Assembly: GCA_003117195.1 (NCBI GenBank)
Contig: BDSI01000009.1
Span: 1,592,594-1,656,593 of the forward strand
Direction: 5' to 3'
Length of the DNA stretch: 64,000 nucleotides
Origin: Eudorina sp. 2006-703-Eu-15
Taxonomy: Eukaryota; Chlorophyta; Chlorophyceae; Chlamydomonadales; Volvocaceae
Numbering within the stretch: the first letter of the stretch is position 1; every line of letters begins with the position of its first letter. The position numbers and the translations under genes were made by a program. The notes beneath the pieces were generated by a model. The model saw nothing but the letters and a program-made list of their open reading frames with translations. It searched no databases and was not told where the DNA came from. This document shows positions 1 through 64,000 of this stretch, one piece after another.

Positions 1-2498
1 GGCCGCGGACGGCGGCAGGTGCCGGTCGGGAGAGCACGGGGCCTCAATGTGACTGTCGATGACCGCCTTCATGGCAGCTGGCCCGCTTTGTGGCCCTTGT
101 CTTAGTGCGCTGCCCACCCGCCTTGCGAGATTCATAAGGCAGCAGGGGGCTCTCTGTACACGCTTTTCCAGTCCGTGTTGTTACGTGTTGTCTGACTTTC
201 TGATTGCTTGCCGCTGTGTGCGTTCCTGTTGGGGCTTGGGAATCTGCCTGGGAACTCGAAAGCACCCCCCGCCAGCCACAACACAGCCAGTGCGCCCGAG
301 ACTTGCCTGGCCGACCATGTAGTCTGACGTCTCCCCTGCTGCCGGATCGCCACGCGGCTCCGCAGGGCCGACCAGGTCTCGACCCAGTCCGCGGAGGCCT
401 CCCAGTTGCGCGTGCGGATCGCCGAGCTGACCGCCGATGCCGACCGCCACGCGGATGCTGCGGCGGCGGCTGCAGCGCGGGTGGCGCCTCTGGAGGCCGA
501 GCTTCAGGAGCTCAGGTCCGCATTGAAGATCACCACGGTGAGCATCGGTGCGGCTAGCTACGGGCGGGGGGATTATCAAGGATGTTACAGCGGACCCCGC
601 GGGTCATCGGTGACAGCCGACGCGGGGGAATGTATTGGTTACGCCGTCTTAATCTCTTAAATAACTCGATGGGACAGCGTCCTGGGTGCGGCGGGGCGGG
701 GCAGGAGGCCGGGTTCTGGTTGCGCTCCTGACGGACGACGGCGGTAGCAATGCGACCGGTAGCCTCACGCGCTGTCGTTGACATAAGACCCACACGTCTG
801 CATTCCATACGTGCTTTCTTTGGTCTGCTTTGTGTACATGCACACACATCCGTTGGCCTCTGCTTCATGAGCGCGCTTGCTTTGGAATCAAGGCATGGCC
901 CGCCTGACCGCCTGCTCTGCTCGCTCTGGCCCCATCTCTGGGTTCCCAGCGCTCCCTGCACCGCTGCGGGCATTAGCAAGACTACACACACACTCCCACG
1001 GGTAAACCGCCGGATTAAACGCGCCCCTCCGCAACGCGGTGCTCCTCCCGAGCCGCAGGAGCTCACGAGCCAGGAGGCGCGCGTGGGTGAGCGCCGCGAG
1101 CAGCAGATATCGGCGCTGCGGCAGCAGGTGCTCGAGGCGGAGGACCAGCAGCGCCGCGCGGAGGCGGAGCTGCGCGTCCTGAGGGCTCAGGTACGGGGCG
1201 GCCGCTGACGCGCTGACCGCGACCGATAGGACCCGCCAGGTAGGACGCGGTTCGGTCACCGCCGAGCTGGGCGATGACGGGGTGGTTAAGGGGCGGAAGG
1301 AAGGGCTGGCGGCGAGCGCCAGTTTGCGGTGGGAAGGAACGAGGGGGTCGCCTTGCTCGGGTCTGGCGGGGGTCTGTTGGTGCGTGTTTGTGGGCGTTGG
1401 GGGTGTTGGTGCTGGCGCATGAGAGCAGGAGAGGCGGAGCATGTGTGTGTACAGCAGAGTACACCGGCCGTCATCTCCGGAACACCGCAGCAGGCATCAG
1501 TTGCATGGTTTGCATCGGCATCTAATTATCGCGGAGCTTGGAACGGTCCAGCTTACGCCCGTCGGTCGCATACTTGCTGAAGCATTCCAGCCAGATGCGA
1601 TACCAACTCCTGGGGAACGCTGCCCAAACGGGTGCCACTTCCCGTCTTCCGCTCTCACGCCCAGGTGTCTGTAAATGAGCGCCTGCGCGGACAGGTGGAG
1701 GACCTGCAGGCGCGGCTCGTCGCCGCGGAAGCGGAGGCGGAGTCAGCTCGGGCCAAGCACCCTTGCGCGGATGCATCCTCGCAGGCGGGCTGCGCAGGAG
1801 GTGCGGCCCCGTCACCTCGGGGCGACCCGGCGGCCGACCTCCCACTGCACAGCTACGTGTGCAGCTCTCCCCTGCCCGCCTCTGCAACCACCTCTGCAGG
1901 CGGTGGCTGCTGTGGCTTCCTTCGGCCGCCGCCCCTGGAGTGCGTGGAAAGCCCCGTGCGTGGCCCCGGCGCCGGCACCGCCGTAATGCACCTGCACTCC
2001 CCGGCTCAGGCGCTGGTCCAGGCACATGCGGTCCAGGCACACGCAGCGGCACGACAGTCGCTGATGGCCGGCTGGCTGGCGCAGCCGGGCGGCGTCAGTT
2101 TGAGCCTCGGTGGCGTCGGCGTCGGGCTGCCCTTCGCTGCCGAGCACCTCGTTGTTCCCGAAAACCTCTTGGCGTCGTACAACGCCATTCCAGAGGACGA
2201 AATCCTGGAGGACTGCGGCAGTGGCAGCGGCGGCTGGGTGCGAAGGCGCCGTGGCAGCAGGCCCACGGCCTCCGTGTCTCCGCGGGGCCGGCGGGTGCAG
2301 CCGCTGCGGTTGGTGCTGGGGCTGGCGCTCAAGGGTACTCTTGTGGTGGGCGGTATGGCGCTGGGCCTGACGCTAACCGGTGGCAGCGGTGGCGGCAGTG
2401 GCCGCGCGGGTGGCACGAGGCAGCAGCTGCAGCAACAACAGCAACAGCCGTCGCCGGCGAATATGGTGGAGGGCATTCCCCTGCCGGTCCCGGCGTGA
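1..2498 (+). CDS. Coiled-coil protein with C-terminal membrane segment (5' end outside window)
   Basis: I see the 3' part of a spliced gene. Proposed exons are 1-18 (weak), 366-537, 1059-1190 and 1665-2498 (stop TGA at 2496). All junctions are AG...GT and keep frame. The first three exons encode heptad-like, Ala/Glu/Gln/Arg-rich helix (LEAELQELRSAL, QQISALRQQVLEAEDQQRR, VEDLQARLVAAEAEAE), typical of a long coiled coil. The last exon continues with a low-complexity linker and an acidic patch (EDEILEDCGSG). It then has a basic stretch and one hydrophobic segment of about 24 residues (LRLVLGLALKGTLVVGGMAL), followed by a roughly 45-residue Gly/Gln-rich tail. The architecture (coiled coil plus near-C-terminal TM) resembles golgin- or tether-like membrane proteins, but I recognise no family. 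A TGTAA signal lies downstream at 3060. Confidence 0.6.
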
Positions 2499-4037
2499 GG
2501 GGTGGTCCGGGGACAGCGACGGGAGCCTGTCAATTGGCCTCAGGGCCTTTTCGCTGGGCCTTTACGTGGCGGGCGTATGTATGTACGGCTGAACGTCCGA
2601 ACCTCCTGTATGCACGAGTGAGCTCATCCGCCATCAGCGCTGGTAGCTCAGCACGCCAAGCCGAACTGAGAGTTGATGGGCAAGCGTGCGCGGGCCGTTC
2701 TCGCCGATTGAGGACCGCGGGTGACACGACTCGGAGCTGGCGCCACGACTACGTGGATGACCACGTGGGGGGGACCGCTGGGTGTGTTCCGGTGCGGATT
2801 TTACCTCGGGCAACGGTCATTTGGGCGATCCGTCATCACATCGTAATCGCATCACTTTCAACGATTGGGCATGCCAAGAAGAGTAATGATGTGACGGCGT
2901 CGTCAGAACTGATGTAGGATTTCAGTTGCTGCAGTGAGGTTGCGGTCTGATGCGCAGAGGGTAGCAGCAGTTGGATGTCTCTCCGCGGTGTTGCGGTGTG
3001 CGTTGGATTGGTTTGGATTGCGTTGCTCGGGGCAGGGTGTGTGGCACGTTGTGTGGGTGTGTAAGGCCGGCAGTCTGGAATGGGTTGGTTGCACCGCGTT
3101 ACTGCCCCCGCACCCCGCGGGGATGGAGGGGTGGTGAATTGAGCGAGGGTTTGATGGTTGACAGCTCGTCATTGGTAGGTTATTGGTAGGTTGCCGTTGG
3201 ACACAGGGGCAGTGAGGTATGGGGTCAAAGCCCAGACACAGGATGGGGTGGTAGGATGAGGATGGGTACAAGATGGGATCAACCGCAGGACACAGCGGAC
3301 ACAGATTATCTTAATTTCCGTATGCTACGCAAGTCTCCGTTCCGAAAGGCTGCGGTCGGGGTTTAGGGTTCATCTCTATCTACCTTTCGGGTTTATCTCC
3401 GGTCTGAAGTGCTGCTGCGTGAGGGCGGCTACGGTATCAGCAATTAGGCGCAAGGGGTATTGTGTCCGGTATTCGTCCGGAAACCCTGCCCCGCCTCCAC
3501 CGGCGGATGAGGATTGCAAGCCCCGCATCGGATCACATGCTTGTCGTTGAGCGGGAGCCCTTGCCCTCGCGCCACGGCGCGCCTCGTGATGCGGACGGAG
3601 CACAGACGTCCACGAGTGCCTAGCAGGAACCTCTTCCTGACAGTATTGTTTGGGCAAACACCAGGCCGACAACCGCTTTCCTCCTAAAGCACGTCGAACT
3701 TGAGCCAACAGCTGCAGTGCTGCATGTGCAGCAGGTTTGGGGGACGTGCTGGCGCACCGCATCCCAAGCACCGGGCGGGCATAGCGGGCATCCCGGTCGT
3801 CGCGCCTGCCACCCCGTCCATTGGTCCTCAATGTACCTCGTGAAGCCGGTCTGGGCGCTCCCCCCTCTCCGATCCTCGTCCATCTCTTTGCACTCCGTTG
3901 GGTTTTGGCTTTTTGGATCTCCGCCCTCTCCACCCGTTGGGCGCAACCGCCGGTCCGTCAGAAGGTCACTCGCTCTCCACACAGCACACACGCACGTGTG
4001 GGTCGGGCACTCTTCACACGCGGCATGCGCATCTCGA
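2499..4037. other. Convergent 3' region, no gene seen
   Basis: This lies between the stop of the coiled-coil gene (+) and the stop of the TPR gene (-), so both 3' UTRs should be here. A TGTAA motif, the usual algal poly(A) signal, is at 3060-3064 on the plus strand. Open frames in this stretch have no coding character. I see nothing else that I can name. Confidence 0.5.
3060..3064 (+). terminator. Candidate poly(A) signal TGTAA
   Basis: TGTAA is the established poly(A) signal of Chlamydomonas-type algae. This is the first copy I found downstream of the coiled-coil gene stop, about 560 bp away. The link to that gene is inferred. Confidence 0.35.
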
Positions 4038-6172
4038 TCAGTCCATGGCATTCCAGTCGATGGCCGAGGATCTGCTGGTCGTGGCCGACGTCGCCGTCGT
4101 CGTCACTTTGCACGGATCGCTCCCATTCGCCTTCCTGTCCTCACCGGGAGCAGCAGCAGTCGGTGCCGGCGCCGCGACCCGGGCTTGCGCCTCCACCACA
4201 ACCACGGGCGCCTTCCCGCCAGCCCCTGCCTCGGGCTGCGTTTCCGCAGCGGCCGCAGCCTCAGCCGCCGCCGTCTCCGGCTCTGCCCTCCCCGACGTCG
4301 TCGCAGCATCCGCCGAGGGCTGTGCCCGCGCCTGCGCCTCTTTCCCGCCGGCCTTCGCCTTGCCAGCCTGCTGCGTCGCCGCCGCCCTTAGCGCCTCCTG
4401 CAGCTCCCCCCGCAGCTCCCCCACCGGTCCGTCGGAGGCCGAGTCGCACTTGCCCAGCCCCGACCGCGCCGCCGCCTCCGCCGCCTCCCGCCGGCCCAGC
4501 TGCAGCAGCGCCCGGCTCTTGCGCAGCAGCGTCTTGGCGGCGGCGCGGCCAGTGGGCTGCAGCTCCAGCGCCGCGTCGCAGTCCAGGACGGCGGCCTCGT
4601 AGTGCCGCGCCACCACGCCCTGCGAGCAGGGTGGCTATCTTATTTTTGGGAGTATCTACGGCCAGAGATACACCTGGCTTCGAAACGCTGAAAGTATCTG
4701 TCTATGGGGAGATATTTCCAACTGGAAACGGCCCGAAGTATCTACAGAGGGCATCGGACAGGGCGCAACATTGATGGAGAACTTCCACGAACCGAACCCA
4801 TAAGTGCAACACCTTGCCATAGATGACTGCAGACGGCGAGAACCGACCCCGGGTGGGAGATATCGGGGACCCCATCACTGGTGGGAGTATATGTCAACGG
4901 GAAGATATCATGTCCCACACGAGGGGTCAAAGTATCTTAAACTCCATGTTTTGGCAGGCCAAAAGTATCTAAAATTTCAGAAGTTTTTCGGCCGAATAGA
5001 TATTTATATCTTAAGATAGCCACCCTGCCTGCGAGCCGTGGTCCACACCCTCCAGGTAGCCCGCCGTGTCGGCATCCCCTGAGGAGCCGCCCCGGGCAGC
5101 ACACCAGGGAGGGATTGCATTGAGGAAAACGAACCGAAGGCAGGGGAGGGGGAGAGACGTACCCAGTCACCCCATGCCACGGCGCGTGATACGCGGTCAT
5201 TAAGAGGCACAGCCCCCGTGCAGGCCGCATCATACGTATCCAGGAGTGCGGTTACGACACAGAGAGCGCGGGCGCGCGACCCGGGTGAGAGGCGCCGGTG
5301 AACACCGCAGCTCCGGAAAAGGCCGCGCCGACGCATGAAACGCCCCACGCCGCACGGACGCGGTCATCACACCAGCGCGTGATCGTTACGTGATGTCCGG
5401 CCAGCGCGCGCCGTCCTGCTCGCAGAGCGCGCGGCAGCAGACTTCGGCACTGCCTGCGCTGTGTCGTATTTCGTCCTCCCTGGAGGCTTTCAAGGGGGCA
5501 GCCCGGCATCTGCGACCGAGCGCGAGGCCCTGGTGATGAACCCCGGGGGGACCTGCCAGCTGCGCACCTTCCCGCAGCTTCCCGGCCGCCGCCCGCGCCA
5601 TGTACGCGGCAGCGCGGTTCGCGTGGTAGGCGGCGCGGCGGGGGCCCTCCGTCAGCAGTCTCTCCTGGGGTACCAACGAGTCGAGGGCGGCGCTGTAGAG
5701 CTGGACAGCCGCCGTGAAATCGCCGCGCCTGCGGTCGGCCGGAGGAATCGGTTCCAGATGGACAGGGGAGGGAGCGAGTTGTCGGGGTCGCGGAACTGCA
5801 ACGACATCCTGGTCCCCTGGTAAGGCCTACGACCTTCGGCAGGAGCCCAACCATGGCGACGGAAATGAATGTGTGTGGCTGGCCATCGGCGCTTCGAACA
5901 CGACAGCAAGGTTACAATGACGGGTGTGGTGGAGATCCCCCGAGCTGCGCTAAGAGATGCGGGGGTAGGAGCAAGCGGGGTCCGGAAGACCGGCAGCAGG
6001 CTGGACATCGCATGGCTGGGCCGCTCGGGGCCTGCACAATCGCGGCACCACCCGGCGCACCCCGCCACCCCACCCACTTGTACGCCTCGTTGCCCTGCTC
6101 CTTGAGCAGCTCCGCCTCGTTGTCGGACGACGGGCCGCTGTTGATCTCGGTCCGCTCCGAAACCACCGTCAT
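4038..6172 (-). CDS. TPR-repeat protein, coding exon interrupted by a MITE
   Basis: Exons on the minus strand: 6172-6078, 5728-5568, 5078-5029 and 4619-4038 (stop at 4038), giving about 295 aa if the MITE-bearing segment is spliced out. The start is ATG at 6172, directly followed by MTVVSERTEINSG. The first TPR helix pair is clear once the first intron is removed (LLKEQGNEAYKRGDF, then AAVQLYSAALDSLVPQ and AAYHANRAAAYM). A second TPR-like unit follows (ARHYEAAVLDCDAALELQP, LLRKSRALLQLGRREAA). The last ~100 residues are Ala/Glu-rich and end in DWNAMD. This resembles co-chaperone-type TPR proteins, but the exact partner is unknown. The third coding exon is split by the element at 4627-5027. Unspliced, the frame hits TAA inside its terminal repeat. 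Splicing GC(5028)...AG(4620) restores the frame exactly. Otherwise this allele is broken. Confidence 0.75.
4619..4626. repeat. Target-site duplication of the 4.6-kb MITE (left copy)
   Basis: CCTGCGAG, repeated at 5028-5035. On the gene's strand the duplicated word is CTCGCAGG. This supplies the AG acceptor (CTCGCAG|G) on one side and the GC donor position on the other. Confidence 0.92.
4627..5027. mobile_element. hAT-type MITE, 401 bp, with perfect 16-bp TIRs and 8-bp TSD
   Basis: The left end reads CAGGGTGGCTATCTTA (4627-4642) and the right end (5012-5027) is its exact reverse complement. The 8 bases on each side are identical: CCTGCGAG at 4619-4626 and 5028-5035. An 8-bp target duplication with CAG-starting ends is the hallmark of hAT-superfamily DNA transposons. 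There is no transposase frame, so the element is non-autonomous. Its interior is AT-richer than its surroundings and carries many copies of an AGTATCT / AGATAT motif in both orientations near the ends. These could be transposase-binding subterminal repeats (inference). Perfect TIRs and TSD suggest recent insertion. Confidence 0.92.
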
Positions 6173-6243
6173 CTGCGGCCGGTCATTGCGAGCGAAGCGA
6201 GTAATCGACACACCGATGTGGTGGCGATGCGGTCGGTCAGCTC

Positions 6244-9200
6244 TCAGCTGTCGGCATACCACAGCAACAGTCGCCGCCGCCGCCGCCGCAGCAGCAGCAC
6301 CCCCACCACCGCGGCGGCGGCAGCCGCAGCACCACAACCGTACAAGGAATTGGGGTCCATCAACGGGGTCGCAGCCGCCGCCGCAGGGAGGTCATTCCCC
6401 CGTGACCTAGGGTCCACCGAGTCCTCACTGACACGACTGACCCGTGGGTCTTCCTCATCGCCATCCAGTCCACCCAGCAGGTGAGGCTGCTGCTGCTCAG
6501 TCCCCGGCGGCGCGGCGGCATCGCCGCCAGCGGCCGGCGGCTGCGGCTCCTTCGCCGGAGGGAACCTGCGGCGTCGGCCGGCGTCAGAACGTCAGCAACG
6601 CGCCATCCACGAAGGCAGACGAAGGTGACGGCGATGACGAATATGATGAACACGAACATCATGATATACATTCATGAAGATTATGATAAGGATGATGGGT
6701 TGATGACGGTAGCGATGATGGTGCGACCTAACCTCCGCGTGTTCGCAGGCTCTGCACAGCCTGGTACGCACCCCCACCTGCTGAAGTCCTGGTGCAGCGC
6801 GGACGCCAGCTCTCGCTCCTCCGCCGTCACCCGCGGGTCCGCCGCCCAGCGCTCCAGCATCGCCAGCAGGGAGGCGCTGAGCGACAACCGGTTGTCCTGT
6901 GCGGGCAGGGGGAGGAGCGAGCATGGGGCGCAGGGAGCTGTGCAGGGACCGGTGCAGGGAACGGTGCAGGGATCGGTGCAGGGGCCAGTGCAGGGACCGG
7001 TGCAGGGACCGGTGCAGGGACCGGTGCAGGGACCGGTGCAGGGGCCAGTGCAGGGACCGGTGCAGGGACCGGTGCAGGGACCGGTGCAGGGACCGGTGCA
7101 GGGACCGGTGCAGGGACCGGTGCAGGGACCGGTGCAGGGACCGGTGCAGGGGCCAGTGCAGGGACCGGTGCAGGGACCGGTGCAGGGACCGGTGCAGGGA
7201 CCGGTGCAGGGGCCAGTGCAGGGACCGGTGCAGGGACTGGTGCAGGGGCCAGTGCAGGGACCGGTGCAGGGACCGGTGCAGGGACCGGTGCAGGGACCGG
7301 TGCAGGGACCGGTGCAGGGATCGGTGCAGGGGCCAGTGCAGGGACCGGTGCAGGGACCGGTGCAGGGGCCAGTGCAGGGACCGGTGCAGGGACCGGTGCA
7401 GGGGCCAGTGCAGGGGCCAGTGCAGGGACCGGTGCAGGGACCGGTGCAGGGGCCAGTGCAGGGAACTGTGCAGGGGCCAGTGCAGGGGCCAGTGCAGGGA
7501 CCGGTGCAGGGACCTGTGCAGGGGCCAGTGCAGGGACCTGTGCAGGGGCCAGTGCAGGGAACCGTGCAGGGGCCAGTGCAGGGAACCGTGCAGGGGCCAG
7601 TGCAGGGACCGGTGCAGGGGCCAGGGGCCAAGGCAGAGCCGCGAGGGAGAGGGCGCTGGATGAGGGCCGCCATCCTAGGCAGCCCGGGTGCGGATCGGCT
7701 TCGTAAGAAGCGGGTGGGCTGAGGAGCTGGCCCCGGCATTGTGCAGTATCCAACCGAGCCTTTGCTCTGGCTGTCAGAACATTTGCTGCCATTTAACCCC
7801 TCCCCATCCATTGGTTTCGCAGTGACGGTACGCCGTCCGCAAAGAAGCGAGCGACATCATCTATCGTCGCACCCCGGAAGGCCCCAGCCTGCCCGCCTGC
7901 CTCCGGCCTGCCGCCCGCCCAGCCAGCCGCCCGCACACACCCACACACCCCTACCTGCGTGAAGTGCCTCCTCATCCAGGACAGGTAGAACGCGAGCAGC
8001 CGCAACGCCATGTAGGAGGCCCCCGGGAAGACGGCCGGGTGGCGGTAGTGCGCCAGCAGGTTGGGCAGGAAGCCGCCGCCGCCACCGCTCAGATCGAACA
8101 GGGCCCGCCACACGGCGGCGTAGGGCCCCTGCCGGGGCCCCCGGCCGTCGGGTGTGGGCGGTGGGTCGTGCCAGGGAAACAGCAGCTCCTCGTCCGTGAT
8201 GTGGAGGAGCGCCGACATGGCCTGACTGGCCAGGTAGGGGTTGGAGTGCGCCAGCGCGGCGGCGAGCTGCCTGCGACGGAGGGGATGCGGGTCGCGGTGG
8301 GGGGCCCGCAGGCGGTGGGGCCCGCAGGCGGTGGGGCCCAAAGGCGCATGAGAACACTCCAGGCAGCGACAGCAACCTCAAGACCGGCGAAACTCGGATT
8401 TTACTTGGGGTGCTGCCCAGGCGAGGTTGAGGCTATGCCCAGCCGATGGAACCGAACGCCGACCCAGCCCAGGGTGGCTTCTGACTGTCTCACAGTGGGA
8501 ATGACATGGCAAAGGGTGCGGCGCAACGTCGGGGGCCAGGCAAGGCAGACCGGGCAGGTGAGGGTCATATGACGCAGGCGGTGGTCGGATCCCTCCCGCA
8601 CCGGGCCCCCTTCCTCCCCTCCTCCAAACCCACCTGAGGCCGCCCGCCTCAATGAACGGTCGCACCCGCTCCCAGCTCTTGCTGTGGACCAGGTACAGCG
8701 ACGCCAGCGCGCAGACCTGGCGGAGCGCGAGAGGAGGGAGAGGACGAGCAGGCGGGAGGCGATCCAGACAGGAAGGGAGCAGCCCAGAAGGCAGAGACAC
8801 GGTCGCAGAGACGAAGTGGCAGAGGTCGGGGCCAAAAAGATGCGCCGAGAGCTGCAAGCCGACGTGGGAATGGGGTGACGTGGTGAGGTGCCGGGGGCGG
8901 GGACTTCCACCCCGGGGTTGTAGCATAGCGAAAACGCCGCATCCCGGGGTGCTCTTTTTCCGACCTTCCTGCCTCCGAAGTCGCACCTGGAGGTTCCGCT
9001 GTGGGTGGTTGTTGGGCGCGTCAGGAGGCGGCATGGCGATCAGCGCCGGGTACAGCCGCATGTCGTCCTCATCGGGAGCGAACAGGATCTTGCGCGCCTA
9101 TCTTCAAGTAGGGTCAGGCCGGTGGGGGACGGAGAGGTCGGGGGGTGTTGGAGGGGACCAGGTGAGAGTTGAGTTACCGTGAAAGCCCCGGACAGCCGTA

Positions 9201-9678
9201 GCCGCCGATCAGGCCGAAGAGGGTGCAAGCTGAAGGGGGCCAGGTGTGGTACGGTACATTGCAACCGGCGCTGGGCGATAGGTGGAGGTGCCGTAGCGAG
9301 GGAAGGAGTCAGCGAGGCTTCGAAGTGATGGCATTTCTGGATGTGACCGGAGCTCCGGCATGGATCCAAGCGCTGGAACATGACAGCTCTGGAGCATGAT
9401 GACAACTACGCGTTGCGATGTGGGCAGCAGGGTAGTCCGACCGAGTGATCTGGGTCACAGCCCCGCGGGTCTGCGGGCCCGGGAAACCAGACCCGGAGCC
9501 GCACCTTGCTGAGTGGGACGCTGCGATGCAAGCAGAGTGCCATCTCATCCACCGGTGGCTTTTCATATCGTTTCTTGAGTCCCGCCCGCAGCTGCTCGGC
9601 GACATCTGGGGGACTCTCTTGCAGCGCGACCTCCAGAAACTTCTCGAAATACTCCTCGGATTCTGATTGCCTTGTCAT
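6244..9678 (-). CDS. Armadillo-like helical protein with C-terminal hydrophobic segment
   Basis: Six exons on the minus strand: 9678-9505, 9097-8987, 8716-8634, 8270-7955, 6896-6778 and 6565-6244 (stop at 6244), about 374 aa, with all phases consistent. The N-terminus ([20 protein letters not shown]) and middle are alpha-helical. Residues ~110-160 read like an armadillo repeat ([18 protein letters not shown], then [15 protein letters not shown]). They are followed by more paired helices ([40 protein letters not shown]). The last exon is a Pro/Ala/acidic linker, then an Ala/Val/Leu stretch flanked by arginines ([20 protein letters not shown]), ending in YADS. That could be a tail anchor or a low-complexity artefact. 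The fourth intron is filled by a 12-bp minisatellite. The gene ends about 70 bp before the TPR gene start on the same strand. No family name is recognised. Confidence 0.7.
6941..7624. repeat. 12-bp minisatellite, about 57 units
   Basis: Tandem units of GTGCAGGGACCG with a common variant GTGCAGGGGCCA and rarer ones. The array lies wholly in the intron between exons 4 and 5 of the armadillo-like gene. Because 12 is a multiple of 3, long open frames (VQGP and similar repeats) appear on both strands. They are not genes. Confidence 0.95.
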
Positions 9679-11057
9679 ATTTACTCTGTGTGTAAATAGC
9701 CCTTTGCGAAAAAGCTCGAAGGTTTGTTGTACCAAGGGTATTTACGATCGTCGCGCACTGCGAAACTGATATTGCAAGTCAAGAACTTGATCAACGCAAG
9801 AAACTCGATGAAGGTCCATATGTTGTGGTTTCGTCTCGTTTCACCGGTTTCACCTTGCTCGTCTACACAACCGCGTTCGGCCTGGATTTCGCATAATCGA
9901 GCGGTTGACAGCTGGGACAAAGGGAATCCAAAAGTTCACGTTGTTATCACGGATACAGTAGGAAAGCATGTAATAGAGCGGTATTGTCGCATCTGATATG
10001 TAACTGGTCAACGTACGGTAACGGTAGTACAAACAAAAAATCAGGCTCGGCTCGATCAGGCTTCTACCTCTGCCATGATTATGTCGCATTCTTGGAGGAA
10101 GCCCTGGTTGTGGACACCGCGAGGTTTGCCCGCTTTCTGCGGAGGAGCGGAACCTACCTGGCTGCCTCCACCAGCCTGGACCTCACGAGGGGCAAACACC
10201 GATGCCATCATCGCCACCGCTCGCCGCGTAACAAGAATATAAAGAAAACTTGTCTAGGGGTGGGAAGGGCCCCGGAGGCCCCACACGCCTATCCATGTTA
10301 CTATCGATCCCCAAATGGATGTACTCATACCAGGAGCTGACATCAGGCTTGATGTGCCATTGCCTGCTTATCCCTGTGTGCCCCCATGTACTTCTGCATG
10401 TACACTACATAATGGGTGTTGAGTACCCTGTGGCAGCCGAGCGCTGAGGACCGTATGATCTGTAGCCCAGAGGCCACAACCCGGGTCTCACTTAGACCCC
10501 TCGCGACTTCTACCCCTCCTCCTCCCCCCGCCAACCCCCCCACCCAGGGCGTCTCGTTGCTTTTTCGGCCGTGCACCGAAGGTTCTCTCCTGGTAGACAC
10601 CGACCGACACCGATGATGGAAATTTGGGCTCCGTTACACCATTCAATCGGTCTTCCCCATTCATTTCTCGTGATCGGGTTGGATTAGCATGAAAGGTGTC
10701 AAACCCCAAACCCCAAGTGGTTTATCAAGGTGTGATGTCCTCACATCCCTGGGATGGCCAATTAAAGGGTCCCATGTCATGTCGCAGCTTTGTGCTATGC
10801 CATAACTTAATATGAGCTGTGTTCACCCTATCAGACCTGACCCAATCCTCGGCCTCTGGCCTCCCAAAGTTGACCAATGCTGTACTGCCGATCGACCAGT
10901 TGGCGGCGGTCGCGTCAGGTCTGGCATACAATTCAGATGGCAGACACGGCCTAATCCACCAGAGCGGTTGAACATCATTTGCCAGATAAAGGTCAAGCAC
11001 ATGAAACATGAGATGGACACTTGTGCGCCGTAACGACCCGCGGGCCCATAAAGGATC
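9679..11057. promoter_or_regulatory. Divergent intergenic region between armadillo-like gene and receptor kinase
   Basis: The two flanking genes are transcribed away from each other, so both promoters should be here. The part next to the armadillo-like start (about 9660-10070) is clearly AT-richer than the coding sequence around it. I find no convincing exon. A short plus-strand frame around 10074-10200 (FLEEALVVDTARFARFLRR) looks peptide-like but has no support from splice sites. Confidence 0.4.
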
Positions 11058-21688
<10,631 letters not shown>

Positions 21689-22845
21689 AGGGCGTGGAGG
21701 GAGGCGCTGGGAAGGGTGGCTGGGGGCAGGGTGTCAAAGGGGGCGGGAGGGCAGCGGCGTGGGGCGGGAGGGGGTGACAGGGATAGGGGAAAGGGTAAGA
21801 GAGTAGCGGGGGCGGGGGGAGAAACAGCCAGAGGAAAGAAACAGATGGGTGATGGGCTGATGGCGATCAGAGCATTGTGGAGGACCTCGAAGATGCCTCG
21901 GGCCCAACGAGTTCTGTTGAGGCCGTCAGATGAACAAAGGAAGGAAGGAAGGAATCGTACAGCGGACTCCGCAAATTGATTTTCAATGCCGTCGGTGCCG
22001 TCGTCCTGCTACATACCAGCAGGCGGAAGTCTAGGAAGCGAGGAACCCAGGTTTGTGTCAGATGGCCGGCCGTACGTGGCCGTACGGTCCGGCGGCCGGC
22101 CCAGGCTGGCGGCTCGACGAGACTGGTGCGCAGCGCGGGTGCAGGGTTTCAGGGATGAGCGGCAGCCCTGGCCAAACAACCGTCGGGGCAGCGAATGGCC
22201 TGGCATTCGCAACGCCGCATGGATCCAGATTGCTGCGGCACGGTGCATTGACATGCAATGCCGAGGGGGGTGCGCGCCGGGTGCAGCAGTGGCAAGGACG
22301 TCGTAGCCAGAGCTCTGGTCGTAGCAGATGCGCCAAAGTGTGACACCGTAGCTCCGGATAGCTCGTGCAGCTAAACGTCACTTTGCTGAAATTTAACCAC
22401 GGATGCCACACTACCGTATATTTAAATGTCGAGGAAAACTGCCAACGGCTGCGGCCCAGCTGCTGCGGTGCATCCCATGTGGGTAGAGTTTCAGGCGTTA
22501 CCGCACAGTCACAGCTACACACGAAACGATGTACTGTACGCGGCGGACTTTGAATTTTACATGGGTATAACTGAGCAGCTAACGCGGTTCGTGATTCCAC
22601 AACTATGAATTTTGAATATTTAGTATCGGCCAATCATCGCTGCAGCGGCTTCTGCCACCCCACTTGTTGATGCCGCCCGGCCCGCGACGACGGCTGTTCG
22701 CAGACCTGTAACTCCCGTTTGACGAAGGTGCCAACATCGCGACACATCAAGTCTCATATTATAAAATTATTTAATATGAATTGTCACTAACAAATACTCG
22801 TGTCGGACCGACGGGTTAACTTTCTGGCGCATTCGTCTCGACAGC
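21689..22845. other. Intergenic: 3' UTR of kinase gene and upstream region of CAP gene
   Basis: Tandemly oriented genes flank this stretch. The left half is G-rich UTR-like sequence. From about 22350 the base composition shifts to AT-rich, continuing to the CAP gene start, which fits a promoter. A TGTAA at 22707-22711 could end the kinase transcript, though it is 1 kb from the stop. No exon is seen. Confidence 0.45.
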
Positions 22846-25800
22846 ATGAACTCGCGTGTCGTAGCTATCCATTTATCCGTGTACTTGTTTTCCATTTGGG
22901 GAACTACGCTATTTGTGGCCGGTACTGATATCGGTGAGCATTCCGGTCCTAGGCATCAATCGAGAATTGAAAAGCATCTCGCAGCGGCGCTACAGCTTCC
23001 CTTTTCAATTTGTAAATCAGCGAAGCGATGGCGTTTCCTGTGAAATTCATTCAATAATATAACGCATAACTTTAACATTTCCCCAAGATGTCCTACCTAA
23101 ATCAATTTCTTACCCTGTTGCACGGACGCCAGGGACGCTGGACCGCACAATCCAGCTGCGGTCTCCTTCCAGCACCCCTCAAGTTATATCCTCTCAACAT
23201 CATGTTTCAAACAAGCGGTTGGATCGCCACTGGCGGCTCTTGAAATCCGTGGAACCTGCGGACTCGCCGTCTCTGCCGGCCCCCGCCCTTCCAGTTGCAG
23301 GCGAGCACGCTGCAGACACGACAGCCCACCCGCGCGCCCTCTCTTCCTCTTCCTCTTCCTCTTCCTCCCTCTCTTCGACGAGGAAGCTGCAGCAATCTCT
23401 TCTGCAAGTGCAGGCAGTAGTTACCAAACTGCCGCCGGCGCCGCCCTCCCCACCACAACCTCCGCCACCACGCCCACCACCCCTGCCACCAACCTCGCGG
23501 CCGCCTCCGCGGCCACCGTCCTCATCACCGCCAGCTCGTTCGCCGCCGCCACAGCCACTGCCGCCACCTTTCCCCCGTTTCCCACCACCGTCACCTCGGG
23601 CGCCGCCGCCCCTGAAGCCGCCACCGCCTCGACGACCGCAGCCGGCCCTTCCGCCACCCCGGCCGCCGTCACCCCGGCCTCCGCCAGTGCCGCTACTCGA
23701 GCCGCCGCCGGTGCCGCCACCTCCGCGTACGACCTTCAAGGCACCCCCGCTTGCCGCGCTCCAGGCATCCCCGCCTGCACCTCCGAAACCACAACCGCCC
23801 TCAAGTCCCTTAAAGCCGCCGCCTGCGAAGCCTCCCAAGAAGCCGCCGCTGCGCCTGGCCAAGCAACCACGGCAGCCGCCGCAGCCGCCGCAGCCTGCCC
23901 CGCCGCCGCCAAAGCCACCCTCGCCTTTGCCGCCGCCGCCGCCCCCGCCGCCGCCTGCGCCACCCGTGACCAGTAATGTTACGGCGGCCAGGATTGCAGG
24001 TAGCGTGTGTGTGTGTGTGTGTGTTACATGTCTGACCGGGCCTGGCACTGGCCGAGGGCTGCGAACCCAGCCCTAACGGAAAGACCGCCGAAGCACACTC
24101 TCCCGGATACGGCGGGGGAGACGGGCGTAAGGCCCCTGTGTGTGTGATTGGTGCGCGGGGGAGCGGTGGCGCGATGGCAGAGGGACCCTAGGGCTGATGA
24201 GCGTTGTGTTGTGTGTTGTGTTGGGCTGTGTTGGGCCGCAGTGAGCCGGTGCCCGGACGTCGAGGCCGTCATCGCCGCCACCAACTACTACCGCGCCATC
24301 CACTCGGCCGCCCCCGTGGAGTGGGATCAGGACTTGGCAGCCGCCTCGGCGGCCTACGCCGCGAAGCTGTCGGCCACGTGCTACATCGAGCACTCCAGCG
24401 GCACGTACGGCGAGAACCTGATGCTGGTGGGGGAGGGGGAAAGGGGGGAAGGCGTGAGGGAAGGGGGGAGGGGGGAAGGCGAGAGGGAGGGGGGAGGGGG
24501 GAAGGCGAGAGGGAAGGGGGAGGGGGAAAGGCGAGAGGGAAGGGGGAGGGGGAAGGCGAGAGGGAAGGGGGAGGGGGAAGGCGAGAGGGAGGGGGGAGTG
24601 GGGAAGGCGAGAGGGAAGGAGGAGAGGCGCTAGCAGGAGGCGGTGGACGCGGCTTGCCTTTGCCCACCTCTGGAAGCTGTCTGGCTGCTGCGTTGGTCAG
24701 TATCAGTGATCCAAAAGCCACATCTTGCGTGGTTTGCAACACAGCGAAGCTCGTCATCTTGTTGCGGACAACGGCACAAGCCTTGGCAGCGGACCTCGGC
24801 CGTGGGTGGCGTCCAGCCCAGCGGGCATTCGCCGCCGTCTGCGTCCCGCTGGGCCTCAAATACGTCAATGAACGGACCATTTGGGACGTCGGCGCCCGAC
24901 TGCGGTTGCATCCCTGACTACTTACTAAGTACTGACTGCGATCCCCTGCCTGGCCCGCTGCTGTTGCTGTTGCTGGTGGTGGTGGCGGCCTGCTGTGATG
25001 GTGGTCATGGTGGTGGTGGTGGTGGGGCCAACAGCTCAAGCAGTACCCGAGGCCCAAGGACTGGGACTCCTGCGCCTTCGCCATCCAGACCTGGTACACC
25101 GAGCAGGCCTACTACAGGTGGAACGTGGCACGGCCGCTGTGGGACAACGCCATCGATACGGTCGGGCACTTCACTCAGCTGGTGGGGTCGGGAAGGGGAC
25201 AGGGCTGGGCGGGGTAGGGCTGATGCGGCGGTGGGGCGCCGCCCCTAAGGGGGGGTGGGGTTAAATTGAATAAAGAAATAAACCCCAAAAAACCGGCCCA
25301 GGCACACCCAGAAAAGCATACTTACGTGGCGAGGTACCTGCATAGCAACGGAAAAATCTATAGAGACCGCGCGCGGGTGCGCGGCGGCGCGGCCGCGCTG
25401 CCGCCGGTGCAACAGCAGCAAGCAAAGTGCGGACCCGGGGGGTGGGGTAATCACGGACCTCCGATGCTTTTCGGACAACGCCCCGTGCCCAGGTACCACC
25501 GCCCAGCCGGGGCGGCCTTCACTGCATCCCATCTCACGAGGCGGGCGGGCTCACCTCAGGTGGCACGAACGAACGAATGACCAACGATGATATTGACATG
25601 AAAGGAATGGAAAGATTCGCGGGTGTTACATCAGATACTTGGGGGAAAGGGTGGTGGCATCGGCGGTGGCACCGGCGGCATCCTGGCTCCCTGCCGTACC
25701 TGGGGCTGGGGGTTAAGTTAACAACCCAGACACACCTGAGGCTTGGGGGGGCTGGGGGACCCGCCTGCCGTCTGCAACAGCAGGTGCGGCAGCTCCCGGG

Positions 25801-27129
25801 GCGCATCACGAGAGGCACCGCAGTATCTTCTCGTGTGCCCGTTATCGGGGGGCGAGCGGTGAGGCCGGGTGGCTGGCTGTGCTCCTGGTGGCCGGAACCC
25901 GGAAGAGGGGCAGCAGCAGCCCGGACCTCGAAGTCCTTCCGTCCGCAGCAGCAGGCGCACTCGGCGGCACCCCACATGCGCCCCCCCGCCTCGCCCCTGC
26001 CTGCTCCCCCTCCCCACCCCACCCCACCCTGCCCCACCCCCGCCCCACCCCCGCCCCACCCCAACCCCAACCCCACCCCGCCCCCGCCCCACCCCCATCC
26101 CAACCCCACCCCAACCCCACCCCAACCCCGGACGTGCACGCAGGTGTGGCGCGGCACCGCCAAGTTCGGGTGCGGAATGTCGACCACAGATGTGCCGTAC
26201 ACCATGTACGGCGGCAGGCTGACCACCCAGGGCTGCAAGATCGTCGTGTGCCGATACACACCGTCGGGCAACTTCGCGTCGGACGTGGCCTTCTACTTGA
26301 ACGGTGCGGCGGGCGGGTGGGCGGGCGGGCGGGTGGGGATCTGGGGAAGGGCGCTGGTGGGGCGGAGTGCGACGGCGCTGGCTGAGCAGCAGATGAGCTG
26401 CAGCTGGAGCGGGGGCCCGCCCCAGATAATAATACCAGGTCTTCCACTTCCCGCCGCCAGGCAGGTCCGTACGACCATCTGTGACTGTCTGACTAAGCAT
26501 GTACGAGCCCCGGAACGAAACTCCCCGACGCGGAAGTCGTTTTGTGGCGACAGAACCGGAACCCTCCGTCCCTTTCTTTCCATGCCCTTCCCGTACCACA
26601 CATCGCCGCAAGCAACGGCACGCAGACGGCACCCACAGTGAGGCAGTACACCGACCCTATCCATCATCGCCCCACCCGTCCCCGCCGTCCCCCCCTCGCC
26701 GCTCGCCCCCTTACCCCGACATCTGCAGTACAACCCGCGAACCCGAACGCCGTCCTCCCAAGCCCCCCCGCGCCGCCGTCGCCGCCGCCGGGTCCCCCCC
26801 AGCCGCCCGCTCCCCCCCAACCACCACCCAAGCCCTCACCCCCGCCTCCACGGCCGCCCCGGCCGCCACCACAACCTCCCAGCCCGCCCAAGCCTGCACC
26901 AACGGCCTCAGTGGCCATGGGGGCTGCGGCACCATCGATGGGTTTCAGCGCCCGGACGAGCACCGCTCAGTTGCTTCCTCGGCTGGACGGGAGCGGGGGA
27001 GGTCCCTGGACGGGCGACGGAGGCGGCGGCGGCGACGGCGGCGGCGGAGGTGACTTGGCGTTCCCGCCGGATTCCAACGAGGAGTCGCCGCCGCCCCTCG
27101 GCGCCGAGTCGTACGACGGCGACCCGTGA
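22846..27129 (+). CDS. Secreted CAP/SCP (PR-1-like) domain protein with proline-rich flanks
   Basis: Six exons: 22846-22933, 23133-23999, 24242-24426, 25035-25181, 26144-26303 and 26729-27129; about 615 aa, all phases consistent. Exon 1 is a clean signal peptide (MNSRVVAIHLSVYLFSIWGT). Exon 2 is a long PPSP/PPPP hydroxyproline-rich rod of the kind found in volvocine wall and matrix glycoproteins. Exons 3-5 form a complete CAP domain. They contain TNYYRAIHSAAPVEWDQDLA, CYIEHSSGTYGENLML, TWYTEQAYY, GHFTQLVWRGTAKFGCG and a final CKIVVCRYTPSGNF. The conserved CAP His/Glu set (H of CYIEH, E of GEN, E of WYTE, H of GHFTQ) is present. Exon 6 is a second proline-rich spacer, then an acidic Gly-rich tail ending SYDGDP. 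It is likely an extracellular matrix protein. The CAP activity is unknown. Confidence 0.88.
24005..24130 (-). mobile_element. 3' end of a (CA)n-tailed retroelement, copy 2
   Basis: A short GT run (24005-24024) is followed by the same sequence as at 19.83 kb: TTACATGTCTGACCGGGCC, then the AACCCAGCCCTAACGGAAAG block. Here no Penelope-like body is attached. This shows that the element plus its CA tail is a unit of its own. It lies just after the donor site in CAP-gene intron 2. Confidence 0.75.
24427..24632. repeat. Purine-only G-rich minisatellite starting at a 5' splice site
   Basis: The array begins at the first base of CAP-gene intron 3 (GTGGGGGAGG...). It consists of ~22-26-bp units of AAGGCGAGAGGGAAGGGGGA type, almost pure A/G on the plus strand. 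Confidence 0.9.
25258..25450 (-). repeat. Dispersed SINE-like or retro-tail repeat, copy 1
   Basis: On the minus strand this reads CGCGCGCGGTCTCTAT..., GCAGGTACCTCGCCACGTAA, ...GGGTGTGCC..., ending TTTATTCAATTTAACC. It aligns along most of its length with 36.54-36.73 kb (roughly 80% by eye) and partly with 50.82-50.94 kb. It lies in CAP-gene intron 4. Confidence 0.7.
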
Positions 27130-30100
27130 CGAGTACGGAGCAATCGTCAGTCGGATTTGAGTACGGCGGCGGCGCAGAGTGTGGAGCCGTCATCGGAACA
27201 CACCCACACACCCACACCCACAAACCACACCTCGCACGTACCCACAATGCCCCCACACACATACAGTGTGGGCGGCAGCGGACTGGTTCCCGGCGCCGAG
27301 GGGCCGAGGGGGGGGGGCCGCGCAAAACGCGCCTGGTGCGGTCCCCGCGGGGCTGAACAGCGAGTACGGTGCACCTTATCTAGGCACTGGTTTCGGCGCA
27401 TGCATCGCTTTGTCATCACCGCAAAGATCAGAGAGCACGTGTTGCGCGGGTGGGCGGTCGCAGCAGCAACGCGCAATGGCTTTTGCGCCAACCCTTGATG
27501 TTCCTGATTCATCCTTCAAGCGAGGGCCCAGGGAGCCATATATCTTTATTAATATAATAAACTTATGCGCCAGCCGGCCTCTGCAGCCTGGCGTGTGTCA
27601 CGGGGGGTAAGCAGGCCAGTGCGGTGATGCGGGGGGGGGGATGTGGCGCATGCAGCCACCCCACCCATGCAGCAGTACGTCCGCGACACCGGGCAGGGCT
27701 GGCGGACGGCCAACGTGAGTGAGCCATGATTCATCGCACCGCCGGCCTCTGACCTTCATGAATTAACATTATCAAGTACGCCAGTTGCGAGCTTGCGACC
27801 CATAGGACGGGGTCATAGCGTCATACATCAATTTGGATGCTGCTGTTCATCGTTACTTCTTGCTTATTGCTTGATGGACGAATGGGACGGATGAGTGAAC
27901 GGACGGTCCAGCGGACGGAAACCCAAGGAAAGCGCGTCGGCGGTCAGCGGCGCCCGCCGGCCTGTGCCGGCGTCCGGGGGCATTCATTTGGGAGGCGACC
28001 ATGCAAAGGAGCACACGGGGGGGGGGACGGGCGAGGGGGGAGGTACGAGGGGCGAGGGGCGAGGGGGAGGGGGTGATGTGCCACCGGCGGCACATCAGGC
28101 GAGCCGGTCTGCACACGTATGTGCATGCACCGGACGGCACCGGACGGCACCGGACGGCACCGGACGGCACCGGACGTGGATGAACTTTGCAGCGGACCCC
28201 CAAAGGGATCATCGGTGACATCTGACATGTCAGGTGATAATGATGCCCTGCGGAGCTTCCCGGCGTGTCGCCCCGCCATCCGTGTACGGCTGTGGATGCG
28301 GTTCTCTAGGGTTTTGGCGCGTGCCGCCGCGAAAATCTTCGATTCTTTGCCTGAGGGTGCATGTCGTGCGACCCGCATGCGTCCGCGCATGGCATACGGC
28401 CATGTACTGTACGGATTGACGTACATAAGTGATTAATAACGGGCGTACGGCACGTGATGTGCTCGTGAAGTCGTACGCCGGGTGCTGCGCGGCCCTGTCA
28501 ACGTCACGAGTTACCCCGCGTCGACATTGATTGCGAGTATACTCGTTACAAGTTGGACCCGAGTCCCGACCGGGTGTGAGGGTGCGTGTGTTATTATTCG
28601 TTATTGATGTGATGCTGCAGTGGACCCCCTCACCCGCCCCCTCCCCCGCCCCCCCGCGGGTCATTGGGGTGTAGCCCTGTACAGCCTCCTCCCCGTCACA
28701 CGCTGTGAAACCGGAACCACGCCGCTTGACCCGCGCGTGTGGTGTGCGAGGGGGGCGCTTCATCGCGGGGGCGTACGGCGAGTCCGTCGAGGCCGGTTGA
28801 CAAACACAGCACGCGGGATGCGGCGCGCGTGCGTGCGCGGACCGATCGTGTCCTGGTTGACACGAAGATGGATCGGTGTGCGGGTGGACTGCGTGCCGTG
28901 TTTGATGTATGTGTGGGGGGGGCGGTACGAGACGGGTTTGCGTCGCCGGCGCCGGGAGGTCAGGGGCCGGGGGCCGGGCCACGCCCGGGGCATCTCGTCG
29001 TGACAGGTGGGTAGAGTCCGATTCACACGGTTGACGTGCATGCGAGCCGCCATGCTTGCGTCGCAGTCCCGGGTACGGGTACCTTGCCCGTACGCACTGC
29101 TGCCCGCCGGACGGACGCGTGCAGGGCGGCACACGCATCCACGCACGGGATGGGGGCATGGGGCGGGCCGGGCGTGTTTCTCACCTAACACATACACCGT
29201 CCCCTCACCGCCGTGTGATTCGGCGGGTCTGGCGCGGTTTCCAGGAGAGGCAATCCTGGCGCGCTGGTAACCTGGTGTAGTGGCCGGTATGGCTGCGTGA
29301 CCCCCCCGCGGGTGATGGAGGATGGGTGCGCAGTCCTTGGTAGGGGTTGATGAGACGAGACACCTACGAGCTATCTGGGCCCGTTGGAACACCCGGTCGG
29401 GATTACACATAGACGTAGGCCGTCACGGCGATCTGCCGGTCGGGAACCGCTGTTTAGGCCGCAGGTGATGATCAACCTCAGTCCTCTTCCTCTAGCACCA
29501 GATTTCCTGTTGGAAGTATCGCAACGCGCAGTGCTCCCTGAGACGTGGACGTTACCGTAAAGGAACACCGCCGCCTGCCCCACCCGCCGTCGTCCTCCGT
29601 CATCTGCGCACGTGGCTGGTCGGGTCTCGGGAGATAGAGGCCTTAGGTTCGGAAGGGTGCTTTGTCGGCCCCGCCCAGGCTCGGTTTGTTTGAATTAATA
29701 CGCGGCACCGATGATGTGACGCTTCCGCGCTCCGACTTGTTAAAAGGCTTGTGCCGCAACAGCACCAGCAGAGGGGCTTTCATGGACGGCTCGAAGGCGG
29801 CGACGGCGTTTGAGTTTGTGAGGCGTGGCCGTCAAAATCATTCATCGTCCGGCAAGCGGCGGCGCCCGGGGCGCCTGTCCGCGCAGCGCCACTGGCCGGG
29901 ACTGTCAGGCCCCTCGAGACATCCTGGTACATAATTCGCGGTAGGATCCTTGCCGAGGTAGCTGACAGCCATCAATAGACATCATCAACAGCAGCAAGCT
30001 CGCGCTCTCCGCCGCATCCTGCCTGCGACCCATATTGGCTTCTATCTGAGAGCAGCAGGTATATTGATACGACATGTTTTTTGTTCTGGGTTGTAAAAAG

Positions 30101-31079
30101 ATGGGTGGGATTGTGCATCACATGTTTGTCTGACCATTCGATATACCTTGGCTAAAATAAAGCCTTACCTGACTTGATCACCCGTGCGTGCAGTTCAGTG
30201 ACGCCCCAAAAGCGCGCCGAGACCGACCCGTGGGTCAGTTTGCGCCACAACAAGGAGCGCCCTCTCCAACCTCACGCTCGGCGACCCTGCCTGTTTTCCC
30301 CCACCATGACCTAAATCCGCAGCCCCAAACCAAGCACCGCAGCTCACACATATACTCTAGCATCGACTTCAGCTCCATTACATAGTTGTTTTTGGTTGGC
30401 TGATACGGCTTCTTCGTCGTCTCAAGGTCAAGTTGCTGCCCCGGTAGCTGCCTGCCAAGCTGAGTTTGCGATAGTCTGGAGGTCAGCGGACGTCCTTGGA
30501 CACCTAGTACAGGGACCTGTCGTCAACGCCAGGATCTGCGGACTTGAGGAGAGGCATTCGCAGCACAACGCAGGGTTACTGCAAGATGATGTGAGTGCGC
30601 TTGTGCTTTGGTTTGGTTTGGCGAGATCGATTGGGATTCGTTCGGCACACAAATTGTCAAGTTGTGCATCACGAATCCAGCAGCGTCCTCTGGCGTCCTT
30701 TCAAAGTAATAAGGTGAAGGAATTGACGCCCATCAGCGCTGTCACCTGCCGCTCGAGAGCGCGATAGCGCGGGTCGACATCGTCCGGCTTGCAATTATGC
30801 CGGGTTTGGTGCGCAATTAGCTCCTTGTAAGCGCGCTCGAGCCTCGAGGGCGACCAGCAACACAAGCGTGACTTTGGTGCCTTGGGATTGCCGCCAGCAG
30901 CCGGTTATGAGCTGGTTCCCCGCCCACACCGGGCCCGAGCCCGGGGCCCAAGGCAGGGCGCGCCGCGACACCGCGGGGTACCTTCGCGGACCTGCCGAAC
31001 GCGCCGCGCTGCCCAGATTGGGGGTTAACAAAACCAAGGGGTTTGCGCGCCAGCTGGCCACGCCCGCATTAATGAATGC
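27130..31079. other. Intergenic, about 4 kb, no convincing gene
   Basis: Neither strand shows coding exons joined by splice sites here. Open frames up to ~300 codons exist on the minus strand (28230-29159) but look like shadow frames in GC-rich DNA. The stretch contains a GGACGGCACC tandem (about 28133-28177) and a copy of the palindromic repeat at 28183. It also has many CGTACGG words, and an AT-richer part with a plausible 5'-UTR exon and donor (GATGAT|GTGAGT) near 30594. The promoter of the downstream membrane protein gene should lie at its right end. Confidence 0.45.
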
Positions 31080-34000
31080 ATGACTGCAGGAGACGGCGGG
31101 CCGCAGCTATCCGGGTGCGGGGTACGCGTCGGGACACGTAACCGGACTTGTGTCGCTGCCTCCGCTACACTACCCCCTCGACCCCCTTACGAGTTCCCTA
31201 AACCCCCGCCCTCCACCCCCTTCCAGGGCCGCCTCGGCACTCGCGTCCGCAATGCTCAAGGGCGGCGACTCCACCGGCCTCCGCCATGCCGCTCGCAGCG
31301 TCGGCGCAAGTCTGCTGCCCGTGGACTCGCTGTCGGGTGGGTGCGGGTGCGGGTGCGGGTGCGGGTGCGGGTGCGGGTGCGGGTGCGGGTGCGGGTGCGG
31401 GTGCGGGTGCGGGTGCGGGTGCGGGTGCGGGTGCGGGTGCGGGTGCGGGTGCGGGTGCGGGTGCGGGTGCGGGTGCGGGTGCGGGTGCGGGTGCGGGTGC
31501 GGGTGCGGGTGCGGGTGCGGGTGCGGGTGCTTCCGTTACCTTAAGGCATCAACGTGGGACGCAGCGCCTGCGTGTGGCCTGTGGGCGGGTATGGCCTCGG
31601 GGTCCGCTTCCCCTAATAATGTCCACTGAGCTGTCGTACGCCAGGTGCGTTGACGCTGTCTGTCGTACACCGTACTCGGAAGTGGATGACGTTCAGATGT
31701 CCTCGGTAAGATGTACTCGCACCGGAAGGCACCTGCGCATGTGTCCAGTACCTACTAATCCAGTAAAGACCGTTCATGTTCCAAGCTACCGTATCACCGC
31801 GCTGCGCCCTCCGTCCCACCGCAGCCACCACCTCCCCGAAGCCCTCCCCTGCTAAGCTGCGACGGAGATGGGAGGTGGCGCACCGCTGCTGTGACGCCAT
31901 ACTGATTGTAGGTATGGGGTGAGGGGCTCGGGGGGGGGGGGCGGGAGCGCTGGGACAGGGGCGCAGCGTGGGCCGGGCTGGCCAGGGGCGGCCAGGCCCC
32001 TTAGTTCCGACGCACGTTCTGTTCTTCTCAGTGCAGAAGATGTCAGCCGCAAGAAGCGTCCGAACTTGTTCCTCCAGCGACCAGCCCCGCTCCTCCTGTC
32101 TGTCGTCCGGTCCTGTGCCTGGCCGCGTGGCCGGTCCGGGTCGGGCTGTTTGTCCCCCCCCCCCGCCGGCCCGTGCGGTACCTACCACCGGCAAACACCT
32201 GCGCCCCGGCGCCGTCAACACCCGGTGGCCAGTGGATGGACCGCGCAAGCCGGGTCTATCCCCTGGCCCGGCAACATCATCGACAAAGCCGAGCACCTCA
32301 AAAGGGCGCCTGGGGTGGATCGGTGGTCGCATCGACCCCCACCACGCCCCGCCGCACTGCCCCGCCGCACTGCCCCGCCGCGCCCTCCTCATCCTCCCCC
32401 CCACCCCCCCCACCCGGGTGCAGGCCCTGGGTCTGTGGCTGGCTGGCAGCTCGCTGCTGACCATGATGGGGCCGGAGAGGTGGCACGGAGCGGTGCGCCC
32501 GGGGGCAAGGGCAGGGGGGCAGGGGCAAAGGGGCGGGGGGACAGGGGGCAGGAGGCAAGGGGTCGTGCCGTGCCGTGCCGTGCCGTGCCGTGCCGTGCCG
32601 TGCCGTGCCGTGCCGTGCCGTGCCGTGCCGTGCCGTGCCGTGCCGTGCCGTGCCGTGCCGTGCCGTGCCGTGCCGTGCCGTGCCGTGCCGTGCCGTGCCG
32701 TGCCGTGCCGTGCCGTGCCGTGCCGTGCCGTGCCGTGCCGTGCCGTATCGCAGCGGCCTAGTGTTCTTCATGGCTGATCACCGATTGTGTCTGCGAGCTT
32801 TTAGGTGCTGCGGTACCACCGAGTTTTTCCAATGGATGGTGGCGTCGCACCCAATGCCGAATTGCCCACGCCATCGCCCCCTTGTCGGGGGACCCGCCTC
32901 CGCCCCTGCCCATATGTACGCCGCATGCCGGTGCATGCAGCTCCTGGGCGCGGGCGTGACAGTCCTGGGCGGGCTGGGGCTGGTGGCGGCCGGCCGCGAG
33001 TGCCTGTCGCTGCGCAGTCTGATGCTGGTGGGGCTGGGCTTCGCGGCGCTGTCCACCCTGGAGCTCATGCAGCAGGTGGGGTCCCCCGCGGGCGCACACA
33101 CCGGGAAGGTAGGGGGGCCGCGGTGCTGACCAACGACATCTACCCACCACCACCACAGCCTTTCCCGGGTTCAGGGGTGATGAACCCATCATGGGGGCAT
33201 AATTTGTGGTATCATTTTGAGGATCGGCCGCCCCTCGTGTCCTCTACACCCACCCACACACACACACACATACCCATCCCTGTCAGCACTCCACACCCAC
33301 CCATCAGCAGGCACACGCACACACGCACACGTACGACAGGCCCCCAGGCCGAATGCCGTCGCCGTTACACGTGCACGGGGCACCTACATGTCCACACACA
33401 CGCCGGCCCCCTGTCCCCCCCCCCGGTCCCTCGCCGCACCCGGCCCCCCCCGTCCCCGGTCCCTCGCCTCCCCCTCCCGGCAGGTGAGTCGCGGCGTGGA
33501 GACGCACTGCGCGCTGGCGGAGGCCACCACCCGCATCCGCCACCTGGAGGACCGCATCAGCCAGATGCGCCACGACGAGCTCATCACGCAGGTGGGTGTT
33601 ATTTCAGCAGGCAGAACAGGAGTGCGTGACATGCGAGGGGCCGAGTGGCGCCCAATAGTTTGCCCGTATGCGCATATAATATACCCGATTGCCCGACCTA
33701 AATAAGAAATAACGCACGCAGGTGTGTGTGTGTATGTGTGTGTGTGTATGTGTGGGGGGGGAGGGGGTGTAGGTGGGGTCCGCTATACCATATGCGTTCA
33801 TTCATGCACGTGTGCTATGCCTTTGTGGACGTGGGTACCGTAAAACATTCTCCACACTCTTCGCGAAGAAGTCGTGGCGGGTTTCATACCGGGTGTCATG
33901 TCGGGGCCGGGAGGAACCAGAGCTAGGGGGCCGCACCGTGGCGGATCGCGGCGGTGTGCCGGGGAGGGGGGGAGGGCGGGAGAGAGGGGAGGTACGTACC

Positions 34001-37000
34001 AGCGGGCTGTGGTGCTGGAAGTTGCACAAAGGCTGGATCGCTATTCTCTCTTTGGCAATGGCTGCTCTGGGTCGAGCGATCTAGGAGGCGGTTGTTTGTT
34101 GATGTGGGGAGGTCCCTCGACCTCCGGACACTGCCCGTTGGATCCACGTTCCGCTGCGGGATCCACGATTTGCTGGATTCATACTCACATGATTGATCCA
34201 ACGCTGGCTGCTCCGTTGTTGCGTCGTGGCGGCGGTCACGGCCACGGCCACGGCGACGGCGACGGCGACGGCGGTCCAACCCCCGGTGGTGGTGCTGCTC
34301 ACCCGCCAATGCTACCCCCACCCCGGTGGTGACACGCCGCACCGCCGCACCCGCTGCCCGGCTTCTCCGCGCCACACAGCTTTTCTTCCGGATGAATGAG
34401 ATGGTGGGCTGCCATGCTGCTGTGCAGCTGTGCGGTGGTTGGGTGGTTGGATAGTTGGGTGGTTGGGCTGTTGATTAGTTAGGTGGCTGGGGTCAGGGAA
34501 TGCCGGGTGGGGAGGCTGCGGGTGGGGTCTGTCCCTCAGCCTTATATCAGGGGGTTAAGAAGTCTACGCCCTGCCTGCCTCTGCCTCGCTGTGTGGTCAA
34601 TGGACTCGTTGGTGTTTGTAAAGGCAGAGCATACGCGTTTAGTACCCCCCGGCATTGTTGGACACCGCCCCCTCCTCCTCCCCTCCTCCTCCCCTCTTCC
34701 TCCCCTCCTCCCCGCCGGCCAGGATGACATGCTGGGCCTGGTGCAGCAGTCCGCAACCGCCCAGGCCGAGGTGCACAGTGCGGTGTGGCGGGCCGCCCAG
34801 GCCGACCGGGACTACCTGCGGGCCAAGGCGGCGGCACTGCGGCGGCACGCGGTGGCGGTGAGGGACGCGCTGAGCGCCAAGATCGCGGAGAGGAAGGTGG
34901 GTCGGTGGGTCGGTGGGTCGGTGGGTCGGTGGGTCGGTGGGTCGGTGGGTCGGTGGGTCGGTGGGTCGGTGGGTCGGTGGGTCGGTGGGTCGGTGGGTCG
35001 GTGGGTCGGTGGGTCGCACTACCGGACGTGGCCCCCCCCCGCGGATGGGTGATGTGGGCCACCTCGAAGGAAAGCCCCGATAGCTTCCTGATTGCCTGGA
35101 AAACAGGCAGGGTGAGCAGTCAGATACCGCAGGGGCCCCGGAAACGGAAGTTCAGCCGTCGAGCGGGTTGGTAGCTTGGTACTTGGTACTTGGTACTTGG
35201 CAGCGCGGGTTGTGTGGGTCCTCGGACGCGTGCGTGCGTTCCCTTTTGAGGCTCGAGGCATCGAGCAGCTGCCAGTGCTGAGCGGCAGCGGCGGCGGCGG
35301 CGCTGCGCTCTTCTGAAGCACGCAACACGGCACGCGAGGGCGAGGGGATGAACGTACGGCACTGCGGGCGGTACGGCACCACGGGGACATTCCCCATCCC
35401 TCAGCATGGTGGTCCTGTCCCCTCTTCGAACCACGGCGGCACAAACACACACACTTACCTCGTGTCTCTCGGTTTATTTTAACACACACTTACCGGCCGC
35501 AGGCGAATGCCTCAGCATCCGGCGATGGCGGGGACGGCGGCGGCGTCGACCTGAGCCAGTCGCTGTGGGGGGTGGAGCGGCGCGTGGAGGCGGTGGATTC
35601 CGTGATTCGGTATATTGACCAGAAGGATGCCACCAACGAGCTGACGTACGAGGAGTACGAGGTGCGGAACTTGTACGGCGCAGTACGAATTCTGCCCTCC
35701 GTCACATCTTGTGCTGCAAGAGGGGAATTCTCTTGGGTGGCGTGGTCAAGGGTCACGTCCAGCGAAAATGTACGTCGAATCCAAAACAGTTTGTTATATT
35801 TTCGTCACGCCGTGGTACAAGTTTTAGGTAACAGGTAAAGGAGCGTACGTACGGCCACGTTGCCCTTAGTAGGGTAGTTCCCGGGTGCCGGCTGTCCCTT
35901 CCTCAGCACCGGCAGAGCCGTTGTCCAGGGGCAGTCACTACCGCACTACCAACAACCAACTACCAACCGCCCCGCAGATCATTCTGGAGGCGCTGCTGGA
36001 GGGTTCCAGCGGCCACGTGTCCGAGTCAACCACCGCCGTACTACGGCAAGAGAAGGGCGGCCTGGACGCCGTCAAGGCGGCCTTCGAGCGCCACGCGACG
36101 CAGTCGTACGACCACGTGCTGGCGGCGGGCGGCGGCGGCTCGTCGGCCGGCATCGGCGCCGTCACTCGCGCGGAGGCGCGGAAGGAGAGCTCTCGGCGGC
36201 ACTTCGAGGTGCGGTGGGCTCCAGGGGCGGGGCGGGGCGGGCGGAGTGCCGGTCCGGTCGCGGGTGGGAGTGTGCCGACGGTGTGCGGCGGTGGTGCTGG
36301 TGGTGCTGGCGGTGGCGGGTCGAGGTACAAGAGGGCCGCATACCGTATATGTCTGGTGGGTGCGCTTTGAGGCGCCTCCATCCTCCGCCCCACTCATCCT
36401 GCACCCACGCACCCACCCACCCACCCACCCTCGCTCACTCCATTCCTCGGCTTCCCTCCCTGCATCGCCATGGCCCTGGACATCGCTCGCGGCGCGGCTA
36501 CTCCGTCTACCACCACAGGTCGGTAACGTATCTGTCCTTTCCGGGTTGGGTTGGGTTCGCAGTTTGCTTGTTGTGGCACTGCGGCCGCGCGGCCGCGCCG
36601 CCACGCGCCCGCGCGCGGTCTCTATCTTTTCGTTTGCTCTGCAGGTACCGCACCCCGTAAGTATACTGCGTTATGCTGGGTGTGCCCGGGTTCGTTCTAC
36701 GGGTTTATTTATTTTTTTCAATTTAACCACCCACCCACCCACCCGCCCGCCCGCCCGCCCGCGCGTGTGCCCCCCCCCCAGAACCGCTTCATGGACTTGT
36801 TCCACAAGCACGGCGCCCACCATGCCGCCGCCTTCAGCGCCTCTCTCAGTGAGGCGCTGCAGTCGCTGCCCGAGCGCTGCGTGCGCGACGTGGAGGCGTA
36901 CTCCTGGCTGCGGCTGCTGGGCTGGCTGCTGCTGGCGGCGCAGTTCGCGGGCGGCTACGCGGCGCTCACATCGTTCGTGCTGGTGGCCAAGAAGGACGAC

Positions 37001-37003
37001 TGA
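31080..37003 (+). CDS. Membrane/coiled-coil protein ending in a KKXX ER-retrieval motif
   Basis: Ten proposed exons: 31080-31114, 31227-31336, 31825-31907, 32424-32479, 32805-33075, 33484-33591, 34723-34896, 35503-35661, 35978-36208 and 36782-37003; 482 aa. Phases agree at all nine junctions. The first four exons and the middle of exon 5 are less certain. TM segments: residues ~70-91 (AILIALGLWLAGSSLLTM, after a basic KLRRRWEVAHR), then ~140-156 and ~165-182 (LLGAGVTVLGGLGLVAAG, LMLVGLGFAALSTL). Residues 186-420 are mostly helical, coiled-coil-like (ATTRIRHLEDRISQM, YLRAKAAALRRHAVAVRDAL). A last TM (LRLLGWLLLAAQFAGGYAAL) is followed by the terminal sequence VAKKDD. Lysines at -3 and -4 form a classical dilysine (KKXX) COPI retrieval signal, so I infer an ER/cis-Golgi membrane protein. 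I recognise no family. Confidence 0.75.
31337..31530. repeat. (GGGTGC)32 hexanucleotide array at a 5' splice site
   Basis: 32 near-perfect GGGTGC units beginning at the donor of intron 2 of the KKXX-protein gene (exon end 31336, then GTGGGTGC). The plus strand is G-rich and could form quadruplexes. Confidence 0.97.
32565..32746. repeat. (GTGCC)36 pentanucleotide array
   Basis: About 36 perfect GTGCC units in the intron between exons 4 and 5 of the KKXX-protein gene. Confidence 0.97.
34897..35016. repeat. (GTGGGTCG)15 array starting at intron base +1
   Basis: Fifteen perfect 8-bp units. The first unit is itself the 5' splice site after exon 7 (exon end 34896). Each unit therefore repeats a GTGGGT donor-like sequence. 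Confidence 0.98.
36539..36728 (+). repeat. Dispersed SINE-like or retro-tail repeat, copy 2
   Basis: Plus-strand relative of the 25.3-kb repeat: GCGCGCGGTCTCTATC, then CTGCAGGTACCGCACCCCGT, AAGTATACTG and a tail of TTTATTTATTTTTTTCAATT. It lies in the last intron of the KKXX-protein gene. Confidence 0.7.
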
Positions 37004-40103
<3,100 letters not shown>

Positions 40104-40921
40104 AATCCACTGAGCGACCCACATCCCACGTGTACCCACAACGTCACAACCTCCACGCGTTCCTCGGGGTATCACATGATGCCGGGCAGTCAACTCGGCC
40201 ATTTCCCACGGCCATATCTACATTCGCCCACCCACCGGCTGAACCCCGCAACGCACTCCATCGCCTCCCCCACCTCTCCCACTCTGCCGGCCTTTCCAAC
40301 CCCACCCACAACGCTTGGACCGGTGCCCCGCATCCATTCGGGCATCCCGTCCGTGACCGGGATCGGTGGGGAGCCAACCTTTCCTCTGGCCCGCTACCCG
40401 GATCACACCCGCATTGTCCGCACATATGTCATTACCCCACCGGCCGCTGGTACACTGGCGTCCCTTCCGTACACTACCGTACGGCATCCATGCCGCGTTC
40501 GTACGCGTCCCTGCCTACAAATCCCTCCTTCCCCGCTTCTCATCCGTAGCCGCGCCACCACCATAGTAACCTGTTTGCTTTCATCCTGTTTGCTTTCACC
40601 TTGTTTAGTTACTGTATTCTTTCTTGCTCCCTTCCACTTTGCCTCACAACTTGCTTCCTTCCGCGTTCCCGCATGATGGACGACCGACGCTGCTTCCGTG
40701 GGGGCCGTCACCATACATTCGTCATACATTTCACAGGTCGGTAAATAATCCGTTTGCGTGCGTCGTGCGTCTCCGTATTTAGTGTTTGCGGTATGATTTG
40801 CCTTGCGGTAGTGGCGCGGCTGCCTTGTCCGCGCGCCTGCATATGGTAAGTTTTTTCCTCGCAGGTTTTATGGTAAGTATATTGATACCTGGGATCGGGC
40901 GGGCGGGCGGGTTGCACTTCT

Positions 40922-40923
<2 letters not shown>
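40104..40923 (+). mobile_element. 3' UTR of the Penelope-like element
   Basis: Continues from the RT stop to the next CA tract. Its last ~305 bp are nearly identical to the inverted copy at 19.46-19.77 kb. It ends GGGCGGGTTGCACTTCTAAA just before (AC)n. Confidence 0.75.

Positions 40924-40964
<41 letters not shown>
40924..40964. repeat. (CA)n microsatellite
   Basis: About 20 AC units flanking the right end of the Penelope-like element. Two more short copies of its terminal motif follow at 40966-40993 and 41241-41265. Confidence 0.97.
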
Positions 40965-40967
<3 letters not shown>

Positions 40968-43173
40968 CGGGCGGGTTCCTTTTCTAAACACACAGGTGGG
41001 TAGGTCCCTATTCCCTACACGCGGGTATCTGGGTGCTTCGGGCTGGGTTCTTACTGAAAGCACAACACAGAGAGGCCTACGGTACCGGTACTCCCAGAGC
41101 CGTCGCACAAAGGTCCTCCTCCACCCCCGCAGCGCCCACACAAGCTCCTGCACCGGCCTCCTGTCTTGCAGATTCCGTTTCTTTCATACAACCCAGGGTA
41201 ACAATAATGATCTTTGATGCAACACACACACACACACACATGCGGGCGGGTTGCAATTCTAAACATCACATGCTCTTGCCTCCATGCTCATCACCGCCAG
41301 CCATAATGCTTGAAACTCTTGACATACGGCACTCCTTTTTACCAGGACATGCATCACTACTACTTCTCCAGGGCGTGTAGCATCAGCAGCAGAGCGGTTC
41401 GATGGGAGCAGCGATGGGGCGTCTCTGTCTCAGTCCCCCTCGCGGTGGTGGTGGTGGTGGTGGTGGTGATGGTGACGGCGGAAGGATTGGCGGCACAGCA
41501 GCCGCAATGCTCTCAAGCCGTTCGCCGCCGCAACCCCCTCCCACCACACCACACCCCCCTCCCCGCCCGTCGTCCCCCTCCCCCCTCACGCGATACAGAG
41601 CGCCAACGCGGCGCGGTTCCGTTTTCGCAGTGTGTGGTGAGGGAGGAAGCTGTGTAGGGCTGTCACCGATGACCCTAGCGGGGACAACAGACGACACGCC
41701 TTGCGGCAAGAATAATACCGCCGCCAGCAGCCCACGGACCCGGGGCCGGGGCCCTCCCGGGGCCGCGCCATACATCCCAGCAGCCTGGCGGACAGACAGC
41801 ATAGGGGGACATGGCGACAGGAAATCTCTCCACCGCCAACCCACCTGAGCACTGCTCTTTCCTGTGCTCTCCCGACTACCTCATACTACACCACACCACA
41901 CCGCATCACACCACACCGCATCGCAGTTCAACCAAACATTTGGACGGACCTTCAGTTATCATCATCATTATCACCACCACCACCACCACCATCATAACAT
42001 AATCAAGGTCATCGCGAGGATTGTAGAACACTACAAACGTGCGGAGTGCGGGCACGTACGAAGTACCATCAAGCCATGCGTTAAAGGCGGCTTGCTGCTC
42101 ATCCCTCCGTCCGTCTATCCGTCATCCGTCCACTCCTTCGTCCACCTATCCGTCCGTCCGTACCGACATACGCGTCCCATTAAGGGGAGCCACAGCAGCG
42201 GCCGCACAACCGCACCGCACCGGACTTCCCTATCTGCCTGCCTGCGTGCCTGCCTGCCCGCCTACCGACCTACCGACCGATCTATCGAACGATCGGGCCC
42301 ATGAAGGTGAGATCTGATATGAAGGGGAGCCACAGCTGCGGCCGCACATTTCCCTATCTGCCTGCCCGCCTACCTACCTACCGACCGACCTACCAAAGAC
42401 CGTATCACCCTTACCGGCCCACCGACCAGCCAACGACAGCGGCAACGGCGCCAACGGCTTGCGTCGACGGGCCACCTGAGCGGCTCTCACACACTACTCT
42501 GGAACACTGCCCCCAGCAGCCGCCTCTAGCAACCACCTCCTCCACGGGCGGGGCCGAGGGGAGGTGCAACCGGGGGAGGTTGGGGGATCCCACGACGTGC
42601 TGTGCTGTGCTGCGCAGTGCTATGCTGCGTGTGCTGTGGATAATGATGTGCTGTGGATCATGATGTGCTGTGGGAGATGCAGCACTCCCCCGGTGTTGTG
42701 ACCCAACTGCCCGACACGAACAGAACAGCGCCCACCCGCAAGCTGATGTCTACCCACCTCCAGGACCCTCCAGGACCCTCCATCACATCCCCGCGGTGCC
42801 CGGTGCCTCCATCCGGCGGCCCCCTCCTGACCGTCACGTAGGTCGCGCCCCGCATCACATGTCTCCCCGTAATCCCTTACTAGGGCCCCTAAACCAGGAA
42901 GACCTTCACGGTTCGGCGGCTTCAGGCGGACGAACCGAAGCCACAGAGGGGACGAACCGAAGCCAGAGGGGACGTACCGACACCGCCAAGGCCGCACTCG
43001 CGGCCGCGTGCTCCAAACACCGGGTCGGGTAAGGGTATGGGTATCGTCATGGGTATGGGTTTGAGCGGGGAGGGAGTGTATCGCGTGGGGGATGATGGAC
43101 GGATGAGGTCGGTGCGGGCGGGTTGTGGTGGCGGCGGTGGCGGCGGTGGTGGTGGCGGCTGCGCGGGGGATGG
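40965..43173. other. Intergenic / 3' flank, repeats only
   Basis: Contains two further retro-tail motifs, poly-GGT, CCACAC/CCGCAT and CCACCATCAT repeats (about 41440, 41885-41935 and 41975-41999), and CCGTCCGT / CCTGCCTG / CCGACCTA runs at 42100-42420. It also has an inverted copy of the palindromic repeat near 41661-41687. No exon structure is visible. The 3' UTR of the channel gene (minus strand) should occupy the right end. Confidence 0.5.
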
Positions 43174-44668
43174 CTAGTACGGCACCATGGACGGAGCGCT
43201 CAGGTCGTACACCATCGACACGCGCCGTCGCCGCCAGGTCTCCGGGCCCCTGCCGCCGCCGCCAACACCGCCGCCGCCGCCGCCTGCCCTTGCCAGCGGC
43301 CACGGCGCGCCCGCCGCCGCCGCCGCTGCCGGGCCCCCGCCGAACACTGCGCCCGGCCCCGTTGCGGCCGTCGCACGCGGATCAACCTGGGAACGCTGCG
43401 CAGCGCCGCCGCCGTAGCCTGCCGTAGCTGGGGCCGCGACGGCGGCGGCGGCGGCGGCGGGACCCCACGCCACCGCCGGCCGCAAGGCCGCCAGCGGTGC
43501 TGGCGGCGGCGACGGAACCCGCGGCGCCACCGTCGCGGTTCCTTGCTCCACAGCGAGTGCCGCCGCCCGCGTCCGGGCGATGCAGTCGTGGCACATGCAC
43601 TTGCTGCACACGGGGCACAGCGTCTGCCAGGGGCAGACCCCGGCGGCGGCGGCGGCGGCGGCGCCGTCCAGGCTCCCGAATGACGGGGACCGGACCGCCG
43701 TCCAGGACAACGACGGCAACCGGTGGGTTCGCAGCGGCCTCAGCTTGGAGACGCGGTCGGGCAGCAGCGGGGGCAGCTGCATGAGGCGCTCCGAGACCCT
43801 TTGCCCTTCGGTTTCGGGGCCGGCTGGCAATGCAGCACCGGCCGCACCCCCGGGCGCAGAGCCCTGCTGGGATAAGGAGCTCCGAGGCGGTACCGCCGGA
43901 CTGACGGCGCTGATGTGCGGATGCAGGCCACCGCCGCCACCGCCGCCGCCACCGCCGCCGCCGCTGCCACCGCCGCCGCCGCCGCCGACAGAGGATCTGG
44001 AGCTCACCCCCGCCGCCAGCGGCGCCGCCGGCCGCCGGCCAGTGGCAGCTGCGCCGGATGTTGAAGGACGGCCGCCTTCCCTACACACGGCTGTGGCGTC
44101 CGATACAGCGGGTTGTAGCTGTGGTTGTCTCAGCGGGTTATTATGGGTTCCGGCGCTGGCGGCGGCGGCGGACGCGGTCGTGCAACCCCCCTGGGGCCCA
44201 CCCGTGGGGGCGGTGACCTCGGACTCGTGTGCCGCCGGCTGACCAGCCCCGCGGCGGCGCTCCGCCGCCGCCGCCGCGGCGGCGGCGGTGACGGCTGCTG
44301 GGGTGGACCCGTCGCTGCTGGCAGTGCCCTCCTCCGCGACATCAAAGAGCGGCGGCCACAGCGGCAGCAGCGGCGGCGCGAAGGCAGGGGTGGATGTCCG
44401 CCCACCGTTCATCGCCCAGGGGCCTTGCTCCGCGTCCATGCCCAAGGCGAGCGCGCTCTGAGACCGCGCCACGATGCGATGCCGCCGCGGGACCCTGTCG
44501 CCGTCGCCGCCGTCGCCGCCGCGGCCTGCGCCCCCGGCGGCGGCGGCCGACGGTCCAGGCCCTCCGACGGCGCCCCCGACGACGCCGGAGCCCCGGCGGC
44601 GTAACAACGCGAGCGCGGCGGCGGCGGACGCGGACAGGCGCCCATCCGCCGCCGCCGCCGCCATCGCT

Positions 44669-44699
<31 letters not shown>

Positions 44700-47600
44700 C
44701 AGCAGGAGCAGCAGCAGCAAGGGCAGCTGCATCTTGCGTACCTGATGTATGTTGCCTTGCCGAGCTTCTGGCGTCCGCGTGGCCAACTTCTGAGCTACTG
44801 CGGTGACCCCCGGGTCTGTCTTCCTCAGGGACCTGCGGCAGCAGCACTTGCGCCGACCGCGCCCGTGTCAGCGTGTTGGTCCTGGGTGGACGGGAGGTAA
44901 AGGTGGAGGAGTCGGAGCCGCGGGGGCAGCCTCCGGCGCCCCATGAGCCAGCGCGGGGGCTGCTGCGGAACGGGCTGCCTGCGTCGGGGCTTCCACCGCC
45001 GCCGCCGCCGCCACTGACGCCGCCGTCGCGACCGCAGGTGACGGCGCCCGCGCTGCCCCGCGCGCCCGCGCTGCGGCTGGCGTCGCTGGCGCTGGCGCCG
45101 CCGTCAGGCCCCGCCGCCGCCGCCGCCGCCGCCGCTGCCGCCGCCGCTGCCGCCGCTGACGCCGCCGGCGCTGCAACCGCCGCTGACGCCGCCGGCGCTG
45201 CTGCCGCCGGCGCTGCTGCCGCCGCTGCCGCCGCCGGCGCTGCTGCCGCCGCTGACGCCGCCGGCGCTGCTGCCGCCGCCGCTGCCGCCGCCGGCGCTGA
45301 CGCCGCCGTCACCAGCATAGTCGCCGGGTGCGCCGTTTGCTGCGGCGGCGCCGCCGCCGCTGCACTCGGCCCGGCGGCCCGCCTGCGCTGCGACTGCGGG
45401 ACGGGCGACTGCGGTTGCTGCGATGGCAGGGCCGTCGGCTCCGACGCCGTCGCCCCTAGTGGTTGCTCCACCGGGGCCCCGCCCGCGTCCACCATCTGAT
45501 ACGCCATCGCCGTGAAGGCGATGCCGGACAAGCTGCGGGGCCCCGCCTCCGTGTCGGCGCCGCCGCCGCCGCCGTCACCACCACCGGTGTTGGTCGCCGG
45601 CGCGGCCCCGCCGCTCGCAGCGGCGGCCGCGGCGACAGGTCCCCACAGGCGCTTCGCACGCGCCAACATGTCCCACCGGCTGCCGCCGCCGCCGCCGCCG
45701 CTAGGGCGGCCATCGGCGCCCCCGCCGCCGCCGCCGTCGTCACCGCGGGCGGCGGCCATAATTCCGTCGTCCGACATGGACACACGGCCGCTCCGATGCC
45801 CTGACGCCGGCGCCGCCGCCATGGGGCCCTCCTCCGTCGACAACGTGGGCTGCCGGACCGGCCCCAGCGCCATCCCCAGCGCGAAGCGCGACAGCGACGG
45901 CGCCCCGCGGCCGAGGCCGCCGCCAGCGGCTGCTGCAGCCCCCGCCGCGGCCGCGGCGGCACCGCCGCCACCGCCGCCGCCGCTGCCCTCGAGCCTCGCC
46001 AACCCGGGGGCGGTGAGGCGCATCTGTTCCGCTGAGGGCCAGCCCCTAGGCTCACCGCCGCCCGCGGCGGTCCCGTCGGCGCCGCCGCCAGGGTACCGGT
46101 CACTGAAGGAACGGGAGCGTTTCGAGAACCGCGGGGCGCCGCCGCCGCCGCCGCCATGTGCTGCTGCGGCGGCGGCGTCCGCGCCGCCGCCCGCGCTGCC
46201 GCCCTCCGAGGCGACGTACCAGCTGGGCGGCAGCTCGCCGCTGGCCGCCGGAGATCTGTTGGCCGGGTACACCGCCGCCTCCTCGACGACGCCCTGGCCG
46301 GCCCGGCCACCGCTGTTCTCCCGCATCAGGAGTGCCGGCGACGCCGCGGGCACGATCGCCTGCGGCGACCCAGGAGCACGGCCGCCGCCGCCGCCGCCGC
46401 CGAAGCCAACGGCTCCGGGGCTGGGTCCCCCATTCAGGATGACGCCGGAGCCAAGGCGCCCGGAGCCGTACCACGAGGTGATGGCGGGCGACGGCGCCGC
46501 CAGTGTGCAGTGTAACCCGGAGCCGTACGGGTTGACGCCGGCGTCGTTGGACTGCCTGGCCAACATCACAGACTGCGACGCGGGGGGTGGGGGGTGGGGG
46601 TAAAGGGAAAGAAGAAAGGGAGGCCGGGGGTGGAGGTGGGGTAAGCGAGGGGGGATGAAGAGAAAACCCAAACCCAAACCCAAACCCAGAAACGAATGGG
46701 GCCGGGGGTTGATGGGTGGGTTGGATTGACAAGTGCCCAGGGGTGGGGATCGGTCGGCCGCCGGTCGCCCAACGGGGTGGGCATGTACCGAGGCTTGGAA
46801 GGCGCACATCGCAACAACCGACAACAACAACCGACAACGACAATCGACAACAACAACCGACAACGACAACGACAGGGCTACGGGCCACTGCCGGAGACGG
46901 GAGCCGGTCTTGGCCTTGGTGGTGTGTGGTTCGCTGATAGGGGCGCCCCGGTGGTGGCCGCACAACCCACCACTCGAACCAACCGACCAACCAACCAAGA
47001 ACCAACTGCAACGGCCCAAGCTACTTACTTTGTCGAAGGTCAACTCTTTTAATTTGGAATCTGAGTTCAGTTTGAATGAAAAATTAAAAGCTCCTTCCTC
47101 AATTAAACCAGCAAGGCAATATTTTAACCAAACTCGCCAGTCCCCCTTTGTCCCCCCAGCCCCACCCCCCCCGCTCACCAGGGTGGTCAGCCCCCTCCGG
47201 CGGTCCAGGTTGCCCAGCAGGTCCTGCGGCATGGAGATGGCGAGAGCCGCCTCCAGCCAGGCGTTGAGGAGCGCCGCCAGCGACCCGTCGTCCACTCGGG
47301 CCTGAGCGGGGGGTGGGCGGGAGGGGGCGGGGGGGAGGGAGCGGGAGGGGTGGGAGGGGCGGCCGCGGAGGAGAGGGTACAGGAAAGGGGCAGACATTCT
47401 CCAAACTGCGCTGCTGCCAGAGCAGAGATCCGGTGAAGAGTCAACTGCACCCGGGGCCTATTCATGCTGTGGTGGGGGAGGGGGTGCGGAGCCCCGGCAG
47501 TGTCGACGTCAACGGCGAGCGGCAGTCGCCCCCAGAGGGAGGGGCTCACCGTCGCCCCCAGGTGTCCACGTCATGACGGTCGTACTGCCCCATCACCCCC

Positions 47601-50600
47601 TCGGGACATCCGCACGTCCGCGTGCGGGGTGTCCTGACCGCCCCCCGGCCCCGGCCCCCCCCCCGCCCCCTTACCCCTACCCACCACCTCCTGCAAATGT
47701 CTTTGGAAGTATAATGCATGCATAGATACTATGGGTTGGTTGAACAAATTGTGTACATTGTACGCAGGTAGGTAAGCATTCGCTGTACCCTCTGATACGG
47801 TATGTGCCATCATTCGAGACTACGCGACCGCAAAGGCAATCCATCACCCGACCGGCAGCAGTGAGCGGCGGCTGACGGCGATCGCGCCGCGATGCGACGA
47901 ACCGATGAAAGTAACACCAATATGGCAATATTGCAATAGGCGTACAGGCGGATCCGTGGCGAGCTCGTAGGTGGTGTTCAGGGTTTCGGCGCTTGGGTGT
48001 TTCGGCGCCGCATTGCCCGCCAATAACTCACACGGCATTAGCGGATGGCCGGCGGCCCACACAACGGCCCGACCCATTACACAACATGCTTACATGCCTA
48101 ACGTACCGTATCATAACCTCTACGGACATCCACATCCACATCTTCACCCCCACACACACAAACCCCAACCCCCACACACACCCCATCCCCCACACACACG
48201 CGCAGACGCCATACACATACAAACATGCAACCCTGCCGATCCGCTGCACCTCATGTCGGCTGGTCTGGTCTGGTCTGGGTTTTCAGTTCAACCGCAGGCC
48301 CGCACCCCCCCCCCCACCTGCACCAGCGACTGCAGGTTGTCCGGCGCGCAGTCCAGCATGTCGGGCAGCTTGAGCAGGCGGCCCAGCACCGCCAGCAGCT
48401 CACACCAGGTGTAGTCGCGCTCCGGAACCCCGTCCAGTTTGTAAATCAGCCGCTCCTTGACGTACTGCGGAGAGAGGTACACGGGGTACGGGGTACGGGG
48501 CCGGCGCCGACCGACCCACGGGTCAGTGGCGGGCGGCGTTGCACCGCCCGCTCGTCATCCAGTCATCCTGCACCACCACTGTACGCACACACACACACTC
48601 ACGCACCCACTGCCAACCTCCGGGAGCGCTTGGGTCGTGGTAAGTGAATCCACTTCGCAGTATCACTCAACCCACCCAGCCATCTCCTCAGGGGGACACT
48701 TCCTTGTCGCCGGCTTGCCACCACGTTAAGCGCTGCCCGCTAACAGGCGCCCGCCGTCCTCTTTATGCCCGTCACGACATCGAAACCCCACCCACCCACC
48801 CACCCACCCCCCACCCCCCCACCCACCCTCCCCCCACCCACCCCCCACCCACCCCCCCACCCACCCCCCACCCACCCCCACCCCCCCACCCTCCCCCCAC
48901 CCACCCCCCCCACCCACCCACCCCCCCACCCCCCACCCCCACCCCACCCCCCACCCCCCACCCCCACCCACCCACCCACCCACCTGCAACATGAGGGCCA
49001 CCAGGTGGGGTTCCACCCGGAGCGCTATCTCCAGATCCGCCCAGTGCAGCTCCCACAGCCGGCACACGGTGGTGGTGCGCAGCGTCCAGGGCCGCGTGGC
49101 CGCCGCCTCCATCACGCCGCGCAGCAGCACCGTCTCCCCCAGCAGGCACGTCATGCCCGTCGTGGGGTGCGCCTCCGGCTCCTTGTGCCGCAGCGCCACC
49201 ACGCTGCCCCACTCCACCAGCCACAGCCGGTCGGCGGCGGTGCCCTGACGGCACAGGTCGTGGTCTGCACGACCACGGCACAGCACGGTACGGCGCAGCG
49301 AGCGGGTCTGTCCTCGCACAGCATCCCATTTCCCCCCCTCCCTGGACCCCCTCCCTGGATAAATATGTCTACCAATTTCCTACCCCCTCCCGGACCCCCT
49401 CCTCCCGGACCCCTCCCCTCCCCTCCCCTCCCCTGGCGGCAGACCCACACCCACTCGGCGGCACATCCATGGGTCGGAACATGGAGGCCAGCAGCTGCCG
49501 CAGGTCGGGGTCCGCCTTGGACAGCACGTGAACCTGGGCACAGGGACCCACGAGAAACCCCCCGGGGGCCCGATGGCAAGGGGCAGGGCAGGAACGCCGG
49601 GGACGGGGAAGGAGGTGGGGGGATAATAAAAAAGCGCGGTTGGGGGAGGGCGCGGAAGTGTACGGGAGGTTGGCAGACATGTTCAAACTGCGCGCGCAGG
49701 GGGAGGTTTCGCTGTCTTGATTGACTCTGGTTCGGAGAGGCCTCCTCCGCCGCAATGCCCTGCACCGTACACGATCTGTCCCTCCCTCCCTCCCTCCCCC
49801 CTCCCTCTCGCTCCTCTGCACCGCTCCAAGATCTATTCACACGCGCGCACGCGAGACCCTGACCCGGCCCCCCGGGACCGCCCTCCACGTCCCGGAGCCC
49901 CCTTATGTCAACCAGGCCAGCCGGGAGGGCCCCCCCCACCGGATATCGGATACGCCACCCTCATTTGTTTCCTTTCCAACCCTCATTCATGCAGGCAGGG
50001 GAACGGCCCGGGGGCCTCAGCGCCTCCAGAGGAGCGGCGGGGCGCTCCCGAGGAGGCGGGCAACCCCCGTGGAAACGGATCGAGGGGCCCCCCCCACGGG
50101 CCCGCGCCCGACCCACCTTCTCCAGCAGCGGCGCCACGATGCACTGCAGAACGCTCCTCCGCAGCGATGGGGGCAGGTCGTCGATGTAGGAGGCCTCCTT
50201 GGTGAAATTGCGGCGGGCCAGGTCGGCGTCCCGGTGGGCCAGCTCCGAGTCCGCAAAGAACACCTGCCGGGAGCCCAGAAGCCAGGGACGCAGGGCGCAG
50301 GACCGGACCGGACCGGGTTGGGGTGGTGGGTTATGCAACTCGTTAGGGGCGGTGGGTTATGGAACGTATCAAACCGGCGCAGTTCGAACTCGTGGGCTGG
50401 CGGTGGCAGGTCGAGGGTGGGTGGGTACAGGAAATGGGTGGACATTCTCTCAAACTGTGCTGCTGCCAGAGCAAAATGGTGGGTTTGGTCGGAACGACGG
50501 GTGCGATGTGGCCGATGGGCCGTCGCAGGTCACTGGGGGCGAGGGCGGGGGCGGGGAAGCAGACTGGCTGGAGGAGTGGCGATGGAAACCCCGCACTGTG

Positions 50601-53600
50601 CCCAGCGAGCGACAGCGACAACGACACGGCTGGCGTCCGGTGCAGCCACAGCACCGAGCCACCGACGTATCGAACAGGGTGTGCCCCCCTACCAAGACAC
50701 GCGACAGAGGTAGCACGGAAGGGATGTGCGGGGGAAAGGTCCGGTGTGGCGCCCCGGCGGGTCCTCAGCAGCGGCCCCTCAACCCCCACCTCCGCCACCC
50801 CAGCCCATCCCCCAGCCCATCCCCCATTCTTTGCTTTCGCTTGCGTTTCCTCCTTTGCCTTGCAGGTACCGGTAATTATCGTTGGTCAGTATTTGTCGCC
50901 GGGCTGGGTATGTCTGGGCTGTTTCTTTTGAACCCCCAGCCCGGCCCCCCCCCACCTGCAGGTCCTTTACCAGCGAGGGCCGCAGGTTGCGCCGCACCGC
51001 CCAGCTGGAGGCGCGGCCCACCTTGCGGCGTGAGAGCAGCAGCGCGGAGGCGTCGCCGCTGGCCTGCAGGCGCCACCATGGGGCAGGCGGGGCAGGGGAG
51101 GAGGCGGACGGGCAGCAGGGGCCGTAGGGGCAGTAGGAGCAGTAGGGGCAGCAGGGCATTATGCATCATGGCGCGGGCGGAACTGCCGATCGGTGGCGGA
51201 AATGCCTCGCGGCGCAGTCGCAGTCGCAGTCGCATACGGTAGCTCGGGGTTAGTGTGGGGCTGGATGGGTGTGGCGGTCGTTGTTGCGGCCGTCGTGAAC
51301 GCTGTGTTGCACTGGTGGTCGGGGCTGCCAGGCCAGGTTGTCCGGGGCGCAGAGGAGTCGGCCCACAGCGGGCTGCCGCGGCCCGGGTTCGCGGCCCGGG
51401 GGGTGGGGAGCCGCGCTGCAGCGGCCGCCGCAACGCGCCGCCGCATCAGACCAACAAACAAAGCAGAGCAGAGGCAGACGCCCATGCAGCGCGTTTTATC
51501 GCGGCCATCGACTCCGTCTGCCGCCGCCCCGGCCGCCCGCCCACAACCCTCCCGTCCTCACCCACCCAGCCACAGCCGCGCATTATGGATATGTCGACCA
51601 GTTTCCTGTGCGCGTTACCCACTCACGCACACACTCACGCACCCCACCCCCCCCCCGACCCACGCACTCACCCGCATCATGGCGTCCCCCAAGACACCAA
51701 CCACCAGACCGTTGAACACCATGCCGTACACGGAGCAGAAGTTGGACACGATCATCTCCCCCACCCGCCGGGGCGCCTGGCCCTGACCCGTCGTGGTCAG
51801 CTGCACGGGGGTTGGGTCCGGCGGAGCTGCACTCGTCAGGTCAAGGTTGTGTTCTCAAGGTTGTGTTGTCAAACAGAGCGGACCACCCGACCCGACCCGA
51901 CCCGACCCGACCCGACCCGACCCGACCCGACCCGACCCGACCCGACCCGACCCGACCCGACCCGACCCGACCTTGTGATCAAAGATGTGGGGTGTGTTCT
52001 TAGGCAGGCAGGGCAGGAGAGCGTGACACACAAGGACGCAGAGTGGTGCCCAACAGGTGCCCGTATGAGCGTGTATTACAGTACGTACCGCCGCACCCAA
52101 TGCCCGACCCAAGGACGTACGTGTTGTGTTTAATGAGGAACCCTCCCAGAACCGTGTGTGTGTGTACGTGTACTGCCAGCTGTAGACGCGGACGTGGTGC
52201 GGACGCAACTGACTCTGTACGGAGCATGTGGCCTGCGGTAGCCTGTACGGAGCATGCCGGCCGCAACACGCTGCCCTATGATGCTCACGTGTCTCACCGA
52301 CCCGTGGGACCCGTAGGCGTTGAAGTGGTAAGACCGTCCCCAATGAACGGCCCAACGCGGCCGCACCCCGCACTGGAAGCGCCGCACCCCGGTCCGTCTC
52401 TGGCTCCGCCCGCCCCCACACCGCCCTCTGCCGGCTCCAGGCCCCCGCCAGCACCCCATCCCCCCCTAGGACCCCAACACTGGCAGTCAGCGTACAGTTT
52501 GGATGCGTCCATACCAATGCCCTACACCCTCTCCCACTCTCCGCGCCTCAGCCCCACCCCCGTCCCCGGTCCCCGCCCCCGCCTCCCGCCACACCCACCA
52601 CGGTGAGAATCCAGTAGGCGGCATGCATCCAGGTCACCGGCGGCGACGCGGCCTCAAAGTCCACCCACGACATGGAGTCCAACCAGTTCGGGGCCCCGTA
52701 GTAGGTGGCCAGCAGGATCATGACGGAGGCGCACAGGTTGATCACCACAAGCAGCTGAAACAGGGGGGAGGCGGGAGCAGAGAGCAGCGAGCAGAGAATA
52801 GGAAATGGGTATAGCGGCGTGCGGTACTGTATTACGAATGGGCAGGGCGGGGTGGGGGACGGCGGGGGGCATGTCGTGAATGGGGGGACGGATACGGCAC
52901 ACAAACTGCGAGCTGGCTGCCAGCGCGAAGATCCGGCGCCGGGCCGACCGCACCAGGATCTATTGCGGGGATGCATGAGTGACAGAGAACAGAGCGAACT
53001 GAGCATTGCGTAATGAGCACTCCCGTCGCCGGCCCTCGCGTCAACCTCCTCCCGCCCCCCTCCCATCGCCGTCCCTGCCCCCCCCCCACCTGGTAGCCCA
53101 GGATCAGCAGGAACATGAGCGGCACGGAGATGCGCTGGGCTACCCAGGACACCTTGTAAGAACCGTTGAGCGAGTCCTTGTACACCACCTGCCGTACGGG
53201 GCGGGTAAAACAGGGCCCGTCTGTAAACAGAAAACTGGGCTGCGAGAAGAAAATTCCAGCATAGCAGCCGATGGAGATTGATACCACCCGGAACCCGAGT
53301 TATGTGTGTATGTATGTATGTATGAACTTAAGCACAAGCGGATGTCGGGAGTCGCACGGGGATCCCTCCCAACGCGCACGGCGTCGCACGTCAACGTGCC
53401 GGCGCGCTTTAGGACCCGTGGGTCAGTCAGTCAGTCAGCATTCCCCGCCGCTACCCCCCCCCCCCATTTTCCGAGTTCAGAGTCCTCCCTCTCCGCTCCT
53501 GTTCCCCTTCGATTAAACACACACAGACGGACACAGGACAAACACACACACGGGTCGGGGGGGGGTAACACTACACACACACACACGCACGCACTCACGC

Positions 53601-56600
53601 ACGCCCTGACTCACCTTGACGGTGTTGAACAGCCGCACCAGCCGCACCAGGCGCACCAGGCCCAGCAGGCTCCACAGCCGACGCTCCGGACCGATGGGGC
53701 CCTCGTGGGGGGTGGCGATGATCGCAATCTGCGGTGCGACGATCGATCCATCACCGGGTCAACCAAGGTTCCTAGCGTCTGGGTTCGACCCCGTGATCTG
53801 GGTGTCGTACGTTCGTACAGTAGGTGCTGTCATCGTTAAATGGTGGATGGGCTTCCCTGGCCCTGTCTGGGGCGGGTCCGGGTTTGGGGGCCGATATAAT
53901 CCGCTCCCCTTGCCGCCACCCCTCCGCTCTAGGGAGGCGAGTTTGGGGTTACCGCGTGTCCGTACCCAGCCCAGCCCGGCGACGGCCAGGCACACGCTCG
54001 TGAGTTTTCCCGGGCCGCGGAAGAGTAAGTACTTGGCAGCAAGCGAACAACCATGCGTGTGTGGGGGTTGGGAAGGGAAGGGGGGGCGACTGACGAGGGG
54101 GGCTTGTCGCACGGCCGGGTCCAGCGGGTCAAGCGTGTGGGAGGCGAGGTCCACGCGTACTGCCGTACACGTGGCGCGTGACGGCACCCATGACATTCGC
54201 ACTGACACGCAACTTCGGCTCCCCCCTGTCCCGGGCAACCCCACCCCACCCCACCCACAAAACCCGACACAGCTGCACACCCCGGACTCACCAGCATGAC
54301 GAAGGGCACCACCGACAGCGTGTCGCTGATAAACTTGCCATGCAACACGTACAGCCTGGCCACGGACCTGCCGTTCAGCACCAGGATCCGGCGGTTCCCC
54401 GAACTGGCCACCGCCACCACCCCGATCAGGAAGCCCATCGCCCAGTTGATGGTGTACACAACGCCTGTGGGGCGCACAGCGATGCGGGCAGCGGCGGCGG
54501 TGGTCGCCCAGCTGCCCCGTTGTGCGGTGGCTTGGTCTCCAGGAGGCGGAGCGGCACGCCGCAGGAGAAACGCACTGAGCGCCCGCGGACAGGTACCGCC
54601 CCCGCCCCCGCCCCGGGCTGCGCTGCCCCCTTACCGCCCCCGCCCCCGCCCCGGGCTGCGCTGCCCCCTTACCGCCCCCGCCCCCGCCCCGGGCTGCGCT
54701 GCCCCTCCCCCTGTCCCCGCCCCGGGCTGCTCTGCCTCTTCCCCTGTCCCCGCCCCGGGCTGCTCTGCCCCTTCCCCTGTTCCCGCCCCGGGCTGCTCTG
54801 CCCCTCCCCCTGTCCCCGCCCCGGGCTGCGCTGCCCCTTCCCCTGTCCCCGCCCCGGGCTGCTCTGCCCCTTCCCCTGTTCCCGCCCCGGGCTGCTCTGC
54901 CCCTCCCCTGTCCCCGCCCCGGGCTGCGCTGCCCCTTCCCCTGTTCCCGCCCCGGGCTGCTCTGCCCCTCCCCCTGTCCCCGCCCCGGGCTGCGCTGCCC
55001 CTTCCCCTGTTCCCGCCCCGGGCTGCTCTGCCCCTCCCCCTGTCCCCGCCCCGGGCTGCGCTGCCCCTTCCCCTGTCCCCGCGCTGCACCGGGGCGCCCA
55101 TCACTGCTGTCCGCAGCCGAAAATCCCTGCTGCTTCAGTCCCAACCTTCCCCTTATGTCTATAAAGACAGCGAAATCCAACCTTTCCCGCCCAGGACCCG
55201 GCCCCGGAGGTGGAGAGCGCTAGAGCCCTGCAGCTTTCCCTGATCCACCGGTCGGGTCATGTACCGTAGGTACCATTCCCCCCCTCACCCACAGGTCTCA
55301 CACTCACCGCGCTTTTGCCCCCCCCCATCGCCCCGCCCTGTCCACCACTTTGCCAATTCAACCCGAAACCACCCTCTTTCCATCACCACGCCGGCCCCCC
55401 GCCCTTCCTTTCCCCAACTCCAATCCCCATCCCCGCAGTTTGAACACGTCGTACACCCCGCCCGGCCGCACCTCCCGCCAAAATCCGGCTGGCAACGTTT
55501 CCTTCTGGGCCCCCATATTATTGTCAATAAAGACCCCATCCTCAGCGCACCCTCCCCCGGCCGGCGCCCATCCCCCCATGGGGGCTCCTCCCCGCCCTCT
55601 CCCCCGGCCGCACCTGCCGCCAGGTCGGACCGCGTGCATGGCTTGGACAGGTCCCCGTAAGATGCCAGGCAGAAGCCCACATCCAGGGGCACCCAGAAGG
55701 CCGTGAAGGTCAGGTCGAACAGCAGCATGGCGGCGCGCCAGGCCACCGCCAGGGTCGAGTAAGGGTGCAGCACCGGCAGGCCGAGGATGGAGAGGCTGCG
55801 CGGGCGGGGGCGGGGGCGCGGGGGTCGAGGCGGGGAGGGGCGGGGCGGTCTAGGGCACAAGTAGCTCTTGCACGGCGCATGCATCCACACGAGAAATGAA
55901 GGGCGGGGGTCGGGGCCCGGGGGCCAAGGGGGGGACGGGGAGGGCGGCAGCGGGGCGGACCCCGACGGGAGCGTGTTCCTGCGGGCGTGACTGCCCGTTG
56001 GGGCGGCGGGGCAGGCCATCGGGTGAGGGCTGAGAGCGCGGGCGGGGAGGCCTGGGTGCAGCGCGCTGCGTAGGCAGGACCAGCGACGCGGCCATCGACC
56101 CACAATCGCTAAACAGGCGAGGTGGAAGGTTACATCACCTACTCATCTCCCCCCCGCGGGCCCGCACCCCTCGATCTCCTCTCCGCCACAGCAAGGCGGC
56201 CGCCCGGGCCGGGCCGCCGACCCCGGCCGCAGTCAGCCCGCCCGCCAAGCCAAGCATCCACTAACCCGCACCCTCCGCCCTTCTGCCCACATTCTCATCA
56301 TGCCTTCGCGCCACCCGGCTCTTACCGGGGAGCGTGCATGTGCAGGTAGGTGCCCCTGTCGGTACGCCCGGGCAGCCAATCCCCATTTGGCGATGCCTGG
56401 GATACGATCCGACCCGACCCAGCCCAGCCCAGCCCGACCCAAGTCCATGGAGCAGCAATCCCATTCCGTCCCATCTTGGCCCTGAGCTGACCCCAGCTGA
56501 CGCCCCTGCGCACCTGCAGGCTCGGGACTGTTCCCTGGCTGCCTCATGGGACTTCAGGCCCGCCATCTCCTTGAGGGGAACCTCGATGTGGCGGGCAATC

Positions 56601-57287
56601 AGCCCGAAGATGCCTTGCACTGGCGCAGGCAAGCGGGTGCGTAGGGGGTCAAGCGAGGGCCGGCTTCCGTGGAGCCGGGGAACAAAGGGAAAAGACGGGC
56701 GTGCGGGTGCGGCGGACTGGGGCGGCAGGCAACCGAGCAGCGGGTGCAGGTGTTAGTGCGGAGAGGAGCAGCAGCCTGGGGGCGTTGGTTTGTCGGGGTG
56801 CGATTAGTGTGGTTGTCTCCAGGCGTGCAAGGACGCGCGTTGCATTGTGTACGCAGTTGCAGTCGATTATGAATTATCAAGTGGATAGCAAAGCATGTAG
56901 AGGGGCGTAAGGCCGGGCAAGACGGGTGAAAGACGGTGAGGACCATTAGTCAAAGGCCACGTGGCCGACCAGCTTGAACGCCCACTTACAGGGCTTGTGT
57001 TGGGATTCATCGACAGCTACGGTACTGAGGTTAGCCAGGTTGTACTGGCTGTAGGTCTTGTGGAGCGGCGTTCGTTCGGACTCGGACTTTCGTTTCCTTA
57101 ACCGACGAAAAGCCGCGAACCCTTCTCCCGTGGCGCTTAAGTTGCCCGAGGCCATATCCTCAATCTTCAAGGAATACTTCTGGAGTGGTGTTTCCTCGCC
57201 TCCGTCAGGCACTGGTTCACCGCTGTCATCGTTGGCCTGAACTTCATCCACCGCTTCAGCCTGCGAATCATGTCTGCTCTGATGCAT
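43174..57287 (-). CDS. Six-TM cyclic-nucleotide-binding cation channel with giant C-terminal tail
   Basis: Fifteen exons (minus): 57287-56990, 56619-56514, 55795-55614, 54464-54292, 53728-53615, 53188-53090, 52754-52599, 51800-51672, 51063-50956, 50263-50117, 49533-49455, 49264-48984, 48464-48318, 47301-47179, 46572-43174; about 1846 aa, all phases consistent. S1 is AAMLLFDLTFTAFWVPLDVG, after an S1-proximal LHPYS. S2-S3: YTINWAMGFLIGVVAVA and GKFISDTLSVVPFVML. S4: LLGLVRLVRLVRLFNTVK, arginine every third residue. S5: MFLLILGYQLLVVINLCASV, spanning an intron. The pore helix is HAAYWILTVL and the filter reads TTTGQGQ where K+ channels have TTVGYGD. S6 is MVFNGLVVGVLGDAMMR. A C-linker (residues 420-530) leads to a cyclic-nucleotide-binding domain (HDLCRQGTAADRLWLVEWG...LLGETVLL). 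Residues ~715-1846 are Gly/Ala/Pro-rich tail with a cysteine cluster (CPVCSKCMCHDC). This is probably a CNG/CNGC-like nonselective or Ca2+-permeable channel. The start ATG is the first in frame after a stop-free stretch. Confidence 0.82.
47375..47434 (+). repeat. Intron-restricted dispersed repeat (representative copy)
   Basis: The sequence GGGTACAGGAAAGGGGCAGA, CATTCT, then AAACTGCGCTGCTGCCAGAG and AGATCCGGT. Related copies lie at 49660-49700, 50422-50475, 52795-52812 with 52903-52936, 60337-60400 and 63231-63256, with inverted partial copies at 49362-49386 and 51589-51610. Every copy is in an intron of the channel or SR140 gene. Confidence 0.7.
48783..48983. repeat. C-rich (CCCA/CCCCCA)n tract starting at a donor site
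   Basis: 201 bp of nearly pure C/A on the plus strand. On the channel's strand it is G-rich and starts at intron base +1 (CAG|GTGGGTGGGTGG...) after the exon that ends the nucleotide-binding domain. Confidence 0.95.
50820..50945 (+). repeat. Dispersed SINE-like or retro-tail repeat, copy 3 (diverged)
   Basis: CTTGCAGGTACCGGTAATTA, later CTGGGTATGTCTGGGC and a T-rich end. It shares layout and blocks with the copies at 25.3 and 36.6 kb. It lies in the channel intron next to the donor at 50955. Confidence 0.5.
51886..51971. repeat. (CCCGA)17 pentanucleotide array
   Basis: About 17 perfect CCCGA units in the channel-gene intron that precedes the filter exon. Confidence 0.97.
54590..55085. repeat. 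~30-bp minisatellite in channel intron
   Basis: Around 16 units built on CCCCTGTCCCCGCCCCGGGC followed by TGCTCTG or TGCGCTG. Long repetitive open frames on both strands here are by-products of the array and not genes. Confidence 0.95.
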
Positions 57288-58905
57288 GTTCTCTGCCGGG
57301 TGGCCAAATTGCCGCAGCAACCTGGCTCTGGTAGCTACCTAGGGCCAAGGACAGCAGCGAACGAATTTGCAAGTAAGTTCATAATAACAAAGGTAATTTT
57401 AGGCACTCAAAGCTTCTTCCGACTTTCGCTGTCCATGCTGCTAGGTTGCAACGCACACGTGCAGTGCATATCATTGCGTGTTCTATCCCAGGTGCTGGCA
57501 ATACGCTTTGTGGAAACACTGCTGAAGGTACTTCTCCACCATTGAGCACTGTCCATTCCTCATGGCCAACCGAATAACGGGCACGTGCATGCTTACGAAC
57601 GGGATTGCAAGCGGAGCGGGTTGCAAGAACCCAATCATCGCTAGATCAACGAGAAAGCACAACATTGGAGCTTGCTCAAACTAAGCGGGCGCAGGGTAGG
57701 GAACGCAGTCGGTGTGCTGCAGTGGGTTAAGTGGTGTGCTGCAGTGGGCCCCTGACACAGACTGCAACAGCCAGCTTCGGTTCAACAGCTGCCTTTCATG
57801 CAAGCCATTTCGGCAGTGCAGCGTATCAGGGCCTTCGGTTGTAATGCAGTTTGCAGGGTGCCAGCCTGTGCGTTAGCCTCGTTTCCTCCTCCACGCTCCC
57901 TGCCTGTGGAGGTGTCCGGGGATCTGTGCGGGCTCAAGTTTGGCAGCTCGGAGGGCCCAGAAGTTTGAGAGGCCGCCGGGCCACTGTAAGGGTGGCAGTA
58001 CCCAACAGACGCGGTACGCAGGAGATCCTCCCGGGCCTGCCGGGCACGTGGCGCGGTGAACAGGTCCAGGGAGGCATTGCGGCATCTTGACGCCCAGCCA
58101 AGTGCATGCGAAGCCAAGGAACCTCGACACTGCGCTCGTCAGACCGCGATCCGTGCAGGCGCCGACGAAGAGGCACCCGGCAGGGACCAGAGGTAGGTCG
58201 CTGAGGCAACCGACAACCGACACCCGTCTGCTCCCCGTCTGCTCGTACACTTCCGGACGTAAAACGTAAAAGTTAGCCGGTGTACGCCGAGGGTGACGCA
58301 GTACCCCGTCGACGCAGTAACCCGTCAGTGCCCCATTCATGGCGGGCCATCACTGCGCAACTGGAGCACGCAGGGCCAGGGCTCGAGAGCAGTGTCCTGT
58401 CCTAACGCCCAGCGGCTCCGCCGGCGCGGAGGCGCGGCTGCCAACCAATACAGTATCTACAATGTGGGCCTCATCTGCAGCACAGGGCAGCGCTCAACGC
58501 CATTGCCAACGAGCCCTCGTCGTCCACTGTCGTACGGACCTTCGCCGCGGCGCAGCGCACGGCCCAGTTCGCGTGTCGCACGGTGCAAGCACGGTGCAAG
58601 CACGGTGCAAGCACGGTGCAAGCACGGTGCAAGCTTTGCGCAAGGTATGCTCCACAACGCCAACTTTCGCCACGGCGACAGGAGTCGTCATCGGCGCCTT
58701 CCACTGATGACCACCTCATGACCGCCCGCCCGCCCGCCCGCCCGCCCGCCGCGGGACCCGGACCCGGTTCCACCATCGCCACCGCAATCGTGTGTTTAAT
58801 GAGAAGCCCGCCCGGCCTCAATCCTGTGTGCTGCTGCAGCAGAATTCGGCCACCGAACTGCGACAATGTAGTGTGCGCACCGGCGTGATGCACCGGCAAA
58901 CCCTG
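57288..58905. other. Intergenic, no convincing gene
   Basis: This lies upstream of the channel gene and downstream of the SR140 gene. An 11-bp array GCACGGTGCAA (five units, about 58578-58632) and a GCCC run near 58730 are present. At 58791-58815 is an inverted copy of the retro-tail motif. Open frames of 60-155 codons on both strands at 57780-58340 lack splice or family support. An upstream exon of the channel cannot be excluded, since the segment before 57287 stays open and has an AG acceptor-like site. Confidence 0.4.
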
Positions 58906-61900
58906 TCACCGCCTGCTCTTCTTCTCTTTCTCCCGCCCGCGACTCCGGCTCCGGCTCCGCTTGCTGCTCCGCTCCCGCTCCGAGCGATCCCGGCTGCGGC
59001 TGCGACTCCGGCGCCTCTCCTTCTCCTTCTCCCGCTCCCTGTCCCGCTCCGACCGGTCCCGGCTGCGGCTCCGGCTCCTGCTCCGGCGCCGCTCCTTCTC
59101 CCGCTCCCTCTCCTTGTCCCGCTCCCGATCTGACCTCCCGCGACTTCTGCTGCGACTTCTGCTGCGGCTGCTGCGCCGGCGCTCCTTGTCTCTCTCCCTG
59201 TCCCTGTCCTTGTCCTTTTCCCGGTCCTTCTTATCCCGGTCCCGCTCCCGGTCCCGCTCCCGATCGTGCCGATCGCTGCGTTCCCGCCGATCCCGGTCGC
59301 TGCGGTCGTGGCGGTCGCTGCGGTCGTGGCGGTCGCGGCCGCTGCTGCCCGGCTCCGACTGCCCGTGCGAGGAGCCCGCGGCCGCGTCCGCCGCCGCCGA
59401 GGACCCGCGGCGGCTGCGCCACTTCTCCAGCGCCACAGCCTTCGCCGCCTGCGTTTCAATCGCCGTGCGGGGAACAGCACGCATGCACGCAGTCGCAAAC
59501 CCCTCACGGGACGCCCGGGCGGGGGGTGTCGGGGTGTGCTTCCTGACTGCAGCCCCTTCCCCCTCCCGCCTGTTGTTGCCCGAAGGGAACCCCTCCCGGC
59601 CCCAGGGACGGCCCGCCCCGCCCAAGTGCACCCGCCATGAAAGGCGCCCTGGTCATGTGGGCTCAGTTCTCCCTTACAAAGGACACCCACACACACCTGG
59701 GCGGGTCTCTTCTCTAAACACACAAACGCACACACACCATCTCATCAAACACACACACACACACCTGGGCGCGTCTTTTCATTAAACACATACCTGTTCC
59801 TTGTCGAGCTCCCCCACGAGCTCAGCCCGCTTGGCCGCCAGCCGCGTGGCCATCTCCTCCTTGCTGAGACCCTGCGGACGACAGAAAGAGAAAGAGAGGG
59901 CGCTTTGAGAATGCGTTTTTAGGTATGCGTTTTTGGCTTTTTCGCTTGTCACATACCTCAACTAGCGACACCGATCAGCCGCGTCAGCAGACACCTCGTG
60001 GCACCCTACGCGATGCGGTGCAGCCACCCTTCCCTCGTCCATCGGTCAAGAGGGCGGGGGTGTTCGCAGCTTCGCATCCGCTACACCGGCACAGCATCAG
60101 CGCAGCGCCGACCCCCTCCCCCGACTGGGACCCCAGTCGCTGGCCCCCTCCCCTCCCCGCCCTCCCCTCCCCACCTCCTCCTCAAGCTCCGCCTCCAGCC
60201 GCGCCACCGCAAGCTCCACCTCCCTCAGCCGCCGGCGCCGCTCCTCCTCGGCGGCCGCCGCGGCGGCGTCAGCCGCGGGGTCGGAGGACCTCGCGGCGGC
60301 AGCTGCGCCCGCCGTGGGAGTGGGACAGGGATTGGGGATACAGCGATTGGGTAGACATTTAGAAACTGCGGCGTTGACAGCCAGCGCAAAGATCCGGTTG
60401 GTATAATGGTGTACAGTGCCATGATCTCCGGGCGGTGGGAGGAGGAGGAGGAGAAGGCGGAGGGGGAGCGGGAGGGACGGGAGCGAGAAGGCCCCGGTGG
60501 GTGGTGCTAGGACGGGGGATGGGAGGCCAGGGGATGTGGCATGCCCCGGTGGTTGTGAAGCAAGCTGCAGCGCAGGCGCGCGCGCGCGCGTGTTGGGTCG
60601 GTGCGCAGCGCCGCTGCCTCCAAGACTGCCACAGCCGCCGCTGCGGCGCCAGCTGTGCATGGCCGGCCGGGTGCCGACCGCCCATGAGCTCTCGCACTCC
60701 GGGTCCCCACCAACCCCCCCCACCACACTTGGGCGGGTTTCTTCACTCCTTCACCCAACACACGTTCACACACGAGGACTGAAGGCACAGGCGCGGGGCT
60801 TTCCTCGCGTCAAGCACACGTGCAGGGGTCCCGACGCCTTACCCAGCGCTGCCAGCCTTGCCGCGTCATCCGGGGCCTGCGCCGCAGAGCCCCCGAGGCC
60901 GCATCCAGGGCCGCCCCCTCCTCCTCCTGCTGCTGCTGCGCTCCGCCGTGCCCCGCTGTCGCCGTCTTCGTCATCGCTGAAGATCTTATCATCGTCCTCG
61001 CCGCCGCCACCCCGTGAGCCGCCGCCGGGGAGCCCTGCCACGGGGCCCCCCACAGGGCCCGGCCCCGGCCCGTCGTCCCCATCCAGTTCCTTGAGCTGCT
61101 GCTGCAACGCCGCCAGCCGCGTCTCCGCCTCCTGCTCCTGCAGCAGCCACTTGCTGATGGGCATCTGTGGTGGGCGAGGGCGGGGCCCAGGCGGTTGTTA
61201 TCTACAAAGAAGGGGCGCTGGACAACCCCCCCCCCTGCATATCAGGTAAGGACCCTGCCCTGCCTACCAAAGGACACACACACAGTTTTCTCTCTCTCGG
61301 TGTGTCTCTCTCTCACACACACCCTCGCTGGGCCTGCTTGGCGGTTTGCTAGCCGGCCCTAGTTCTTCATATTGTCCGCAGTCCTTGCATGCAGGTGGGG
61401 TACCTACGTTCTTCAGGACTGATTCACTTGGTTCGGGCGAGGTTCTGCCCTTAACACTCAATACTCTTGCACACTCGCGCACCCTTTCCCAATTTACTCA
61501 AGACACACACACACAGACGCCCTACCTGTGGCAAGTTCTGTCGCTCCTCCTCCTCGTCCACGGTCGTCCAGCGGGACTGAGGGACCGCCGGCGCGGGGGC
61601 GGGGGCCGGGCCGGGGCCGGCCGTCACGGCACCCGGGCCCTCCTCCTCCTCCCGCTTGATCCCCGCAAACACCTGGCGACCGAGGAAGCAACACATCGGG
61701 CGGGGAGCGGGGAAACATGGAAGGAAGGGGGGATATAGAGGGAATGGATAGACATGGGAGGGGGGAAGGCAGCAGGAAGGGGCATCGCGGCAGCGCAAGT
61801 GAGGGCAGCGCAAGTGCGGTCAGGGAGGGGAGGCCCGCACGTGTCACCGGAACAACCGGGGGCCAGCCCGGCGTAGCGCGATGGAGGGTGCGGGTTTCGA

Positions 61901-63475
61901 GTGGGAGGGCGGGATCCCAACGGGGGATGGCTGGTAGCGGGTGCGTGTTTTTCCGCCGCTCGCCCGTTGAACGGAATCAGAAAGCATCTCGTTGCCCCCG
62001 GACACGTACCCGTGGGGTGGCTGTACTTGTATATACTGACACGCTACTGTGACACATCTACGCGTTACGCACGCAGCACACGCACACACATCTGTGGGTT
62101 GCCGCCATGTGGTCACAGAGGTACACGACAGACGTATTGAAGGGAGACGGGCAGCCTCGGGATCACCGGCTGATGGACAGGGCCCCGGCCGCCTGCCTGC
62201 GCAAGCCCAGCCCCCACCCGGAGCGAGCGCAAGCCCCCCACTAGTGCCAAGAGGGACGGGCGCGGCCATAACCAGGCCGACAGCCCCGACCGACCGACCG
62301 ACCGACCGAACGCACCTGCTGATGCACCGGCGGGGGTGGGGGCGGGGCGGACGCGTCGCCTGCGCCGGTGGCGCCCAGGGCCATGCCCGTGGGACCCGCC
62401 GCCACCGCCGCGGCAGCCCCCTGGCGGCTGGGGTCGAACAGCGGCCGCGAGTCCGCGTGGAGGTAGTGGTCCAAGATGAGGAGGCGGTCGATCTGCAGCG
62501 GCAGCGGCAGGGGCAGCAATGGCGGGGGCATCAGCAGTGGTAACGGCACTGCCTCATTACCACCAGCAGCCGCTGCAGCAGCCCCAGACGTCCTTACGAG
62601 TCGCGAGACCGACCGCAGGTCACACACAGGTACAGGCCCACCTCAGCCACACAGGGAGGAAGAGGAAGAATGGAAGACGGACGGTCGACCCACATGCCCT
62701 CCCGCCTCGCCACCCTGGCTGCTACACGCCCTGTCCCTGCCAGCCCCGTCACCTCCCCCCCGCCCCAGTCCTCGTCCCGAAAGGAAGTCGGCCGCCCGCA
62801 CCTCCTCCCTCGGCACCTCATCCCGCACCCGCCCTTCCAACCACCTCTGCCCCTCCCCCGGCCTTTGCGCGAATCCCCCCACCACCGCCATGGCCTCCCT
62901 GCCCCCCCACCATGGCTTTCCTGGCCCCCTGCGCACCATGGCCTCCCTGCCCCCCCGCGCCGACAGCCCACTGAGCTTGGCCCGGCGGTCCAGCTCCTCA
63001 TCCGTCGCCGCCGCCAGCTCCGCCCTCAGCCCCGCGTTGTCCGCCAGCGCGGCGGCGGTGCTGGTGGCGGTCTGCAGGAAGGTGGCCTGCAGCCCGTTGA
63101 GGAAGTCATCCGTGAAAATGTACTTATCGCGCCAGCAGCGCAGCACGCGCAGCACGTGGCGGCGCAGGGCCTCCTGCAGCATGCGGCCCTCGGCGTTCCT
63201 GTGTACCCAGAGGGGGCGGGCGGGTAAGGGGGAATACAGGAAATTGGTCGACATACGGTGAGGTGCCGCAGGGCGTCGAGTTGGAAGGTTTCTAGGGTCT
63301 AGGAACTAGGATGTCGGAGAGGGCCGGTGTCGGGTCTTATGCGGGCTGTTGGAGGGTGTTCTAGGGGAGGGAGGAGGGGGCAGCGTTCGCAATCCCTTGC
63401 CTGTCGCCTCCCGGCCCCCCTCCAGCCGCACCTGTACGTCTCGTTGAGGCTCTCAAACACATCCGGTAGCACCGC
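58906..63475 (-). CDS. U2 snRNP-associated SR140 / plant RRC1 homologue (5' part outside window)
   Basis: Eight exons (minus): 63475-63432, 63198-62937, 62492-62316, 61672-61526, 61164-60843, 60302-60175, 59871-59794, 59448-58906; 566 residues present, frame consistent throughout. The visible order matches the C-terminal half of SR140/U2SURP. It starts with the end of the CID domain (FESLNETYRNAEGRMLQ, LRVLRCWRDKYIFTDDFLNG) and the plant-type LSARGGREAM-IDRLL block. Then come GIKREEE...SRWTTVDEEEE and PISKWLLQEQEAE, and a cwf21 helix pair (RRRLREVELAVARLEAELEE then LSKEEMATRLAAKRAEL). It closes with a long RS/RD/RE domain (RSRSRSRSRDRSERDREREK) ending KKSRR. The RRM and SURP modules must lie beyond 64000. 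Its role, from the family, is U2-associated pre-mRNA splicing in the nucleus. In plants the orthologue acts in light-dependent alternative splicing. Confidence 0.88.
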
Positions 63476-64000
63476 CTTCGGAGTTGGGTTGGGGGGCAGC
63501 GGAGGAGGGGGGGGAGGCAGCGGACGGGGAGGTGGGGGCCAGCGGAAGGGGGATCAGTGGAGGGAAGAGCAGCGATGTATGTCGGTTCCGGCAGCGGGGC
63601 GGTGGTGCGGGCGCTGGCGACCCCACACCGTCCAGACAAGGCTTCACCCACCGCCCCCGCCATCTCCTCCTCCGTCACCCCAACCCCCCCACCCTCCCAT
63701 CCACCAGCGGGACACATCTGACATCAGATATGGACTCCCGTGTTGGAGCAAAACACGCCGCGATGCGTGCACAGACGAGCAAGAAGAAACCCGAACACTC
63801 AAGAGGCGCGATACGCACGGTACCGTACAAGGTGCGACACGATGTCGTACGTAGCTACGTCCCAACCCTCGGAACCAGATACACACGGCTGCAGTAGCCC
63901 ACCGCCCCACCCCACCCACCCCCACCCCACAGCAACCCCGACTGCTCCCATCCCACTTGCCTTTCTTTCCCGTCTATCATTGTCCTGTCAAGGCCCCTCC
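63476..64000. other. Intron or upstream part of the SR140 gene
   Basis: Preceding the first visible exon on the minus strand. It is G-rich, then C-rich, with no further exon that I can place. It presumably belongs to a long intron of the same gene. Confidence 0.45.

Follow-up and report, generated by a model that had tools for sequence, protein, structure and literature searches.

A probable recent hAT MITE insertion in a conserved volvocine gene, with candidate GC-AG splice sites at its target duplication

The interrupted gene and the inserted element

The window (the whole stretch of 64,000 nucleotides that was analysed) carries a conserved volvocine gene on its minus strand, and the last coding exon of this gene is interrupted by a short element bounded by inverted repeats and a target site duplication (TSD). 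In gene order the features are:

4038-9678, minus strand: whole gene model, conserved volvocine gene of 604 aa with weak TPR matches, placed by homology
9505-9678, 8987-9097, 8634-8716, 7955-8270, 6778-6896, 6442-6565, 6078-6172 and 5568-5728, minus strand: other exons of the gene
5029-5078, minus strand: part of the coding exon that precedes the element (DADTAGYLEGVDHGSQ), from the alignment of relatives
5028-5035: right copy of the TSD CCTGCGAG; its last sense G (5028) and the C of the element (5027) form the candidate GC donor
4627-5027, given the minus strand of the interrupted gene: 401-bp element classed as a nonautonomous hAT element (MITE) from its TIRs, TSD, other copies and a 7,119-bp element
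5012-5027, minus strand: right copy of the 16-bp TIR, by inverted-repeat match
4627-4642, plus strand: left copy of the 16-bp TIR, CAGGGTGGCTATCTTA, by inverted-repeat match
4619-4626: left copy of the TSD CCTGCGAG, reading CTCGCAGG on the sense (minus) strand; candidate acceptor AG at 4621-4620
4620-5028, minus strand: candidate GC-AG intron of 409 nt, splicing predicted
4038-4619, minus strand: remainder of the coding exon beyond the element, stop codon included, from the alignment of relatives

Exons were placed by mapping Tetrabaena and Astrephomene relatives onto the minus strand. Once the element and one TSD copy were omitted, 604 residues were open from 9678 to the stop at 4038, and the eight other introns, as placed by homology, were all GT-AG and in phase. 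A 12-bp tandem repeat at 6930-7619 (57.5 copies, 89% matches) takes up a large part of the 1,058-nt fourth intron. In the preliminary description this was called a TPR gene. A conserved coding gene was confirmed, but the TPR matches of the protein were below the Pfam cut-off and the name is therefore descriptive.

The protein search listed 25 relatives, with no near-identical protein of the host strain among them. Ten named volvocine proteins from this list were aligned at the insertion site and all were gap-free across it; VDHGS[Q/E] was present at the site in five (Pleodorina, three Volvox and C. reinhardtii), matching the host gene, and the other five carried substitutions. A genome search with the 186-aa second half of the protein gave three matches among 13 scored candidates, all of them the gene's own exons, and no second gene copy was found with this query.

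The element is 401 bp long with a GC content of 48%, against 65.5% for the window. It is bounded by perfect 16-bp TIRs and flanked on both sides by the 8-bp TSD, in an exon conserved across the ten volvocine relatives, which bears out the original identification of a MITE in a coding exon. When the element is retained, the frame runs from DHGSQ into AGWLS and reaches a stop within the element, five residues in. Residue 411 is the last before the element, so that 193 of the 604 residues are lost.

An older intron at the same codon, later invaded by the element, had been named beforehand as the finding that would overturn a recent origin. No support for this history was found in the exon structure or the protein alignment: the two exon pieces are separated only by the element and a TSD copy, the exon is continuous without them, and the proteins of the ten relatives run through the site uninterrupted, a comparison made on protein and not on the relatives' DNA. 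An invaded old intron was therefore rejected as extremely improbable.

Copies of the element and its family

The 16-bp terminus was found in 749 exact occurrences in the 181.2-Mb genome (3,033 contigs), implying about 375 elements, and the 30-bp left end in 200 occurrences at up to two mismatches. A copy was counted when both TIRs (at most two mismatches each) and a TSD with at most one mismatch were present. From 87 loci, 25 yielded no new pair; some of these repeat a site or are cut short, and ten belong to the 27 loci fetched for their AGG ends. Two further AGG ends on contig C1452 were left out of the fetched loci. Most of the 63 paired copies measured close to 401 bp or 236 bp; two were 452 bp long and one was 7,119 bp. 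Perfect 8-bp TSDs flanked 61 of them and the remaining two had one mismatch, the most that pairing allowed. Compared with the focal copy, the nearest of 44 other full-length copies (L002) differed at 2 of 401 positions, 40 differed at 4-14 positions and three at 15-33, indels not being counted.

Two copies lie 1,180 bp apart on contig C165 (217882-219479, L076) and two termini on C1452 are separated by the same distance; the paired spacing suggests a tandem or segmental duplication that took the MITE with it.

The 7,119-bp element (L060, C7:281605-288723) shares the 16-bp TIR of the MITE, and its sequence matches the first 123 bp of the MITE at 93% and the last 142 bp at 75%. Pieces of minus-strand ORF in L060 matched Dimer_Tnp_hAT (18.8 bits) and DUF4371 (15.1 bits), both below the Pfam cut-off. 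The concatenated transposase pieces gave 38 relatives, including Pleodorina starrii, Gonium, Tetrabaena, ZNF862-like and KIAA1586-like proteins, the best match being to Pleodorina starrii (82% over 34% of the query). Among the relatives listed, DUF4371 appeared in at most 37 entries and Dimer_Tnp_hAT often, and many entries carried the two domains together. A Pfam PF05699 search of the genome matched one place, on contig C58. CAGGG-type ends, as carried by the MITE, are usual for hAT elements, and position 2 of the TSD was T in 46 of 92 strand readings. From the 8-bp TSDs, the T at TSD position 2 and the transposase matches of L060, the family is classified as hAT and the 401-bp element as a nonautonomous member. 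The transposase that moves the MITE would be supplied by a 7.1-kb hAT element of the L060 type. By terminus spacing, three elements of ∼7.1 kb with MITE termini lie within 290 kb (C7:281605-288723, C7:545221-552339 and C7:561378-568497), the first of which, L060, was the one read.

Candidate splice sites at the duplication

The candidate intron runs from 5028 to 4620 on the sense strand (409 nt), with donor CAG/GCAGGG and acceptor CCCTGCTCGCAG/G (exon-intron boundaries are marked by a slash). The donor takes its G from the TSD and its C from the element, and the acceptor CTCGCAG/G lies wholly inside the other TSD copy; neither site is wholly within the element. A donor in AG/GCA context, an AG acceptor, an open frame and exact removal are thus all present. 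Exact 409-nt removal with restoration of the frame, as first proposed, was reproduced by computation, the joined gene encoding 604 aa.

Beside the gene's own sites the candidate sites are plausible. The acceptor, previously judged good, resembles the native GTCGCAG/G, GCCGCAG/G and ACCGCAG/G. The proposed GC donor, half of which is given by the TSD, differs at +2 from a native donor, CAG/GTAGGG. Its computed U1 pairing was -6.5 kcal/mol, compared with -5.3 to -11.4 kcal/mol for eight inferred native donors, -5.2 kcal/mol for the element's own GT site and -1.9 kcal/mol for a cryptic upstream GT. At 409 nt the candidate falls within the native intron lengths of the gene (212-1,058 nt). GC-AG introns are known in C. 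reinhardtii, where 532 are given beside 25,053 GT-AG introns in the excerpted text of PMC2846911.

These properties are points in favour of one possible reading, a newborn GC-AG intron that is efficiently spliced, with the TSD acceptor and the TSD/TIR donor used in most transcripts to give a normal protein. The gene is otherwise intact and conserved in the ten relatives, but the insertion is too young for an intact gene to be proof of function. Further features argue against efficient use. U1 pairing is interrupted at +2 by the GC, and the donor has a competitor in a GT site 5 nt beyond it, use of which leads out of frame. Two competing AGs lie 15 and 19 nt upstream of the acceptor. No branch-point-like yynAy was found in the last 60 nt of the candidate intron, against seven of eight native introns, although the stricter yUnAy is present in just two of the eight. 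Near the acceptor 11 of 20 positions are pyrimidines, towards the bottom of the native range of 10-17. With these points weighed together, efficient and exact splicing was considered unlikely; a higher probability was given to some exact splicing at any level.

Donor and acceptor pairs were scanned with all GT donors, GC donors only as AG/GCA, introns of at least 60 nt and acceptors up to 80 nt beyond the element. A stop-free frame was kept by ten pairs, from two donors (the candidate GC and the weak cryptic GT), among them the candidate GC donor joined to a TAG within the element (+15 nt) and GGT/GTGGAC with the TSD acceptor (-18 nt). The statement that the frame is regained if and only if one TSD copy and the element are deleted was therefore too strong. 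The companion statement, that the nearest GT donor (AGG/GTGGCT) shifts the frame, was sound, since no in-frame product was obtained from that donor within the scan. Direct joining of the native donor upstream to the acceptor in the TSD was rejected by reasoning, the donor being in phase 1 and the acceptor in phase 0, so that their junction is out of frame.

A fresh insertion flanked by a TSD regains its frame automatically when one TSD and the element are subtracted, and the restored frame is therefore no evidence of splicing. Exact removal by splicing requires a TSD that contains AGGT or AGGC or ends in AGG. In the exons of the host gene, with the element omitted, some exact GT/GC-AG removal was permitted by 146 of 1,752 octamers (8.3%), and 42 of 1,752 sense-strand octamers (2.4%) ended in AGG. 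Among octamers having T as the second or A as the seventh base, 22 of 477 in these exons permitted exact removal. Exact removal was possible in 7 of 92 strand readings of 46 copies unselected by TSD (the focal one included), which were drawn from best-match and contig-order listings and not randomly. From the octamer counts and these copies, the focal geometry is roughly a 2-8% accident per exonic landing. Three other copies (L010, L013 and L058) have AGGT inside the TSD and would permit exact GT-AG removal on one strand.

The element had also been placed among intron-creating transposons, and a genome-wide search for its termini had been proposed. If the family were an introner spreading by intron creation, the focal copy would be one member among others. 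The CAGGG terminus can supply the rest of a GC donor wherever the TSD ends in AGG, and introners whose two splice sites both come from the insertion site are described in Florenciella in the excerpted text of PMC9860276; the MITE itself carries neither splice site whole. AGG preceded 33 of the 749 termini, against 23 of 749 for the control AGC, a difference that was not significant (two-sided P 0.23).

Coding-likeness was scored on joined flanks, using an assumed codon table and requiring a single frame across the two sides. Three of the 63 sites came out as coding-like, the focal L001 together with L013 and L069, whereas among 1,600 random positions the share was 14% (P 0.018). When the focal copy and the AGG-selected loci were omitted the count was 1 of 45 (P 0.009). 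The score flagged just 71 of 185 true exonic positions of the host gene and so misses many exonic sites, which holds equally for the random positions. By this proxy, which scores coding sequence, the sampled copies are not enriched in genes. Among AGG-type copies, 2 of 20 (L001 and L069) scored as coding-like on the sense strand, close to the 7% that chance would give, and L069, the second such copy, was itself selected for AGG. The search thus returned abundant termini, with few sampled copies in coding-like sequence, and one host-gene candidate for an intron position was obtained among 63 sampled sites of about 375 elements. With copies rarer in coding-like sequence than random positions, AGG not above AGC and no second host gene established, the introner framing was not sustained; an introner family is very improbable.

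Two of the sampled sites are described here in their own right. L069 (C77:556470-558280), fetched for its AGG end, is a 237-bp copy in a coding-like ORF with sense TSD AGCGGAGG, and exact GC-AG removal is possible there too. No Pfam match was found for the ORFs of L069 or L013; that of L069 may resemble a zinc-finger-like protein of another transposon. L044 (C20:1030809-1036838), just under the coding-like threshold, is a copy inside an ORF with a Phage_integrase match (21.9 bits, below the cut-off), and its host ORF is possibly another mobile element of the alga.

Interpretation and known systems

The locus is probably best explained as a conserved gene broken by the recent insertion of a hAT MITE whose edges are intron-like by accident; part of the transcripts may be spliced, and the family does not appear to be an introner. 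A nonautonomous hAT element would have inserted recently into the final coding exon of a TPR-like gene that is conserved and apparently single-copy, the cut-and-paste integration duplicating the 8-bp target CTCGCAGG. Transcripts that retain the element would encode a protein truncated after 411 of 604 residues, followed by five encoded by the element. The target octamer resembles an exon junction, and the TSD together with the hAT terminus CAGGG would consequently supply an acceptor of good quality but a weak GC donor. Exact splicing at the TSD sites may then occur in some transcripts, as reported for Ds1. Counted against this explanation is a splice geometry that is good for an accident, with a native-like acceptor and U1 pairing in the native range.

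The opposing possibility, that a single ordinary hAT MITE copy from an otherwise non-introner family is an exactly and efficiently spliced GC-AG intron caught at birth, appears doubtful. A new intron or a fresh knockout, the two outcomes first put forward, was the correct pair of alternatives. From that earlier interpretation the MITE, the conserved exon, the native-looking acceptor and the half-contributed GC donor were retained and the introner framing was set aside. Viewed as a transposon, the element is a young hAT MITE of ordinary type; its standing as an intron is that of a candidate.

The conserved exon, intact TSDs, near-identical copy elsewhere and apparently single-copy gene make the locus a clean natural test of the transition from transposon to intron. 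If the element is spliced, an ordinary hAT MITE can create an intron without a specialised introner family; if it is not, the locus illustrates how a landing of this kind comes to nothing. In principle this is not new, having been reported since maize Ds1. A literature search over titles of open-licence papers returned no hAT splicing or introners in a volvocine alga.

Gozashti et al. 2022 (PMC9860276) count as an introner family four or more introns that are similar to each other, and in the excerpted text of that study gene enrichment of introners is given for 161 of 175 genomes and GC 5' splice sites make up 0-50% in some families. With the TSD-bearing introners described there the focal element shares a DNA-transposon anatomy and, as in some families, a candidate GC donor; in some of those families both splice sites come from the insertion site. 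Unlike introners, the sampled copies of its family are not enriched in coding-like sequence. The L060 transposase pieces match ZNF862/KIAA1586-like hAT transposases of volvocine algae (Pleodorina PLESTF_000459000, Gonium and Tetrabaena).

Maize Ds1 is said, in work attributed to Dennis et al. in 1988 and Wessler in 1991, to behave as an intron and to undergo alternative splicing from exons. It is a nonautonomous hAT element of the Ac/Ds system, ∼400 bp long with an 8-bp TSD, according to the portion of PMC3260210 consulted. The focal element differs from Ds1 in its termini and its green-algal host, and its splicing is a candidate predicted from sequence. A short hAT element in a coding exon is nevertheless what was observed, and with a length of about 400 bp, nonautonomy, an 8-bp TSD and an exon insertion in common, maize Ds1 is its closest likeness.
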